Below, in pieces: positions 1 through 64,000 of a stretch of 64,000 bases of DNA. The translations under genes and the position numbers were made by a program. The first letter of the stretch is position 1, and the number at the start of each line of letters is the position of its first letter. The notes under the pieces are model-generated. The model searched no databases, was not told the origin of the DNA, and was given only the letters and a program-made list of their open reading frames with translations. This stretch comes from Flavobacterium fontis (GTDB lineage: Bacteria > Bacteroidota > Bacteroidia > Flavobacteriales > Flavobacteriaceae): contig NZ_FQVQ01000004.1 in NCBI RefSeq assembly GCF_900129405.1, forward strand, positions 124,001 to 188,000. The letters run 5' to 3'.

Positions 1-264
1 TTCACGAACCGTCGTGTTATCCCCAATGATAGCAAGAGAATCTTCCCCACCAAATTTCAAATCTTGAGGCACCGCTGCAATTACAGCGCCAGGGAAAATA
101 TTACAATTCTTTCCGATGCGAGCTCCCTCCATGATGGTCACGTTTGAACCAATCCAAGTTCCTTCGCCGATTTCGACGTTGTTATGAATAGTGGTAAATG
201 GCTCGATTACTACATTCTTAGCAATCTTAGCACCGGGATGCACATAGGCTAGCGGTTGATTCAT
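1..264 (-). CDS. lpxA: UDP-N-acetylglucosamine acyltransferase LpxA (N-terminal part)
   Basis: The first 88 residues of LpxA, which transfers a 3-hydroxyacyl chain from acyl carrier protein to UDP-GlcNAc in the first step of lipid A synthesis in the cytoplasm. The translation starts MNQPLAYVHPGAKIAKN and shows the hexapeptide pattern of a left-handed beta-helix (for example VVIEPF, VEIGEG, ARIGKN). The gene runs off the left window edge, so the catalytic histidine and C-terminal helices are not visible. Its ATG lies 3 bases after the stop of the lpxC/fabZ fusion, so it is the third lipid A gene of the same minus-strand operon. The assignment rests on the beta-helix and the conserved Bacteroidota gene order. 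Confidence 0.93.
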   Translation of the reverse strand, partial: MNQPLAYVHPGAKIAKNVVIEPFTTIHNNVEIGEGTWIGSNVTIMEGARIGKNCNIFPGAVIAAVPQDLKFGGEDSLAIIGDNTTVRE

Positions 265-267
265 AAT

Positions 268-1656
268 TTATTGGTTTTTGACGATTTGTGCCATGAGTTC
301 CGCTTCAGCGACCAAGCGCCCGTTGGCATAAGCGTTGGCTTGCATATGGCATATTCCGCGACGGATAGGCGAAATCAAATCACATTTAAATATTAACGTA
401 TCGCCCGGTAAAACTTTATGCTTGAACTTTACGTTGTCGATTTTCATAAAATAAGTCAGGTAATTTTCGGGATCTGGAACAGAGCTTAAAATTAAAATCC
501 CTCCCGTTTGTGCCATAGCTTCAACAATCAAAACACCTGGCATGACAGGAGCTCCAGGAAAATGACCCACAAAGAAGTCCTCATTCATCGTCACATTTTT
601 CAATCCCACGACATGAGATTCAGACATTTCGATGATTTTATCCACTAACAAAAATGGCGGACGATGGGGCAACATTTTCATGATTTTGGTCACATCCATC
701 AAAGGCTCTTTGTTTAAATCATAAGTAGGCACATGATTGCGTTGCTCTATCTTGATGATTTTAGATAGTTTTTTGGCAAATTGCGTATTGACAAAATGCC
801 CTGGTTTGTTGGCGATAACTTTCCCTTTGATACGGCAACCTATCAAGGCCAAATCACCAATAACATCTAGCAATTTGTGGCGGGCAGCTTCGTTAGGGTG
901 ATGCAACGTAAGGTTATCTAAAATACCGTTGGGTTTAACCGAAATATTTTCTTTTCCAAAGGCCTTTTTCAAGTTCTCCATCGTTTTTTCGGAGATTTCC
1001 TTGTCAACATACACGATGGCATTGTTCAAATCGCCTCCTTTAATGAGTCCGTTGTCTAGTAACGTTTCCAACTCATGTAAAAAACTAAAGGTTCGCGCAC
1101 TTGCAATTTCCGCTTTGAAATTGGACATGCTCTTCAACGTCGCGTTTTGGGTACCCAAGACTTTTGTACCAAAATCAACCATAGCGGTTACTTGGTAATC
1201 GTCGGCAGGCATGACAATGATTTCGCTCCCCGTACTTTCATCGATATACGAAATAACTTCTTTTACCACATAACAATACCGTTCAGCCTCTTGCTCAACG
1301 ATTCCTGCTTTTTCGATTGCTTCTACAAAATACTTGGAAGAACCGTCCATAATCGGGGGTTCCGACTCATTCAATTCGATAATCACATTGTCCAAATCAC
1401 ATCCTACGCAAGCCGCTAAAACATGTTCAGAGGTTTGAATCTTTACGCCCAACTTTTCTAAATTGGTTCCGCGCTGGGTATTTACTACATAGTTGGCGTC
1501 GGCTTCAATGACTGGGGAACCTTCCAAATCCACACGTACAAAGGTAAATCCATTATTGATAGGTGCTGGCTTTAACGTCATGGTCACTTCTTTTCCTGTG
1601 TGAAGTCCAACACCCGTAAGGGTAATTTCTGATTGAATGGTTTTTTGTTTAACCAT
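268..1656 (-). CDS. lpxC/fabZ: Bifunctional LpxC deacetylase / FabZ dehydratase fusion
   Basis: A 462-residue fusion of two enzymes that are separate in proteobacteria. Residues 1-310 are LpxC, the zinc deacetylase acting on UDP-3-O-acyl-GlcNAc, the committed step of lipid A synthesis. The zinc ligands H78, H260 and D264 are present, and H287 fits the general acid. Residues about 320-462 are FabZ, the 3-hydroxyacyl-ACP dehydratase, with the hot-dog motif GHFPGAPVMPGV (H365) and catalytic E379. Both enzymes use the 3-hydroxyacyl-ACP pool, so the fusion joins the branch point between lipid A and membrane fatty acids. It sits 20 bases after lpxD and 3 bases before lpxA. This fusion is typical of Bacteroidota; all key residues are intact. 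Confidence 0.97.
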   Translation of the reverse strand: MVKQKTIQSEITLTGVGLHTGKEVTMTLKPAPINNGFTFVRVDLEGSPVIEADANYVVNTQRGTNLEKLGVKIQTSEHVLAACVGCDLDNVIIELNESEPPIMDGSSKYFVEAIEKAGIVEQEAERYCYVVKEVISYIDESTGSEIIVMPADDYQVTAMVDFGTKVLGTQNATLKSMSNFKAEIASARTFSFLHELETLLDNGLIKGGDLNNAIVYVDKEISEKTMENLKKAFGKENISVKPNGILDNLTLHHPNEAARHKLLDVIGDLALIGCRIKGKVIANKPGHFVNTQFAKKLSKIIKIEQRNHVPTYDLNKEPLMDVTKIMKMLPHRPPFLLVDKIIEMSESHVVGLKNVTMNEDFFVGHFPGAPVMPGVLIVEAMAQTGGILILSSVPDPENYLTYFMKIDNVKFKHKVLPGDTLIFKCDLISPIRRGICHMQANAYANGRLVAEAELMAQIVKNQ

Positions 1657-1676
1657 AATGCTTGTATTAATTCTGT

Positions 1677-2696
1677 TTAGCTTAATTTTTTCTTGAGATT
1701 GTCCAAATCGGCCACAATTTTGGGAAGATTACGGAAATGGACATACGATTTATTCCAATCGCCATAGTTAAAGGCCGGACTTCCTTGAATCGTTTCGCCA
1801 TCGGGGATACTTTTTCCGATACCCGATTGTGCTTGAATCCGTACATTATTGCCTACGGTAATATGGCCTACTATTCCTACTTGCCCACCGATCATGCAGT
1901 TTTTACCGATTTTGGTAGATCCCGCAATACCGGTTTGTGAGGCAATCACGGTGTTTTCACCAATTTCTACATTGTGTGCAATCTGGATTTGATTATCGAG
2001 TTTAACGCCTTTGCGTATGATGGTAGAGCCTAGCGTTGCACGGTCGATAGTCGTACACGCCCCTACTTCTACATGATCTTCTAGAATTACATTTCCAATT
2101 TGAGGGATTTTGCTGTAGGTTCCATCCTCTGAAGGGGCAAAACCAAATCCATCCGAACCGATGATAACGCCCGAGTGGATGGTGCAATGGTTACCAATTT
2201 CAGTTTCAGAGTAAATTCGAACGCCTGCAAACAAAATACAATCATCTCCGATAACCACATTATCCCCTATAAATGAGTTGGGATAAATTTTGACATTGTT
2301 TCCAATTTTCACATTTTTTCCAATGTAACAAAAACTTCCCAAGTAAAGATGATCGCCGTAGGTCACCCCTTCCGAAATCACGGACGGTTGTTCAATACCC
2401 GACTTCATCAACTTTACTTGATTGTAATATTCTAGAAGTTTGGAAAAGGACTTGTAGGCATCTTCCACTTTAATTAAGGTAGTGGTAATGGGTTGTTCAG
2501 GCTCAAACGTGTGGTTCACAATCGTGATGGACGCTTGAGTGGTGTAGATATAATTTTGGTATTTTGGATTGGCTAAAAAGGATAATGAACCCGCTGTCCC
2601 CTCCTCGATTTTGGCCAATTTATAGACTTCAATTTGTGGATTTCCAACCACTTCTCCGCCTAAAATACCCGCTATTTGTTCCGCTGTAAATTTCAT
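1677..2696 (-). CDS. lpxD: UDP-3-O-acylglucosamine N-acyltransferase LpxD
   Basis: A cytoplasmic enzyme that adds the second 3-hydroxyacyl chain to the glucosamine of the lipid A precursor. The 339-residue product has an N-terminal uridine-binding domain (residues 1-100), then many hexapeptide repeats from about 105 to 290 and a C-terminal helical tail. The catalytic histidine is H241 in QIQIAHNVEIG. An in-frame ATG 23 codons upstream would add a hydrophobic leader unlike LpxD, so I chose the ATG at 2696, which gives the usual MKFTAEQIAG start. It lies 37 bases after the HD-domain gene and 20 before lpxC/fabZ, and is probably co-transcribed with both. Confidence 0.95.
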   Translation of the reverse strand: MKFTAEQIAGILGGEVVGNPQIEVYKLAKIEEGTAGSLSFLANPKYQNYIYTTQASITIVNHTFEPEQPITTTLIKVEDAYKSFSKLLEYYNQVKLMKSGIEQPSVISEGVTYGDHLYLGSFCYIGKNVKIGNNVKIYPNSFIGDNVVIGDDCILFAGVRIYSETEIGNHCTIHSGVIIGSDGFGFAPSEDGTYSKIPQIGNVILEDHVEVGACTTIDRATLGSTIIRKGVKLDNQIQIAHNVEIGENTVIASQTGIAGSTKIGKNCMIGGQVGIVGHITVGNNVRIQAQSGIGKSIPDGETIQGSPAFNYGDWNKSYVHFRNLPKIVADLDNLKKKLS

Positions 2697-2733
2697 TCTG
2701 ACAAAAATATAAAATTTAACAAAATAAGCCGTT

Positions 2734-3966
2734 TTATCCCAGTAATACTTTCGGATAACATACAAAATACTTCGTTACAGCCTTCGATAAGGCTCTTACT
2801 TGAAGCGGTTCTGAAGTATCTTCCAACACTTCAACAGACCGGTCTTTTTTGATGATTCGTATCGGTACACTTTCTTTGTTGTAGGCGATGTTTTTTAATT
2901 TTCCTTTGAAAACAAAATAATCCGAGTCGTTGGCTGCAATGGGATAATGGGCTAACAATTGGGCTTTTAACGTTTGTATCTTTGAGGCAACAGGCTTTTC
3001 TTCCGACATGTCAATCTTCAACAATTCGCGATTGACAATCATTTTACATAATTCAGCCAGCACGAAATCTGAAGAAAATTGCCACGATTTAATAGCGACC
3101 ATAACATCATAATCATCCAATAAGGCAAATTGCGTTAGCGGCTCCCCATCAAAATCAGTTCGCGCTACTTTATTTTGCAGAAAAAATTGCAAGGGGGCGC
3201 TACAAGGCAGTTCGTTACCTTTTTGTGTGAGTTCTTTGGCGCGCTTTAAGATTTTTGTCAAAATCAACTCCGCTACAACCGATGTTTTATGCAAATACGC
3301 TTGCCAGTACATGAGTCGGCGAGCCATAAGAAATTTTTCTACGGAGTATACGCCTTTTTCTTCAATTACCAAATGATCATCAGCGACATTCATCATCTGA
3401 ATTAAGCGGTCACTGTTGATATTACCTTCGGCTACTCCACTGTAAAAACTATCGCGCTTGAGGTAATCCATGCGATCCATGTCCAACTGACTGGAAATCA
3501 ATTCAAGCATAAATTTTCGGTGGTAATCGCCTTTAAAAATTTGAATTGCCAAATCAAGTTGGCCGTTAAAATGCCGATTTAACGCGTGCATGAATTGCAA
3601 CGAAATCTCCTCATGCTGAATTCCCTCTACGATACTGTGTTCCATTGCGTGAGAAAAAGGACCATGACCAATATCGTGCAACAGTATAGCAATGTAGAGT
3701 GCATTTTCTTCTTCCTCGGTAAATTGAACCCCTTTATATTTGAGTGTTTCTACAGCCTTTTGCATGATGTGCATACACCCCAAGGCGTGGTGAAAACGGG
3801 TATGATGGGCACCCGGATACACAAGATACGACAATCCCATTTGCGAAATACGGCGTAAACGCTGAAAATAGGGATGCTGAATAAGATCAAAAACCAATGA
3901 ATTGGGAATCGAAATGAATCCGTAGATGGGATCGTTGAATATTTTAAGTTTGTTGGTCGAATTCAC
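2734..3966 (-). CDS. HD-domain phosphohydrolase, probably GTG start
   Basis: An HD-superfamily metal-dependent phosphohydrolase of about 410 residues, the type placed next to lipid A genes in many Bacteroidota. The conserved core KIFNDPIYGFIS is followed by TRFHHALG (H59) and the HD signature LLHDIGHGPFSHAMEH (H97, D98). The fold resembles SAMHD1/dGTPase-like proteins; the substrate cannot be told from sequence. The reading frame extends to an ATG at 4020, but that 18-codon extension overlaps a good promoter (3985-4014) and looks untranslated, so the GTG at 3966 is the better start. It is the first gene of the operon that continues into lpxD, lpxC/fabZ and lpxA. Confidence 0.85.
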   Translation of the reverse strand: MNSTNKLKIFNDPIYGFISIPNSLVFDLIQHPYFQRLRRISQMGLSYLVYPGAHHTRFHHALGCMHIMQKAVETLKYKGVQFTEEEENALYIAILLHDIGHGPFSHAMEHSIVEGIQHEEISLQFMHALNRHFNGQLDLAIQIFKGDYHRKFMLELISSQLDMDRMDYLKRDSFYSGVAEGNINSDRLIQMMNVADDHLVIEEKGVYSVEKFLMARRLMYWQAYLHKTSVVAELILTKILKRAKELTQKGNELPCSAPLQFFLQNKVARTDFDGEPLTQFALLDDYDVMVAIKSWQFSSDFVLAELCKMIVNRELLKIDMSEEKPVASKIQTLKAQLLAHYPIAANDSDYFVFKGKLKNIAYNKESVPIRIIKKDRSVEVLEDTSEPLQVRALSKAVTKYFVCYPKVLLG

Positions 3967-3984
3967 ACCATTTAAATAAGAGCA

Positions 3985-4014
3985 CAAATATACGTGAAAA
4001 GGGAAAAAGCGCAA
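3985..4014 (-). promoter_or_regulatory. Bacteroidota-type promoter for the HD-lpx operon
   Basis: On the minus strand TTG (4014-4012) is followed by 19 bases and then TATATTTG (3992-3985), a full match to the Bacteroidota TTG / TAnnTTTG promoter form. Transcription would start around 3975-3980, just upstream of the GTG at 3966. That placement is the main argument against the longer ATG start at 4020. Confidence 0.7.
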
Positions 4015-4088
4015 TATCAATTGGTTTTGTACTTGAAATTTAAATGCTTTACTTACGCCTCTCTTATCAAAAGACCTTACATACAGGT

Positions 4089-4123
4089 AAAAAAAACCTA
4101 ACTACGCGGGGTAATTAGGTTTT
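4089..4123 (-). terminator. Intrinsic terminator after the E1 dehydrogenase gene
   Basis: A perfect 9-bp stem, AAAACCTAA / TTAGGTTTT, with a 13-base loop; read on the minus strand it is followed by a run of Ts. It lies downstream of the keto-acid dehydrogenase gene and the stop-adjacent repeat, and upstream of the HD operon promoter, separating the two units. Confidence 0.8.
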
Positions 4124-4145
4124 CTATACTTGATTTTTGCACTGC

Positions 4146-4219
4146 TAGCCCTGATGGGAGCGGCATCCTCACGGAGTTTACGAAGTGAGATACAGCGGAC
4201 AGCAGGAAATAGCTCCTGA
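4146..4219 (-). repeat. Stop-adjacent dispersed repeat, copy A
   Basis: Read on the minus strand it starts TCAGGAGCTATTTCC (4219-4205), six bases after the dehydrogenase stop codon, continues with a CTCAC...GTGAG hairpin, and ends TCAGGGCTA, which nearly repeats its own first bases. A second copy starts with the same 15 bases right after the stop codon at 9659. From memory, similar GGAGCTATTTCC...GGGCTA elements occur between genes in other Flavobacterium genomes; I could not check this here. Confidence 0.75.
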
Positions 4220-4225
4220 AAAAAA

Positions 4226-6202
4226 TTAATACGCAATCAGTTCCAATAACGCCTTTTCAAAGCGTTCTTTGGGTAAATACTGATCCTCAAGGGTTTTCAT
4301 AAACGGTATAGCAGTTTCCAAACTACCTACCCGAACAACGGGCGCATCCAAATGTTCGAACGCCTGCTCCATTATCAAAGAGGAAATGTCGCTCGCAATA
4401 CCGCCAAACAAGGTGTCTTCTTGTAAAATAATGGCTCTGTTTGTTTTTTTAACCGATTGCAGTATGGCTTCAGTATCTAAAGGTTGCAGCGTTCGCAAAT
4501 CCAATACATCGGCACGAACTTCAGGATGTTTGTCCAACAGTTCTAATGCCCAATGTACGCCTGCACCAAAGGAAATAATGGTCACTTGATCGCCTTCGCG
4601 TAGCAAAGAAGCCTTTCCCAAAGGTAAGGTATAATAGCCTTTGGGCACTTCTTGATAGATACTGCGATACAAGAGCTTATGCTCAAAGTACATCACCGGA
4701 TTGGGGTCGTTAATGGCAGTAATTAAAAGTCCTTTTGCATCATACGGAAACGCGGGGTATACCACTTTTAAACCTGGCGTTTTGGTAAACCAAGCTTCAT
4801 TGGTTTGGGAGTGGAACGGTCCCGCTTGCGTACCGCCACCACAGGGCATACGCACTACGACATCGGACTTTTCGCCCCAGCGGTAGCGTTGCTTGGCTAA
4901 CAAATTGACAATTGGATTAAAACCTGTTGAAACGAAGTCGGCAAACTGCATTTCGACGATGGCTTTATACCCGTTGATCGAGAGTCCGTTGGCCGCTGAA
5001 ACGACAGCACTTTCACAGATGGGCGTATTGCGAACCCGCTCTTTACCGAACTGTGCCACGAATCCATCGGTAATTTTAAAAGCTCCTCCGTATTCGGCAA
5101 TATCTTGGCCCATAATGACCAAATTAGGATGTTGTTGCATCGCTTCACGCAAAGCGCTTGAAATGGCATCAATCACACGGATATTCTCAGTTTCACTTGA
5201 CGGTTTTACTTCTTGATAATCAAATGATTCGTAAACATCATTTAACTCTTCATTTAAATCAGCTACAAAGTCTGGTTCGGCCTGGGTAATGGCCCAATGC
5301 GCATCGATTTCTTGCTTGATTTCGGCGCGAAAAGTCTCGTCTTGCGCTTCTGTCAAAATCCCTTCATTTTTAAGAAAGGCTTGGTAGTTGGCAATCGGAT
5401 CTTTAATTGCCCACATGTCCATGAGTTCTTGGGGAACGTATTTGGTACCACTCGCCTCTTCGTGACCCCGCATACGGAACGTTTTGAACTCCAATAAAAC
5501 GGGACGCGGGTTTTCTTGCATGGAAGCTTTGAGTTCGGAAATTTTGGTGAAAACCTCTAAAATATTGTTGCCGTCAAGGATATGACTTTCCATGCCGTAA
5601 CCAACGCCTTTGTCGGCGAGATTTTCGCAACGGTATTGTTCGTTGGTAGGTGTTGACAAACCATAACCGTTATTTTCGATGACGAAAAGTACGGGCAAGT
5701 CCCATACGGCTGCGATATTTAACGCCTCGTGAAAATCACCCTCAGAAGTGGCGCCTTCCCCGGTAAATACGGCGGTTACTTTTCCGTTTTTCTTTAGTTT
5801 ATTAGCCAAAGCGATTCCGTCGGCTACCCCCATTTGGGGCCCCAAATGCGAAATCATGCCGATGATTTTATACTCTTGTGTCCCAAAGTGAAAACTGCGG
5901 TCACGGCCTTTGGTGAAACCCGATTTTTTACCTTGCCATTGCGAGAACAACTTGTGCAGTGGAATATCACGACCAGTGAAAACACCGAGATTCCGATGCA
6001 TGGGAAGAATGTATTCATCCTTATCCAAAGCTGCGGTAATTCCCACAGAAATAGCTTCCTGCCCAATACCTGAAAACCATTTTGACACTTTTCCTTGTCG
6101 GAGCAAAATGAGCATTTTCTCTTCAATCAAGCGGGGTTTCAGTAATTTTTTATACAAATCCAACAATTGCTCGTTGGATAAATTGTGACGATTAAAGTCC
6201 AT
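4226..6202 (-). CDS. Branched-chain keto-acid dehydrogenase E1, fused alpha and beta subunits
   Basis: A 658-residue thiamine-diphosphate enzyme holding both E1 subunits in one chain. It would decarboxylate branched-chain 2-oxo acids and pass the acyl group to lipoyl-E2, supplying iso- and anteiso-fatty acid primers. Residues 1-335 are the alpha subunit; the cofactor motif [15 protein letters not shown] (148-162) pairs with NN at 177-178, with GEG in place of the classic GDG. Residues about 343-658 are the beta subunit ([38 protein letters not shown]). The E2 and E3 genes are not in the window. The substrate is inferred from the family; pyruvate or acetoin E1 are less likely alternatives. Transcription probably ends at the terminator at 4089-4123. 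Confidence 0.88.
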
Positions 6203-6271
6203 TCGTTTTGTTTGTGGTTTGTGACGCCAAATGTACTAAAACGTTACAGGATTTCAAGGTGTTTTTACATA

Positions 6272-6301
6272 AAAAAAGCACACCTTATGGAGTGCTTTTT
6301 T
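6272..6301 (-). terminator. Intrinsic terminator after the T9SS cargo gene
   Basis: Stem AAAAAGCAC / GTGCTTTTT around a short AT-rich centre, with T-runs on both strands, 23 bases after the stop codon of the T9SS protein at 6325. It separates that gene from the dehydrogenase gene downstream. Confidence 0.8.
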
Positions 6302-6324
6302 ATCGCTTTTATATAAGTAAGAAA

Positions 6325-7053
6325 CTACGATTTGATAAATCGTTTTACGGTCTTTTGTTGTTCTGTAGTTATGAGTTCAACCCAATACAATCCTGTGGGG
6401 AGTGGCGTAACATCGATGGCGTTGTCGATCAAAGGAAAAGCGCCTATTTGTTGTCCATTGCTGTGGTATAAAATTACTTTTTCCAATGGCAGCTCACTTT
6501 TAATATGTAAAGTATTTCCTGTCGGATTGGGATAAATTAGCGTTTGCTCCAAAGTCGAACTCAAGTCATTGGTAGACAGGGCTACTTCGGTTACATTTAA
6601 GGTATATGTTACGGTTTGTGGAGAAGGCCAACTCGATATGTAAATATAATAGGTTTGACCTGCGGTAACCGAAAAATTGTTTATCGTGCGTGCTCCTGCA
6701 GAAACTCCTGTTGCACAAGCCGCATATTGTACACCTATATTAGCACAGTTCGTATAGACAAACATTCCCGTCCAACCCAGCGCATTGGGAATTTCAATCT
6801 TTAAGGTTTGACTGACAGAAGGGGTATACGCATAAATCACATCGTTGCCGCCATGGTAATAATTGCCGAAAGTGGTTGTAGCACAGGTAGGATGTGTGGT
6901 GGTTTGCGGATCGTAGTTATCTCCGAAATTTGCCGTATTATCGGAAACGGCAAAGGGTAAAGATGAAATTACAATGGGGTCATTGCACAACGAGCCTGTT
7001 TGGGCAAAACCGAATGTAGTGCACAAAAGGAAAAGCATGTAGTTTCGTTTCAT
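6325..7053 (-). CDS. Secreted PPC-like domain protein with T9SS type A sorting domain
   Basis: A 242-residue exported protein of unknown specific function. It has a signal peptide (MKRNYMLFLLCTTFGFAQ), then a beta-sandwich of about 130 residues with two likely disulfide pairs, resembling bacterial pre-peptidase C-terminal (PPC) domains (NDVIYAYTP, TYYIYISSW). Residues about 170-242 form a type A T9SS sorting domain (IYPNPTGNTLHIKSELPLE, GLYWVELITTEQ, ending VKRFIKS). The protein should cross the outer membrane through T9SS and be anchored or released. No catalytic domain is visible, so it may be an adhesin or a stand-alone binding module. It is a single-gene unit with its own terminator. Confidence 0.88.
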   Translation of the reverse strand: MKRNYMLFLLCTTFGFAQTGSLCNDPIVISSLPFAVSDNTANFGDNYDPQTTTHPTCATTTFGNYYHGGNDVIYAYTPSVSQTLKIEIPNALGWTGMFVYTNCANIGVQYAACATGVSAGARTINNFSVTAGQTYYIYISSWPSPQTVTYTLNVTEVALSTNDLSSTLEQTLIYPNPTGNTLHIKSELPLEKVILYHSNGQQIGAFPLIDNAIDVTPLPTGLYWVELITTEQQKTVKRFIKS

Positions 7054-7177
7054 AAGGCTAGGAATTAAGGGATTAGTTACCTAAAAATACACCTTGTTTT
7101 TGGAGGGCACAAGTATTCTCGATGGGTGACCTATTTTTATCGATAAAATGACGAAAAGGAGATGTTGATAACTTTCG

Positions 7178-7207
7178 TTTGCAACTTAATAAAAAACTGT
7201 ACATTTG
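7178..7207 (+). promoter_or_regulatory. Promoter for the 2OG-Fe(II) oxygenase gene
   Basis: TTTG at 7178-7181, an 18-base spacer, then TACATTTG at 7200-7207, matching the Bacteroidota promoter pattern. It is in the 206-base gap between divergent genes and about 50 bases before the ATG at 7260. Confidence 0.65.
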
Positions 7208-7259
7208 TGATTGCGCTTTGATTTCACAGCGTTTAAGTTATTAACAAAAAAGGTTTAGT

Positions 7260-8213
7260 ATGCAACAAATTCCAAGTGTTGACTTACGTGATTTCCTGTC
7301 GGATGATCCGGCACGTAAACAAAAATTTGTAAATGAAATCGGCAAAGCCTACGAAGAAATTGGCTTCGTAGCATTAAAAGGTCATTTTCTTGATGATCAA
7401 TTGGTGGAAGAATTGTATGATGAAGTGCGCAACTTCTTCAATCTTCCATTGGAAACCAAAGCAAAATATGAGATTCCAGGTATTGGAGGTCAGCGCGGTT
7501 ATGTTTCTTTTGGTAAAGAACATGCCAAGGGTCGTTCCGCTGGAGATTTAAAAGAATTTTGGCATTTTGGCCAATACGTAAGCGAAGGCTCTAAATGGGA
7601 AGGTGAATATCCCGACAATGTAATCGTAGAAGAATTACCTAAATTCAATACCGTTGGAAAACAAGCCTACCAAATGTTGGAAAAAACGGGAGTTTATGTA
7701 CTTCGTGCTTTGGCATTACACATTGGTTTGGATGAATTTTATTTTGACAATTACATCAAAGACGGGAACAGTATTTTACGTCCGATCCACTACCCGCCTA
7801 TTACGGATGAACCGAAAGACGGTGCTGTTCGTGCGGCTGCCCATGGTGACATCAACTTGATTACCCTGTTAATGGGAGCACAAGGCAAAGGATTGCAAGT
7901 CCAAAACCATGAAGGCCAATGGATTGATGCCATTGCGCAAGAAGATGAATTGATGATTAATGTGGGCGATATGTTGTCCAGACATACCAACAATAAATTA
8001 AAATCAACCATTCACCAAGTGGTTAATCCACCGCGGGAATTGTGGGGAACTTCGCGTTTCTCGATTCCCTTTTTCATGCATCCGGTAAGCGATATGAAAT
8101 TGGATTGCCTACCGCAATGTATCGATGAAAACAATCCGAAATTGTATGAGGACATCACCGCGGGCGATTTCTTAAATGAACGTTTGGTGGAATTAGGATT
8201 GATTAAAAAATAA
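7260..8213 (+). CDS. 2-oxoglutarate/Fe(II)-dependent oxygenase, isopenicillin N synthase family
   Basis: A 317-residue non-haem iron oxygenase of the isopenicillin N synthase-like family. The N-terminal DIOX_N-type domain (VDLRDFL, GFVALKGH) is followed by the double-stranded beta-helix. The iron triad is H195-x-D197 (AAHGDINLITLL) and H252 (STIHQVV), and the RxS co-substrate motif is R266/S268 (RFSIPFF). Presumably it hydroxylates, desaturates or cyclises a small molecule with O2 and 2-oxoglutarate; the substrate is not predictable. It has its own promoter and terminator and no linked biosynthetic cluster, so a housekeeping role is likelier than antibiotic synthesis. Confidence 0.88.
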   Translation: MQQIPSVDLRDFLSDDPARKQKFVNEIGKAYEEIGFVALKGHFLDDQLVEELYDEVRNFFNLPLETKAKYEIPGIGGQRGYVSFGKEHAKGRSAGDLKEFWHFGQYVSEGSKWEGEYPDNVIVEELPKFNTVGKQAYQMLEKTGVYVLRALALHIGLDEFYFDNYIKDGNSILRPIHYPPITDEPKDGAVRAAAHGDINLITLLMGAQGKGLQVQNHEGQWIDAIAQEDELMINVGDMLSRHTNNKLKSTIHQVVNPPRELWGTSRFSIPFFMHPVSDMKLDCLPQCIDENNPKLYEDITAGDFLNERLVELGLIKK

Positions 8214-8235
8214 GGGAACAAATTTTCCAAAACTG

Positions 8236-8282
8236 AAATTCCAAATTCCAATGCACTGTTGGGATTTGGAATTTGGTTTTTT
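8236..8282 (+). terminator. Intrinsic terminator after the oxygenase gene
   Basis: A long hairpin with arms AATTCCAAATTCCAA and TTGGGATTTGGAATT (one G-T wobble) around a 7-base loop, followed by GG and a run of six Ts. It lies 23 bases after the oxygenase stop codon. Confidence 0.85.
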
Positions 8283-8329
8283 ACCCCTTGATTATTCGGA
8301 TATATAAAACCTAACAAAGTAGCACTCCC

Positions 8330-8662
8330 ATGAGTAACTTAGAAGAACAACTGAAAAAGCTATTCCCTGATCATATCCCAACGGAACCCGAACCTGAAGT
8401 TCCGCAAGAACACGAATTGTTTGTTCAAAAAGAACCGATGATTTGCAAATATGAAAAGCGAAAAGGAAAACCTACGACCATTATTGAAGGGTATGAGGGC
8501 GAAGATGAAGATTTTAAAATCTTAGCCAAAGAAATCAAAACCAAATTGAGCGTAGGCGGCAGCTTCAAAGACGGTGCGATTATCATACAGGGCGACTACC
8601 GCGATAAAATTATGAATCTATTGAAAGAAAAAGGCTTCAAAGTGAAGCGCGTGGGAGGATAA
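8330..8662 (+). CDS. SUI1/eIF1-family translation factor (YciH-like)
   Basis: A 110-residue protein with a charged, Glu/Pro-rich N-terminal tail (residues 1-40) and a C-terminal SUI1 domain. Family hallmarks are KRKGKPTTIIEGYEG, the KLSVGGSFKDGAIIIQGDY core (about residues 77-95) and a terminal LLKEKGFKVKRVGG strand. Archaeal and eukaryotic relatives (aIF1/eIF1) monitor start-codon choice on the small ribosomal subunit; the bacterial YciH role is less certain and may involve initiation fidelity or stress repression. This may matter here because Bacteroidota rarely use Shine-Dalgarno pairing, but that link is inference. It is transcribed separately from the oxygenase gene, after its terminator. 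Confidence 0.9.
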   Translation: MSNLEEQLKKLFPDHIPTEPEPEVPQEHELFVQKEPMICKYEKRKGKPTTIIEGYEGEDEDFKILAKEIKTKLSVGGSFKDGAIIIQGDYRDKIMNLLKEKGFKVKRVGG

Positions 8663-8749
8663 CATGAATTTTGAATGATAAATGATGAATTTTAAATCGT
8701 GTTTCTTTCAAATAATTGTCACTGGTCAACCCAGTAGTTTCGAATCTAA

Positions 8750-8784
8750 TCACTAGTCACTAGTCACTAACAACTAATAACTAT
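8750..8784 (+). repeat. Degenerating heptad repeat (TCACTAG-type)
   Basis: Five consecutive 7-base units, TCACTAG, TCACTAG, TCACTAA, CAACTAA, TAACTAT, directly before the ATG of the nucleoside phosphorylase (8790). The first two are identical and the rest decay stepwise. The tract occupies the leader region where a ribosome-binding site would be expected. Confidence 0.7.
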
Positions 8785-8789
8785 CACCG

Positions 8790-9659
8790 ATGATTGCTTC
8801 ATCTGAATTAATATTAAATCCCAACGGAAGTGTTTACCATTTAAACTTACTTCCCGAACATATTGCCCACGACATTATTTTTGTGGGCGATCAAAACCGC
8901 GTTGAAAAGATTACCCAACATTTTGACCGCATCGAATTTTCACAACAAAAACGCGAATTTAAAACCCAAACCGGGTATTTCAAAGGAAAACGCATGACGG
9001 TAATGTCCACGGGGATTGGTCCGGATAACATTGACATTGTCATGAACGAGTTGGATGCTTTGGTCAATATTGATCTAGCGACGCGAACGGTTAAAGACGA
9101 ATTAACGTCGTTGAATATTATCCGAATTGGAACCTCAGGTTCGTTACAAGCCGACATTCCCGTCGATAGTTTTGTCATGAGCCAATACGGATTGGGTTTG
9201 GATAACATGCTTCGCTCCTATTTGATTGACGATATCTCAGAAAAAAATATCGAAGACGCTTTCATCCAACAAACCAACTGGGACTTACGTAAAGGGCGCC
9301 CTTATGTCATTAAGGCCTCTGAAACCTTGGCAAAGCGCATTGAAAGTGATCGTATCCTCAAAGGATTTACGGGAACGGCAGGCGGATTTTATGGTCCGCA
9401 AGGAAGAGTTTTACGTTTACTCATTCAAGATCCAGAATTAAATGCAAAAATGGACGCCTTTGAATTTGAGGGAATCAAAATGACCAATTTGGAAATGGAA
9501 ACGGGTGCCATTTATGGCTTAGGTAAACTTTTGGGCCACGAGTGTTTATCACTGAATGCCATTATCGCCAACCGTGCCAATGGTACCTTTAGTGCTGATC
9601 CATACAAAGCCGTAGACGCCTTGATTGCCTACACTTTGGATAAATTAGCACAATCATAA
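8790..9659 (+). CDS. Nucleoside phosphorylase (uridine phosphorylase-like)
   Basis: A 289-residue member of the PNP/UDP phosphorylase family, which splits nucleosides with phosphate into base and ribose-1-phosphate for salvage in the cytosol. Visible features are the N-terminal phosphate-site region (IIFVGDQNRVEKI), the strand STGIGPDNIDIVMNEL (about residues 72-87), IRIGTSGSL around 112-120 for phosphate and ribose contact, and the NLEMETGAIYGLGKLLGHE segment (about 232-250) whose Glu/Met residues bind ribose. The preference for uridine or purine nucleosides cannot be fixed from sequence. The gene is followed, with no gap, by a dispersed repeat carrying two palindromes. Confidence 0.88.
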   Translation: MIASSELILNPNGSVYHLNLLPEHIAHDIIFVGDQNRVEKITQHFDRIEFSQQKREFKTQTGYFKGKRMTVMSTGIGPDNIDIVMNELDALVNIDLATRTVKDELTSLNIIRIGTSGSLQADIPVDSFVMSQYGLGLDNMLRSYLIDDISEKNIEDAFIQQTNWDLRKGRPYVIKASETLAKRIESDRILKGFTGTAGGFYGPQGRVLRLLIQDPELNAKMDAFEFEGIKMTNLEMETGAIYGLGKLLGHECLSLNAIIANRANGTFSADPYKAVDALIAYTLDKLAQS

Positions 9660-9687
9660 TCAGGAGCTATTTCCCGCTTTCGCCTTT

Positions 9688-9709
9688 ACCTGCCTGCCGG
9701 CAGGCAGGT
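9688..9709. repeat. 22-bp perfect palindrome, copy 1
   Basis: The half-site ACCTGCCTGCC is followed directly by its exact reverse complement, with no loop. It is GC-rich in an AT-rich genome and identical to the copy at 9742-9763. It could form a hairpin in RNA or bind a dimeric protein; no protein partner is evident. Confidence 0.9.
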
Positions 9710-9741
9710 CTCTCCGCCAAAGCTACGAGGATATCGGCTCT

Positions 9742-9763
9742 ACCTGCCTGCCGGCAGGCAGGT
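9742..9763. repeat. 22-bp perfect palindrome, copy 2
   Basis: Same sequence as 9688-9709, with 32 bases of repeat sequence between the two. The two identical inverted repeats could also pair with each other, giving alternative RNA folds downstream of the phosphorylase gene. Confidence 0.9.
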
Positions 9764-9783
9764 CGGGGCTAAAACAAACCGTG

Positions 9784-10323
9784 ATGATTCAACGTTTAGA
9801 AACCGAAAGATTGTATATGCGTCCTTTCAAAATTTCGGATGCAGCCGACTTGTTCGCCATGGATAACAATCCGAAGGTGCATGAATATTTATGGCAACAA
9901 CCCACGCTTGAACGGGAAGAATCGGTAAAAATTATCGAGTACATTCTAGGACAATACGAACGGAATCAAATTGGGCGTTTTGCCACGTTTTTAAAAGCAA
10001 CCGATGAATTTATTGGTTGGACAGGCATCAAGTTTATCGACGACCATATAGAAAATGGCAACACCAACTTCTTTGATTACGGATACCGTCTTGCCGAAGC
10101 GCACTGGGGCAAAGGCTATGCCACTGAAGCTACTATTGCTTGGCTACAGTACGGATTTGAAACCCTTAAAATTCCGGTAATGAATGCCTACGCCCACAAA
10201 GAAAATGGCGCTTCCAATCGCATTTTACAAAAAACAGGGTTTATCCATCAAGAAACCTACCCCGATCCCGCGGGCGTACTTTGGAATTGGTATGCCTTAG
10301 AAAATCCCAGTTCGAAACTATGA
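9784..10323 (+). CDS. GNAT-family N-acetyltransferase (RimJ/RimL-like)
   Basis: A 179-residue acetyl-CoA-dependent acetyltransferase of the RimJ/RimL type. It begins IQRLETERLYMRPF, the usual first strand of this group, and contains the acetyl-CoA-binding motif A (YRLAEAHWGKGYATEATIAWL, about residues 99-119) and a C-terminal SNRILQKTGF segment. The acceptor could be a protein N-terminus or a small molecule. A GTG three bases upstream is an alternative start. The stop overlaps the next gene as ATGA, so it is translationally coupled to the binding-protein gene. Confidence 0.88.
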   Translation: MIQRLETERLYMRPFKISDAADLFAMDNNPKVHEYLWQQPTLEREESVKIIEYILGQYERNQIGRFATFLKATDEFIGWTGIKFIDDHIENGNTNFFDYGYRLAEAHWGKGYATEATIAWLQYGFETLKIPVMNAYAHKENGASNRILQKTGFIHQETYPDPAGVLWNWYALENPSSKL

Positions 10324-11174
10324 AAACGATAAAAATTGTAGGAGTTCCCGAGCATTTTAATATGCCTTGGTACCAAAGTATCGCTGATCGCGATTTTGAG
10401 CGTGTTGGTGTGGATTTACAATGGACCGATATCCCCGAAGGTACCGGAAAAATGTGTCAAATGCTCCGCTCCGGAGAAACCGATATGGCCGTGGTATTGA
10501 CCGAAGGTATGGTCAAAGATATTCTTGGGGGTTGCCCTGCCAAAATAGTACAATTGTATGTCGCTACGCCGCTCGTATGGGGCATTCATGTGGGTGGGAA
10601 ATCGGCATTTCAGGAGGTTTCCGACTTGCAACACACTACCGCAGCTATTTCGCGTTTCGGTTCAGGCTCGCATTTAATGGCTTACGTTCATGCGCAACAA
10701 CAAGGTTGGGATACCGCCACACTACAGTTTCAAATTGTGCATACCCTTGAGGGTGCTGTGGAAGCGTTACAACAAGGAACCGCAGATTATTTTATGTGGG
10801 AACGCTTTATGACCCAACCAATAGTGGATTCGGGTATTTTTCGTCGCCTTGGTGTTTGCCCCACCCCGTGGCCTTGTTTTGTGATTGCCGTTCGGGACGA
10901 AGTGCTCGCCAATGAAAATGAGGCAGTACGATCAATCGTTAATACAATCAATGCCAAAACACAACACTTTAAGGAGCAAACCCATTTGATTGCCCAACTC
11001 GCCCAACGTTTTCATCAAAAAGAGGAAGCTCTTGAAGCTTGGCTTTCCTGTACCGAGTGGAGTCAAAATCCGCTGTCAGAAAAAGAGTTTGAGTTGGTTC
11101 AAAATCATTTGTGGAGCTTAAACCTTATTGATAAAAAAGATACCTTTGCTACAGTTGTAAACCTACTGAAGTAA
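10320..11174 (+). CDS. Type 2 periplasmic-binding-fold protein without signal peptide
   Basis: A 284-residue protein with the two-lobed solute-binding fold (KIVGVPEHFNMPWYQS at the N-terminus, then GKMCQMLRSGETDMAVVLTEG and SRFGSGSHLMAYVHAQQQ), related to NMT1/thiamine-precursor and sulfonate-binding proteins. I see no signal peptide or lipobox, so it is probably cytoplasmic, and no ABC permease or ATPase is nearby. It may be a ligand-binding or enzymatic derivative of the fold; function unknown. The start is the ATG overlapping the GNAT stop; a longer frame would begin inside the GNAT gene. The transglutaminase gene follows 8 bases after its stop. Confidence 0.8.
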   Translation: MKTIKIVGVPEHFNMPWYQSIADRDFERVGVDLQWTDIPEGTGKMCQMLRSGETDMAVVLTEGMVKDILGGCPAKIVQLYVATPLVWGIHVGGKSAFQEVSDLQHTTAAISRFGSGSHLMAYVHAQQQGWDTATLQFQIVHTLEGAVEALQQGTADYFMWERFMTQPIVDSGIFRRLGVCPTPWPCFVIAVRDEVLANENEAVRSIVNTINAKTQHFKEQTHLIAQLAQRFHQKEEALEAWLSCTEWSQNPLSEKEFELVQNHLWSLNLIDKKDTFATVVNLLK

Positions 11175-11182
11175 GTCCTTCA

Positions 11183-12115
11183 ATGACAAATCCTTTCTTT
11201 TCGCGTTTCCGTCAATGGCAAGAGAAACTCGCGATTCCCAATCCTTGGGATAAAGTCATTATAGGGATACTCAACCTACTGCTCACCATTCCTGTTTTTT
11301 TAATTTTACATCAAAATCTCAAAGATCCTGAATGGCCATTAGCGATTGATCGCGTAGGACTATTAGTGCTTATTTTAGCAGTATTTCAATGGATTTTAGT
11401 GCGACTTCGTAAAGTAATTTTCATAAGCATTGCGGGCTATCTTCTTTTTTTGATTTGGGGTACTGCGGTGGGGGGTTACGGATTCCAAAATGTATTTGAA
11501 GAGTATCAATCGATGCTCTATGCTATGGAGGAAAGCCCATTCCCACAAGATATTGTAATCGATCGATTGCTTCCCTTTCCAAACAAGTCCAAAATCATCA
11601 AAGCCATAGATTATGACCATCCGCAAGTTCGAAACTTTGCCCTCAAAGCGATCAACACCCATTTTAAATCGGTTCAAGGGTATCAGGATTATCAGACTCT
11701 CATTCAGTGTTTTGCTGTTTTTAAAGAAATCAACTCCCAGTGGAATTACGTTCACGATCCCGTAGGACATGAATACATTGCCCGCGCGGACGAATCGTTA
11801 AAATACCTTTCAGGGGATTGTGACGACCACTCGATTCTCATGGCGGCAGCAGTTAAATCCATTGGAGGCATTCCGCGATTGATTCATACCCCGGGCCATA
11901 TTTACCCTGAATTGTATATCGGCACGCGTAAAGACATGGAAACCGTAAATTATTTGATTAAAAAAGTACTTTTCCCCAACGAAAGTCAGCACAAAGCCGT
12001 GCATTATCACATCGACGAACGGGGCAATGTATGGTTAAACTTGGATTATACCGCCAAATATCCGGGTGGCCCTTTTATGAAAGAAGAAATTTTAAGTGCT
12101 TTGACGTTGAATTAA
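11183..12115 (+). CDS. Membrane-anchored transglutaminase-like protein
   Basis: A 310-residue protein with two or three N-terminal membrane helices (about residues 24-45, 55-75 and 77-97) and an extracytoplasmic transglutaminase/protease-like domain. The catalytic Cys lies in YLSGDCDDHSILMAAAVKSIGG, the His in HTPGHIYPELYIG, and a likely Asp in WLNLDYTAKYPGG, so the Cys-His-Asp triad looks complete. Substrate unknown; such proteins often act as peptidases or amidases. It follows the binding-protein gene by 8 bases in one transcription unit. Confidence 0.83.
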   Translation: MTNPFFSRFRQWQEKLAIPNPWDKVIIGILNLLLTIPVFLILHQNLKDPEWPLAIDRVGLLVLILAVFQWILVRLRKVIFISIAGYLLFLIWGTAVGGYGFQNVFEEYQSMLYAMEESPFPQDIVIDRLLPFPNKSKIIKAIDYDHPQVRNFALKAINTHFKSVQGYQDYQTLIQCFAVFKEINSQWNYVHDPVGHEYIARADESLKYLSGDCDDHSILMAAAVKSIGGIPRLIHTPGHIYPELYIGTRKDMETVNYLIKKVLFPNESQHKAVHYHIDERGNVWLNLDYTAKYPGGPFMKEEILSALTLN

Positions 12116-12164
12116 ATGGTCTCGGGTAAAATATTTAGTATATTAGCCCTATAAATACGAAACA

Positions 12165-12737
12165 ATGCGCAAATTAGCTATACTCCTGCTTCTCTTTAGT
12201 TTTGGTTTTTCTTGGGCACAAGAACAAACCTCACCCATGGTAAATAAGAAAAATGAATTTCGTGTCGATGTCCTTCAGGCCTTAGCGTATGGTAAAATTA
12301 GTGTAAGCTACGAGCGGTTTTTTGAGGGTAGCTTCTCTGTTGGCGTCAACGGTAATTTCTCAAATAGTACACGAATAGAGGACGATTACAACAACGGTTT
12401 TCGAAACAATATTCCGCGGTATGAAATTAACCCTTATGTACGCTATGCCCTTTCTAAGAGTAAAGCGCGGTATTATTTTGCCGAAATTTTTGCTTCAGCC
12501 AATGGAGGTGATTTTAAGGAAATTGTGCGGGAAAACAGCGGTGGTAATGGATTTTACACCATCAAAGAAACCCAATACAATGATTTTGCTTTAGGAGGTA
12601 GTTTGGGATATAAAATGTATTTCAAAGACGCTTTTGCGCTGGAGGTACTCGTCGGATTTGGTTCCAATCTCACCAACAAAGAAATGAGTCCCGATGTGAT
12701 TAGTCGCGTAGGAATTAATTTAGGGTATCGTTTTTAA
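12165..12737 (+). CDS. Outer-membrane beta-barrel protein, small
   Basis: A 190-residue exported protein. A signal peptide (MRKLAILLLLFSFGFSWAQ) is followed by alternating amphipathic strands (FRVDVLQALAYGKISVSYERFF, YEINPYVRYAL, LGGSLGYKMYF, FALEVLVGFG) and ends in VISRVGINLGYRF, with a C-terminal aromatic residue typical of outer-membrane barrels. An eight-stranded barrel is likely. No ligand or function can be assigned. The stop codon is followed 11 bases later by a small lipoprotein gene, probably in the same unit. Confidence 0.8.
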   Translation: MRKLAILLLLFSFGFSWAQEQTSPMVNKKNEFRVDVLQALAYGKISVSYERFFEGSFSVGVNGNFSNSTRIEDDYNNGFRNNIPRYEINPYVRYALSKSKARYYFAEIFASANGGDFKEIVRENSGGNGFYTIKETQYNDFALGGSLGYKMYFKDAFALEVLVGFGSNLTNKEMSPDVISRVGINLGYRF

Positions 12738-12748
12738 TGTTCAATGTC

Positions 12749-13333
12749 ATGAAAAAAAATGTTTTACTATTTCTAGGTCTTTTTGTGGTTAGCTTCAGTA
12801 GTTGTGATACCAACGACGATGATTTTTACAATACTGAATATGTTCGTGTAAATGGATTAGTCACTATTGAAACCCAAGCTAGTTACGCTGTGGGTGATAA
12901 AATTACCGTGAATTGTGTGGTAGATCGTTTGGTCAATGAGCTGGGTCAAAGTACACCGTTGGACATTCGAAAAACAACCAACAATGCGCCTTCCTTAACG
13001 TTTTCATATGTTTTAGAAAAACAAAATGGTTCCGAATGGGTTCCCGTTTCGGTTCCAGCGAATCAAATGGAGGTAAGCAGTGGACAACTCCAAAATCTTG
13101 GCTTTTATTTGGCGACAGCACCCTATGATACTGTGCAAGACGCCTATGTTTTTAGAGCCGGCTTACCCTTGTTGAGTTCGGGAACTTACCGTTTAAGTTA
13201 TGGGTATAACAGTGAAGAAACAGATGTCATTGAATTGCGCTCCAATTCAGCTTCTGATGCGATTACTTTACTAATTTACACTACGTCAAATGCCTTAAAT
13301 AATAGCGGCTTTTACACCTTTACCGTCAACTAA
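12749..13333 (+). CDS. Uncharacterised lipoprotein
   Basis: A 194-residue protein with a lipoprotein signal (MKKNVLLFLGLFVVSFSSC, lipobox Cys19) followed by an Asp-rich DTNDDD stretch, which in Flavobacteria commonly favours export of lipoproteins to the cell surface. The mature part is predicted beta-rich, with no domain I recognise. An upstream ATG at 12737 overlaps the previous stop; I chose the later ATG because it gives a normal signal peptide. The gene is next to a barrel protein and may function with it. It ends immediately next to the convergent ung stop, with no spacer. Confidence 0.75.
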   Translation: MKKNVLLFLGLFVVSFSSCDTNDDDFYNTEYVRVNGLVTIETQASYAVGDKITVNCVVDRLVNELGQSTPLDIRKTTNNAPSLTFSYVLEKQNGSEWVPVSVPANQMEVSSGQLQNLGFYLATAPYDTVQDAYVFRAGLPLLSSGTYRLSYGYNSEETDVIELRSNSASDAITLLIYTTSNALNNSGFYTFTVN

Positions 13334-13996
13334 TTACCATTTAATTTCTTGATTGTGATGCTCTACTAAATAAGCATTTGTTTGACTAAAATGGCGATTT
13401 CCAAACCAAAGTCCCCGATTGGCACTGAGTGGCGAAGGGTGCCCCGATTCGAGGACCAAATGACGTGATCGGTCGATCCATTTCCCTTTTTTTTGCGCAT
13501 AACTCCCCCATAGTAGAAAAACTAAATTGTGTTTTTCATTGGCAAGTTTTTGAATTACCGCATCCGTAAATTGCTCCCAACCTTTTTGCTGATGGCTTCC
13601 TGCTTCATGCGCACGAACGGTCAGAATCGCATTCAACAATAGAACACCTTGGGTCGCCCAATGCTGAAGACAGCCCGACTGTGGGTAAGGAATGCCTAAA
13701 TCGGATTCTAATTCTTTAAAAATGTTGTGCAACGAAGGTGGAAACGGAACGGCATCCGGAACAGAAAACGACAATCCATGCGCTTGCCCCAATCCGTGAT
13801 AGGGATCTTGGCCGATGATAACCACTTTGGTGGAGTCGAATGAACATTGGTCTAAGGCCGCAAAAATTTGTGCAGCTGGCGGAAAGCAAGGGTGATGCTT
13901 GTACTCTGCGGTTACAAAACGGTTTAAATCTTGGAAATACGGTTTGTCAATCTCATCTTTCAGCAAAATAGACCACGTAGACGGTAAGCACAACAT
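13334..13996 (-). CDS. ung: Uracil-DNA glycosylase, family 1
   Basis: A 220-residue enzyme that removes uracil from DNA, starting base-excision repair in the cytosol. The water-activating motif GQDPYHG (residues 62-68, Asp64) and the C-terminal DNA-intercalation motif GHPSPLS are intact, with the uracil-recognition segment FLLWGSYAQKKG between them. Length and motifs match UNG of other bacteria. Its stop codon directly abuts the stop of the convergent lipoprotein gene, and no intrinsic terminator is visible at the junction. Confidence 0.96.
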   Translation of the reverse strand: MLCLPSTWSILLKDEIDKPYFQDLNRFVTAEYKHHPCFPPAAQIFAALDQCSFDSTKVVIIGQDPYHGLGQAHGLSFSVPDAVPFPPSLHNIFKELESDLGIPYPQSGCLQHWATQGVLLLNAILTVRAHEAGSHQQKGWEQFTDAVIQKLANEKHNLVFLLWGSYAQKKGKWIDRSRHLVLESGHPSPLSANRGLWFGNRHFSQTNAYLVEHHNQEIKW

Positions 13997-14053
13997 TTCT
14001 TAATTTTTTATCAAAAATACGGAAAAAGTAAAGGATAGGCACGGTTGACTTTG

Positions 14054-14061
14054 TACCTTTG
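14054..14061 (+). promoter_or_regulatory. Candidate -7 element for mutS2
   Basis: TACCTTTG matches the Bacteroidota -7 form TAnnTTTG; I see no good -33 TTG at the expected distance. If used, transcription would start near 14067, supporting the ATG at 14079 as the start rather than the in-frame ATG at 14067. Confidence 0.45.
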
Positions 14062-14078
14062 ATGGGTTGAATTTTATT

Positions 14079-16253
14079 ATGATTGCAATTACAGAAAAAA
14101 CGCGAAAAGATCTCGAATTTCACACCGTTTTGGAAACTATTTCCCAGTACTGTGTCACTGAATTAGGACTGGAAAAGGCGCAACAAATAGCCCCTTTTTC
14201 ACACAAAGATCAGTTGATGGCTGCATTGCACCAAACTTCGGAGTATGTTTCCTCGTTTTCCAACAACAATGCAATACCCAACCATGGGTTTGACACCATT
14301 TCGTCCGACATACAACTGCTCTCTATTGAGGATAGTTTCCTTGAAGTGGAGAGCTTTCGTAAAATCGCCACTATTTCAGAAACGGTCAATACCCATTTAC
14401 TCTTTTTAAAAAAATTCAACACCTACTATCCTTCGCTGCATCTTTTGGCTTCTGAAGTCGAGTTCACCAAAGTCATTATTCAAAAAATAGAAGCTGTTAT
14501 TGACAAATATGGAGTTATTCGCGACAATGCTTCTCCCGATTTGGTCAATATCCGTCGGAATATCAACATGGTGCGCGGCAAAGTAAACCAAAGTTTTGGA
14601 CAAGCGCTAGTGCATTACCAAAGTTTGGGGTATTTGGACGATATTAAAGAAACGGTTGTTGAAAACCGTAGGGTATTGGCCGTCTTAGCCATGTACCGAC
14701 GTAAAGTCAAGGGGTCCATTATGGGCAGTTCCAAGACAGGAAGTATTGCCTACATTGAGCCCGAAGCGACACTGAAGTATAGCCGCGAACTGAATCAATA
14801 TGAATACGAAGAACGGGAAGAAATCATTCGCATTTTAAAACGACTTACCTTCGAGATTCGTCCTTTTGCTGAATTGCTCCACCAATACCAAGATTATTTA
14901 AGTACCATCGATGTCATTCATGCGAAAGCCCGCTATGCGCAGCTCATTCAAGGGGTACTTCCCACGATCACCGAGGAAAAAAGAATTTTTCTTCGGGAGG
15001 CTTACCATCCGATTTTGTATGTGACCAATAAGCGGAAAAATGAAGTTACCTATCCGCAAACCCTAGAATTAACCCAAGACAATCGTATTATTGTGATTTC
15101 TGGGCCCAACGCCGGAGGAAAAACGATTGCTTTGAAAACGGTGGGACTATTGCAATTGATGTTGCAATCGGGCATTCTTATTCCGGTGCATGAACGAAGC
15201 GAAACCTTTTTGTTTGACCGTATCTTAACCGACATTGGAGACAATCAATCGATTGAAAATCATTTGAGTACCTACAGTTATCGGTTAAAAAACATGAATT
15301 ACTTTTTAAAAAAATGCAATGCCAAAACCTTGTTTCTCATTGATGAGTTTGGAACAGGCTCCGATCCTGATTTAGGAGGCGCGTTGGCTGAAGTGTTTTT
15401 AGAAGAATTTTACCATCGGGAAGCCTTTGGGATTATCACCACCCACTATACCAATTTAAAGATTCTAGCCAACGAATTGCCTTGTGCTACCAACGCCAAT
15501 ATGTTGTTTGACGAGCAATCGTTGGAGCCGCTCTACAAATTACATCTCGGTCAGGCGGGGAGCAGTTTTACCTTTGAAGTGGCCCAAAAAAATGGCATTC
15601 CTTATGGATTGATCAATCGGGCAAAAAAGAAGGTAGAAGGCGAGAAAGTTCGCTTTGATAAAACCATTGCCAAACTTCAGAAAGAGCGTAGCCGTATGGA
15701 AAAAACATCGGAAAACCTTAAAGAAGAGGAAAGCAAAGCTCGGGAAGAAAGCAAACGATTGGAACAAACCAATAAGAAAATTCAGGAAAAATTGGAGCGC
15801 TATCAGGAAATGTATGATGCCAATCAAAGGTTGATTTATATGGGCCAGAAAATCGATGATATTGCGGAGAAATATTTTTCGGATAAAAATAAGAAAGTAC
15901 TTATTGGAGATTTCCTCAAGTTGGTGGAGATAGAAAATTCGAAGCGAAAAAAAATCAGCGCCAAAGAGAAAAAACAAAAAGAAATCGTTCAAAAAAAGGT
16001 GGTTGCCGAATTGAATGTTGCCGTGGAATCCATTCGAACAGAAAAAAAAGAAAAGAAGATAAAGACCCAACAAGAAGCGAGCGCCAAACCCAAGATGGCC
16101 TTACAACTTGGAGATCGCGTTCGGATGACCGATGGGAAAGCGGTGGGTACTTTGGATAGTATTGAAAAAAATAAGGCTACGGTAAATTACGGTCTGTTCA
16201 CGTCCAAAGTGAGTCTCGAAATGTTGGAATTTGTAGAACGCCCCAAGAAATGA
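14079..16253 (+). CDS. mutS2: MutS2-family ATPase lacking the Smr nuclease domain
   Basis: A 724-residue MutS2-type protein. The core and clamp regions lead into the MutS ATPase with Walker A GPNAGGKT (around residue 342), Walker B TLFLIDEFGTGSDPD, and the ITTHYTNLKILA segment. A Lys/Glu-rich coiled coil follows (about residues 520-670) and then a small beta domain (LGDRVRMTDGKAVGTLDSI). The protein ends there: the C-terminal Smr endonuclease domain of canonical MutS2 is missing. MutS2 proteins act on branched DNA or on collided ribosomes; without Smr this one is likely to act through ATP-driven clamping or splitting. It overlaps the next gene by ATGA. Confidence 0.9.
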   Translation: MIAITEKTRKDLEFHTVLETISQYCVTELGLEKAQQIAPFSHKDQLMAALHQTSEYVSSFSNNNAIPNHGFDTISSDIQLLSIEDSFLEVESFRKIATISETVNTHLLFLKKFNTYYPSLHLLASEVEFTKVIIQKIEAVIDKYGVIRDNASPDLVNIRRNINMVRGKVNQSFGQALVHYQSLGYLDDIKETVVENRRVLAVLAMYRRKVKGSIMGSSKTGSIAYIEPEATLKYSRELNQYEYEEREEIIRILKRLTFEIRPFAELLHQYQDYLSTIDVIHAKARYAQLIQGVLPTITEEKRIFLREAYHPILYVTNKRKNEVTYPQTLELTQDNRIIVISGPNAGGKTIALKTVGLLQLMLQSGILIPVHERSETFLFDRILTDIGDNQSIENHLSTYSYRLKNMNYFLKKCNAKTLFLIDEFGTGSDPDLGGALAEVFLEEFYHREAFGIITTHYTNLKILANELPCATNANMLFDEQSLEPLYKLHLGQAGSSFTFEVAQKNGIPYGLINRAKKKVEGEKVRFDKTIAKLQKERSRMEKTSENLKEEESKAREESKRLEQTNKKIQEKLERYQEMYDANQRLIYMGQKIDDIAEKYFSDKNKKVLIGDFLKLVEIENSKRKKISAKEKKQKEIVQKKVVAELNVAVESIRTEKKEKKIKTQQEASAKPKMALQLGDRVRMTDGKAVGTLDSIEKNKATVNYGLFTSKVSLEMLEFVERPKK

Positions 16254-16663
16254 TTTCCCTCCCCGATTCTAAAAAACTCATTATCTACGATGGCCACTGT
16301 GTGCTGTGCGATTATTGGGTGCGGCTCCTTTTGCGTCATGATAAAAAAGAAGTGTTTTACTTTACGGAACTTCAATCTGAAACCGGAAAATCGCTTCAAA
16401 AGTATTTCGGATTAGAAAATCAAAAGGTAGACAGTATCATTTTGTATATCCCCAAAAAAGCGTATTATCTAAAATCCACCGCTATTTTTGAAATAATAAA
16501 ATCACTTCCTTGGTACTTTTATGGGGCATTGATTTTTGCAATCCTTCCGCCAGCCATTACAGACAAGATGTATACGATCATTGCGAAAAATCGTTACCGA
16601 TGGTTTGGACGAAAAGCGAGCTGCGGTTATATTGATGCTAGCCTCATGCATCGGTTTATATGA
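16250..16663 (+). CDS. DCC-family (DUF393) thiol-disulfide oxidoreductase-like protein
   Basis: A 137-residue protein with the family motif YDGHCVLCDYWVRLLLRHDKK, a DxxCxxC arrangement near the N-terminus resembling a thioredoxin-like redox site. A hydrophobic segment at about residues 84-100 (WYFYGALIFAILPPAI) suggests membrane association, and the C-terminus has the expected RYRWFGR. The role is only inferred from the family name. Its ATG overlaps the mutS2 stop, so the two are translationally coupled, a pairing I cannot explain functionally. Confidence 0.85.
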   Translation: MISLPDSKKLIIYDGHCVLCDYWVRLLLRHDKKEVFYFTELQSETGKSLQKYFGLENQKVDSIILYIPKKAYYLKSTAIFEIIKSLPWYFYGALIFAILPPAITDKMYTIIAKNRYRWFGRKASCGYIDASLMHRFI

Positions 16664-16695
16664 CAATTATCACCTCTTCCCTTTTTTCAACGTCG

Positions 16696-16703
16696 TACCT
16701 TTG
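16696..16703 (+). promoter_or_regulatory. Candidate -7 element for the 45-residue peptide gene
   Basis: TACCTTTG, a match to the Bacteroidota -7 consensus, placed 25 bases before the ATG of the small membrane peptide. No convincing -33 element is visible. Confidence 0.45.
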
Positions 16704-16727
16704 GGTATAATTTAAAATAGAAAAGAG

Positions 16728-16865
16728 ATGCTTACTCGTATTTTACCTTTGTATTCATGGGACAACGGTGCTTTTGTTATGATTGTCATTTTCGGACTTG
16801 TCATTATTGGTTTAATTGGGGCTGTGCTATTAATGGCTTCGGGCTCTAAAAACAAAAAAGACTAA
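16728..16865 (+). CDS. 45-residue single-pass membrane peptide
   Basis: A short gene that automatic annotation could easily miss. The product starts MLTRILPLYSWDNGAFVM, has one hydrophobic helix (about residues 16-37, rich in Ile, Val, Gly and Leu) and ends in a basic tail GSKNKKD. Support: a purine-rich AAAAGAG just before the ATG, a -7 element 25 bases upstream, and an intrinsic terminator whose stem contains the stop codon, so promoter, frame and terminator fit together. The charge pattern suggests an inner-membrane peptide with the C-terminus in the cytoplasm. Function unknown; it could be a small accessory subunit or a regulatory peptide. Confidence 0.72.
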   Translation: MLTRILPLYSWDNGAFVMIVIFGLVIIGLIGAVLLMASGSKNKKD

Positions 16866-16886
16866 GCACAAAAGCTTAGTCTTTTT
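16857..16886 (+). terminator. Intrinsic terminator overlapping the small peptide stop codon
   Basis: A perfect 11-bp stem, AAAGACTAAGC / GCTTAGTCTTT, with loop ACAAAA and a short T-run. The left arm contains the last Lys and Asp codons and the TAA stop of the peptide gene. The flanking A and T runs make it a plausible terminator also for transcripts arriving from the other side. Confidence 0.85.
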
Positions 16887-16914
16887 GTATCAAGTAAGAT
16901 GTGTAATTAATAAT

Positions 16915-17967
16915 TTATTGCTTGATAATTTTGTGAGATGCTGAACCATTTTCAGAAACAATATTTAAAATATAGGCACCTGGTGCTAAGTCAACCACAT
17001 TGATTTGTGCTTGTGTTGCCGCTTCCATAGTAGCCGTTTTTACAACTCTACCGTTGATATCTGTAATGGTATATGATGTAAAAGCTGAAGGAGAATTTAC
17101 ATTGAAAACATCTGATGATGGATTAGGGTACACGCTCAATGAACCTTCAGAAGCGATTTCTGTTGTATTCAATAAAGTATCTGTGCTTGAAGCACGGACT
17201 ACCAAGTTATCCATCACCATAGTTGTAGAATCTGAGTTTGGTGCAGCAGTAGTGTTTCCTGAGAAAGAAACAAAATCGATTTCAGCAGGATCAGTAGCAG
17301 TAGAACTTCCTACAACTCCAACACCTGCAGCAGCAATACCAGGCCCTTTGATAAGCACTTGACGCGTAGTCACATTATAAGAAACTCCAATTCTGCTCAC
17401 CGTATTTGCAGGCAATTGAATACCAGGTGCAGCCGCTAAACTGTAGTTATAATTCCCAACAGGATTACCTGTAGGGGTAGAATAAGCAACTAAAAACAAC
17501 TCACGGGTTGCTGCACGAACTACAAAACCACCAAGCACTCGGTCTCCCGCGGCATTAAAAATGTATACACCAAAAGTGTTACGGCTGGTAGAAGTTCCGT
17601 CACCGGGATTGATATCTACCTCCATTTCAATAATGTTATTTCCAGAAGTACGGGTAGCCCATATCGCAGGAAAACCATCTTGCCACATGAAACGTGAGCC
17701 TTTATCACCATCAGGACCTTCTAGAGAAAGTGCCAAATCACCAGCATTCACTGATACAATTTGAGCATTGGTAACAGCAGCATTTGTTGATGTTGTAGGA
17801 GCTGTACCGTTTGAAGCAAAAAAGAAATAATCTCCTTGACCAGGGGTAGCGCCAGTAATATTATCACTAACATTTCCTACCGTTAATGTATTAAAGTTTT
17901 CCGTCAACAAGACTTGCGCTTGAAGTGCCACGGGTAACATAAAAACAGCGAGTAATACTTTTTTCAT
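16915..17967 (-). CDS. Secreted protein with T9SS type A sorting domain
   Basis: A 350-residue T9SS cargo protein. A signal peptide (MKKVLLAVFMLPVALQAQ) is followed by a beta-rich domain of about 230 residues, starting LLTENFNTLTVG and rich in Thr, Ser, Asn and Gly, looking like a jelly-roll or laminin G-like carbohydrate-binding or adhesion domain. Residues about 275-350 are the sorting domain (LSVYPNPSSDVFNV, YTITDINGRVVKT, LAPGAYILNIVSENG, ending SHKIIKQ). There is no recognisable enzyme motif. A longer in-frame ATG at 17991 overlaps a -7 element, so the ATG at 17967 is preferred. Confidence 0.88.
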   Translation of the reverse strand: MKKVLLAVFMLPVALQAQVLLTENFNTLTVGNVSDNITGATPGQGDYFFFASNGTAPTTSTNAAVTNAQIVSVNAGDLALSLEGPDGDKGSRFMWQDGFPAIWATRTSGNNIIEMEVDINPGDGTSTSRNTFGVYIFNAAGDRVLGGFVVRAATRELFLVAYSTPTGNPVGNYNYSLAAAPGIQLPANTVSRIGVSYNVTTRQVLIKGPGIAAAGVGVVGSSTATDPAEIDFVSFSGNTTAAPNSDSTTMVMDNLVVRASSTDTLLNTTEIASEGSLSVYPNPSSDVFNVNSPSAFTSYTITDINGRVVKTATMEAATQAQINVVDLAPGAYILNIVSENGSASHKIIKQ

Positions 17968-17988
17968 TGATTTATTTTTAAGTTTTTC

Positions 17989-17996
17989 CAAATTTA
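17989..17996 (-). promoter_or_regulatory. Candidate -7 element for the T9SS cargo gene
   Basis: On the minus strand TAAATTTG, a match to TAnnTTTG, 22 bases before the ATG at 17967. It overlaps the alternative ATG at 17991, which argues against that start. The -33 region shows no clear TTG. Confidence 0.45.
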
Positions 17997-18036
17997 GGAA
18001 AAAGTCTTCAGAACTTGGACTATCCTTAACATTTTT

Positions 18037-19278
18037 TTATTTCTCCCACTTCCCTACTACACTTGTTGCAAGCGCATTACCCAATACGTTGGTCGCACTA
18101 CGAAACATATCGCAAAAATGATCGATGGGTAGAATTAAAGCAATTCCCTCGACCGGAATATCAAACATGCCGCAAGTGGCCGCCACTACGACCAAACTGG
18201 CACGAGGCACCCCTGCAATCCCTTTACTTGTAAGCATCAACACCAAAAGCATCGTCATTTGTGTGGGTAAATCAATATGCATACCCGAGGCTTGGGCGAT
18301 AAACAAACTGGCAAAAGTCATATACATCATACTGCCATCCAAATTGAAAGAATAGCCCAGCGGCAACATAAATGAGACAATCCTATCTTTTACGCCAAAA
18401 CGTTCTAACTCTTCTGTTAATTTAGGAAAAACCGCTTCCGAACTCGTAGTCCCAAAGGCAATAGCCAATGGAGAGGTAATACGTTGCAAAAGCTCCTTTA
18501 ATCTATGGCGTAAAAATAGATATCCTACAACCAACAACAATAGCCAAAGTGACCCAATACCGACGAGAAAAGCAGCCAAAAACTTGGTATAGGTAAACAA
18601 TAAATCTCCCAAATCTTTTGTAGCAAATACGGCAGCAATCGCACCAAAAACTCCAAAAGGAGCAAACTTCATCACATAATTAACCATTTTCAAAATGATA
18701 TGAGCGACTTTATCCAAAACCTTAATTACGGGTTCTGTATACGACCCCATAGAGGCAGCAGCGAGACCAAAAAAGATTGAAAATACAACGATTTGCAAAA
18801 TTTCATTGGTAGCCATCGCTTCAAAAATACTTTTGGGAATGATGTGTTCAATAAAATGTTGCGCCGAGAAATCTTGGGTTTTTTGGGTAACTTCTTGTGC
18901 CGCCTCGTGGTCAACATCGATCAATTGGATGCCGACTCCGGGTTCAAAAAAATTCACCCAAAACATGCCAATAAGCAACGAAATCAATGAAGCGGAAAAA
19001 AACCAACCCATGGCTCTTCCACCGATTCGTCCCACCGATTTTAGGTCGCCTAACTTCGCGATCCCCACCACCAAAGTGGTAAATACCAAAGGCGCAATAA
19101 TCATTTGTACCAGACGAATAAATATGGTCGCCAACATTTTTATGTAACCACTGAAAGACGTTGCAAAGCTTGTGCTCGTGTTATCGTGAATATAAACCCC
19201 TAGTCCCATACCGAGAATTAAGGCGATAAAAATTTGAACCGTGAGGTTGGATAACCATGATTTTTTTACTGTTTCCAT
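18037..19278 (-). CDS. Dicarboxylate/amino acid:cation symporter (DAACS family)
   Basis: A 413-residue inner-membrane transporter of the GltP/DctA family, which takes up glutamate, aspartate or C4-dicarboxylates with Na+ or H+. Eight membrane helices and two re-entrant loops are expected. Signatures are the serine-rich HP1 motif FGTTSSEAVFPKL, the substrate/cation motif SFNLDGSMMYM on TM7, and the HP2 region SKGIAGVPRASLVVV. The residues that separate glutamate from dicarboxylate carriers cannot be judged safely here. The gene starts 6 bases after the aroC stop and is probably co-transcribed with it. Confidence 0.92.
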   Translation of the reverse strand: METVKKSWLSNLTVQIFIALILGMGLGVYIHDNTSTSFATSFSGYIKMLATIFIRLVQMIIAPLVFTTLVVGIAKLGDLKSVGRIGGRAMGWFFSASLISLLIGMFWVNFFEPGVGIQLIDVDHEAAQEVTQKTQDFSAQHFIEHIIPKSIFEAMATNEILQIVVFSIFFGLAAASMGSYTEPVIKVLDKVAHIILKMVNYVMKFAPFGVFGAIAAVFATKDLGDLLFTYTKFLAAFLVGIGSLWLLLLVVGYLFLRHRLKELLQRITSPLAIAFGTTSSEAVFPKLTEELERFGVKDRIVSFMLPLGYSFNLDGSMMYMTFASLFIAQASGMHIDLPTQMTMLLVLMLTSKGIAGVPRASLVVVAATCGMFDIPVEGIALILPIDHFCDMFRSATNVLGNALATSVVGKWEK

Positions 19279-19284
19279 GCAATA

Positions 19285-20352
19285 TTATTTGCCTTGATAG
19301 GCATTGTGAATTAAAGAAAAATCGGCTAAAACTAAGGCTGCCATTGCCTCAACGATAGGAACTGCACGAGGCACCACACAAGGATCGTGGCGTCCTTTAC
19401 CCTGTTGGACTTCAATACGACCATCGGCGGTAAGCACCTCTTGCTCTTGAATCAAAGTGGCGACGGGCTTAAAAGCAACTCTAAAATAAATATCCATTCC
19501 GTTGGAGATTCCTCCCTGAATACCTCCAGACAAATTGGTCAATGTTGTCCCATCATTGGCATAACGGTCGTTGTGTGTACTTCCTTTCATTCGCGCTCCA
19601 CAAAATCCACTACCGTATTCAAACCCTTTTACGGCATTGATCGACAGCATGGCTTTTCCAAGTTGCGCATGTAATTTATCAAAAACGGGTTCTCCCCACC
19701 CAACAGGTACATTCTGAATAACACAAGTAACGGTACCGCCAATGGTATCGCCCTCTTTACGAATTTCTTTAATTAGAGCTTCCATTTGGGCTGCTGTTTC
19801 CGGGTCGGGACAACGTACAGGATTGGATTCGGTAAGTGAAAAATCTAAGGCTTGGTAAGGTTTTTCCAAAAATATATCGCCTACAGAGGAAACAAAAGCA
19901 TTTATTTTTACGTTTGGAAGCATTTGTTTGGCTAGCGCACCTGCCACAACGCGGCATGCTGTTTCACGAGCTGAACTACGCCCTCCCCCTCTGTAATCGC
20001 GAATTCCATATTTTTTTTCATAGACATAATCGGCATGACTCGGACGAAAAGAATTCTCCAAATGACTGTAGTCCGCCGATTTTTGATTCGTATTGGGAAT
20101 CATAAAGCCGATAGGAGTTCCCGTGGTTTTTCCTTCAAAAATACCCGATAAAAATTGAACTTCATCGGCTTCTTTTCGTTGGGTCACGATGGCCGATTGT
20201 CCGGGCTTTCTTCGCTGCATTTCGATTTGAATAGCCTCAAAATCTAGGGTAATTCCCGCAGGAAAACCTTCAATAATACCTCCTAAAGCAGTACCGTGCG
20301 ATTCGCCAAATGTTGTCAGCGTCAATAAAGTTCCAAAAGTATTTCCAGCCAT
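19285..20352 (-). CDS. aroC: Chorismate synthase
   Basis: A 355-residue FMN-dependent enzyme converting 5-enolpyruvylshikimate-3-phosphate to chorismate, the last shikimate step before aromatic amino acids, folates and quinones. Family signatures are [14 protein letters not shown] at the N-terminus, the [25 protein letters not shown] stretch (in two adjacent blocks) and the C-terminal [19 protein letters not shown]. The open frame extends 20 codons further upstream, but [10 protein letters not shown] at 20352 is the normal start; TATATTTG on the minus strand at 20374-20367 may be its -7 element. All catalytic regions look intact. Confidence 0.97.
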
Positions 20353-20510
20353 AGATGCAATTTGAACAAATATAAAACTTAATTTTGGCATGGACTTTTG
20401 ATTCAAGCACAAAATTTTTTTTTAAAAACTCTAATGTAAACATACTAAAGTCTTTATTTTACGGTTTGTAAAAGAACACGCTCTAATTTGTTTAACTAAA
20501 TTTTGTAACT

Positions 20511-20996
20511 ATGAAAAAAATGCTGTTCATGTTCGCTTTGCTGGGAGGCGCCTATTTTGCCCAAGCACAAGACATTTCTAAACACGCTTTGGGACTTCGT
20601 TTGGGAGACAACGACGGATTTGGTGGAGAAATCTCATACCAAAGAGGATTGTCCAAAAACAACCGTCTAGAATTTGACCTAGGATGGCGTAACAGCAATA
20701 ATGTTGATGCGTTTAAATTAACAGGACTTTACCAGTGGGTGTGGGAAATTGATAACGGATTCAATTGGTATGCCGGTGTTGGTGGTGGTTTAGGAAGTTG
20801 GAGCTTTGATAAAAATGGCGTTTCCGATAATGGAACATTTTTATTTGCGGCGGGGAATATTGGTATAGAATACAATTTTGACATTCCGTTGCAATTATCT
20901 TTGGATTTCCGTCCAGAAATTTATTCGAATTCAAGTGATTTCCGAGACGAAAATTTTGGTCCCGATATCGCTTTAGGAATACGTTACCGATTCTAA
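20511..20996 (+). CDS. Small outer-membrane beta-barrel protein (opacity-like)
   Basis: A 161-residue exported protein with signal peptide MKKMLFMFALLGGAYFAQAQ and repeated amphipathic strands (ALGLRLGDNDGFGGEISYQRGL, NRLEFDLGWRNSN, NWYAGVGGGLGSW, IGIEYNFDIPLQLSLDFRPEI), ending LGIRYRF with a terminal aromatic residue. It is probably an eight-stranded barrel of the OmpA/opacity class. No specific function can be assigned. It is a single-gene unit ending at a hairpin shared with the convergent PrcB-like gene. Confidence 0.82.
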   Translation: MKKMLFMFALLGGAYFAQAQDISKHALGLRLGDNDGFGGEISYQRGLSKNNRLEFDLGWRNSNNVDAFKLTGLYQWVWEIDNGFNWYAGVGGGLGSWSFDKNGVSDNGTFLFAAGNIGIEYNFDIPLQLSLDFRPEIYSNSSDFRDENFGPDIALGIRYRF

Positions 20997-21007
20997 CGAT
21001 AAACAGT

Positions 21008-21032
21008 AAATCCCGGTTACTTGCCGGGATTT
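21008..21032. terminator. Bidirectional terminator shared by convergent genes
   Basis: A perfect 9-bp stem, AAATCCCGG / CCGGGATTT, with loop TTACTTG. It lies 11 bases after the barrel gene stop (plus) and contains the last codons and stop of the PrcB-like gene (minus), so it can serve both. The T-runs are short on both sides, so efficiency is uncertain. Confidence 0.75.
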
Positions 21033-21457
21033 ATTATTTGTATGTCGATTGGTTTTTTACTTTTTATTTTCAACACAAAATTAGGCGTCGTTATCGCCGT
21101 AGTTGCCATCCCTTTTGGGGGAATTTCGCGAATAACTACTTCGACTTTATCTTTCAATATTTTTACTTTTTCCACCTTTATCGACCAACCACCCGTAGGC
21201 TTTTCACCCAAATTAACCAAAATAAAATTGTTATCCTGAATATCGTTTGGTTTTAAATACGGGCTAATAATGGGATCTTTTAGCAACATTTGGTATTCAC
21301 TTTCTTCGGTAATCATTTCAAAAAACTGAAAAGAAGCTCCATCATAGTCCCTGCCAAATAAAATATCATAGGCCGTATAACTAGATTCAGGCGGCAAGGT
21401 CGATTTACAAGCGGTGAGCAAAAAAAGGCTACTTACTAAAAAAAGGATTCTTTTCAT
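21017..21457 (-). CDS. PrcB C-terminal-domain lipoprotein
   Basis: A 146-residue lipoprotein (MKRILFLVSSLFLLTAC, lipobox Cys17) with one PrcB-type C-terminal domain. The typical core is visible: FILVNLGEKPTGGWSIKVEKV followed by EVVIREIPPKGMATTAITTPNFVLKI. The domain is named after the Treponema dentilisin (prcA-prtP) protease complex subunit PrcB; here no protease is adjacent, so the role is unknown. Its ATG overlaps the bshA stop by ATGA, so it is coupled to bacillithiol synthesis at the translation level, which may be coincidental. Its final codons form part of the shared terminator hairpin. Confidence 0.85.
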   Translation of the reverse strand: MKRILFLVSSLFLLTACKSTLPPESSYTAYDILFGRDYDGASFQFFEMITEESEYQMLLKDPIISPYLKPNDIQDNNFILVNLGEKPTGGWSIKVEKVKILKDKVEVVIREIPPKGMATTAITTPNFVLKIKSKKPIDIQIINPGK

Positions 21458-22584
21458 GATTTTCGGAGGGCTTCATGGTACAATTTTTCGTATTGGGGTA
21501 AAATCAGCGCAATGTCGAATTGTTGGGCCACTTCGAGCGCTTGTTTCTTAAACGTAGCCAACGTCTCATTATTGTTGAGAATTGCAATCGCGTCTTTGGC
21601 CATAGCATCAATATCGCCTACGGGAGCCAAATAACCGGATACGCCTTGCACATTAACTTCAGGCAATCCTCCCGTGTTACTGGAAATCACCGGCACACTC
21701 CACGCCATTGCCTCAAGCGCTGCCAAGCCAAAACTTTCTGTTTCGGAAGGAAGTAAAAACAAATCGGAATAGGACAAGATACTATCGATTTCGTTGCTAT
21801 TCCCAAAGAAAATCACCTTATCGACAATGCCCAATTCTTCACACAATCGTTCCGCGGGTAGTCGCTCGGGACCATCCCCTACTAACATTAACTTGGAAGG
21901 TATGGTTTGTTGAATTTTATAAAAAATTTTAACGACATCGGGAATGCGCTTTACCTTCCTAAAATTACTGATATGGGTAATAATTCGCTCTTCTTTTTTT
22001 GCCATCACCGAACGTTGGCAAGCAATATGATTTTCATTGCGATGTTTTTCCAATTCAATAAAATTGGGAATCACATGAATTTCATTTTTTACATCAAAGA
22101 GCCGGTAAGTCTCCTCTTTCAAATCCTGGGAAACAGCGGTCACAATATCCGATTTATTAATACTAAAACTCACCGCCGTTTTATAATTAGGATGCTTACC
22201 TACCAAAGTGATGTCTGTGCCGTGAAGCGTGGTAACCATAGGAATATGGATCCCTTGGTCGCGCAACATTTGTTGTGCCATATATCCTGCATACGCGTGC
22301 GGAATGGCATAATGCACATGCAATAATTCGATTTTGTGTAGCTTTACCATGTCGACCAACTTACTGGACAACGCCAATTCGTAGGGTTGGTAATGAAACA
22401 GCGGGTATTCAGGCACATTAACTTCATGATAATGCACGTTGGGGTTCAGTAATGCTAAACGAACAGGTTGTCGGTAGGTGATAAAATGAATTTCATGACC
22501 TTTTCGGGCCAATTCCAAACCCAATTCTGTGGCAACTACACCACTTCCCCCAAAGGTTGGGTAACATACAATTGCAATTTTCAT
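21454..22584 (-). CDS. bshA: N-acetyl-alpha-D-glucosaminyl L-malate synthase BshA
   Basis: A 376-residue GT4 glycosyltransferase that joins UDP-GlcNAc and L-malate, the first step of bacillithiol synthesis, the low-molecular-weight thiol of Firmicutes and many Bacteroidota. Typical features: the N-terminal loop CYPTFGGSGVVATELGLELA, the acceptor-side HVHYAIPHAYAGYMA and TLHGTDITLVG, and the UDP-GlcNAc-binding ETESFGLAALEAMAWSVPVI. Thirteen extra in-frame codons upstream are unlikely to be translated. BshB and BshC genes are not in the window. Confidence 0.93.
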   Translation of the reverse strand: MKIAIVCYPTFGGSGVVATELGLELARKGHEIHFITYRQPVRLALLNPNVHYHEVNVPEYPLFHYQPYELALSSKLVDMVKLHKIELLHVHYAIPHAYAGYMAQQMLRDQGIHIPMVTTLHGTDITLVGKHPNYKTAVSFSINKSDIVTAVSQDLKEETYRLFDVKNEIHVIPNFIELEKHRNENHIACQRSVMAKKEERIITHISNFRKVKRIPDVVKIFYKIQQTIPSKLMLVGDGPERLPAERLCEELGIVDKVIFFGNSNEIDSILSYSDLFLLPSETESFGLAALEAMAWSVPVISSNTGGLPEVNVQGVSGYLAPVGDIDAMAKDAIAILNNNETLATFKKQALEVAQQFDIALILPQYEKLYHEALRKS

Positions 22585-22724
22585 ATCGTTGAAATGCAGC
22601 GTAAACTTTTCCCCAAAAAGCAAAACAGCCTATATCAGCGACTTACTTTTTTTTTGAAGGATTTCATCTGCTCAACGAATTTACCAAAAAAATCATGCGA
22701 AAAACACAACGCCAATAATTAAAA

Positions 22725-25700
22725 TTATCGATCTAAAATGGCTTCTTGAATAATTTTTTGAATCTCCTCTCGGATGTTTTCTTTCGACAACTTATTGGGC
22801 GCATTACTATCGGGGAAAGTTCGGTTGGAAAGAAACACATAAACGATTTCACTTTCTGGATCGGCCCACACCATGGTGCCTGTAAATCCCGTGTGGCCAA
22901 AGCTTTGCATCGAAACACATCCACACGTTGGCCCTTCTTTTCCCAATTGGGGTTTGTCAAAACCTAATCCTCTGCGATTTCCTTCGGCGCAGTAATGACA
23001 GGTGTTAAAAGTTGTAAAGGTTTCGGGTGAAAAATATTGAATCCCCCCATAATTCCCGCGTTGCAAATACAACTGCATCATTTTGGCCATGTCCAAACTA
23101 TTCGAAAATAAACCCGCATGTCCTGCCACGCCTCCCATCATAGCCGCGGCCATATCGTGCACATACCCTTGAATCCAAGTATGACGAAAATAATTGTCAA
23201 TTTCGGTGGGTGCAATACTGGAGGCATCAAATTTATGCAGCGGATTAAAGCGACTGTTGGAAAGTCCCATAGATTGGTAGAATTGGGATTGAATGGCTTC
23301 ATCCAAAGGTTTACCCATCAATTTCTCTACGATACGTTGTAAAATGATAAAAGTAAAATCAGAGTATTTATATTCTTTTTGATCGATTAATTTACTGTCA
23401 AGAATTTGAGTAAACATTGATTCTTTGTACTCATTTTTCAAATATAGATTTTCAGAAACTTGAATCTCAAAACCGGGCTTTTGTCCCAAACTGTAATACT
23501 GCGGGAGGGGACATTTTTCGGCATCTAAGGTAGCTTTGTAAAAAGGAATCCACGCTTGAAGTCGGGCGTAATGCGACAATAGTTCTTTCAAGGTAATAAA
23601 TTCTTTATTGGTTCCTTTCGTCTCTGGTAAGAGTTCCCCCAACGTTTGATCAAGTCGCAATTTACCCTGATCATACAATTGCATCACCAACGGTAAGGTC
23701 GCAGCGATTTTGGTCACAGAAGCCACATCATACAGGTCTGAAGCTTGAATTTTAGTCTGCGCTTCATAGGTTTGATTCCCATAAGCTTTATGAAAAATCA
23801 CCTTACCTCGACGAGCTACTAATACTTGCATTCCTGGAGTCATTGCCCCGTCGATAGCTTTTTGAGCTACTTGATCGATGCGCGCTAGGGTTTTCGGACT
23901 CATTCCCACGTTTTCAGGGGCCGTAAATCCTAAACGATTGAGCGGGGTGAAATTAAATCCATGTCCTTCATGAAATTCAGCATTGATGGTAACAGGCAGC
24001 TTTCCTTTGGGTTCAACGGCTCCAAACAACACTTGTGCCGAAACCACTTGTGCAATTTCACTATTTTGATACGACACCACTACGGCTTCAATATTTTCAT
24101 AGGAAGGAACCGCAGATAGCGCATAGGGTTTGACAAAACCATCCAAAATCACTTTGTTGGATTGGGCGATTTTATCCAACAGTTGAAGTTCTGTTTCCGA
24201 AAAATCATGTTTTCGCCATGCCCTATCGGACTTATGAAACCCGACAATGACTAAATCATAGGCTTTCAACCGAACATTTAAGGAGTCGGGATGACTTTCA
24301 ACCACCTCGGTAACGTCGGTGTACTTACGAAGGGTTTGTAAAAAAGGACTGTTTTGATCGTCTCCTAATTTGACATAGGCAATTTTTTGACGTAAATCTT
24401 TAATCGGAAGAATATCGTCTTGGTTTTTGACCAAAGTTATGGCATTTTCATAGATTTGATAATGCAACGCCTCTTTAAATGGCGTAAACATGGCCTCTGA
24501 AATCCCTTTTTCTTCAACGATTTGGGGCTTCTGAAGTCCAATTTTGTATTTGAAGCGCAATATTTTTTTTACCGAATGGGCCAACCGATCTTCAGAAACC
24601 AAACCATTTTGGTAGGCCGTGGCAATATTTTCACTCGCCAAAGGAACATTTTCAGGAAAAAGTAAAATGTCGTTTCCGGCTAAAAATGCTTCCAAATCCA
24701 ATTGTCCTGGCGCCATAAACTTGCTGGCGCCTTTCATGTTAAGTGCATCGGTAAAAATCAATCCTTCAAAGCCTAAATCTTCTTGCAGGAGATTGGTTAC
24801 CACCGAATGCGATACTGAAGTTGGCCAACCGTCGCGGTGTTCCAAACTCGGTATGTTTAAGTGTGCCACCATCACCGAGACCAGTCCTTCATCAAACATC
24901 TTCTTGTAAGGATACAATTCTACGCGTTCAATGCGCTCTTTGTCAAACAACAATTGAGGCAATGCATGATGCGAGTCGGTAGCGGTATCGCCATGCCCCG
25001 GAAAATGTTTCCCCGTACAAAAGACACCTGTACTTTGAACCCCTTTCATTACTGCTACTGCATGGTCAGTGACATTGTGTTTTTCTTCACCAAAAGAGCG
25101 ATGACCAATGATGGGATTTTTGGGATTGGTATTGATATCTAATACCGGAACAAAATTAAAATGACATCCAATACGTTTTGCTTCAAGCGCCATTTGACGT
25201 CCAACTTCTTCCAATAAGGCATAATCTTTAACAGCACCCAAGGTCATATTCCAAGGGTATTTGTAGGTAGAATCCAAACGCATATTCAGTCCCCACTCGG
25301 CATCAATCCCAATGAACAAAGGTATTTTGGATTGTTTTTGAAAACGATTGGTCAGTTTTGCTTGACGCACGGGTCCGCCTTGAAAAAAAATCAAGCCTCC
25401 AATCGATTCGTTTTTTATCAAACGATCCAAACTGTTCACATGAGCACTATCTTTGTTGGAATACGCGGCCACCATAAACAATTGCCCAATCCGTTCTTTC
25501 AATGTCATTTGATTGTATACACTATCGGCCCAACGCAGTTCAGCGGGAGTATCTTTAAAAAATGTTTTGCGATCGGCTTTGGCTACAGAAATATACACGT
25601 CATCGTCTTCCTCATGATGCGCATTGGGCTTGGGAAGCGAGCTCGTGTGGGTTTTCGTGGGGCTGTTTTTTACGGAGTTACATTGAACTGCGAATGCAAC

Positions 25701-25739
25701 CGCGAAAAGCAAGAACAAAAATTTAGCGTAGTGTTGCAT
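22725..25739 (-). CDS. Lipoprotein fusion of GH3 beta-N-acetylglucosaminidase and serine hydrolase (NagZ/AmiE-like)
   Basis: A 1004-residue surface or periplasmic lipoprotein (lipobox Cys20, VAFAVQC). Residues about 70-590 are a GH3 enzyme of NagZ type: the His-Asp loop KHFPGHGDTATDSHH (244-258) with H249 and D251, and the nucleophile D331 in FTDALNM. Residues about 610-1000 are a class C beta-lactamase-like serine hydrolase with S674-x-x-K677 (ASVTK), a YSD motif in the YxN position, and HTGFTGT as the KTG-equivalent. In Bacillus, NagZ and the beta-lactamase-fold AmiE act in sequence on muropeptides; this chain joins both folds, so release of GlcNAc and then peptide from MurNAc is the likely function. 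This is inference from those families. Confidence 0.9.
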   Translation of the reverse strand: MQHYAKFLFLLFAVAFAVQCNSVKNSPTKTHTSSLPKPNAHHEEDDDVYISVAKADRKTFFKDTPAELRWADSVYNQMTLKERIGQLFMVAAYSNKDSAHVNSLDRLIKNESIGGLIFFQGGPVRQAKLTNRFQKQSKIPLFIGIDAEWGLNMRLDSTYKYPWNMTLGAVKDYALLEEVGRQMALEAKRIGCHFNFVPVLDINTNPKNPIIGHRSFGEEKHNVTDHAVAVMKGVQSTGVFCTGKHFPGHGDTATDSHHALPQLLFDKERIERVELYPYKKMFDEGLVSVMVAHLNIPSLEHRDGWPTSVSHSVVTNLLQEDLGFEGLIFTDALNMKGASKFMAPGQLDLEAFLAGNDILLFPENVPLASENIATAYQNGLVSEDRLAHSVKKILRFKYKIGLQKPQIVEEKGISEAMFTPFKEALHYQIYENAITLVKNQDDILPIKDLRQKIAYVKLGDDQNSPFLQTLRKYTDVTEVVESHPDSLNVRLKAYDLVIVGFHKSDRAWRKHDFSETELQLLDKIAQSNKVILDGFVKPYALSAVPSYENIEAVVVSYQNSEIAQVVSAQVLFGAVEPKGKLPVTINAEFHEGHGFNFTPLNRLGFTAPENVGMSPKTLARIDQVAQKAIDGAMTPGMQVLVARRGKVIFHKAYGNQTYEAQTKIQASDLYDVASVTKIAATLPLVMQLYDQGKLRLDQTLGELLPETKGTNKEFITLKELLSHYARLQAWIPFYKATLDAEKCPLPQYYSLGQKPGFEIQVSENLYLKNEYKESMFTQILDSKLIDQKEYKYSDFTFIILQRIVEKLMGKPLDEAIQSQFYQSMGLSNSRFNPLHKFDASSIAPTEIDNYFRHTWIQGYVHDMAAAMMGGVAGHAGLFSNSLDMAKMMQLYLQRGNYGGIQYFSPETFTTFNTCHYCAEGNRRGLGFDKPQLGKEGPTCGCVSMQSFGHTGFTGTMVWADPESEIVYVFLSNRTFPDSNAPNKLSKENIREEIQKIIQEAILDR

Positions 25740-25748
25740 GGGATTGAA

Positions 25749-26231
25749 TTAGAAAAAACGAGCATGCCAACTTTCAGCGGCGGGTACTTCCCAATGGGAT
25801 TGCCACTCTTCTACTGTATTTACCAAATTATTAAATACAATGGTGTTGGGACCTACCGATTTTTCTTTGACCATTCTTTTGAAATCAAGCAAGGTTTTGT
25901 GCGTTATAAACTCTCCCTGACGGAAAGTGACATTCATTTTATCCAACAAATCTATTTGAAACTGTTGTTCAATTTGTTGAATTAAAGCCACAGAAGCATC
26001 TATAGAACAGCCTGTTGGTGCTTGCGCAGAAGCATTTACTGCCAATACAATGAATCGTTGATAAACGACTTTAAACGATGCTTCCAAAGCCGTACCGTGA
26101 GCCGACCATTGCTCCACAAAATGCAGCAATAACTGTTCGATTTCGGTTACTTCTTCCTCCGAAAGTTTGCGATTGGCGGGGTAAATCCATATTCGGGATT
26201 CCTCGGGTAATTGTTCAAAAGGAATGTACAT
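25749..26231 (-). CDS. Conserved Bacteroidota protein, often mislabelled ABC transporter ATPase
   Basis: A 160-residue soluble protein starting MYIPFEQLPEESRIWIYPANRKL. Bacteroidota homologues I remember carry the name ABC transporter ATPase, but no Walker A, signature or Walker B motif is present, so that name is not supported. It has a central SIDASVALIQQIEQQF segment with one Cys just before it and a C-terminal NTIVFNNLVNTVEEW helix region. No signal peptide. Function unknown. It lies 9 bases before the NagZ/AmiE-like fusion gene and should be co-transcribed with it. Confidence 0.75.
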   Translation of the reverse strand: MYIPFEQLPEESRIWIYPANRKLSEEEVTEIEQLLLHFVEQWSAHGTALEASFKVVYQRFIVLAVNASAQAPTGCSIDASVALIQQIEQQFQIDLLDKMNVTFRQGEFITHKTLLDFKRMVKEKSVGPNTIVFNNLVNTVEEWQSHWEVPAAESWHARFF

Positions 26232-26359
26232 ATATTCTTCTTTTAGGGCCGTGGTGGGATCACGTTAAATTATATTGAAACATCGATTTGTTGGGGTTTT
26301 TGTGAAAAATTGTAGGGTGAAAAAATTGAGCTCACCATAAAATTTATCACCTTCGTCAC

Positions 26360-27151
26360 TTACAAATCTTGGGCGTTGGCAATTAACTCTGCAATATCCA
26401 ATACTTTAACTTCGCTCTCTTTTTCAAAATGCTTTACACCATCGGTCATCATGGTATTGCAGAAAGGACAACCCGCTGCAATTACCTCTGGCTTAGTCTC
26501 CAAAGCATCTTCGGTGCGTTCAATATTGACGTCTTTGTTACCTTGTTCAGGTTCTTTAAACATTTGAGCTCCACCAGCTCCACAGCATAAACCGTTGGCT
26601 CGTGAACGTTTCATTTCCACCAATTCGGCATCCAATTTTTCAATTAGCGTCCGAGGTGCTTCATACACATTATTGGCGCGACCCAAGTAACAAGGGTCGT
26701 GAAATGTAATGCGTTTTCCTTTATAGGTACCTCCTTCAATTTTTAAACGCCCTTCATCCAATAAGGATTTGAGAAATTGAGTGTGGTGAATAACTTCATA
26801 TTGTCCCCCCAATTCAGGATATTCATTTTTCAGCGTATTGAAACAATGAGGACAAGCGGTAACGATTTTTTTTGCCTCATACGCATTCAAAACCTGAATA
26901 TTCATCATGGCTTGCATTTGAAACAAAAACTCATTTCCTGCACGCTTCGCTGGATCGCCAGTACAGGATTCTTCTGTCCCTAATACCGCGAACGATACAT
27001 TTGCATTGTTCAAAATTTTGACGAATGCTTTGGTAATTCGCTTGGCACGATCGTCAAAGCTCCCAGCGCAACCTACCCAAAAAACTACTTCAGGTTGTTG
27101 TCCTTGCGCCATCATCTCGGCCATTGTCGGTACATTTAAAATTTCAGCCAT
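26360..27151 (-). CDS. CCG-domain (Fe-S)-binding protein, HdrB/GlcF-like
   Basis: A 263-residue soluble protein with two cysteine-rich CCG domains of the kind in heterodisulfide reductase HdrB and glycolate oxidase GlcF. Visible cysteine motifs are VFWVGCAGSFDDRA, ACPHCFNTLKNEYPELGG, DPCYLGRANN, and GLCCGAGGAQMF with AGCPFCNTMM. It should bind an iron-sulfur cluster and pass electrons, probably together with the membrane ferredoxin-like protein encoded two genes upstream (27719-29041). The electron donor and acceptor are unknown. A 128-base gap with no clear terminator separates it from the next gene. Confidence 0.88.
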   Translation of the reverse strand: MAEILNVPTMAEMMAQGQQPEVVFWVGCAGSFDDRAKRITKAFVKILNNANVSFAVLGTEESCTGDPAKRAGNEFLFQMQAMMNIQVLNAYEAKKIVTACPHCFNTLKNEYPELGGQYEVIHHTQFLKSLLDEGRLKIEGGTYKGKRITFHDPCYLGRANNVYEAPRTLIEKLDAELVEMKRSRANGLCCGAGGAQMFKEPEQGNKDVNIERTEDALETKPEVIAAGCPFCNTMMTDGVKHFEKESEVKVLDIAELIANAQDL

Positions 27152-27178
27152 AGTTCAATTCGTTTGAAAATATTCTAA

Positions 27179-27625
27179 CTATTCATGTTTCCCATCGTCA
27201 AAAACTTGGATGGTGACTTCTTTTTCAATTAAATCGGTAAACTTCCCACGGTAGCGGGTCGCCTTTACCAAGTGGTTGTCAATCCAGTGGTAGTTTCCTC
27301 CACGGGGTTTTCCAAATAAAATACCGTGGTACTTGAAACCGTGTTGTTTTAACCAGGTTTCGGTATACGCACGATGGGCTTCGGTACGGGAGGTAAAGAA
27401 AAAAATCACATGACCTTCGTCGTACCATTTGTTGAGCGTAATCAAGGCATCGGGATAAACTTCTGCGGTCAACATACGCTCGGGTTCTTCATTTGGAATG
27501 TCATCGCAAATGGTTCCATCAATATCGATGAGGTAATTTTTGATGCCTTCCGGTAAAATAGGGCTTAGGTGCTGTCCATTTTCAGTGACAGACTGTAAAG
27601 ACTTTTCAATGTCTTCTGATTTCAT
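27179..27625 (-). CDS. HAD-like phosphatase, conserved with the Fe-S genes
   Basis: A 148-residue protein with HAD motif I DIDGTICDD (about residues 34-42), motif II FFTSRTE and a late Asp in NYHWIDNH. It has no cap domain, so it resembles the LNS2/small-HAD group that acts on larger or exposed substrates. I recall homologues named phosphoheptose isomerase, but no SIS domain is visible and that name is unsupported. It sits between the two iron-sulfur protein genes, in the same orientation. The substrate is unknown. Confidence 0.8.
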   Translation of the reverse strand: MKSEDIEKSLQSVTENGQHLSPILPEGIKNYLIDIDGTICDDIPNEEPERMLTAEVYPDALITLNKWYDEGHVIFFFTSRTEAHRAYTETWLKQHGFKYHGILFGKPRGGNYHWIDNHLVKATRYRGKFTDLIEKEVTIQVFDDGKHE

Positions 27626-27718
27626 GATTTCAAATTTTTGATTAGTTGCATTTTTTCCGTTCCATTCCCGCCCTCACCTTAGGAATAGTTCGGATATTGT
27701 TTGATGCCTTGCATCGCG

Positions 27719-29041
27719 TTACTCACTTTTCCAATTCAAACGGTCCATTTGGTTGTATTGCCATGGCGCACCGTTGTTTTCAATATTCGTCATCATTGCA
27801 TTGAGCGATTGTGGTGCGGCACTTTGCTCCATAACCAAATAGCGTCGCATGTCCATGATGATTGATAACGGACTAATATTAACGGGGCACTCTTCTACAC
27901 AAGCATTGCAAGAAGTACAAGCCCAAAGTTCTTCGGTGGTGATATAATCATTCAACAACGATTTGTTATCGGGAATGAATACCCCTTTGTTGGCATCAAT
28001 GTTTCGACTTACTTCTTCCAAACGATCGCGGGTATCCATCATGATTTTTCGGGGAGACAATTTTTTACCCGTTTGATTTGCTGGACATGAAGAAGTACAA
28101 CGTCCACATTCGGTACAGGTATAGGCATTGAGCAACTGCACCCAATTTAAATCCATAACATCGCTGGCCCCGAATTTTGCAGGAACCGCATCGGTTGAAG
28201 CTTGAGCAGCAAAAGGATCGGCATTGGGATCCATCATCAATTGCACTTCACGGGTAACACTCTCCAGATTATCAATTTTACCTTTAGCATTCAGGTCGGC
28301 ATAATAAGTATTGGGGAAAGCCAATAGGATGTGTAAATGTTTGGAGTAATACAAGTAGTTTAAGAAAATCAAAATACCTACAATGTGCATCCACCAAAAT
28401 GTTCGCTCCAACAACACTACCGTACCTTCATTTAATCCGTCGAAAATGGGACTGATAAAGTGACTTACTGGAAACGAACCTGCACTGACATAATGTGAAA
28501 CGCCTGCTTGCTGCAACCAAAAATCGGATGCATTCATCAGCAGAAACAGTGACATTAATACAATTTCAAAATACAAAATAATATTGGCATCACTTCTGGG
28601 CTTCCCATTCAAATCTGTACTCGCAAATCGCCCGAGCTTCAATACATTTCGTCGTGCCCAAAACACCACTACGGCCACCAAAACGAGCACTGCCAATACT
28701 TCAAAAGAACCGATTAGGAAACTGTAAAACCCGCCCATGAAAGCAAATACACGGTGGGTTCCAAAGAGTCCGTCGATAACAATCTCGAGCATTTCAATAT
28801 TGATGATCACAAATCCCACGTAAACCAAAATGTGCATGATTCCTGAAACAGGGCGTTTCACCATTTTGGACTGTCCCAAGGCTATCATCAACATGTTATT
28901 CCAGCGCGCTTTAGGATTATCGGTACGATTGACCGCTTGTCCTAACTTGATGTTACGCATTAACTTTTTGACATTGAGCGCAAAATACCCTACGCCAAGC
29001 GCCAGTACAACCGCAAAGAAAATATTATCCAAATATGCCAT
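27719..29041 (-). CDS. Membrane-bound 4Fe-4S electron-transfer protein (HdrC/NarI-like)
   Basis: A 440-residue inner-membrane protein. About five membrane helices fill residues 1-240, with histidines that could bind haem in the NarI manner. The C-terminal half holds two ferredoxin-type motifs, CTECGRCTSSCPANQTGKKLSP and CTSCNACVEECPV, for two 4Fe-4S clusters. With the CCG-domain protein at 26360-27151 it forms a likely quinone-linked electron-transfer module. The partner dehydrogenase is not in the window. The gene follows the MCE gene by 6 bases. Confidence 0.88.
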   Translation of the reverse strand: MAYLDNIFFAVVLALGVGYFALNVKKLMRNIKLGQAVNRTDNPKARWNNMLMIALGQSKMVKRPVSGIMHILVYVGFVIINIEMLEIVIDGLFGTHRVFAFMGGFYSFLIGSFEVLAVLVLVAVVVFWARRNVLKLGRFASTDLNGKPRSDANIILYFEIVLMSLFLLMNASDFWLQQAGVSHYVSAGSFPVSHFISPIFDGLNEGTVVLLERTFWWMHIVGILIFLNYLYYSKHLHILLAFPNTYYADLNAKGKIDNLESVTREVQLMMDPNADPFAAQASTDAVPAKFGASDVMDLNWVQLLNAYTCTECGRCTSSCPANQTGKKLSPRKIMMDTRDRLEEVSRNIDANKGVFIPDNKSLLNDYITTEELWACTSCNACVEECPVNISPLSIIMDMRRYLVMEQSAAPQSLNAMMTNIENNGAPWQYNQMDRLNWKSE

Positions 29042-29047
29042 CGTCTC

Positions 29048-30007
29048 TTATTTTTTTATCGTATCGGCCACAGGAGCCACATACGGTTTATTTTTTTTAC
29101 CAAACAGGGACACGTTTACATAACGCGTCGGATTTAAACGCAAATCTTGCAACAACAATTCCAATTCTTTGGACGTTTTGGTGAAATTAGCATACAATTG
29201 CTCATCTTTCATTAATTTGCCCATGGTCCCTTTACCCGCTTCCATTTGTTGCAATAGAAGATTTACATTTTTGAGGGTTTCATCCAATTTAGCTACGGTT
29301 TCTGTCCAATTTGCTTTGGCTAGATCTTCGGAGATTTTGACAAAATTAGCCGAAGCTTTATCCGCATTGGTGAGCGTTCCTTTGATATTTTTTTGGTTTT
29401 CTGCCAACATAGCATTAGTTTGCGCCCCAGCTTTTTGAAATTCGATTAGCATCGCATCGAGGTGGGCCAAACTTTGACGTAAATTTTCTTTGGTCGAAGC
29501 ATCCATCACTTGATTGATGTTTTCCATCATAGCATTGGTATTGTCTAACAATTTCAACACTTTTACTTTCAAGGGTTCAATTTGACGTGCAATTTCTTCG
29601 GTAAGACCCAATTTGGTTGCCGGTACCAATTGTCCACCGTCGGGCACTAAATTCCCAGATGTAGCCGGTATAATAGCAATTTGTTTTCCCCCTATCGGAC
29701 TCGGCGCATAGATTTCGGCTTTGCTACCTTCTTTTATGGGAAAATCGGTATTGATTTGCAATTCTACTGTGATTTTTGCCGTTTCATTGTCTAAGGTCAC
29801 TGCACTTACCTTCCCGATGGTTAACCCGTTGATTGTAACAGGGGCCGATTTTTCCAATCCTTCCACATTATCATACACCACATACAAAACGCGTTGTTTA
29901 CTCAATATGTCTTTGCCCTTCAAAAAGCTATAGCCCCATATAAAAAGGAGTATAGAGGCAATGACGAGTATGGCTGTTTTTAATTCCCTTGTTAGTTTCA
30001 AAATCAA
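29048..30007 (-). CDS. MCE-domain (MlaD-like) lipid transport protein
   Basis: A 319-residue protein anchored by one N-terminal helix (TAILVIASILLFIWGYSFLKG) with a single MCE domain at about residues 37-115 (VLYVVYDNVEGLEKSAPVTI, SPIGGKQIAII) and a long helical, coiled-coil-prone region after it. MCE proteins form hexameric rings that carry lipids between inner and outer membranes. The MlaE permease and MlaF ATPase are not in the window. It is 28 bases downstream of the amidase gene, fitting an envelope-maintenance operon. Confidence 0.9.
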   Translation of the reverse strand: MILKLTRELKTAILVIASILLFIWGYSFLKGKDILSKQRVLYVVYDNVEGLEKSAPVTINGLTIGKVSAVTLDNETAKITVELQINTDFPIKEGSKAEIYAPSPIGGKQIAIIPATSGNLVPDGGQLVPATKLGLTEEIARQIEPLKVKVLKLLDNTNAMMENINQVMDASTKENLRQSLAHLDAMLIEFQKAGAQTNAMLAENQKNIKGTLTNADKASANFVKISEDLAKANWTETVAKLDETLKNVNLLLQQMEAGKGTMGKLMKDEQLYANFTKTSKELELLLQDLRLNPTRYVNVSLFGKKNKPYVAPVADTIKK

Positions 30008-30035
30008 CTATTTTTTACGCTGCAAATTTATAATT

Positions 30036-31196
30036 TTATTTCATAGCTTCTTGCACTGAAACGCTCTTTCCATCTTTAAATGCAATTACAAATGCTTGGG
30101 TATACCCTTTGGATTTGGCTTCTTGCAATAACTTCTTGGCTTCTTCATAATTGGCCGTTTGTCCATAGGTATATTTGTACATTCCCGCAGGGGTTTGTGT
30201 TACTTCAATATTTTTCAATCCATTAAAATTTGACGGAACTGTTTCCAATTTCTTGGCACTTGCTGAAATTTGAACTTTAAAAACAACCCCTTTGGTGACA
30301 GGTTTGTCCGCCAATTTTGGTTCTGTTTTCTTGATAACGGTGTCTTTTTTTGAGGGCGATGGTGGCACAGGCAATTCCTCTACCCGTTGAGAAGGTTTTA
30401 CGGAATCAGAATTGTCTTCCCCGTCAAAATGATCTTTTTTATAACTTAAAATCGCTTTGTAAATCGCATCCGCAATTTCATTTTGTCCTTCTTCTGAATC
30501 CAAACGTGCACCTTCAACCGGATTGGAAACAAATCCCGTTTCAATCAACACTCGAGGCATATAGGCTTTATGCAACACCATGTAAGGCGCTTGTTTTACG
30601 CCTCCCCCACGGCTTTTTTTGCCTAACATTTTCACGAAATTATCCTGAATTTTTGCCGCTAGAGCGATACTGTTCTCCAAAAACTCTTCTTGCATTAGCA
30701 TCATGCCTAGCATTGTTTCGGGTTTTCGCGGATCGTATCCTTCGTATTTTTGTTTGTAATCCTTTTCTAAGGTAATTACTGCGTTCTCTCGTTTGGCCGC
30801 TTCCAAGTTAGACGCATTTTTAGACATACCCATCACATACGTTTCGGTTCCATCGGCTGCGGGATTCTTATTGGCATTACAGTGGATTGAGACAAATATG
30901 CTAGCGTCTGCACGGTTGGCAATGTTTGCACGTTCAATCAAATCAATAAACACATCCGTTTTTCGGGTATAAATCACTTCAATACCATTGTGTTTCTCTA
31001 GCAATTTTCCTACTTTTAGAACAATTGCCAAATTGATATTTTTCTCAATATGTCCATTATAAACGGCTCCAAAATCGTGGTCGCCATGCCCTGCATCAAG
31101 GGCCACTTTAAATTTCGACGTTTGAGCCACTAGACCATTGAGGGTTAAACCAAAACAAAAAAACACCAATATCGCTCGCGCTAAGGATTGACTCAT
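30036..31196 (-). CDS. N-acetylmuramoyl-L-alanine amidase with SPOR-like C-terminus
   Basis: A 386-residue exported zinc amidase (Amidase_3) that cuts the MurNAc-L-Ala bond of peptidoglycan in the periplasm, as AmiC does in cell separation. After a signal peptide (ending LVAQ) come the zinc-binding segments ALDAGHGDHDFGAV and HIEKNINLAI, SIHCNANKN, and the catalytic Glu in RVLIETGFVSNP. A linker rich in Pro, Lys and Ser leads to a SPOR-like repeat (VFKVQISASAKKLE...) that would target it to denuded glycan at the septum. It is the first gene of the minus-strand run and is divergent from lptD. Confidence 0.93.
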   Translation of the reverse strand: MSQSLARAILVFFCFGLTLNGLVAQTSKFKVALDAGHGDHDFGAVYNGHIEKNINLAIVLKVGKLLEKHNGIEVIYTRKTDVFIDLIERANIANRADASIFVSIHCNANKNPAADGTETYVMGMSKNASNLEAAKRENAVITLEKDYKQKYEGYDPRKPETMLGMMLMQEEFLENSIALAAKIQDNFVKMLGKKSRGGGVKQAPYMVLHKAYMPRVLIETGFVSNPVEGARLDSEEGQNEIADAIYKAILSYKKDHFDGEDNSDSVKPSQRVEELPVPPSPSKKDTVIKKTEPKLADKPVTKGVVFKVQISASAKKLETVPSNFNGLKNIEVTQTPAGMYKYTYGQTANYEEAKKLLQEAKSKGYTQAFVIAFKDGKSVSVQEAMK

Positions 31197-31272
31197 AATT
31201 CTAATCGTTAATTTTAATTAAATCCGTAAAGGGATAAAATAATTTATTAGCTATTTTTGACGAAATAATATG

Positions 31273-31280
31273 TAAGTTTG
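31273..31280 (+). promoter_or_regulatory. Candidate -7 element for lptD
   Basis: TAAGTTTG, a match to TAnnTTTG, in the 131-base gap between the divergent amidase and lptD genes, 47 bases before the TTG start. The -33 position has no clear TTG. Confidence 0.45.
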
Positions 31281-31327
31281 CCCGTCAAAAATCGGACCAC
31301 ATTTTTACAAAAATAGCATTAATCCTG

Positions 31328-33922
31328 TTGCGTACCAAGATATTTTATATCGTTTTATTAGCCGTTTTCCTAACATGGGGAAGCTCAAGCAGCTATGGTC
31401 AGGTAACTAGTTCAAATTCACCGACTCCCAACGAAAAATTAATCAAAGTTACCCCATCCGATTCGACATTCAAAAGCAAGAAATACTTAGAAAGTATCGT
31501 TGAATATTACGGAAAATCCTATGTGAAGTTTGACCAAAAAAAGCAAATTATCACCATAATGGATGAGGCGGTTTTGAAGTACATGGATTACGAATTGAAG
31601 GCGGGAATTATTGTTTTTGATTATAAAAATGATGAAGTATATGCCGGTCGCTTGAAAGATACAGCGGGAAATTACATTCAATATCCCGTTTTCAAACAAG
31701 GTGCTACTGTGGTGGAACCCGACTCGATTCGGTTTAATTTCAAAACCAAAAAAGCCAAAGTTTGGAATTCGCGCACCAAACAACAAGAATTAAACATCCT
31801 CGCAGAAATCTCCAAAAAGGAAAATGACTCGGTGTACTTTATGAAGGGAGCGCGGTTTACGACCTCTGAAAATGTGGAAGATCCAGAGTACTATTTTTTG
31901 GCGCGTAAAGTAAAGTTTGTTCCCAATAAAAAAGTCGTGGTGGGATTTACCAACATGTACATTTATAATGTCCCCACTCCTATTGCGGTGCCTTTTGCTT
32001 TTTTCCCGATTACAACCAAAGCCCGCTCCGGAATTATCATTCCTGCCTACGGACAAAGTAATTCCCGCGGCTTCTTTTTACAAAATGGAGGATATTATTT
32101 TGCGTTGAGTGACCATTATGATTTGGCGCTGTTGGGCGATTATTTCACCAACGGAAGTTATGCTTTACGGGCCGAGACCAATTACTCCAAACGGTATCAC
32201 TTTAACGGTACGTTTAACTTGCGTTTTGAAAATCAAATCTCTGGGGAACGCGGATTTCCTGGGTATGCCAAACAAAACATTTACAACATTCAGTGGAACC
32301 ACTCGAAAGATGCTAAATCCAACCCCAGCTCGCGGTTTTCAGCTTCGGTTAACTTAGGAAGTAGCCGCTATTTTCAACAATCCTTAAACATCAACAACTT
32401 GGGGTCGCAATTGAATAATACCTTGAGTTCGTCGATTACATATTCCAAAACGTTTAATACCGAACCGCAAATTAACATTACCGCTTCGGCCACGCATACC
32501 CAAAACAACCAAACGCAACAAATTGATATGACCTTGCCCACCTTGCAAGGAAGTGTGGACCGAATTTTTCCTTTTGCACCAAAAAGTGGGGTTAAAAAAG
32601 GAATTATTCAGAACATCAATTTTCAATACAATGTCAACGGTCGTAATCAGTTTACCGTGCAGGAAGAATTTTTCTTCCGAAAAGAGATGTTCGATACGGC
32701 TCAAATCGGTATGCAACATTCGATTCCGCTACAAACCAATTTCAAATTGTTTCAGTATTTTAGTGTGACGACCTCCCTTAATTATAACGAGGTTTGGGTC
32801 AATAAAACCATACGTAAAGACTTCAATGTTACAACCAACGAAGTAGTTACCACACAAGTTAGAGGTATCGATGCGTTTCGAACCTATTCCATCAATAATT
32901 CTGTAGGAACCACCATTTACGGGAATTTTAAATTTAAAGGCGAGGGTCGACTCAAAGCTATTCGTCATACGATTCGCCCCACGCTGACTCACTCGTATAC
33001 CCCTGGATTTGACCAATATTACGACAATTACGTTTCCAATAGTGCGGGAACGGTATTGCGGTATACCCGATTTGAAAGTGGAATTTATGGCGCTCCTTCC
33101 AATTCCTTATCCAACGCCTTGGATTTATCCATTGTAAATGTTTTGGAAGCAAAAGTTCGCGATCGAGATTCAACCAAAACAGAATTAAAAAAGATTTTTT
33201 TATTGAATAATCTTACTGTAGGTACGCGCTATAATTTTGCAGCCCCTACTTTTCGTTTGGGAACGTTCAACATGACAGGAGGGACATCCTTATTTAAGGA
33301 AAAAATGAGTGTTAACTTTGCTGCTGTTTTTGACCCCTATCAATTGGATGCTTCCAACGTACGGGTAGAGCGATTTTTATGGGACAATGGCGGCTTTTTG
33401 CGCATGACAAGTGCCAATGTAACCATAAATTACACCTTCAACAGCACGGGTGAGGCGCCCAAAGAAAATGTGCAAGGATTGCGCAACGGCGGACGAGGAG
33501 ACAATTTGTTCGGGGCCAATGAAGAAATCAATCGCATGGAAGATAAGGTGGAAAAAGAGGACACCTTTGCTGGCTTTTACAAGTCGATTATTCCATGGGA
33601 TATTAATTTAGCTTATGCCCTCACCTATTCCAATGATAAAGGCCAAAATGAAATTACGGGCAATTCGTTAATGATTGCAGCCAATACGACGCTCACTTCC
33701 AAATGGACTTTGGGGGTTTCAACGGGGTATGACTTTAAAAATAACGGTATTGTTGCTACGAACTTACGCATCAACAGAGACCTTGACAGTTGGAGTATGA
33801 ACTTCAATTGGAGTCCATTTGGCTTGAATCAATTTTGGGGCTTTTTCATCGGAATCAAGTCAGGAATGTTGAGTGACATCAAGTGGGATAAAAATTCACA
33901 ACCGGATCGAACCTTACGTTAA
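31328..33922 (+). CDS. lptD: LPS-assembly outer-membrane protein LptD, TTG start
   Basis: An 864-residue outer-membrane protein that inserts lipopolysaccharide into the outer leaflet. After a signal peptide (ending SSSYG) residues about 45-230 form the OstA-like periplasmic beta-taco domain that receives LPS from LptA, with the typical YDMALKYMDYELKAGIIVFDY-like strand pattern in this stretch. The remaining C-terminal part is a large beta-barrel with many alternating aromatic strands. The first in-frame start is TTG; no ATG fits the signal peptide. The gene lies head-to-head with the amidase and is followed 1 base later by ridA. The family call rests on length, architecture and the OstA-like start. 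Confidence 0.87.
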   Translation: MRTKIFYIVLLAVFLTWGSSSSYGQVTSSNSPTPNEKLIKVTPSDSTFKSKKYLESIVEYYGKSYVKFDQKKQIITIMDEAVLKYMDYELKAGIIVFDYKNDEVYAGRLKDTAGNYIQYPVFKQGATVVEPDSIRFNFKTKKAKVWNSRTKQQELNILAEISKKENDSVYFMKGARFTTSENVEDPEYYFLARKVKFVPNKKVVVGFTNMYIYNVPTPIAVPFAFFPITTKARSGIIIPAYGQSNSRGFFLQNGGYYFALSDHYDLALLGDYFTNGSYALRAETNYSKRYHFNGTFNLRFENQISGERGFPGYAKQNIYNIQWNHSKDAKSNPSSRFSASVNLGSSRYFQQSLNINNLGSQLNNTLSSSITYSKTFNTEPQINITASATHTQNNQTQQIDMTLPTLQGSVDRIFPFAPKSGVKKGIIQNINFQYNVNGRNQFTVQEEFFFRKEMFDTAQIGMQHSIPLQTNFKLFQYFSVTTSLNYNEVWVNKTIRKDFNVTTNEVVTTQVRGIDAFRTYSINNSVGTTIYGNFKFKGEGRLKAIRHTIRPTLTHSYTPGFDQYYDNYVSNSAGTVLRYTRFESGIYGAPSNSLSNALDLSIVNVLEAKVRDRDSTKTELKKIFLLNNLTVGTRYNFAAPTFRLGTFNMTGGTSLFKEKMSVNFAAVFDPYQLDASNVRVERFLWDNGGFLRMTSANVTINYTFNSTGEAPKENVQGLRNGGRGDNLFGANEEINRMEDKVEKEDTFAGFYKSIIPWDINLAYALTYSNDKGQNEITGNSLMIAANTTLTSKWTLGVSTGYDFKNNGIVATNLRINRDLDSWSMNFNWSPFGLNQFWGFFIGIKSGMLSDIKWDKNSQPDRTLR

Positions 33923-33923
33923 T

Positions 33924-34304
33924 ATGAAAAAAATCATTTTTACAACAAACGCACCTGCTCCTATTGGCCCTTACAATCAAGCGGTGTTGGTAGGCAATAC
34001 ATTGTATACATCGGGTCAAATTGCGCTCCACCCCGAAACGGGCGAATTGGTCCTTACGGATATCGAAACTGAGACCCAGCAAGTTATGGAAAACATGAAA
34101 GCCGTTTTGGCTGCTGCGGAAATGGATTTTTCACACGTGGTTAAAACTACCATTTTCATCATGAACATGGGAGATTTTGCGCGCATCAATGCGGTGTATG
34201 GACGTTATTTTGACGAAAAAACAGCGCCTGCTCGTGAAACCGTTCAAGTGGCTTGTTTGCCCAAAAATGTCAATGTGGAAATCTCCATGATTGCTATCAA
34301 ATAA
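33924..34304 (+). CDS. ridA: RidA-family 2-iminobutanoate/2-iminopropanoate deaminase
   Basis: A 126-residue trimeric enzyme of the YjgF/YER057c/UK114 family that hydrolyses reactive enamine and imine intermediates from PLP enzymes, protecting metabolism in the cytosol. The family marks are all present: APAPIGPYNQAVLVGNTLYTSGQIA, the VKTTIFIMNM strand, and the catalytic arginine in APARETVQVACLP. It starts 1 base after the lptD stop, so it is translated from the same transcript though unrelated in function. An upstream in-frame ATG inside lptD is not credible. Confidence 0.96.
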   Translation: MKKIIFTTNAPAPIGPYNQAVLVGNTLYTSGQIALHPETGELVLTDIETETQQVMENMKAVLAAAEMDFSHVVKTTIFIMNMGDFARINAVYGRYFDEKTAPARETVQVACLPKNVNVEISMIAIK

Positions 34305-34306
34305 CC

Positions 34307-34675
34307 TTATTTCCGTAACGTTTCCACCAAACGTTTTGCCGTTGCTTCATTGGTCACAAGAGGAACATTATGAACGTCGCAAATGCGAATAAGCATGTTG
34401 ATGTCGGCTTCATGTGCGTGACTGGATGCAGGGTCTTTAAAAAACAACACCATTTGTGTTTTCCCCTCGGCAACACGAGCCGCAATTTGTGCATCACCCC
34501 CCATGGGTCCCGACAAATAGCGTTTCACCTTAAATCCAGCGGCTATTGCTTTACTTCCTGTAGTTCCCGTAGCAATGATTTTGACTCCTTCTTGTTGCAA
34601 TAAAGCTTTGTTTTCGTTTAAAAACTGAACCATATCGGCTTTCTTCCCGTCGTGGGCAATAATGGCAATTTCCAT
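34307..34675 (-). CDS. mgsA: Methylglyoxal synthase
   Basis: A 122-residue cytosolic enzyme converting dihydroxyacetone phosphate to methylglyoxal and phosphate, a bypass that relieves sugar-phosphate overload. Diagnostic parts: AIIAHDGKK at the N-terminus, the phosphate-binding TGTTGSKA, and the catalytic region SGPMGGDAQIAARVAEG. The length is slightly short but the core is complete. It lies downstream of the sugar kinase, gapA and pfkA genes on the same strand, fitting a link to triose-phosphate control, though terminators separate the units. Its stop faces ridA across only two bases. Confidence 0.95.
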   Translation of the reverse strand: MEIAIIAHDGKKADMVQFLNENKALLQQEGVKIIATGTTGSKAIAAGFKVKRYLSGPMGGDAQIAARVAEGKTQMVLFFKDPASSHAHEADINMLIRICDVHNVPLVTNEATAKRLVETLRK

Positions 34676-34692
34676 AGGTATTTATTTTGCAT

Positions 34693-34720
34693 AAAAAAAC
34701 TCCAAATAAATGGAGTTTTA
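34693..34720 (-). terminator. Intrinsic terminator after the sugar kinase gene
   Basis: A perfect 9-bp stem, AAAACTCCA / TGGAGTTTT, with loop AATAAA, and a T-run on the minus strand. It is 10 bases past the kinase stop codon and 18 bases before the mgsA ATG, so it could also act as an attenuator-like element for read-through into mgsA. Confidence 0.82.
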
Positions 34721-34730
34721 AAGTGAATTG

Positions 34731-35582
34731 TTATTTGTTTAAAATGTGATAGGCAATTAATCCGTCAATTGGACGTCGCAAAACATTTCCAATTTGAATA
34801 TTGTAGCGACTTAAAATGGCGGTGAGTTCTTCTTTTAAATAGAAGGCGATTGAACCGACAAAGTGAACCGGAATCGTAGTATGTTGCGGGTATTGCATGA
34901 TATAATTTTCAACAAAATCAACCATTTCCATCTCAATATACTTTTGACAGAACGGATGGTCTTTATGTTTAATCAAGAACTTTGCAAAGGTTGCCAAATA
35001 GGCATTCGGATTGGGTTCTTTGTACAGATTATGTTTGATATAATCGGGATCAACATTGTATTCCTCTTCAAACTCAAGCGCCAATTCTTTAGGCATTTTG
35101 TTGAAATAGTATCCGCGAATCAAATGGCGTCCAAAACGATTCCCCGAACAGTCGTCCATGGCGATATACCCGAGGGATTGTACTTTTTGATGCAAGACTT
35201 TACCGTCAAAATAACTGCAATTGGATCCAGTTCCTAAAATACACACTATAGCCTCTTCATCTTTGGGCGTGGTGGCATAAACGGCGGCATACGTATCTTC
35301 ATACACCGATACAATGGCTTGGGTAAAGTAACCTTTAAAAACCTCCGTTAAAAAATCCTTCATACGGTCGGTACCACAGCCAGCGCCATAAAAGTACAAA
35401 TGGGTAGCTTTGTCTTTGTTGTGGGAAATGTCGAACTTATCCTCTAAACGATCGATAATTTCGTCCTTGTCCAAAACTTCAGGATTTAAGCCCAAAGATT
35501 GGGTAGTAAACAAAACTTTACCACTTTCATCAATAGCTATCCAATCGGCTTTGGTTGATCCACTATCTACTAATAATTTCAT
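34731..35582 (-). CDS. BadF/BadG/BcrA/BcrD-family sugar kinase (GlcNAc/MurNAc kinase-like)
   Basis: A 283-residue ASKHA-fold kinase. The phosphate-1 loop LLVDSGSTKADWIAI at the N-terminus and the CILGTGSNCSYFDG loop around residues 110-123 bind ATP, and GYIAMDDCSGNRFGRHLIRGYY is family-typical. Characterised relatives include N-acetylglucosamine kinase and the clostridial MurNAc/GlcNAc kinase MurK, so a role in amino-sugar salvage from the cell wall is a reasonable inference. The adjoining pfkA and gapA suggest feeding of glycolysis. The start at 35582 is preferred to an ATG eight codons upstream. Confidence 0.83.
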   Translation of the reverse strand: MKLLVDSGSTKADWIAIDESGKVLFTTQSLGLNPEVLDKDEIIDRLEDKFDISHNKDKATHLYFYGAGCGTDRMKDFLTEVFKGYFTQAIVSVYEDTYAAVYATTPKDEEAIVCILGTGSNCSYFDGKVLHQKVQSLGYIAMDDCSGNRFGRHLIRGYYFNKMPKELALEFEEEYNVDPDYIKHNLYKEPNPNAYLATFAKFLIKHKDHPFCQKYIEMEMVDFVENYIMQYPQHTTIPVHFVGSIAFYLKEELTAILSRYNIQIGNVLRRPIDGLIAYHILNK

Positions 35583-35604
35583 AGGTTTGGGTTTGGTTAG
35601 TCGC

Positions 35605-35650
35605 AAAAAATCCCGAAAGGTTTACCGCGCAAACACTTTCGGGATTTTAA
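35605..35650 (-). terminator. Intrinsic terminator after gapA
   Basis: A 13-bp perfect stem, AAAATCCCGAAAG / CTTTCGGGATTTT, with a 16-base loop and a T-run on the minus strand, directly after the gapA stop. It isolates pfkA-gapA from the kinase gene. Confidence 0.85.
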
Positions 35651-35652
35651 AG

Positions 35653-36672
<1,020 letters not shown>

Positions 36673-36693
36673 TTAAACTTGATTATTTACAAT

Positions 36694-37680
36694 TTAGATG
36701 GTCATGATATCGGACACGCGTACCAATTCCAAATCGATTTCGGTATGTCCTTTAATCGCTTGTTCCAAAGGAGTGAGTGCAACTTTATCATTGAGTAAGC
36801 CCACCATAAAATTGGACTTCCCTTCCAATAGTGATTCGACTGCTTTGACGCCCAAGCGCGAGGCAAGAACTCGATCAAAACACGAAGGTGAACCGCCGCG
36901 TTGCATGTGTCCCAATACAGAAACACGCACATCGTATTCAGGCATATTTTGTTCGACATAATCTTTTAATTCAAAGACATTTTTACCGATTTTATCCCCT
37001 TCAGCGACCACTACAATGGAAGAAGATTTTCCCGATAACTTGCTGCGTCGTAACGATTCCAGCAGACGCTCCAATCCCAAATCTTCTTCGGGAATAAGAA
37101 TTTCTTCGGCTCCTGCACCGATTCCCGCATTTAACGCAATGTGACCGGCATCACGCCCCATCACTTCCACAAAAAACAAACGGTTATGGGAACTGGCGGT
37201 ATCGCGAATTTTATCAATTACTTCAACAACGGTATTTAAAGCTGTATCGTAACCCAACGTGTGGCTAGTTCCGAAAATATCGTTATCAATCGTTCCTGGA
37301 ATTCCGATTACAGGGATTTTATATTCTTTATTAAAGACTTCAGCCCCCGTGAACGAACCGTCTCCACCGATGACAACCAAGGCTTCAATACCCGCTTCTT
37401 TCAAATTCTCATACGCTTTGGCTCTTCCCTCCGCTGTCATGAATTCTTTAGAACGGGCCGATTTCAAAATAGTTCCGCCTTTGTTGACGATATTGTGTAC
37501 CGAACGTGGTCCCATTTCTTTAAAATCGCCTTCAATCATCCCCTGATACCCGCGGTATATCCCCATACAATCCACATTGTAATAGGCACAAGCACGCACT
37601 ACCGAGCGAATGGCCGCATTCATTCCAGGAGAATCCCCCCCGGAGGTCAGCACTCCAATCTTTTTTATTCTTTTTGACAT
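36694..37680 (-). CDS. pfkA: ATP-dependent 6-phosphofructokinase
   Basis: A 328-residue enzyme phosphorylating fructose-6-phosphate, the committed glycolytic step. Motifs: the ATP-site GGDSPGMNAAIRS near the N-terminus, the GGDGSFTGA loop, the catalytic PGTIDNDIFGTSHTLGYDTA, and the substrate segment MGRDAGHIA. The GGDG tetrapeptide followed by S indicates ATP rather than pyrophosphate use. An ATG three codons upstream is possible; MSKRIKKIG is the usual form. It is first in an operon with gapA. Confidence 0.97.
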   Translation of the reverse strand: MSKRIKKIGVLTSGGDSPGMNAAIRSVVRACAYYNVDCMGIYRGYQGMIEGDFKEMGPRSVHNIVNKGGTILKSARSKEFMTAEGRAKAYENLKEAGIEALVVIGGDGSFTGAEVFNKEYKIPVIGIPGTIDNDIFGTSHTLGYDTALNTVVEVIDKIRDTASSHNRLFFVEVMGRDAGHIALNAGIGAGAEEILIPEEDLGLERLLESLRRSKLSGKSSSIVVVAEGDKIGKNVFELKDYVEQNMPEYDVRVSVLGHMQRGGSPSCFDRVLASRLGVKAVESLLEGKSNFMVGLLNDKVALTPLEQAIKGHTEIDLELVRVSDIMTI

Positions 37681-37831
37681 ATTCCTCACTTTAATATTGT
37701 AAAATTAGCAAACCTGTAGGATATAGAACAGGACGTTTTTACCGATTTCACAAAATCGACAAACTTCAAACGATTTCGTTGATAAGTTTACGGTTTTTTA
37801 AATAAAAGGACGCGAATTTATCAATGCCGCG

Positions 37832-40800
37832 TTAATCATCGTGAGGAACGGCCTCTTGATTGGGTTTGGGCGATTCTTGCGATTTTTCTTTTTTCTCTTT
37901 GCCCGTTTCCATATCGATATAGTCGGGTAGATGGCCCGAATCAGAGGGTAAATCGTGGGAAGCCGATTCGACTTGCACTGCTTTCTTACCAAAGATTTTT
38001 TTAATCAATTCATTAAACGTATCAAAGTCCACTTCATACGACACCCCCGCGCCTTGCGTATATCCGACGCCTTGACCGATATAATTGATGTCATTTTCAC
38101 GGTTGAAGACCCGTAAATTCAAGGTTCCATCTTCATTGACACGATACAGCGCTTCAAAATTACCTACGATCGCCGTTTGCGAAACACCGCCTGTAGGTAC
38201 ACCGACTCGACCGTTGATGGTTATTCGGTCATTGATTTGGGTTGTAATATTGGCTACCAAACGACCGTCGGTAGGCGTTAAAGCGGTACGGTCAGCTTGA
38301 CTGTAGGTCACATCGAGGATAAATTTTCCTTCCTTATCATTGAACAAATCGCCAAACAAGGCACCTGCTTTTTCATAAAAACTGTTGGTGATTTGGGATT
38401 GACTCAAACCCTCGGGACTCAAAAATCCACCTGTCGACAAAAGGTAGAGCGCTTGCGTTTGTCGCGTATCACGGTCGCTGAGTTTGGTTTCGATTTCGGA
38501 GCGCATGACCGAACTCACGTTGGGGAAGTTAATGGCAAAATCGGGTTCAGGAGCCAAAACCGTTCCTTTTAAGGAAATAACAACATCTACGGGAATTTTT
38601 CGGTTGAACGAAGCATTTTCCACCAAAACAGCGGGATTGGCTGTAATGTTTTGTGAAACAGCTTCCAAATTCAATTGAGCGCGGTACGGATTGCCTTCCC
38701 ATACAATGGAGCCAAATCGTTTTACCTTAAACTTTTTATCGATCAAACCGCCGTATTTAAAGTTATAGTAACCATCCCACACTTGAAAGTCGCCCGTCAT
38801 TTCAAACTTACCTAGCGTATTGATATTCATAAATAAGGTTCCTACCCCTGTTCCGCGCATACCGTGTTTGGATTCGCGATTCAAAATCACTTCAATGTTG
38901 GCCACGGGTGTAATATTGAACTCAAAATTCATTTGCAAACCGTTGTAATTACGAATGAACTCAGCATCTCTTGGTGTTTCGCCATTTTTCTCTTGTCGTG
39001 TTAAAAAATGGATGTAGTTATTCTCCGAGACCGCATCGGCGTCATTGATAGGAATTTTTATGTCGGTCCCTTTTTGTGAGGTAGCCACCACATCAATTTC
39101 CAAACCGTCGGTAGGGCCTTTAATTGTGGCCGAACCATCGATGAAAGCGGTTCCAAAATAAGCGGCGTCTTCTTTATCTTGGGTATCTAAAGCCAAAATT
39201 CTATTGGACGCAATGTTTAAATCCAATTCCCAATTCCCAAATTGCTTGTGGCGCACAAAACCTTGTAAGGTTCCTTCGGTATTGTATTTGGAATCCAAAA
39301 TTCGGGTGCGTTGAATGATAAAACGGTCCTGCGTTACATCGACAATCGAATTGGGTTGCATTTCGTAATCGACATTCAAATACGGAATGGTAACTCCGGC
39401 TTCATCCACAAACAAGCGCCCGTTGTAATCTACATTGTTGATGTTTCCATCGATTCGAGCATTTCCTGAAACAAATCCGCGAATCTTGGTCAAAACGTCT
39501 CCGCCCAAATGATCGAGTACTCCCAGATTGAACTTCTGAAAGTTTAAATCCAAGTCCACAAACGTTTCTCCCGCTTGGGTTCTCAAATTCCCATCGGCGG
39601 TAAACGATCGGAAAAGTTCGTTTTCTATGGTAGAATGGATGTCAAAGCGGCTAAAATCTTCGTTTCCTTTGATTTGTAAATTCAAATCGCCCAACACATT
39701 CTCGTTGACCAATAACTCATCGATGGCTACTTGTGCCGTGGGTTGATACACAGCATCCTTTTGCTTGATATTTACGGCTCCGTTAACCTTACCTTCAAAC
39801 ACAAATTGCGGAACATCGGGCGTAATTTTGTTCAAATTGACATCGTGAAACGTGAGTTGTAAATCCTTACTTTTTTGCGCATCATTGATTGATCCACTCA
39901 GGGACATGAATTCATTTTCGTGCGAAATGAGCAAGTCGTCAAAGCGGAAGTTGTTTAAATTTTTATCAAAAACAATCCGATTTTTTTCGTCATCGTTGCT
40001 ATTGATATACCACAAATAGTCTTTGAACATGACTTCTGATTTTCTAAAACCAATCACGTTATTTTTTTGGGCATCTATGGTGTGGTAGAGGTTTAAATTG
40101 TAAAAGTCGTTTCCTTTTTCGCCGCCTTTAAACTCGGTTCGGAAAGCAAGAGTGTCTTTGGCAGTTGTGTTTATCAATGAAAAATCACGAATCTTGTAAT
40201 ACTTCGTTTTTAGTGAATCCAATTGAACATAGGTATTGTACAACGGATTTTTATTATCGATCTCCAGTAAAAAATTATCCAAATGATTGCCAAAGACATC
40301 AACCGTTTTGGAGGTTAAATCCATTTTAAAATCGTTCTCATCACTGCGAATAACCCCGCTCAAACGCGCATCTTCACTGAACGAAATTTCGGGGTTGATG
40401 ATTTCAATAATTTTGTGAAACTCTACAAAATCAAACTTCACATACTGCCCTTTTTTGAGCGTATTAGGTCGGTAATTGGCATACAGACTTCCCAAAGAAT
40501 TTTCGACCATTTTGGCAATTTGTGCAAACTCAAATTTGCCTTGAATTTTACCATTGATTTCGTTGGGCGAATATAAAGTGACCACATGCTCGTTTTCACT
40601 ATTAAATGACGAGTTTAGCGTGAGGTAATCAAAAAAGTATTGGTCTTTGCGATTGATGTACGAGGCGTTGGTCAATACTAAATCACCTTTCATAGTATCA
40701 ATAGAACTCCCCGTTATTTTGGTCACGATATCGCCGCGAAAAACAGCAACGTCATCCTTTGAAAAATTCAAACGTTTCAAATTGGCATAATCCACTCGGG

Positions 40801-42361
40801 CATGAAAATCATAAACATTTTCCTTTTTACTTAAGTCTACAATCCCATCGAAATCAAAAAATAAGTTGGGGTCGTTTACATTAATTTTACCTTTAAAATA
40901 GGGCTTTTTGAAATTTCCGTTAGCGAGAATATTTTGGTAGGTATAACCATTATACTCCATACTTTGCACCCCTCCCGAAAAACGAATATCCAAGTATTTT
41001 TCTATAAATCCTTTTCCATCCACGGTTACATTAAGACTTACCTTACCCAAGTCAGAACGCCCTAAAAACCGACCCAAATCAAACTGATTCATGGCCAAAA
41101 CTCCCGAATAAGAAGCATTGTCGATATGGTCTATGTTGGACATCGTCAAATTGCTACTTAATTGTCCTAGCAATGTCACTAAATTAAAATCGGCTTCAAT
41201 GGTTTTGGGCGTAATCTCGGCGGTACCATCCAGTTGAAATTGACCTAATTTTTGTAGTGAAGAGGGTAATTTTTTTCCCAGCACATTGGGAAGCAATGCG
41301 GTAAGATCGTCGTAATTGGAGGAAACTTTTTTGAATTTTCCTTTCATGTAAAAATCACCCTCGTTGCGTGTGGCAAATAAATTTCTAAAATTTACCGTAC
41401 CTACAATTTCTGAATTCAAAAGATCGCGCAACACCAAACGCCGCGCGGTAAAATTATTAAGGGTTCCATCCAATTTACCCGAAAAATTGATGCGGTTGTT
41501 TTTTCCCATTTCGCTGTAAAAAAAGCGAATATCATTGGTGGCAATAGAGGCCAACTGGGTATTGATGTCGAAGCGAACTTTGTTGTTAAAATCAGCAAAA
41601 TCTTTTCGTTCATACCGAAGAATGATATCGCCTTTAAAATGCGACTCTGCTGTTTTTAAGTCTGTTTTTTCTAACCGAATATTTTGCTTAGTATAGGTAA
41701 ATTGTGTCTCCATTTGGGTGACATCCAAGCCACGGTGATCATGAAAAGCCATCCGATCGACATGGGTGTAAACGTTGGGACCTTTTATTTTAAAATCGGA
41801 CAACACCGCATTAATTCGCGTAAAGTCAACGTCTTTAGGAACTTTTCGATTGTAATCCGTCATTCGGAAAGTACTGTTTTTTAACGTAATCGCTTCCGCT
41901 ACCATACGAAATTTGCCCGATGAAGGCTTCCCATCATCAAAGGCGGCCACAAAATCATCCAAATTGGTATCGCGCTTTCCTTTGGGCGTTTTTACATCCA
42001 ATAGCAGTTGATCTACCTCCATTTTACCAAAATAAAGATTGCCATCCATCAGGGATTTAACATCCGATAACGTAGTGCGAATACGTTGGGCAAAAATCAA
42101 GGTATCTTGGGTCGTGTCGCGAACAATCACCTCTTTCAGTTGAACGCCGCCAAAAACAGTAATCTCAACGCGATTAACCTGGATGTTGGTTCCGTAATCA
42201 CGATTAATTTGTTCGGTAAAATACTGAGCAATACGCGTTTGTACCACAGGAAGTGAGAGTGCGATAGCCGCAAAAATCAACAAAAGGAGCAACGCCAAAA
42301 GTGTACGAAGTACAATCTTCCGAATCTTTTTTCTGCGTGTATTTGTTTTTTTCTCTTCCAA
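37832..42361 (-). CDS. tamB: Translocation/assembly module protein TamB
   Basis: A 1509-residue envelope protein with an N-terminal membrane anchor (about residues 14-37, LRTLLALLLLLIFAAIALS) and a very long beta-taco body of repeated short strands across the periplasm. The C-terminal DUF490/TamB domain occupies roughly residues 1100-1470, with VDVVISLKGTVLAPEPDF and later GQGVGYTQGAGVSYEVDF. TamB-type proteins form hydrophobic grooves that move phospholipids from inner to outer membrane and aid barrel assembly. The C-terminal tail is charged (KEKKEKSQESPKPNQ). The gene is a single transcription unit head-to-head with tsaD. Confidence 0.93.
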   Translation of the reverse strand: MEEKKTNTRRKKIRKIVLRTLLALLLLLIFAAIALSLPVVQTRIAQYFTEQINRDYGTNIQVNRVEITVFGGVQLKEVIVRDTTQDTLIFAQRIRTTLSDVKSLMDGNLYFGKMEVDQLLLDVKTPKGKRDTNLDDFVAAFDDGKPSSGKFRMVAEAITLKNSTFRMTDYNRKVPKDVDFTRINAVLSDFKIKGPNVYTHVDRMAFHDHRGLDVTQMETQFTYTKQNIRLEKTDLKTAESHFKGDIILRYERKDFADFNNKVRFDINTQLASIATNDIRFFYSEMGKNNRINFSGKLDGTLNNFTARRLVLRDLLNSEIVGTVNFRNLFATRNEGDFYMKGKFKKVSSNYDDLTALLPNVLGKKLPSSLQKLGQFQLDGTAEITPKTIEADFNLVTLLGQLSSNLTMSNIDHIDNASYSGVLAMNQFDLGRFLGRSDLGKVSLNVTVDGKGFIEKYLDIRFSGGVQSMEYNGYTYQNILANGNFKKPYFKGKINVNDPNLFFDFDGIVDLSKKENVYDFHARVDYANLKRLNFSKDDVAVFRGDIVTKITGSSIDTMKGDLVLTNASYINRKDQYFFDYLTLNSSFNSENEHVVTLYSPNEINGKIQGKFEFAQIAKMVENSLGSLYANYRPNTLKKGQYVKFDFVEFHKIIEIINPEISFSEDARLSGVIRSDENDFKMDLTSKTVDVFGNHLDNFLLEIDNKNPLYNTYVQLDSLKTKYYKIRDFSLINTTAKDTLAFRTEFKGGEKGNDFYNLNLYHTIDAQKNNVIGFRKSEVMFKDYLWYINSNDDEKNRIVFDKNLNNFRFDDLLISHENEFMSLSGSINDAQKSKDLQLTFHDVNLNKITPDVPQFVFEGKVNGAVNIKQKDAVYQPTAQVAIDELLVNENVLGDLNLQIKGNEDFSRFDIHSTIENELFRSFTADGNLRTQAGETFVDLDLNFQKFNLGVLDHLGGDVLTKIRGFVSGNARIDGNINNVDYNGRLFVDEAGVTIPYLNVDYEMQPNSIVDVTQDRFIIQRTRILDSKYNTEGTLQGFVRHKQFGNWELDLNIASNRILALDTQDKEDAAYFGTAFIDGSATIKGPTDGLEIDVVATSQKGTDIKIPINDADAVSENNYIHFLTRQEKNGETPRDAEFIRNYNGLQMNFEFNITPVANIEVILNRESKHGMRGTGVGTLFMNINTLGKFEMTGDFQVWDGYYNFKYGGLIDKKFKVKRFGSIVWEGNPYRAQLNLEAVSQNITANPAVLVENASFNRKIPVDVVISLKGTVLAPEPDFAINFPNVSSVMRSEIETKLSDRDTRQTQALYLLSTGGFLSPEGLSQSQITNSFYEKAGALFGDLFNDKEGKFILDVTYSQADRTALTPTDGRLVANITTQINDRITINGRVGVPTGGVSQTAIVGNFEALYRVNEDGTLNLRVFNRENDINYIGQGVGYTQGAGVSYEVDFDTFNELIKKIFGKKAVQVESASHDLPSDSGHLPDYIDMETGKEKKEKSQESPKPNQEAVPHDD

Positions 42362-42397
42362 AATGAGGGTTACGAATGGTCTAAATACGAAAAAGCG

Positions 42398-42405
42398 TAC
42401 CTTTG
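42398..42405 (+). promoter_or_regulatory. Candidate -7 element for tsaD inside a small palindrome
   Basis: TACCTTTG is a match to TAnnTTTG and is followed by C. It overlaps the 14-bp perfect palindrome ACCTTTGCAAAGGT (42399-42412) in the gap between tamB and tsaD, so the palindrome places a TTTG block on both strands. No clear -33 element is seen on the plus side. Confidence 0.45.
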
Positions 42406-42467
42406 CAAAGGTGTAAAAATACAGGATTTACGCTGTTGAAACCAAATTTAAACAAAAATTGTGCCTG

Positions 42468-43490
42468 ATGTCTCAAGGTCCTATTTATATTTTAGCGTTG
42501 GAGAGTTCGTGCGATGATACGGCGGCGGCGGTGTTGCAAGATACCACGGTACTTTCAAATGTTGTCGCGCGGCAACACATCCATGAGGAATATGGGGGCG
42601 TTGTGCCTGAACTGGCGTCTCGTGCCCACCAGCAAAACATTGTTCCTGTCGTTGATGTTGCGCTCAAAAAAGCAGGCATCACCCGCGAACAATTGCATGC
42701 TATTGCTTTTACGCAAGGTCCCGGATTGATGGGGTCGCTTTTGGTGGGAACGTCCTTTGCCAAATCGATGGCCATGGGATTGAACATTCCATTATTGGCA
42801 GTAAACCACATGCATGCCCATATTTTGGCACATTTCATTACCGAAGAAGGTTATGACATTCCCGAGTTTCCCTTTTTGGCTTTGACCATATCGGGAGGAC
42901 ATACGCAGATTGTGCAGGTAAATGACTTTTTTGATTTAAAAGTTATTGGCGAAACCACCGATGATGCTGTGGGCGAAGCTTTTGATAAATCGGCAAAAAT
43001 ATTAGGATTGCCTTATCCCGGAGGGCCATTGATTGACCAATGGGCAAAAGAGGGCAATCCAAAACGTTTTCCTTTTACGCGGCCCAAAGTAGACGGGCTC
43101 AACTTTAGTTTCTCGGGATTGAAGACGCAAATATTGTATTTTATTCAAAAAAATACAGCCATCAACTCCAACTTTATAGAGGAAAACAAGGCCGACATTT
43201 GTGCTTCTATACAACATATTATCATTGCCATCCTGATGGAAAAATTGGAAATGGCCGTGGCGCAAACGGGAATTTCTCAAATTGCGATTGGAGGCGGGGT
43301 TTCGGCCAACTCCGGTATTCGTCAAGCATTGGTTGAGGCGCGTACGCAGAAAGGTTGGAAAACATTTATTCCCAAGTTTGAATACACCACCGACAACGCC
43401 GCTATGATTGGCATTGTTGGATATTATCGCTATTTGAATCAACACTACGCCTCGCGCGATGTAGTAGCCAAAGCACGCATTCCGTTTTAA
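42468..43490 (+). CDS. tsaD: tRNA N6-threonylcarbamoyltransferase TsaD
   Basis: A 340-residue ASKHA-fold enzyme that completes the t6A37 modification of ANN-decoding tRNAs, using threonylcarbamoyl-AMP made by TsaC and partnered by TsaB and TsaE. Its metal-binding HMHAH motif (AVNHMHAHILAH), the N-terminal ILALESSCDDTAAAV, the SGGHTQIVQV loop, and AIGGGVSANSGIRQAL are intact. The ORF can be extended to a TTG nine bases upstream, but the ATG at 42468 gives the normal start. It opens a plus-strand run with rsmE, a thioredoxin-like gene and others. Confidence 0.97.
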   Translation: MSQGPIYILALESSCDDTAAAVLQDTTVLSNVVARQHIHEEYGGVVPELASRAHQQNIVPVVDVALKKAGITREQLHAIAFTQGPGLMGSLLVGTSFAKSMAMGLNIPLLAVNHMHAHILAHFITEEGYDIPEFPFLALTISGGHTQIVQVNDFFDLKVIGETTDDAVGEAFDKSAKILGLPYPGGPLIDQWAKEGNPKRFPFTRPKVDGLNFSFSGLKTQILYFIQKNTAINSNFIEENKADICASIQHIIIAILMEKLEMAVAQTGISQIAIGGGVSANSGIRQALVEARTQKGWKTFIPKFEYTTDNAAMIGIVGYYRYLNQHYASRDVVAKARIPF

Positions 43491-43492
43491 CT

Positions 43493-44212
43493 ATGCAATT
43501 GTTTTATAATTCAACGCTGACTCCCGAAACAAAAACCTTTACGTTTGACCGTGAAGAAAGTCGACATATCATTAAAGTTCTACGAAAAAAAGAAGGCGAT
43601 AGCATTCATGTTACCAACGGTTTAGGCAATTTATTTCACACCAAAATAACATTGGCCTCTGACCATAAATGCACGGTTGAAATTGTGGAGTGTACGTATC
43701 AAAAACCAGCCTCATACCGATTGCATTTGGCCGTAGCGCCTACCAAAATGAATGAACGTTACGAATGGTTTTTGGAAAAAGCAACCGAAATTGGCATCCA
43801 TACCATCACACCTATTCTTTGCGATCATTCGGAACGAACCGTATTCAAAACCGAGCGGATGGAAAAAATCATCGTTGCCGCCATGAAGCAGTCCAATCAA
43901 TTGTATGTCCCTGAATTGCAAGCGCCTATCCCCTTTTCAACCTTTATACAAGCTCCTTTTTCAGGTCAAAAATTTATAGCGCATTGCGAGGAAAGCCAAC
44001 GTCAATCCTTACAAGAAGCCCTGAAAACACAAGAGGATGTGCTGATTTTAATCGGACCCGAAGGCGATTTTTCTGTTAAAGAAATTGAAAGTGCTTGTGC
44101 AAAAGGTTTTGTTCCAATAACTTTGGGTAATACACGACTTCGAACAGAAACGGCTGCTGTTGTTGCCTGTCATAGTGTGGTGTTTAAAAATGAATGGTAT
44201 GAGAATAAATAG
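43493..44212 (+). CDS. rsmE: 16S rRNA (uracil-1498-N3)-methyltransferase RsmE
   Basis: A 239-residue SPOUT-class methyltransferase acting on the 30S subunit. An N-terminal PUA-like domain (EESRHIIKVLRKKEGDSIHVTNG-type segment) precedes the knotted SAM-binding region: VLILIGPEGDFSVKEI near residues 182-197 and LGNTRLRTETAAVVA near 212-226, both family signatures. It begins 2 bases after the tsaD stop. Its last 14 bases overlap the start of the thioredoxin-like gene, consistent with translational coupling. Confidence 0.96.
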   Translation: MQLFYNSTLTPETKTFTFDREESRHIIKVLRKKEGDSIHVTNGLGNLFHTKITLASDHKCTVEIVECTYQKPASYRLHLAVAPTKMNERYEWFLEKATEIGIHTITPILCDHSERTVFKTERMEKIIVAAMKQSNQLYVPELQAPIPFSTFIQAPFSGQKFIAHCEESQRQSLQEALKTQEDVLILIGPEGDFSVKEIESACAKGFVPITLGNTRLRTETAAVVACHSVVFKNEWYENK

Positions 44213-45386
44213 TTTTCTTTTTTGCTTTTTGATCAGTGCCTTGGGGTGGTCGCAAGCCAACGTTATTTTTAAAGATCGGAATTATTTTGAAGCACAAAAT
44301 GAAGCCCGAGAAAAGAACAAACCGCTCGTGGTGATGTTTTATGCCAATTGGTGTGAACATTGCAAAAAAATGAAAAGTTCGGTTTTACAGGATACCGATG
44401 TCGTGCTATTTTATGCGCAAAATTATATTACCGTAGCTATTGACGCCGAGAGTGATGCGGGAAGTGCTTTGAAGCAAAAATTTAAAAATGATTGTAAGGT
44501 GCGCTCCTATCCTACCTTTGCGTATTTTTCTTCAAAAGAAGTCTACTGGGGTGGATTTTCAGGGGAAATGAAAAAAGAAAGTTTTATTGAAGAAGGCACT
44601 AAATTGTTGCAACCCGAAAATCAATTGCCCCAACTCAAAGCAGCGTTCGAAGCCAATGTGAATAATCCAGAGGCGTGTTTAAAATACATCGCTTCCATTC
44701 GAAAAGCCGGATTTGATGCGACTACGATTACACAACGCTATCTCAAAACCGTTCCCAAAGAAAATTTATTTACCGAATTAAATTGGCGCATTATAGCCAA
44801 TGGAATCAATACGGTAGAAGCTCCCGAATTTCAGTGGATCATCGACTATCAAAAAGAATTTGGGCAAGCGGCTAGTCCACAGCGGGTTGAGAAAAAAATT
44901 ATTTACACCGTGCAAGACAACCTACGAAGTGCAGCCGACGCGTTGGATACCCTAAATTATCGCAAAAAAAGAGTTTTTGTTGAGAAAATTCAGTTGCGAA
45001 AAACCGATTCGCTATTGTACAAATACGACACACAATTGTATGCCAGTATACAAGATTGGAAACGCTACCAACAGGTTACATTAGAAAAAACAGATACCTT
45101 TGCCGCCAAAGATGCCAACCAATTGATAGAAAATGCTTCGGTGTATTTGAATTACATCCAACAGCCCGATGCGTTACGAAAGGCAATTACTTGGGTCGAT
45201 AAAGCCATTGCGCTAAGTGAAAACGCCGAAAAACATTTGGTAAAAGCCAAATTATACCTCAAATTGAAAGATAGAACGCAAGCGCTTCAAGCGGCCGAAA
45301 CCGCCAAAAAATGGTCGGAACAAATGGGTTGGAGCAGTTCAGAAAGCGATACCATCATCAAGGAAATAAAAGCTGCCAAACTATGA
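44199..45386 (+). CDS. Secreted thioredoxin-fold protein with C-terminal helical repeats
   Basis: A 395-residue exported protein. A signal peptide (MRINSFLFCFLISALGWSQA) is followed by a thioredoxin-like domain whose active site is W-C52-E-H-C55 (YANWCEHCKKMK), then a long alpha-helical part (about residues 145-395) with TPR-like character. It resembles Bacteroidota periplasmic disulfide/thioredoxin proteins. The substrate is unknown; reduction or repair of envelope protein thiols is a reasonable guess. The start overlaps rsmE by 14 bases; MNGMRINSF three codons earlier is an alternative. Its stop overlaps the DUF4159 gene start. Confidence 0.88.
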   Translation: MRINSFLFCFLISALGWSQANVIFKDRNYFEAQNEAREKNKPLVVMFYANWCEHCKKMKSSVLQDTDVVLFYAQNYITVAIDAESDAGSALKQKFKNDCKVRSYPTFAYFSSKEVYWGGFSGEMKKESFIEEGTKLLQPENQLPQLKAAFEANVNNPEACLKYIASIRKAGFDATTITQRYLKTVPKENLFTELNWRIIANGINTVEAPEFQWIIDYQKEFGQAASPQRVEKKIIYTVQDNLRSAADALDTLNYRKKRVFVEKIQLRKTDSLLYKYDTQLYASIQDWKRYQQVTLEKTDTFAAKDANQLIENASVYLNYIQQPDALRKAITWVDKAIALSENAEKHLVKAKLYLKLKDRTQALQAAETAKKWSEQMGWSSSESDTIIKEIKAAKL

Positions 45387-46024
45387 AATATCTAATACTA
45401 GGTTTGTGTTTACTCGCCAATTTGAGTAGCCCCGCTCAAGAAATTGCCTTGTTAAAATACAGTGGCGGAGGAGACTGGTATGCCAATCCCACCGCTTTAC
45501 CCAATTTAATTCGGTATTGCAACAGTTCGTTGAACACCAAAATAAAGACCAAACCGGCAACTGTAGAACCCTCGAGTCCCGATTTATTTTCCTATCCTTT
45601 TGTGCACATGACTGGACACGGCAATGTGGTGTTCAGTCCCGCAGATATTGCAAATCTTCGTAATTATTTGCTTTCTGGTGGATTTTTACACATTGATGAC
45701 AATTACGGGATGGATGAGTTTATACGGAAAGAAATCAAGCGTTTATTTCCTGAAAAAAACTTGGTAGAACTGCCCGCCAATCACCCGATTTTTCAAGGTC
45801 CTAACCTATTTGCCTCCGGACTGCCCAAAATTCACGAACACGACGGTAAACGTCCACAAGCGTTTGGGATATTTGAAAACAATCGTTTGGTACTATTGTA
45901 TACCTTTGAATGTGATTTAGGCGACGGTTGGGAAGATGCCGATGTGCACAACGACCCCAAAGAGGTTCGCGAAAAAGCACTGAAAATGGGGGCGAATTTA
46001 ATTCACTACGTTTTCAATAACTAA
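45383..46024 (+). CDS. DUF4159-domain exported protein
   Basis: A 213-residue protein with a signal peptide (MKYLILGLCLLANLSSPAQ) and a single DUF4159 domain: ALLKYSGGGDWYANPTALPN, HMTGHGNVVFSPADIANLRNYLL, and SGGFLHIDDNYGMDEFIRKE. The glutamine-amidotransferase-like fold predicted for DUF4159 proteins is consistent with the GGFLHIDD strand, but no activity is established. It overlaps the thioredoxin-like gene by ATGA and is followed 25 bases later by an AI-2E-type transporter. Confidence 0.86.
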   Translation: MKYLILGLCLLANLSSPAQEIALLKYSGGGDWYANPTALPNLIRYCNSSLNTKIKTKPATVEPSSPDLFSYPFVHMTGHGNVVFSPADIANLRNYLLSGGFLHIDDNYGMDEFIRKEIKRLFPEKNLVELPANHPIFQGPNLFASGLPKIHEHDGKRPQAFGIFENNRLVLLYTFECDLGDGWEDADVHNDPKEVREKALKMGANLIHYVFNN

Positions 46025-46049
46025 AACTAACGAACAAAATCACAACCCT

Positions 46050-47141
46050 ATGACCCCTTCCAAAACTATCGCTCTCGGTATTCTTCAGGCGCTCGCTGTT
46101 ATTGTATTGGTGGGCTTGGGATTGTATTTCATCTATTGCATTCAGGCCGTAATTGTTTACCTTTTGGTATCGATTGTCATGGCCTTGATTGCCAATCCCA
46201 TAGTGGAGTTTTTACGCCGAAGATTAAAGTTTGGAAATACGTTTGCGGTAGCCTTCACCTTGACGTTGTTTGTGCTTTTACTCGTGGGGTTAATTTCGTT
46301 ATTCATTCCGCTTATTGTTACCCAAGGCAACAAACTCTCCTTACTGGATGCCCATGCCATTGAAATACGGTTGATGGCGCTTTACCAACAAGTGGACACC
46401 TATTTACATCAACACAATATGGATTTGGATGGATTGATCAAACAGTCCGATATCACCTCCAAACTCAAGTTTAATTCCATAACCGATTTTCTAAATGGAA
46501 TCATCAATACGGTAAGTAGTCTCAGTATTGGCCTAGTATCGGTGTTTTTCATCACATTTTTCTTTTTAAAAGATAAGGTGCAATTTTTAGTTGGCGCCAA
46601 ATATGTATTGCCCGAAAAACATCAAGAACCCATTTTAGAATCGGTGGATAAAATTCGTGAATTACTTAGCCGGTATTTTATTGGACTCATCATTCAGCTG
46701 ACCATTGTCTGCATTTTATACTTGATTGTACTCCTTATTTTTGATGTTGAAAATGCCTTTGTTATTGCGTTTTTGTGTGCATTACTGAATATTATTCCCT
46801 ATGTTGGACCAATGATTGGAACCGGTATTGCAGGTATATTGACGATGCTTTCCAACATCAATGCCGATTTTTCAACAGTGACCTTACCCACCACCCTTTA
46901 CGTTTTAATCGGATTTTCAATTGTTCAAATGATTGATAACAACATCACCTCGCCCATCATTTTTTCGAAAAGCGTTAGATCGCATCCGCTAGAAATATTC
47001 TTGGTGGTTTTGATTGCGGGTATTCTATTTGGCATCATGGGGATGATTATTGCGGTTCCTACTTTTACCATTGTGAAAATCATTGCCAAAACCTTTTTCC
47101 CAGAGGCCAATATCGTGCGTCAAATGACCAAGAACCTGTAA
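46050..47141 (+). CDS. AI-2E family transporter
   Basis: A 363-residue inner-membrane protein with about seven or eight helices in the AI-2E (PerM/TqsA-like) arrangement: two N-terminal helices (VIVLVGLGLYFIYCIQAVIV), a cytoplasmic or periplasmic amphipathic region around residues 90-150, and a C-terminal helix bundle containing FVIAFLCALLNIIPYVGPMIGTGI and IVQMIDNNITSPIIFSKSVRSHP. The family name comes from AI-2 export by TqsA, but most members have other or unknown substrates. No luxS or lsr gene is near. Confidence 0.9.
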   Translation: MTPSKTIALGILQALAVIVLVGLGLYFIYCIQAVIVYLLVSIVMALIANPIVEFLRRRLKFGNTFAVAFTLTLFVLLLVGLISLFIPLIVTQGNKLSLLDAHAIEIRLMALYQQVDTYLHQHNMDLDGLIKQSDITSKLKFNSITDFLNGIINTVSSLSIGLVSVFFITFFFLKDKVQFLVGAKYVLPEKHQEPILESVDKIRELLSRYFIGLIIQLTIVCILYLIVLLIFDVENAFVIAFLCALLNIIPYVGPMIGTGIAGILTMLSNINADFSTVTLPTTLYVLIGFSIVQMIDNNITSPIIFSKSVRSHPLEIFLVVLIAGILFGIMGMIIAVPTFTIVKIIAKTFFPEANIVRQMTKNL

Positions 47142-47143
47142 CG

Positions 47144-48328
47144 ATGATCGATCATTCGCTTTTGGAACCTGAAGTGCAAGACTTCATCAATGCCCATGTA
47201 AACACCCCCGTCTCGGTATTGGCGTTGCAAAAAAATCCGTTCCCACACCTCGATTACAAACGCATTTTACAACAAATTGAATCCAAAGCCAAAGCGGCCC
47301 AAAAATTACCTACATGGTTTACCACTCCCCTGTGTTTGTATCCGTCTAAAATTTCGATAGAGCAAACCTCCTCCGAAATTACGGCTTCTTATAAAGCGCA
47401 AACGATTCATGGAGCAAGCCTCATCGACCTTACGGGAGGTTTTGGCGTAGATGCTTACTATTTTGCACAACATTTTCAATCGGTGGTTCATTGCGAACAC
47501 GATGCCCAATTGTCAGCCATGGTAGCGCATAACAGTAGCACCATGGGGGTCCATAATCTTACCTTTGTTTCAGGCGATGGTTTGGACTTTTTACGAAAAA
47601 GCAATACCCGTTTTGATTGGCTTTACCTCGACCCGTCGCGACGTCATGAAGAAAAAGGAAAAGTGTTTTTCTTGAGCGATTGTGCGCCCAATGTGCCCGA
47701 ACTGGTAGATGAATATTTTGAGTATACCGATCAAATACTAATTAAAACAGCACCTCTTTTGGATATTACCGCTGCACTTCACGAACTAAAGTATGTGTCG
47801 GAGGTACAAGTGATTGCGGTTCAAAATGAAGTAAAAGAGTTGTTGTTTTACCTGCGAAAAAACACTGCTAACCCCCTACAAATTACGGCCGTTACTTTGT
47901 TTAAAACAGATAACGCCTCGTTGTTTACCCATGAATTTGGGTTGCGTGTTCCCGTCGAACTTGCAGCACCTCAAAGTTATTTATATGAGCCCAATGCTGC
48001 CTTGATGAAATCGGGGGGCTATGATGTCTTGGCGCATCAATTGGGGCTAAAAAAACTACATGTCCACACACATTTATTTACCGCTACAGCGCTTATCGAC
48101 TATCCGGGACGACGCTTTCAAATACGCCGTGTTTTTCCCTACCAAAAAGCAACAATGAAATCACTGATCGGAAAGAAAGGCCATGTAGCCACTCGTAACT
48201 TCCCAGAAAGTGTCGCTGAATTACGCAAAAAATGGAAAATTGCCGACGGCGGTGCAAGCTATTGGTTTTTTGTAACTTTAGAAAAAGGAGAGAAAGTGGT
48301 CTTGGAAACAACGAAAATCGGCGATTAA
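47144..48328 (+). CDS. SAM-dependent methyltransferase with THUMP-like C-terminus
   Basis: A 394-residue protein with a Rossmann methyltransferase domain. The SAM motif I is SLIDLTGGFGVDAYYFAQHFQ, with an acidic ribose-binding end in VVHCEHDAQL and a motif IV-like WLYLDPSRRHEEKGKVFFL. The N-terminal 95 residues are helical and the C-terminal part (about 300-394) looks like a THUMP-like domain. The pattern suggests an RNA methyltransferase, though its target is unknown. It follows the AI-2E gene by 2 bases and ends 4 bases into the convergent dipeptidase gene. Confidence 0.85.
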   Translation: MIDHSLLEPEVQDFINAHVNTPVSVLALQKNPFPHLDYKRILQQIESKAKAAQKLPTWFTTPLCLYPSKISIEQTSSEITASYKAQTIHGASLIDLTGGFGVDAYYFAQHFQSVVHCEHDAQLSAMVAHNSSTMGVHNLTFVSGDGLDFLRKSNTRFDWLYLDPSRRHEEKGKVFFLSDCAPNVPELVDEYFEYTDQILIKTAPLLDITAALHELKYVSEVQVIAVQNEVKELLFYLRKNTANPLQITAVTLFKTDNASLFTHEFGLRVPVELAAPQSYLYEPNAALMKSGGYDVLAHQLGLKKLHVHTHLFTATALIDYPGRRFQIRRVFPYQKATMKSLIGKKGHVATRNFPESVAELRKKWKIADGGASYWFFVTLEKGEKVVLETTKIGD

Positions 48329-49011
48329 GGACAATCCCATTTAAAGTTGGCTAACGGATCCTTGAGGGAACCCGCTAGATTATAATGCCACCATTCCGAC
48401 TTGAAGGCTCTAAAATTATGGCGCAACATCACTTCTTTTAGAAAGGTGCGATTGGCTTTGACTTTGGGCGGTAAATTTGCATAGGCGTGTGCCGCTTCGG
48501 GACCAAAATGATCAAAGGAAGTTCCCATATCCAATTCGTTTCCCTCTTTGTCTACCAGTGTGATATCGACGGCTCCTCCTCGATTGTGAATGGAACCGCG
48601 TTTAGGGTCGGCGACATAGTCTGCATCGGGTAAAATGGCCCACATTTTCTTTTGAATGTCCAAAGGACGGTAGCAATCATAAATTTTAATCCGATACCCT
48701 TTTTCCAAAAACTCATTGTTGGCCTCAATTAAGTTCCGAACCGTTTTCATCCGTAGATAACATTCGGAACAGTCATAAACTGCCGTTTTCAAAAAATTAT
48801 CGGAGGAAGCATATTTCATGTCAAACACAAAAAAACCTTCATAATTACGCACCCTCACAAAAGTGGTATCGTGGATGCCCTCGTAAATGGCTAACGATTT
48901 TGAATTCAAATAATTATTTTTTAAAAAATCACGATTGGAAAAAGCTTTATCCGTCGACGAGCATCCTATCAACAGCAAGCCAAGAAATCCCAAAAAACAA
49001 CTGATTTTCAT
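48325..49011 (-). CDS. D-alanyl-D-alanine dipeptidase, M15D family lipoprotein
   Basis: A 228-residue lipoprotein (MKISCFLGFLGLLLIGC, lipobox Cys17) of the VanX/DdpX group. The zinc and catalytic residues are in GSIHNRGGAVDITLVD (His and Asp of the SxHxxGxAxD motif) and FKSEWWHYNL (Glu and His of ExxH), with an essential Arg probably in DCYRPLDIQ. In species without a vancomycin cluster such enzymes recycle D-Ala-D-Ala from peptidoglycan; no vanH/vanA genes are near, so that is the likely role here. The stop overlaps the methyltransferase stop by four bases on the opposite strand. Confidence 0.93.
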   Translation of the reverse strand: MKISCFLGFLGLLLIGCSSTDKAFSNRDFLKNNYLNSKSLAIYEGIHDTTFVRVRNYEGFFVFDMKYASSDNFLKTAVYDCSECYLRMKTVRNLIEANNEFLEKGYRIKIYDCYRPLDIQKKMWAILPDADYVADPKRGSIHNRGGAVDITLVDKEGNELDMGTSFDHFGPEAAHAYANLPPKVKANRTFLKEVMLRHNFRAFKSEWWHYNLAGSLKDPLANFKWDCP

Positions 49012-49136
49012 AGTACTACGGTAGTAAATTTCAAGCTTTGTAAGCTGTTGAAAAGTACAAAAAAAACCAATAGCAATTGAACCTTTTCAAATGTTAAATT
49101 AATTACAAAGTCGCAAGTCCCCCCTATTTTATCTAT

Positions 49137-49144
49137 TAATTTTG
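49137..49144 (+). promoter_or_regulatory. Candidate -7 element for the RND efflux operon
   Basis: TAATTTTG, a match to TAnnTTTG, 20 to 29 bases before the two possible ATGs of the first small gene. No clear -33 element is visible at the standard distance. Confidence 0.45.
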
Positions 49145-49172
49145 CTGCACTTAAAACAAAGAAATGCAACCG

Positions 49173-49493
49173 ATGCAATCGTTTCGTTCGTTTTTAATTT
49201 TCATCTTCAGTGCGTTGATGACCCTGTCTGTCGGGTTAAAGCACTGTGATGAAGTTTTGGACATGAGCGTCAAAAAAGCGATTGAATCTGTACAAGACAC
49301 CGCGGAAGAAAATCCGATTTCCACAGCCCAACAACAAGTTCGTTTACAACAGCAAAAAGTTACCCAAAAACAGTCATGCGCTCCTGTTCAAAAGGAAAAT
49401 TTGGTAGTTTTCACTTCGACCCTTTTTGCCAAAAATACGCCTTCACTGTTGCACCGTACGCAACGGTTTTTACACATTTTTCACCTTTTTTGA
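49173..49493 (+). CDS. Small exported protein heading the RND efflux operon
   Basis: A 106-residue hypothetical protein, 56 bases upstream of the efflux adaptor gene. It has an N-terminal hydrophobic segment (SFLIFIFSALMTLSVGL) that looks like a signal peptide or anchor, a Gln-rich middle (STAQQQVRLQQQKVTQKQS) with a Cys on each side, and a basic-aromatic C-terminus (HRTQRFLHIFHLF). A start three codons earlier is possible. I do not recognise a family. Position suggests a regulatory or accessory role for the pump, but that is inference only. The coding call rests on position, codon-like composition and the signal-like start. Confidence 0.6.
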   Translation: MQSFRSFLIFIFSALMTLSVGLKHCDEVLDMSVKKAIESVQDTAEENPISTAQQQVRLQQQKVTQKQSCAPVQKENLVVFTSTLFAKNTPSLLHRTQRFLHIFHLF

Positions 49494-49549
49494 TTCCGAT
49501 TTTCGTACCCGTTTTAAACAGAAAATCAATTGTAATCAAAAAATAACCT

Positions 49550-50632
49550 ATGAAAAATCTCGTTTTAGGACTTCTAGCCTTGGGGCTGGTAAGTGCTTGT
49601 CAACGTTCAAATTCTGCTGAAAACAAAGATAATAAAGCATACCCTGTTTTGGAAGTTGTTGAAAAAGACACCTTAATTTCCAACGATTTTGTGACGGATA
49701 TTCAAGCCAAAAAGAATATTGAAATTCGTTCGCGTATTTCGGGTATCCTTCACCATATCTATGTCAACGAAGGACAATATGTCAAAAAAGGACAACCTTT
49801 GTTTAAAATCAATGATGCCGAATTGCGGATGGAACTTTCCAAGGCTACTGCAGGCTTACAGCAAGCGACAGCCGATGTTCGTATGGCTGAAATTGAACTC
49901 AACCAACACCAAAGTCTTTTCAATAAAGCCATCATTGCCAAGAATGAATTGGACATGATCAAAGCCAAATTGGAAGCCAAAAAAGCACAACGTTCCTTTA
50001 TGGAAGCGGAACGAAACACCGTGTTGCAAAAAATTGCTTTCACCAAAATCACGGCTCCTTTTGATGGAGTGATTGACGTGATTCCTTTTAAAGAAGGAAG
50101 TTTGATTGAAAACGGGGCCTTACTGACTACGTTTTCACAACTGGAAGAAGTGTATGCCTACTTCTCCATTCCCGAAAGTCTTTACTTTCAACTCATTGCT
50201 GAAGATAAGCTTGGGAAGCATCAAAAAATTGAATTAGTGTTGCCCAACGGGGTACATTACGACTATAAAGGCACCTTAAAATCGGCCGAAAGCGAAATTG
50301 ACCGAAGCACAGGGTCTATCCGTTTTAAGGCAGCCTTCCCCAATCCTGAACACTTGATTAAACATGGAACATCGGGTAAATTGGTCATTTCAGAAACACG
50401 AAAAGACGTCATTACCATTCCAAAAAAATCTACCTTTTCGATTCAGGATAAAACCTATGTTTTTGTGGTAGATTCCAACCAAAAAGTTCGAATGCGTACG
50501 ATTCAAATCGGAGCCGTGCTTTCCTCCAATTATTTGGTGAGTCGCGGCATTGAAGAAGGCGATCGTATCATCTACGAAGGCACGCAATCGCTTCGTGACG
50601 GGGACCGCATTCAAATCAGTTCCAAAATTTAA
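49550..50632 (+). CDS. RND efflux periplasmic adaptor (membrane fusion protein)
   Basis: A 360-residue lipoprotein (MKNLVLGLLALGLVSAC) of the AcrA/MexA class linking the inner-membrane pump to the outer-membrane channel. The split lipoyl domain (RSRISGILHHIYVNEGQYVKKGQPLFKIND and ITAPFDGVIDVIPFKEGSL in pieces), an alpha-hairpin between (residues about 95-165, ATADVRMAEIELNQHQSLFNKA) and a beta-barrel region with DRSTGSIRFKAAFPN are clear. It is the second gene of a four-gene operon with the permease and the channel. Confidence 0.93.
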   Translation: MKNLVLGLLALGLVSACQRSNSAENKDNKAYPVLEVVEKDTLISNDFVTDIQAKKNIEIRSRISGILHHIYVNEGQYVKKGQPLFKINDAELRMELSKATAGLQQATADVRMAEIELNQHQSLFNKAIIAKNELDMIKAKLEAKKAQRSFMEAERNTVLQKIAFTKITAPFDGVIDVIPFKEGSLIENGALLTTFSQLEEVYAYFSIPESLYFQLIAEDKLGKHQKIELVLPNGVHYDYKGTLKSAESEIDRSTGSIRFKAAFPNPEHLIKHGTSGKLVISETRKDVITIPKKSTFSIQDKTYVFVVDSNQKVRMRTIQIGAVLSSNYLVSRGIEEGDRIIYEGTQSLRDGDRIQISSKI

Positions 50633-50656
50633 GGATCCACGACAAAATCTTTTTAC

Positions 50657-53600
50657 ATGATCGAGCTATTTATACGACGCAAGGTGTTATCCTTGGTCAT
50701 CTCTATATTTTTTGTTTTGTTTGGTGTGATGGCCTTGTTGCAATTGCCCATTACCCAATTCCCCGACATTGTACCTCCCTCGGTAACGGTAACGGCAAAA
50801 TATACGGGAGCGAATGCTGAAGTTTCGGCCAATGCCGTAGCCTTACCTCTCGAACGCGCCATCAATGGAGTACCCGGAATGACCTATATGTCGACTGTAA
50901 CTTCCAACGACGGATTGACCATGATTCAGGTGTTTTTTGAAGTAGGAACCGATCCTGATGTGGCAGCGGTAAACGTTCAAAACCGGGTGACCACGGTATT
51001 GGACGAATTGCCTGAAGAAGTAATCCGTGCTGGGGTAACCACCGAAAAAGAGGTGAATAGTATGTTGATGTACCTCAATATTACGAGCGAGGACAAAAAC
51101 ATGGACGAGCAGTTTATCTACAACTTTACCGATATCAACGTTTTACAAGAGTTAAAACGTATCGATGGTGTGGGACGTGCCGAAATCATGGGGCAAAAAG
51201 AATACTCTATGCGGGTGTGGTTGGATCCCCAAAAATTGAATGCGTATTCGATTTCAGCGCAAGAGGTGATCGCTGCCTTACGGGCACAAAATATTGCAGC
51301 AGCTCCCGGTAAAGTGGGAGAAACGTCAGGAAAAACTTCCAGTCAGTTGCAATATGTGGTCAAATACACGGGTAAATTTGCCACGCCCGAACAATATGAA
51401 GAAATTCCCTTGCGCGCCGATGCTTCGGGGACTATTTTAAAACTCAAAGACGTCGCCAAAGTTGAATTTGGAGCAATGAGTTACGGAATGGTTTCAAAAA
51501 CAGATGGAAAACCCTCGGCTTCTATCATGATGAAACAGCGTCCAGGCTCAAATGCTTCCGAAGTAATCGAACGGGTAAAAGCCAAAATGGACGAATTAAA
51601 AGGCACTTCCTTTCCTCCGGGGATGAATTACAACCTGGCCTACGATGTTTCGCGATTTTTGGACGCTTCGATTAGTGCCGTAATCAAAACATTGTTGGAG
51701 GCGTTCTTGTTGGTGGGTATTGTGGTCTTTTTGTTTTTACAAGATTGGCGTTCCACCTTAATTCCTGTCTTGGCGGTACCTGTGGCCTTAATTGGAACCT
51801 TTGCGTTTATGCAAATGCTTGGGTTTTCGATCAACTTATTAACTCTTTTTGCCATGGTGTTGGCTATCGGAATTGTGGTCGATAATGCGATTGTGGTGGT
51901 AGAAGCCGTTCACGTAAAGATGGAAGAAGGCTTAGCGCCCTATGAAGCGACTGTGGCGTCGATGAAAGAAATTGCTGGAGCTGTTGTGGCTATTACTTTG
52001 GTCATGTCGGCGGTATTTATTCCCGTAGCCTTTTTGAGTGGCCCCGTTGGTGTTTTCTACCGACAGTTTTCGCTGACCTTAGCGATAAGTATCGTTATTT
52101 CAGGGGTTAATGCATTAACACTCACGCCAGCATTGTGCGCTATTTTATTAAAACCCCACCAGCATGGCTCGCACAAAGGAGGGTTACAACGCTTTTTTAC
52201 AAAATTCAATTCCGGTTTTGATCGTTTGACTCAGCGGTATACGAATTTGTTGTCCCGATTTGCCACGAGAACTGCGGTAACATTCGGTTTACTCATCGCC
52301 TTTATTGGATTAATGGTAGTCAATAGCAAACTGCTTCCTACCGGCTTTATTCCGCTTGAAGACCAAGGAATGGTGTATGTGAGTGTAACCACACCCCAAG
52401 GCGCCACCGTTGAACGTACAGAAAAAGTACTAACGCAAATTACACAGTTGGCCAAAGAAATGGAGGGTGTAGAGAATATAACTACCTTGGCGGGGTACAG
52501 TATCGTTACCGAAATTGCGGGGGCATCCTACGGAATGGCGATGATCAACATGAAAGATTGGTCAGAACGCGATATCTCAGCCGATGAACTAATTACACGA
52601 TTGACCGTTGAAACAGATAAAATTGCCGATGCCGATATTGAAGTCTTTGCGCCCCCAACCGTACCGGGCTTCGGAAACGCGAGTGGCTATGAATTGCGGT
52701 TGTTGGATAAATCAGGAAGAACGTTAACCGACACGGATAAAACCACAAAAGCGTTTATCAAAGCCTTAAATGAAGCACCCGAATTACAAAACAACTTCAC
52801 GGGATTTGATGCAACCTATCCCCAATATCTTGTCCACATGGATTATGATATGGCTACCAAAAAAGGAGTTTCGGTAGAAAACGCAATGGAAACCTTGCAG
52901 ACTTTGCTGGGTTCGTATTATGCAACCAACTTTATCCGCTTTACGCAAATGTATAAAGTGATGGTTCAAGCCGGACCCGAATTTAGGAATGCGCCAGAAA
53001 GTATTTTAAATCTTTATTTAAAAAACGATCAAGGACAGATGGTTCCGTTTTCGACCTTTGTGCGTTTGGAACGTGTGTATGGTCCCGAAATCCTTACCCG
53101 TTACAATATGTATATGTCGGCAATGATTAATGGTGAACCAGCGCCGGGTTACAGTTCGGGAGATGCGATTAAAGCGGTAGAACGCGTTGCCGAAAAACAA
53201 CTTCCCCGAGGATACACCATTGAGTGGTCGGGAATGACGCGGGAAGAAATTTTATCCGGAAATCAAACGACGATTATCTTTTTGATTTGTTTGTTGTTCG
53301 TATATCTTTTATTGGCCGCCCAATACGAAAGTTTTTTACTTCCCCTACCCGTTTTGTTGAGTTTGCCTACAGGGATTTTCGGATCGTATTTTGCATTGAG
53401 TCTTGCAGGACTTCAAAATAACATCTATGCGCAAGTCGCCTTGGTCATGTTGATTGGTTTGTTGGCCAAAAATGCGATTCTGATTGTAGAATTTGCTATG
53501 GCTCGTAACCAAGAAGGAGAGTCGATTGTTTCGGCGGCCATTGAAGGCTCCCGACAACGATTACGCCCCATTCTTATGACCTCTTTTGCTTTTATTGCCG

Positions 53601-53779
53601 GTTTGATTCCTCTCTGTATTGCTTCTGGCGCGGGTGCTGTTGGAAATCAATCCATCGGTGTGGCGGCGGCTGGTGGAATGCTACTGGGTACTGTTTTTGG
53701 GTTACTGATCATTCCTGGGCTTTATATCTTTTTTGCAACCTTAGAAAAAAAATTCAAAAATGAAACAACAACTGCGTAA
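50657..53779 (+). CDS. RND multidrug efflux permease, HAE1 (AcrB-like)
   Basis: A 1040-residue inner-membrane proton-driven pump with 12 membrane helices and two large periplasmic loops. The start (FIRRKVLSLVISIFFVLFGVMALLQLPITQFPDI) and the TM10 motif GLLAKNAILIVEFA with Lys938 match AcrB. In TM4 the AcrB pair D407-D408 is D409-N410 here (IGIVVDNAIVVVEAVH), so the second proton-relay acid is Asn. The rest is full length and intact. It follows the adaptor by 24 bases and overlaps the channel gene by 20. Substrates cannot be predicted; hydrophobic drugs and bile-like compounds are typical. Confidence 0.95.
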   Translation: MIELFIRRKVLSLVISIFFVLFGVMALLQLPITQFPDIVPPSVTVTAKYTGANAEVSANAVALPLERAINGVPGMTYMSTVTSNDGLTMIQVFFEVGTDPDVAAVNVQNRVTTVLDELPEEVIRAGVTTEKEVNSMLMYLNITSEDKNMDEQFIYNFTDINVLQELKRIDGVGRAEIMGQKEYSMRVWLDPQKLNAYSISAQEVIAALRAQNIAAAPGKVGETSGKTSSQLQYVVKYTGKFATPEQYEEIPLRADASGTILKLKDVAKVEFGAMSYGMVSKTDGKPSASIMMKQRPGSNASEVIERVKAKMDELKGTSFPPGMNYNLAYDVSRFLDASISAVIKTLLEAFLLVGIVVFLFLQDWRSTLIPVLAVPVALIGTFAFMQMLGFSINLLTLFAMVLAIGIVVDNAIVVVEAVHVKMEEGLAPYEATVASMKEIAGAVVAITLVMSAVFIPVAFLSGPVGVFYRQFSLTLAISIVISGVNALTLTPALCAILLKPHQHGSHKGGLQRFFTKFNSGFDRLTQRYTNLLSRFATRTAVTFGLLIAFIGLMVVNSKLLPTGFIPLEDQGMVYVSVTTPQGATVERTEKVLTQITQLAKEMEGVENITTLAGYSIVTEIAGASYGMAMINMKDWSERDISADELITRLTVETDKIADADIEVFAPPTVPGFGNASGYELRLLDKSGRTLTDTDKTTKAFIKALNEAPELQNNFTGFDATYPQYLVHMDYDMATKKGVSVENAMETLQTLLGSYYATNFIRFTQMYKVMVQAGPEFRNAPESILNLYLKNDQGQMVPFSTFVRLERVYGPEILTRYNMYMSAMINGEPAPGYSSGDAIKAVERVAEKQLPRGYTIEWSGMTREEILSGNQTTIIFLICLLFVYLLLAAQYESFLLPLPVLLSLPTGIFGSYFALSLAGLQNNIYAQVALVMLIGLLAKNAILIVEFAMARNQEGESIVSAAIEGSRQRLRPILMTSFAFIAGLIPLCIASGAGAVGNQSIGVAAAGGMLLGTVFGLLIIPGLYIFFATLEKKFKNETTTA

Positions 53780-55214
53780 GGTCATATTTATTTTAGTATG
53801 TGGCTGCTTGGCTTCATGTGCTAGTCCAAAATTAGCACCCACGAAGACCCTAGCTCCACTACCTGAAGGTGAGATGGCCATCGTTCCAGATAGTGTCACA
53901 TTAAAAGAAACCCCCAAACTTTCAACCTACTTTAGTGACAAAAAGTTGGTACAATTGTTTGAAATAGCGTTGGCCTCCAATCCCGATATACAAATAGCAA
54001 AAGAGCGTATTGCCATTGCTAATAGTTATTTGGTGCGCAGTAAGAAAGTTCGATTACCCAATTTAGATCTTGAACTTTCGGCGAGTGGTACGCGTTTTGG
54101 GGACTATACTATGGAGGGCGTGGGTAACTTCGACACCAACTTGTCGTCCAATATTAATGAGCGACAAATCATCAATACGAATCTTACCCCAAACTATTTT
54201 GTGGGCTTACAAAGTGCTTGGGAAGCCGATATTTGGGGAAAACTCAAAAAACTTTCAGAAGCGGCTAGAAATCGTTATTTGGCTTCACGTGAAGGGGAAC
54301 GCTTAGTGAGAGCAACGCTTTTTACGGATATTGCTGTACTGTATTTTGAATTGATTGCTTTAGACAAGAAGCTTACGATTTATGAGGAAAACTATGCTTT
54401 GCAACAAAAAGCGTATGAAATTATTGCCGCTCAACGAAGCGTAGGAAAAGCGACTGAATTGGCCGTTCAACAGTTTCAAGCCCAAAGTAAAAATCTGGAA
54501 ACTGAAATTTCGTTATTGAAAATTGAAGTGCTCGAAGTTGAAAATGCGCTCAATGCCCTGCTCGGAAAATATACGTATCGTATTGATCGTGGCAATACGT
54601 TAATGACGGTCAATAATGAAGATTCCAAAGCAAAAGAACAGTATGTACGTTTGCTTTTCAATCGTCCCGATGTGTTGCAACACTATTTTGAGTTACAAGC
54701 GAGTCAGGCCGATGCCAAAGCAGCCAAAGCGGCCTTTCTCCCCCGATTAGTTCTGGGCTCCCGTTTTGGATATAATGCTTTTTCTGCCGAAACCCTTTTC
54801 CTTCCCGGATCATTAACCTACCAACTTCTAGGCGGTTTATTCACGCCTTTGTTAAATCGTTCTCAATTGAAATTGGAATTTAATGTGGCTTCCAAAGAAC
54901 AAGAAATTGCCTTTTGGGGCTACCAAAAAAGCGTAATTCAAGCCTACACGGAGTTGCAAACATTATTGGGAAAACGCGAAATTTATCAAAAAACATTGGC
55001 ATTGAAAGCGCAAGAGGTCGGGCATTTGAAACGTGCGGTGGAAGTAGCCAACGATTTGTATATCACAGGATATGCTAATTATATGGAATTGATTAATACG
55101 CAAAAAAATAAACTTACAGCCGATTTAGATTTATTGCATTTCGAATTGGATACCACATTAAATACGATTATATTATTTAAAGCATTGGGAGGAAGTCTTG
55201 AGACCTCGCAATAG
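53760..55214 (+). CDS. Outer-membrane efflux channel lipoprotein (NodT/OprM family)
   Basis: A 484-residue TolC-class channel subunit. A lipoprotein signal (LRKVIFILVCGCLASC, lipobox Cys20) is followed by two halves of the long alpha-barrel repeat (EIALASNPDIQIAKERIAIANSYLV, and later YFELQASQADAKAAKAAFLPRL) with beta strands for the outer-membrane barrel (GLQSAWEADIWGKL). It completes the tripartite pump with the adaptor and permease. The first 20 bases overlap the permease gene, so translation is coupled. A hairpin terminator follows 31 bases after the stop. Confidence 0.94.
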   Translation: MKQQLRKVIFILVCGCLASCASPKLAPTKTLAPLPEGEMAIVPDSVTLKETPKLSTYFSDKKLVQLFEIALASNPDIQIAKERIAIANSYLVRSKKVRLPNLDLELSASGTRFGDYTMEGVGNFDTNLSSNINERQIINTNLTPNYFVGLQSAWEADIWGKLKKLSEAARNRYLASREGERLVRATLFTDIAVLYFELIALDKKLTIYEENYALQQKAYEIIAAQRSVGKATELAVQQFQAQSKNLETEISLLKIEVLEVENALNALLGKYTYRIDRGNTLMTVNNEDSKAKEQYVRLLFNRPDVLQHYFELQASQADAKAAKAAFLPRLVLGSRFGYNAFSAETLFLPGSLTYQLLGGLFTPLLNRSQLKLEFNVASKEQEIAFWGYQKSVIQAYTELQTLLGKREIYQKTLALKAQEVGHLKRAVEVANDLYITGYANYMELINTQKNKLTADLDLLHFELDTTLNTIILFKALGGSLETSQ

Positions 55215-55244
55215 ATTGAATTGTTTTTTTTTGGTTTTCTGTTG

Positions 55245-55284
55245 GAACAGGGGTGTTTTTTCGAAAATGCCCTTGTTCTTTTTT
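55245..55284 (+). terminator. Intrinsic terminator of the RND efflux operon
   Basis: Stem GAACAGGG / CCCTTGTTC (one G-T wobble) with a T-rich loop, followed by six Ts. It lies between the channel gene stop and the repeat array, whose terminators point the other way. Confidence 0.75.
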
Positions 55285-55350
55285 GGGGTAAAATGAAAAG
55301 TGTTTTTTAATGTAGCTCGTCTTTTTTAAGGATGCAATTGTTTTTTGTAA

Positions 55351-56256
55351 CCTGAGACCGTATATTTTCAAACAAAAAAAGCCCCAAAACAGAGGCTTTA
55401 GGGTGATCCGTCAGCCCCGATAGCTATCGGGGGAACCCGAGACCGTATATTTTCAAACAAAAAAAGCCCCAAAACAGAGGCTTTAGGGTGATCCAGTCAG
55501 CCCCGATAGCTGTCGGGGGAACCTGAGACCGTATATTTTCAAACAAAAAAAGCCCCAAAACAGAGGCTTCACTGTGATCCAGTCAGCCCCGATAGCTATC
55601 GGGGGAACCTGAGACCGTATATTTTCAAACAAAAAAAGCCCCAAAACAGAGGCTTTAGGGTGATCCGTCAGCCCCGATAGCTATCGGGGGAACCCGAGAC
55701 CGTATATTTTCAAACAAAAAAAGCCCCAAAACAGAGGCTTTAGGGTGATCCAGTCAGCCCCGATAGCTGTCGGGGGAACCTGAGACCGTATATTTTCAAA
55801 CAAAAAAAGCCCCAAAACAGAGGCTTTAGGGTGATCCGTCAGCCCCGATAGCTATCGGGAGAACCTGAGACCGTATATTTTCAAACAAAAAAAGCCCCAA
55901 AACAGGGACTTTAGGGTGATCCGTCAGCCCCGATAGCTATCGGGGGAACTTGAGACCGTATATTTTCAAACAAAAAAAGCCCCAAAACAGGGACTTTAGG
56001 GTGATCCGTCAGCCCCGATAGCTATCGGGAGAACCTGAGACCGTATATTTTCAAACAAAAAAAGCCCCAAAACAGGGACTTTAGGGTGATCCGTCAGCCC
56101 CGATAGCTATCGGGGGAACCTGAGACCGTATATTTTCAAACAAAAAAAGCCCCAAAACAGGGACTTTAGGGTGATCCGTCAGCCCCGATAGCTATCGGGG
56201 GAACCTGAGACCGTATATTTTCAAACAAAAAAAGCCCCAAAACAGAGGCTTTACTG
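55351..56256 (-). repeat. tRNA-Arg-derived 85-bp tandem array with terminator and palindrome in each unit
   Basis: Eleven units start at 55351, 55436, 55522, 55608, 55693, 55779, 55864, 55949, 56034, 56119 and 56204, each 85 or 86 bases long. Read on the minus strand (the tRNA direction) a unit has: a hairpin AAAGCCTC/GGGGCTTT with a 7-base T-run, GTTTGAAAATATAC, then GGTCTCAGGTTC + an 18-bp palindrome (CCCCGATAGCTATCGGGG, 55415-55432 in the first unit) + CTGACTGGATCA. The last two blocks equal the 3' end of the adjacent tRNA-Arg, where GAATC stands in place of the palindrome. Ten units contain the palindrome; the tRNA-proximal one (56204) joins the intact tRNA. Units 1 and 2 are identical to units 4 and 5, indicating multi-unit duplication. 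There is no coding potential. Confidence 0.95.
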
Positions 56257-56330
56257 TGATCCAGTCAGGATTCGAACCTGAGACCTACTGCTTAGAAGGC
56301 AGTTGCTCTATCCAGCTGAGCTACTGGACC
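56257..56330 (-). tRNA. tRNA-Arg (anticodon TCT)
   Basis: A 74-base cloverleaf: acceptor GGTCCAG/CTGGATC (with one G-T), D-arm GCTCAGCTGGATAGAGC, anticodon stem ACTGC/GCAGT with loop CTTCTAA, and T-arm TCAGG-TTCGAAT-CCTGA; discriminator A, no encoded CCA. It reads AGA and AGG arginine codons. It is last of three tRNA genes in a minus-strand operon, and its 3' end is the source of the repeat array downstream. Confidence 0.97.
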
Positions 56331-56334
56331 TTAG

Positions 56335-56409
56335 TCGGGGTGGCAGGATTCGAACCTGCGGCCTCCTGCTCCCAAAGCAGGCGCGATAACCGGGCTACGC
56401 TACACCCCG
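56335..56409 (-). tRNA. tRNA-Pro (anticodon TGG)
   Basis: A 75-base cloverleaf: acceptor CGGGGTG/CACCCCG, anticodon stem CCTGC/GCAGG with loop TTTGGGA, T-arm GCAGG-TTCGAAT-CCTGC, discriminator A, no encoded CCA. Four bases separate it from tRNA-Arg and eight from tRNA-Ser, so the three form one transcript. Confidence 0.97.
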
Positions 56410-56417
56410 AAAAGAAG

Positions 56418-56501
56418 CGGAGAGACAGGGACTCGAACCCTGGCGACGGTTACCCGTCGACAGATTAGCAATCTGCTCCGTTACCACTCCGGCACCTCTC
56501 C
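56418..56501 (-). tRNA. tRNA-Ser (anticodon GCT)
   Basis: An 84-base class II tRNA with a long variable arm (CGACGGGTAACCGTCG). Acceptor GGAGAGG/TCTCTCC with one G-T pair, anticodon stem GCAGA/TCTGT with loop TTGCTAA, T-arm CAGGG-TTCGAGT-CCCTG, discriminator G. It reads AGC and AGT serine codons and is the first gene of the tRNA operon. Confidence 0.97.
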
Positions 56502-56540
56502 TGATTCTTAAAAATAAAGAACTTTCGCTTAAAGCGGTTG

Positions 56541-56571
56541 CAAATGTAACGCAACAAAGTAAAAAATACAA
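56541..56571 (-). promoter_or_regulatory. Promoter of the Ser-Pro-Arg tRNA operon
   Basis: On the minus strand TTG (56571-56569), a 20-base spacer, then TACATTTG (56548-56541), followed by C. This matches the Bacteroidota promoter form and lies about 40 bases before the tRNA-Ser 5' end at 56501. Confidence 0.65.
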
Positions 56572-56704
56572 CTATTTGCACGTATTTTTTATGAATTTAT
56601 GCTAACCCAAAATAAATCCATTCGTTATCAATTCAATAGCGTTTAAAAAAGTAAAATAACCGTGAAAATACAAGGGGAAAATCAGGCTATTTCCTAAAAA
56701 ATAG

Positions 56705-56712
56705 TAGATTTG
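56705..56712 (+). promoter_or_regulatory. Candidate -7 element for the thiolase gene
   Basis: TAGATTTG, followed by C, matches TAnnTTTG and lies 37 bases before the thiolase ATG. No TTG at the -33 position. The rest of the 247-base gap (56502-56748) holds the tRNA promoter and no gene. Confidence 0.5.
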
Positions 56713-56748
56713 CACTACAAACAAACCAATTGAAATTTTAAAATTAAC

Positions 56749-57930
56749 ATGAGTAAAAAAGTGGTCATCGTTTCGGCAGCTCGAACTCCCATCGGAAGTT
56801 TTATGGGCGCCCTATCCTCGGTTGCTGCACCCCATTTAGGAGCAGCTGCCATTAAAGGTGCTTTAGCAAAAATTCAACTCGACCCCAATCTTGTCGATGA
56901 AGTCTTAATGGGTAATGTCGTACAAGCAGGTGTTGGACAAGCTCCCGCACGACAAGCGGCTTTATTTGCTGGATTGTCAGAAAATGTAGCGTGTACAACG
57001 GTTAACAAAGTGTGCGCTTCTGGGATGAAAGCTATCATGCAAGGTGCACAAGCGATTATGGCTGGGGATGCCGAAGTTGTTGTTGCAGGAGGTATGGAGA
57101 ATATGAGTATGATTCCCCACTACGTTCACCTGCGTAATGGTGTTAAATTTGGTCCTACTTCCCTAGTCGATGGGATGCAAAAAGATGGATTAACCGATGC
57201 CTACGACCACAATGCCATGGGGGTTTGTGCCGACTTATGTGCTACCGAATACAACATTACTCGTGAAGAGCAAGACAATTTTGCAATACAATCCTATCAG
57301 CGTTCAGCGCAAGCTTGGGACGCGGGTAAATTTGATGCAGAAGTTGTTCCTGTGGCAGTTCCTCAACGTAAAGGGGACCCCATTATGGTTACCCGCGATG
57401 AAGAGTATACCAATGTTCGTTTGGACAAAATTCCAACACTTAATGCCGTTTTTACTAAAGATGGAACGGTTACCGCAGCCAATGCATCAACCATTAATGA
57501 CGGGGCTGCAGCCTTAGTTTTGATGAGTGCTGAGAAAGCTGAAGCATTGGGATTGCAACCCTTAGCGGTTATCCGCGGATATGCCGATGCAGCACAAGAA
57601 CCAAAATGGTTTACCACTGCACCAGCAAAAGCCTTACCTAAAGCCCTTGCCAAAGCAGGATTGACTCTTGATGAAGTCGACTTTTTTGAATTCAATGAAG
57701 CGTTTTCAGTGGTGGGACTTGCCAATGCAAAAATTTTAAATTTACCCAATGACAAAGTCAATGTAAATGGCGGTGCTGTTTCATTGGGCCACCCGCTTGG
57801 ATGTTCAGGAGCACGCATCATCGTTACGCTACTCCATGTCTTACAACAAAATGATGCAAAAATTGGAGCTGCAGCTATTTGTAATGGTGGTGGTGGCGCA
57901 TCTGCTTTAGTTATTGAACGAATTGCTTAA
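56749..57930 (+). CDS. Acetyl-CoA C-acetyltransferase (thiolase)
   Basis: A 393-residue thiolase that joins two acetyl-CoA or splits acetoacetyl-CoA. The N-terminal AARTPIGSFMGAL, the nucleophile Cys89 in NKVCASGMKAIMQGAQ, the His region NEAFSVVGLANAK, and the C-terminal GGAVSLGHPLGCSGARI with the second active cysteine near residue 350 are all present. The cytosolic biosynthetic (AtoB/PhaA) and degradative types cannot be separated by sequence alone; length and lack of a fadB partner favour the biosynthetic type. A C40 peptidase gene follows 5 bases later. Confidence 0.95.
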   Translation: MSKKVVIVSAARTPIGSFMGALSSVAAPHLGAAAIKGALAKIQLDPNLVDEVLMGNVVQAGVGQAPARQAALFAGLSENVACTTVNKVCASGMKAIMQGAQAIMAGDAEVVVAGGMENMSMIPHYVHLRNGVKFGPTSLVDGMQKDGLTDAYDHNAMGVCADLCATEYNITREEQDNFAIQSYQRSAQAWDAGKFDAEVVPVAVPQRKGDPIMVTRDEEYTNVRLDKIPTLNAVFTKDGTVTAANASTINDGAAALVLMSAEKAEALGLQPLAVIRGYADAAQEPKWFTTAPAKALPKALAKAGLTLDEVDFFEFNEAFSVVGLANAKILNLPNDKVNVNGGAVSLGHPLGCSGARIIVTLLHVLQQNDAKIGAAAICNGGGGASALVIERIA

Positions 57931-57935
57931 TTAGA

Positions 57936-58700
57936 ATGAAGTTTGCCCTTTGTACCCTTTCTGTAATTCCGCTGCGCGCCGAACCGAGTGACCGAAGTGA
58001 AATGGTGTCACAAGTGTTGTTTGGGGAACATTTTGAAATTATAGACAAAGAAAAACAATGGCTAAAAATCAAACTTCATTTCGATCAATACGAGGGATGG
58101 ATTGACCGCAAACAATGCCAGGAAATAACACAAGACCAGTTTGAAAAGTTATCTCAAGATGCATTAATCTTAAATGCAGATTTGGTTGAATATGCCGTCA
58201 CTCCCGAAAACCAATTAATTCCATTATTACTGGGTGCGTCATTGACGTTTTTAAACCATGGGGACGTCAATCGGGCGCAATTCGGATTTGAAGGCTTAAA
58301 GATTACAGGGAAAAAACCGAAATCAGAATTGATTCCCACCGCTTTTATGTATTTGAATGCCCCTTATTTGTGGGGAGGAAAATCACCTTTTGGCATCGAT
58401 TGTTCTGGATTTACACAGATGGTTTACAAACTCAATGGATACGCTCTTTTACGCGATGCTTCACAACAAGCTACCCAGGGCGAGGTATTAAGTTTTATTG
58501 AAGAAAGTGAACCGGGAGATTTGGCATTTTTTGATAATGAAGAAGGTAAAATCATCCACGTTGGGATTATTTTAGAAAACAATTACATCATCCACGCCAG
58601 TGGTAAAGTTCGCGTCGATCGATTGGATCATCTCGGCATCTACAACGCTGAGGAAAATCGACACACCCACCGTTTACGGGTAATTAAAAAAGTGATATAA
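57936..58700 (+). CDS. Cytosolic NlpC/P60 (C40) peptidase, YkfC-like
   Basis: A 254-residue cysteine peptidase. An SH3-like N-terminal domain (residues 1-60, IPLRAEPSDRSEMVSQVLFGE, WIDRKQC) precedes the papain-like catalytic domain with Cys156 (FGIDCSGFTQMVY), His208 (IIHVGIIL) and His220 (IIHASG). There is no signal peptide, which differs from wall-cutting NlpC/P60 enzymes and fits YkfC-type enzymes that cut gamma-D-Glu-diamino-acid bonds in peptides taken up from the wall. That substrate is inferred. It starts 5 bases after the thiolase and ends at a bidirectional terminator. Confidence 0.88.
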   Translation: MKFALCTLSVIPLRAEPSDRSEMVSQVLFGEHFEIIDKEKQWLKIKLHFDQYEGWIDRKQCQEITQDQFEKLSQDALILNADLVEYAVTPENQLIPLLLGASLTFLNHGDVNRAQFGFEGLKITGKKPKSELIPTAFMYLNAPYLWGGKSPFGIDCSGFTQMVYKLNGYALLRDASQQATQGEVLSFIEESEPGDLAFFDNEEGKIIHVGIILENNYIIHASGKVRVDRLDHLGIYNAEENRHTHRLRVIKKVI

Positions 58701-58732
58701 AAAAAGTGCTCTATTTAACTAGAGCACTTTTT
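58701..58732. terminator. Bidirectional intrinsic terminator
   Basis: A perfect 13-bp stem, AAAAAGTGCTCTA / TAGAGCACTTTTT, with loop TTTAAC, flanked by A-runs on one side and T-runs on the other. It sits between the convergent C40 peptidase and TPR protein genes and fits termination of both. Confidence 0.9.
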
Positions 58733-58734
58733 TT

Positions 58735-60063
58735 TTATTTTCCTAATTGAGCTTTTAACTCTTTTACTTTATCATTGCGTTCCAAAAACTTATACACGGT
58801 AAGCAATCCATTGATTACACCTTCGTTGTTCGGTTGTAGTTTATAAGCACTTTCTAGAATTGGAAGTACTTTATTGAATAACTTCTGACGCTCCCCTTTT
58901 AAAAACTCAAATCGTTTTTGGTCTTTTTCAGTGTAGCCTAGTTTATTCATTTCGTCTACAATTTTTTGATCGGGTTTCAACATCATGTCGGCTAGGTTAA
59001 CATAGGCATCGACATAATCGGGCTTAATTTCAATGACACGGCGGTAATATTTTTCGGCTTCATCAAATTGATTGTTATTCCCGCTTGTTACCCCAAGGTT
59101 GTATATCAAAATGTGATCATTGGGATTTTTCTCCAATACTTCTTTAATGGTTTTTTGGTAATTGGGAACGTCGTTTAACTTTAAATAAATCTCTGCTTCC
59201 GACAACAATAAATTGGTATCCCCGGGCAATTCCTTTTTGGCATCGGCTATGGCTGATTTTGCTGCATCCGTTTTACCTTGTTGCAAATAAATCAAGGCAA
59301 TATTTTTAACAATCTCACCGCGTTTGGAAGGCACTTTTTCTTCTGTAGGATCGGAATACTGACCCAACTCCACAAATTTATTTCGGATGCCTTTATCGGT
59401 AAAACTTTCTACTTGTCCCGTTAATTTGTTTTTGGCAAAATATTTCGTGCCTTCTCCGGTATAATTTTTAGACTTCAAAATTTCATAATATTTCAAAGCG
59501 CTGTCGTAATCCTTGCCTTCAACCGCATAATTTGCAGCAAAATAGAGGTTTTCCATTTCTTTAGGTTCCATCAAATAAATGCTGTAAAGAATTTTGGATG
59601 ATTCTGCATATTGCTTGGCGTTACCTAAACTAATGGCTACATTCAATAACTGCCCTTTGAACGTTTGAATGGTTTCGTTAATGTCGTCGGTATACACCTT
59701 TTTTCCCGATTTAGCTTCGTAATCCAACGTTTCCCGCATGGCTACTCCTAACGCTTCAATTAAATTAGGGGAAAACAGCTTAGTCATTTGCGCTTGCATC
59801 ACCACAGGGGACATATTTTTATCCCAAGTCGACATTTCCATCATAGGAACCATGGCTTTGTAGAACTTTAGGTATACTTTATCGGATTCTTCAGTGGCTA
59901 ATCCTTCCAACTTTTGAACCAAATTTTTGTATTCCGTATACTCTTCGGTTTTTAACGCGTCTTTTGCGTATAATTTTTTTAAAGCTTTCAATTCGTCTTT
60001 TTGTGCGAATGAAGCTGTAGCCAAGAACAGGGTTCCCGCTAAAAATAAATGATTGATTTTCAT
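58735..60063 (-). CDS. Exported tetratricopeptide-repeat protein
   Basis: A 442-residue protein with a signal peptide (MKINHLFLAGTLFLATASFAQ) and several TPR units: AKQYAESSKILYSIYLMEP, KDYDSALKYYEILKSKN, GKTDAAKSAIADAKKELP, NNQFDEAEKYYRRVIEIKPDYVDAY and later helices. It probably acts as a periplasmic scaffold; no catalytic domain is seen and the partners are unknown. A longer in-frame ATG at 60093 lies outside the signal peptide and is rejected. It follows gyrA by 73 bases on the same strand. Confidence 0.88.
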   Translation of the reverse strand: MKINHLFLAGTLFLATASFAQKDELKALKKLYAKDALKTEEYTEYKNLVQKLEGLATEESDKVYLKFYKAMVPMMEMSTWDKNMSPVVMQAQMTKLFSPNLIEALGVAMRETLDYEAKSGKKVYTDDINETIQTFKGQLLNVAISLGNAKQYAESSKILYSIYLMEPKEMENLYFAANYAVEGKDYDSALKYYEILKSKNYTGEGTKYFAKNKLTGQVESFTDKGIRNKFVELGQYSDPTEEKVPSKRGEIVKNIALIYLQQGKTDAAKSAIADAKKELPGDTNLLLSEAEIYLKLNDVPNYQKTIKEVLEKNPNDHILIYNLGVTSGNNNQFDEAEKYYRRVIEIKPDYVDAYVNLADMMLKPDQKIVDEMNKLGYTEKDQKRFEFLKGERQKLFNKVLPILESAYKLQPNNEGVINGLLTVYKFLERNDKVKELKAQLGK

Positions 60064-60136
60064 ACGATTTGATTTAAAAACGTAAAAAGCCACGATTGAA
60101 ATTCAACACATGGCTTTTACACAATTATTTTACTTT

Positions 60137-62683
60137 TTATTCTTCATTTTCGGGAGTAGTATCGTCATTTAATTCGATACCCTCGTTTAGTTCGTCGTCT
60201 TCTACCGCTTCCGATTCTTCCTCACGCATCACCTTGGTTACAGCAGCAATGGAATCGTTGTTTTTGATATTGATTAAACGAACTCCTTGCGTGGCTCTAC
60301 CCATAACGCGTAAGTCGGAAACCATCATTCGAATCGTTAATCCCGACTTGTTGATAATCATTAAGTCATCTTCATCGGTAACATCAGAAATCGAAATCAA
60401 CTGTCCGGTTTTATCGGTGATATTTAAGGTTTTAACTCCTTTTCCACCGCGGTTGGTAATACGATACACATCTTCGCCATCGTCATCCACCAATTTGGTA
60501 CGTTTCCCGTATCCATTTTCGGTAACCACCAAAATCTGTTTCTCATTGACTTCTTTTTCGTCAACCGCTACCATTCCGATCACTTCATCTTTTTCGTCGG
60601 CTAAAGTGATTCCGCGAACTCCAGAAGCTGTACGGCCCATGGGACGCGTTTTGCTTTCTTCAAAGCGCACCAATTTACCGGACTTCACAGCGATAAGAAC
60701 CTGACTGTTTCCTGTGGTTAGTTTTGCTTCCAATAATTCATCGTCTTCACGAATCGTAATGGCATTAATTCCATTTTGACGGGGACGCGAATACTGTTCA
60801 AGCGGGGTCTTTTTCACCTGACCTTGCTTGGTCGCCATGATGACATAGTGATTGTTGATGTATTCTTCGTCTTTCAAGTCTTTCGTACAAATAAATGCCT
60901 TAACCTTGTCATCGCTTTCGATGTTGATTAAGTTCTGAATCGCACGTCCTTTGCTGGCTTTCGATCCTTCAGGAATTTCATAAACGCGCATCCAGTAACA
61001 TTTTCCTTTTTGTGTAAAGAACAATAAATACTGATGGTTGGTGGCTACAAACAAATGTTCTAAGAAATCTTGATCTCGCGTAGCCGCCGATTTCTGTCCC
61101 ACCCCGCCTCTATTCTGCGTTTTATATTCCGAAAGAGACGTTCGTTTAATATAACCCGCATGCGAAATAGTAATCACCACATTTTCATCGGCAATCAAAT
61201 CTTCAATGCTCACATCACCGCCTGCATATACAATTTCAGAACGACGTGCATCACCATATTTTTCGCGGACTTCGATCAATTCTTCTTTGATCAAGGCCAT
61301 TCGCAAGTCTTTATTGGCCAACAAGTCTTTCAAACGCTGAATCAATTTCATGATATCCTCGTATTCAGCACGCAACTTATCTTGCTCCAATCCGGTCAAC
61401 TGACGCAAACGCATTTCAACGATGGCACGGGATTGAATTTCCGACAAACTAAAGCGCTCCATCAATTTGGTACGTGCCTCATCGCCGTCTTTCGAACCAC
61501 GAATAATGGCAATAACCTCGTCAATATTATCGGACGCAATGATTAATCCCTCCAAGATGTGTGCACGTTCTTCCGCTTTTCGCAATTCAAATTGCGTGCG
61601 TCGCACCACTACATCATGACGGTGCTCTACGAAATGGTGAATTAAATCTTTCAAATTCAACATCTCAGGACGACCGTTCACTAAGGCAATATTGTTTACG
61701 CTAAACGAACTCTGCAATTGTGTGTACTTAAACAACATGTTGAGCACCACATTGGGCACCGCATCGCGTTTTAACTCATATACAATGCGCATTCCGCTAC
61801 GATCGGATTCATCACGGATATTGGAAATCCCTTCAATTTTCTTTTCATTGATCAAATCCGCTGTCTTTTTAATCATCTCAGCTTTATTGACTTGATACGG
61901 AATTTCAGTGACTACGATAGCTTCTTTGCCATTGACTTCTTCAAAATTAACTTTACCGCGAATAACGATACGTCCACGACCGGTTTTAAAGGCTTCGCGA
62001 ACCCCTTCGTAGCCATAAATCACCCCTCCTGTAGGGAAATCAGGTGCTTTGATGTATTGAAGTAACTCGTCAATTTCTATCGCATTGTTATCAATGTAGG
62101 CCAACGTACCATCAACGACTTCCGTGAGGTTGTGCGGTGGCATGTTGGTTGCCATCCCTACAGCAATTCCCGAAGCTCCATTAATTAATAGATTGGGAAT
62201 ACGGGTAGGCATGACTTTGGGTTCATACAAGGTATCGTCAAAGTTCAACTGAAAATCAACGGTTTCTTTGTCGATATCTGCCATTATGTCTTCTGACATT
62301 TTTTTCATGCGCGCTTCGGTGTAACGCATGGCTGCTGGACTGTCACCATCGATGGAACCAAAGTTTCCTTGACCATCTACCAATAAGTAACGTAAACTCC
62401 ATTCTTGCGCCATACGCACCATGGCATCATATACCGAGCTATCCCCATGCGGGTGGTACTTACCGAGTACTTCCCCTACGATTCTCGCCGATTTTTTGTG
62501 GGCTCTATTTGAAAAAACTCCTAAGTCATACATTCCATACAACACACGGCGGTGAACGGGTTTTAAACCGTCACGAACGTCGGGTAAGGCACGAGAAACA
62601 ATTACAGACATCGAATAATCGATGTACGCGCTTTTCATCTCGTCTTCAATGTTGATAGGAATTAACTTCTCTCCGTCAGACAT
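60137..62683 (-). CDS. gyrA: DNA gyrase subunit A
   Basis: An 848-residue type IIA topoisomerase subunit that introduces negative supercoils with GyrB and ATP. The N-terminal breakage-reunion domain has catalytic Tyr121 ([10 protein letters not shown]) and, in the quinolone region, Ser82 and Asp86 ([13 protein letters not shown]), the usual susceptible residues. The C-terminal beta-pinwheel (about residues 530-815) holds a GyrA-box-like RGGKG ([12 protein letters not shown]). The tail is very acidic ([21 protein letters not shown] in part). The GyrA box and acidic tail distinguish it from ParC. The gene is divergent from clpC. Confidence 0.97.
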
Positions 62684-62946
62684 ATGCTAAATATTTTATA
62701 AAATTTTGGTTCAATTATTCAAACGTGCAATATACATCATTTTGTTTTTTTGAAAAGAAATTCCCGCGGCATATTTCGACTTTTTATTAACAAAATCAAG
62801 GGTTGAAACGGTTAATAAATCCCCTGACATCCCTGACAACTATTGCACTTTTTTTTGTCATTTTACAACCATAGGTAGCATCGGAATGATTTTTGCAATT
62901 CCAGCTTAGATTTAGTAATTTTACCAAAACCCTTAATCGGATTGCT
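62684..62946. other. Intergenic region between divergent gyrA and clpC
   Basis: A 263-base gap with no gene I can support. It is AT-rich and should contain promoters for both genes, but I find no full TTG / TAnnTTTG pair. On the minus side TATATTGC near 62725-62735 is one base short of a -7 element for gyrA. The ORF seen on the minus strand (62796-63086) overlaps the start of clpC and is not credible. No hairpin terminator is visible. Confidence 0.6.
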
Positions 62947-64000
62947 ATGGATGACAATTTTTCACCTCGAGTCAAAGATGTAATCACGTACAGTAAAGAA
63001 GAGGCCTTACGCTTGGGACACGACTTTATTGGTACGGAACATCTGATGCTGGGGATTTTACGCGATGGCAATGGGAAAGCGATCACTATATTAAATAATC
63101 TTTCGGTGGACTTAGAACATCTGCGCCGTAAGGTTGAAGTATTAAGTCCCCCTAACCCCTCGGCTGACCACAGTATCGAAAAAAAGAATTTACACTTAAC
63201 ACGCCAAGCCGAACGCGCTTTGAAAACAACCTTCTTGGAGGCTAAAGTTTTTCAAAGCACCTCGATTAGCACGGCACATTTGTTGTTGTGTATACTTCGC
63301 AATGAAAACGATCCCACAACCAAGCTGTTAAACAAATTGAAAATCGATTATGAAACAGCCAAAGAACAATATCTACAAATGACACCGAAAGACGAAGATT
63401 TCATGGATAACCTCCCCAAAAACGAATCCTACAATGACGATTCAGGTCAAGACGACAGCTTGAAGGGAGAAAATTTTAATAATCCCACGAACAAATCCAA
63501 TAAAAAGTCAAAAACGCCTGTTTTAGACAACTTTGGTCGGGATTTAACCGAATTGGCTGAAGAAGGAAAACTGGACCCTGTAGTGGGTCGTGAGAAGGAA
63601 ATTGAACGGGTTTCTCAGATTCTCAGCCGCCGTAAAAAGAACAATCCCCTGTTGATTGGTGAACCCGGGGTGGGTAAATCAGCTATTGCAGAAGGATTGG
63701 CTTTACGCATTATTCAAAAGAAAGTTTCCCGCATCTTATTCAACAAACGCGTAGTAACGCTAGATTTGGCGTCTCTGGTAGCGGGAACAAAATACCGTGG
63801 CCAGTTTGAAGAGCGTATGAAAGCGGTGATGAATGAGTTGGAGAAAAATGACGACATTATTCTTTTTATTGACGAAATCCACACGATTGTCGGCGCGGGT
63901 GGTGCTACGGGTTCGCTCGATGCCTCCAATATGTTCAAACCGGCTTTGGCCCGTGGCGAAATTCAATGTATTGGTGCCACCACGCTAGATGAATACCGTC
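62947..64000 (+). CDS. clpC: ATP-dependent Clp protease ATPase subunit ClpC (5' part)
   Basis: The first 351 residues of a class I AAA+ unfoldase; the gene continues beyond the right window edge. It starts [24 protein letters not shown] in two blocks, contains the Clp_N double repeat (about residues 1-145), and the first nucleotide-binding domain with Walker A GEPGVGKS (residues 238-245) and Walker [10 protein letters not shown] (Asp309, Glu310). A charged linker of about 30 residues lies between. ClpC works with ClpP to degrade proteins; the Clp_N repeats and the short linker argue against ClpB, but the part that would decide (the UVR/middle domain) is partly outside the window. Confidence 0.9.

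Follow-up and report, generated by a model that had tools for sequence, protein, structure and literature searches.

In leader-peptide attenuators, a terminator follows directly after a short open reading frame (ORF). In Escherichia coli, the tR2 terminator is almost fully repressed when it lies a few base pairs past a stop codon and is freed beyond ~27-30 nt, and this repression disappears without translation; the same study also records that some terminators overlap the upstream gene (PMC4824070). In Bacillus subtilis, terminators lie a few nucleotides after stop codons, and a review describes this distance as standing in for "runaway" transcription, which is uncoupled from translation (PMC7858274). 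Bidirectional terminators, for example those of Bacillus cereus (PMC5381666), serve two convergent genes with one hairpin, undergo compensatory switches in the stem and are under stronger constraint than one-way terminators.

We analyzed a 64,000-nucleotide stretch of the Flavobacterium fontis genome (contig NZ_FQVQ01000004.1; hereafter the window), which contains a 45-codon gene for a membrane protein with a predicted bidirectional terminator at its coding end. The hairpin would resemble the B. cereus type in all three respects, but here the left arm is coding sequence that holds the stop codon, and the C-terminus of the protein changes with the stem. With the runaway-type terminators of B. 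subtilis (PMC7858274), it shares a position within ribosome reach of the stop codon; it differs from them in that the overlap, known from sequence alone, is maintained while the tail of the protein turns over. One stretch of DNA would be under two selections, for the codons of a protein tail and for both arms of a two-way terminator. A literature search of titles and abstract openings found no such stop/terminator overlap in Bacteroidota and no account of the 45-aa protein. Our best explanation of the whole, held with moderate confidence, is a ~180-nt unit with a two-way terminator in its coding end, at which termination would be uncoupled from translation and whose product would be an accessory subunit in the membrane.

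The gene occupies positions 16728-16865 of the forward strand (ATG to TAA, 45 codons; translation MLTRILPLYSWDNGAFVMIVIFGLVIIGLIGAVLLMASGSKNKKD) and is preceded by the purine-rich leader AAAATAGAAAAGAG. Its product consists of an N-terminal LYSWDNG, one hydrophobic helix and a basic C-terminal tail; the start codon, leader, helix and tail are all present as a preliminary description of this DNA had read them. The most hydrophobic 21-residue window covers residues 16-36, and an AlphaFold2 model (mean pLDDT 79.9) contains a helix at residues 15-38 and nothing further. By the positive-inside rule, the basic tail suggests an N-out/C-in topology. A 47-aa reverse ORF with a TTG start (16712-16855, minus strand) covers the gene.

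Upstream, the same description had claimed a -7 element, and one is present: the box TACCTTTG (16696-16703, forward strand) stands 32 nt upstream of the ORF and fits the Flavobacterium consensus TAnnTTTG, which lies at -12 to -5 in F. psychrophilum (PMC9723704). The placement of the box implies a transcription start at ~16708 and a 5' leader of ~20 nt. Of the 81 window-like loci (best 80 of 94), 73 carry TAnnTTTG at a distance of 24-40 nt upstream of the ATG, compared with 57 of 4050 random windows that contain it, and at least four of the eight loci without it miss by one base. The gene would therefore form a self-contained transcription unit of ~180 nt, with its own -7 promoter, a ~20-nt leader, 45 codons and an intrinsic terminator. 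Its upstream neighbor is a DCC1-like thiol-disulfide oxidoreductase gene (PF04134; 16250-16663, forward strand). In 70 of the 81 loci (best 80 of 94), such a gene is one of the four ORFs closest upstream, and in 67 it is the closest; in 11 it is not among them. In four of these 11 (L150, L152, L153 and L154) the terminator still overlaps the stop codon; the gene may therefore travel with its promoter and terminator as one unit.

The predicted terminator spans 16855-16886 on both strands and has a 13-bp stem with 4 G-C pairs and a 6-nt loop: left arm AAAAAGACTAAGC at 16855-16867, loop at 16868-16873 and right arm GCTTAGTCTTTTT at 16874-16886. The left arm holds the coding end and, wholly within it, the stop codon TAA (16863-16865, forward strand). 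The stop codon had been located correctly before, but the stem had been given as 11 bp, where pairing yields 13. The 43-nt hairpin has a folding energy of -17.2 kcal/mol (z -7.2), compared with -17.6 kcal/mol (z -5.9) for its reverse complement. It shows the G+C-containing stem, short loop and U-tract of an intrinsic terminator. A consensus terminator scan lists it on the minus strand only; our own scorer finds it on both strands.

Overlap was called by one scoring rule: the core of the stem had to start ahead of the last base of the stop codon. Of the 81 window-like loci (best 80 of 94), 46 overlap, 16 have a terminator downstream and 19 have none scored; these loci came from a scan with eight window-like proteins, so 46 of 81 overstates the rate. 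Sixteen evenly drawn loci of the genus divide into 6 with overlap, 6 with a downstream terminator and 4 with none scored, and 29 loci of other genera into 0, 8 and 21, respectively. Three loci scored as lacking a terminator (L157, L169 and L196) look overlapping by eye. For comparison, a 15% sample of the same genome (476,667 of 3,084,632 bases; 389 ORF ends) holds 53 terminators behind other ORFs of 80 aa or more, of which 1 overlaps its stop codon; around the 80 named loci (best 80 of 94) the figure is 1 of 123, the 700 ends there including homologous neighbors counted repeatedly. The overlap pointed out in the preliminary description is therefore real and kept in part of the genus, and is, as far as scoring predicts, a trait of part of Flavobacterium. 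It is not needed for the protein, since 35 of the 81 window-like loci (best 80 of 94) and 29 of 29 loci of other genera are without scored overlap.

Of the 46 overlap loci (best 80 of 94), 25 have the whole stop codon within an arm, and 21 have all or part of it in the loop. These loci are related: on a tree of the MutS2-like gene (MutS_V domain), which lies upstream of the DCC1-like gene (14067-16253, forward strand) and is present in 69 of the 81 window-like loci (best 80 of 94), overlap requires just 6 changes among the 69. The combination of tail and terminator type (five states) requires 14 changes on the same tree. Overlap persists as tails switch among KD, KND and KNDQ, with the 3' arm changing to match. 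Position -4 is occupied by an A-T pair in 18 KD loci and by a C-G pair in 11 ND loci; among NDQ loci, the third base of the Gln codon is in a G-C pair in 10, an A-T pair in 4 and a G-T pair in 2, and that of the Asn codon in a C-G pair in 15 and a T-A pair in 1. The predicted stem and the tail thus change together at silent and replacement sites alike. Tail residues (D, ND or NDQ) and lysine codon choice appear to follow the hairpin, and the relatives with and without overlap provide a natural series for asking whether ribosomes disturb terminators in Bacteroidota.

The convergent gene at 16915-17991 (minus strand) codes for a protein with a sorting domain at its C-terminus (Por_Secre_tail). 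Its end lies 49 nt from the stop codon of the peptide, and the two genes probably share the terminator. All 46 overlap loci (best 80 of 94) face a convergent gene at a median gap of 37 nt, and these genes belong to six families (30, 8, 5, 1, 1 and 1 loci). As in leader-peptide attenuators, a short ORF is followed at once by a terminator, but in 80 of the 81 window-like loci (best 80 of 94) the first ORF of 100 aa or more beyond it is convergent, and the peptide is conserved family-wide; an attenuator was rejected because these 80 loci offer no co-oriented gene downstream to regulate. All 46 overlap loci score as terminators on the opposite strand, but so do 30 of the 35 loci without overlap (best 80 of 94), so two-way use alone does not require the overlap. 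Convergence alone does not bring it either, since it is found in 0 of 26 other convergent terminators in the genome sample and in 1 of 33 around the named loci (best 80 of 94). Nor does space force it, since the 49-nt gap in the window would hold the hairpin without overlap.

Codon choice in the tail bears on the same point. In overlap loci, AAA outnumbers AAG by 87 to 5 at the last two Lys codons and by 43 to 27 at the other Lys codons of the tail; in other loci, the corresponding counts are 56 to 13 and 34 to 13. The preference for AAA at the last two positions indicates that the lysine A-run is also the U-tract of the other strand. The near-palindromic hairpin would stop transcription on either strand: the A-rich lysine codons before the stem would supply the U-tract for the convergent gene, and the T-run beyond the stem would supply that for the peptide gene itself. 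A bidirectional terminator written into the coding end would explain both the choice of lysine codons and the opposite-strand scores. In six loci (L159, L171, L172, L177, L186 and L188), the convergent gap is 14-15 nt and the right arm enters the coding end of the convergent gene; here one hairpin may lie in two ORFs.

The close packing of stop codon and stem had been taken to suggest that translation and termination could be coupled, which our comparison does not support as stated. Short distances between stop codon and stem are general in this genome: 25 of the 53 terminators scored in the sample start less than 20 nt after a stop codon or overlap it, 18 of them lie within 10 nt and 1 more overlaps. 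Such distances are elsewhere a sign of uncoupling, and together with their use as a proxy in the review (PMC7858274) they make uncoupled termination the more likely option at the 45-aa gene. Termination on the opposite strand, scored in 46 of 46 overlap loci (best 80 of 94), is moreover a simpler reason than coupling for conservation of the hairpin. RNA polymerase would finish the 180-nt transcript, and the hairpin would fold, before a ribosome reaches the stop codon; termination would then be independent of translation, and ribosomes would later melt the hairpin in order to terminate.

Under coupling, a ribosome at the stop codon would instead cover the left arm and block the hairpin, and polymerase would read into the antisense of the convergent gene. 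The tR2 precedent (PMC4824070) speaks for this, the distance from stop codon to stem being negative here, and so does the frequency of overlap in part of the genus, which greatly exceeds the background. We consider coupling unlikely nonetheless: terminators near stop codons are common in the genome sample, as where transcription outruns translation (PMC7858274), the overlap is kept beside six families of convergent genes, which argues against any particular regulated target, and scored overlap is absent from 35 of 81 window-like loci (best 80 of 94) and from all 29 loci of other genera. The last count slightly lowered the probability that we give to coupling. It also lowers a related reading, to which we give a small probability, in which the terminator is gated by translation: heavy translation would hold the left arm open and permit antisense read-through, and ribosomes passing later would strip the mRNA of its protective 3' hairpin. 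If true, the peptide would limit its own output with no need for a regulator, and in part of Flavobacterium the overlap would be maintained by selection, with C-terminal residues changing to follow the stem.

The comparative data point to a translated gene. The preliminary description had recognized no relatives of the peptide; searches now place it in a family-wide protein family. A single-sequence search found relatives in 16 of 41 genomes of the genus at E<=1e-4 and in 45 of 249 genomes of the family at E<=1e-3, its own genome included in both counts. A profile built from 38 members (A1) matched 66 of 199 genus genomes with one match each, the weakest three being doubtful. Among the 38 members, L8, G14 and F22 are invariant and N13, M18, V25 and L29 nearly so. 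Outside the family, two wider draws that also contained family members gave nothing convincing: 196 genomes of the order yielded 10 matches inside and 4 weak, partial ones outside (best E 0.0029), and 296 genomes of the phylum yielded 10 inside and 5 weak, partial ones outside (best E 0.0008). The window protein falls below the cut-off in Pfam (best 12.6 bits vs 29.3) and matches no NCBIfam model. Pfam matches of family members are weak and scattered, PHROGs gave three single-member matches (best E 0.0046), and solved structures gave two chance-like matches (E 0.06). The locus adds a membrane microprotein family to which searches of Pfam and NCBIfam assigned no model.

The expectation that synonymous changes would prevail over nonsynonymous ones was borne out. 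Relative to its nearest relative, L147, the window gene has dN 0.070 and dS 0.78, and relative to L149, dN 0.081 and dS 0.86, with dN/dS ~0.09 in both cases; codon position 3 holds 32 of the 46 differences to the two nearest relatives. Median pN/pS is 0.15-0.29 across six length groups, of which the 46-aa group is a single pair. No frameshift was found in the 81 window-like loci (best 80 of 94), all of which were found by protein match, and in-frame length counts were left out of the evidence for selection, since they are true by construction. This purifying selection supports the earlier claim of a translated membrane peptide, and on sequence evidence the 45-residue membrane-protein gene is real, conserved and so far found in one bacterial family. 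In a distant copy near position 1501 of L238 (G046), an internal in-frame TAG replaces the Trp codon of the motif; this copy has either decayed or reads TAG in an unusual way. The gene was found in 0 of 4 genus genomes of at least 5 Mb, and the 16 carriers at E<=1e-4 in the same 41-genome search measure 2.5-4.7 Mb, which suggests that it was lost in a large-genome clade.

A type I toxin with an antisense-RNA antidote would likewise be a short hydrophobic peptide, and 2 of the 38 members match Hol_Tox weakly (best E 0.002). The presence of one match per genome, purifying selection and conservation of the -7 box on the gene's own strand make a toxin very unlikely. ArfA is made from an mRNA that loses its stop codon: transcription ends inside the ORF and the resulting non-stop mRNA is policed by tmRNA. 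An ArfA-like switch of this kind would fit a small protein with a basic tail whose terminator overlaps its coding end. It is nevertheless highly improbable here, because in all 46 overlap loci (best 80 of 94) the transcript is predicted to end past the stop codon, so the mRNA would keep it, and because the AlphaFold2 model of the 45-aa protein has a central membrane helix; a non-stop gene of the ArfA type was rejected on the former count. Finally, the ORF could be open by chance alone, across sequence that serves as terminator and promoter, given that it is very short, that it overlaps a non-coding element and that one reverse frame over it is also open in 47 of 81 window-like loci (best 80 of 94), probably as a by-product of hydrophobic codons. 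The dN/dS ratio, the concentration of differences at codon position 3, the homologues throughout the family and the three invariant residues leave this with hardly any probability.

As to function, the peptide would most likely be an accessory subunit that associates, in N-out/C-in orientation, with another inner-membrane complex. In 26 loci outside the genus, the gene immediately upstream on the same strand is a thiol, sulfur or redox gene in 15: MBL-rhodanese in 4, thioredoxin in 4, SulP in 2, TPMT in 2, DsbD_2 in 2 and a weakly cytochrome c-like gene in 1. The two SulP genes are putative, being named from their sequence rather than from a domain match. Within ~10 kb, 12 of the 26 have an MBL-rhodanese gene, and 9 of the 26 are without any of the eight sulfur/redox families counted. 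In G238, the start codon of the family member lies 14 nt inside a DsbD_2 gene that is the last of a cbb3 cluster (L098 9928-9941), and in G154 the family member begins ~10 nt after a DsbD_2 gene that ends such a cluster (L096 9755); these two genomes, of other genera, are the only 2 of 26 in which it adjoins a cco cluster. A thiol/sulfur or microaerobic respiratory complex would be the best lead for a partner, as a lead rather than a result, and the link of the family to thiol/sulfur handling or microaerobic respiration is weak.

Co-occurrence was compared for four families. MBL-rhodanese (67 of 70 genomes) and DCC1-like genes (34 of 34 genomes) are near-ubiquitous, so their presence is uninformative and the 45-aa protein does not track either. 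A ccoN match over the cut-off was found in 28 of 28 genomes with the gene vs 34 of 45 without (p ~0.003 for all genomes together, 0.10 for those of the genus and 0.03 for the others, with kinship ignored); ccoN is one of the four families tried, and the genomes without the gene include some small ones. In the DCC1-like, CydA and ccoN tests, two genomes of lower quality (G014 and G028) were left out of the 16 carrier genus genomes. The 14 non-genus carriers in the MBL-rhodanese, CydA and ccoN tests are those of the 26 without a nearby MBL-rhodanese gene. Non-carriers of the genus were defined by single-sequence genus, order-draw and profile searches, among the misses listed. Among 45 candidate non-carriers, G046, G116 and G133 are clear profile matches, G076 is a partial one and G051 and G054 are weak ones; G046, G051, G054 and G076 were counted in the MBL-rhodanese test and left out of the CydA and ccoN tests.

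The cbb3 oxidase is our leading candidate for the partner, and a tentative one, with perhaps a modest chance of being correct. CcoM and CcoQ are single-helix proteins. They are small subunits of this oxidase in P. stutzeri, of 36 and 61 aa, respectively, and CcoM offers a precedent for small extra cbb3 subunits (PMC10433244). The 45-aa protein is likewise a small membrane protein, but it is not known to be related to them in sequence, and the window genome has a separate CcoQ-like ORF. An identity as CcoQ was rejected on this ground, as the separate ORF, of 65 aa, fills the ccoNO-ccoP gap in the cco cluster of that genome. Apart from ccoN, the gene names in this cluster are assumed from position. 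CcmD (PF20077) was also rejected: its profile matches 3 of 38 members at E<=0.1 (best 0.00064), the window genome has no match over the cut-off, and the locus of the gene is not among its two matches there. A CydX-like small subunit of cytochrome bd oxidase would fit the position of the gene next to cydAB in G197 and within 5 kb of it in G173. This identity has next to no probability, since CydA has no match in 11 of the 14 carrier genus genomes, the window genome among them. Cytochrome bd was rejected as a partner for the same reason, CydA being found neither in the window genome nor in 10 of the 13 other carriers of the genus. The window genome also has two adjacent MBL-rhodanese fusion genes (G000:C26:1814-4767), 73% and 57% identical to the query, which are possibly a sulfide-handling pair.
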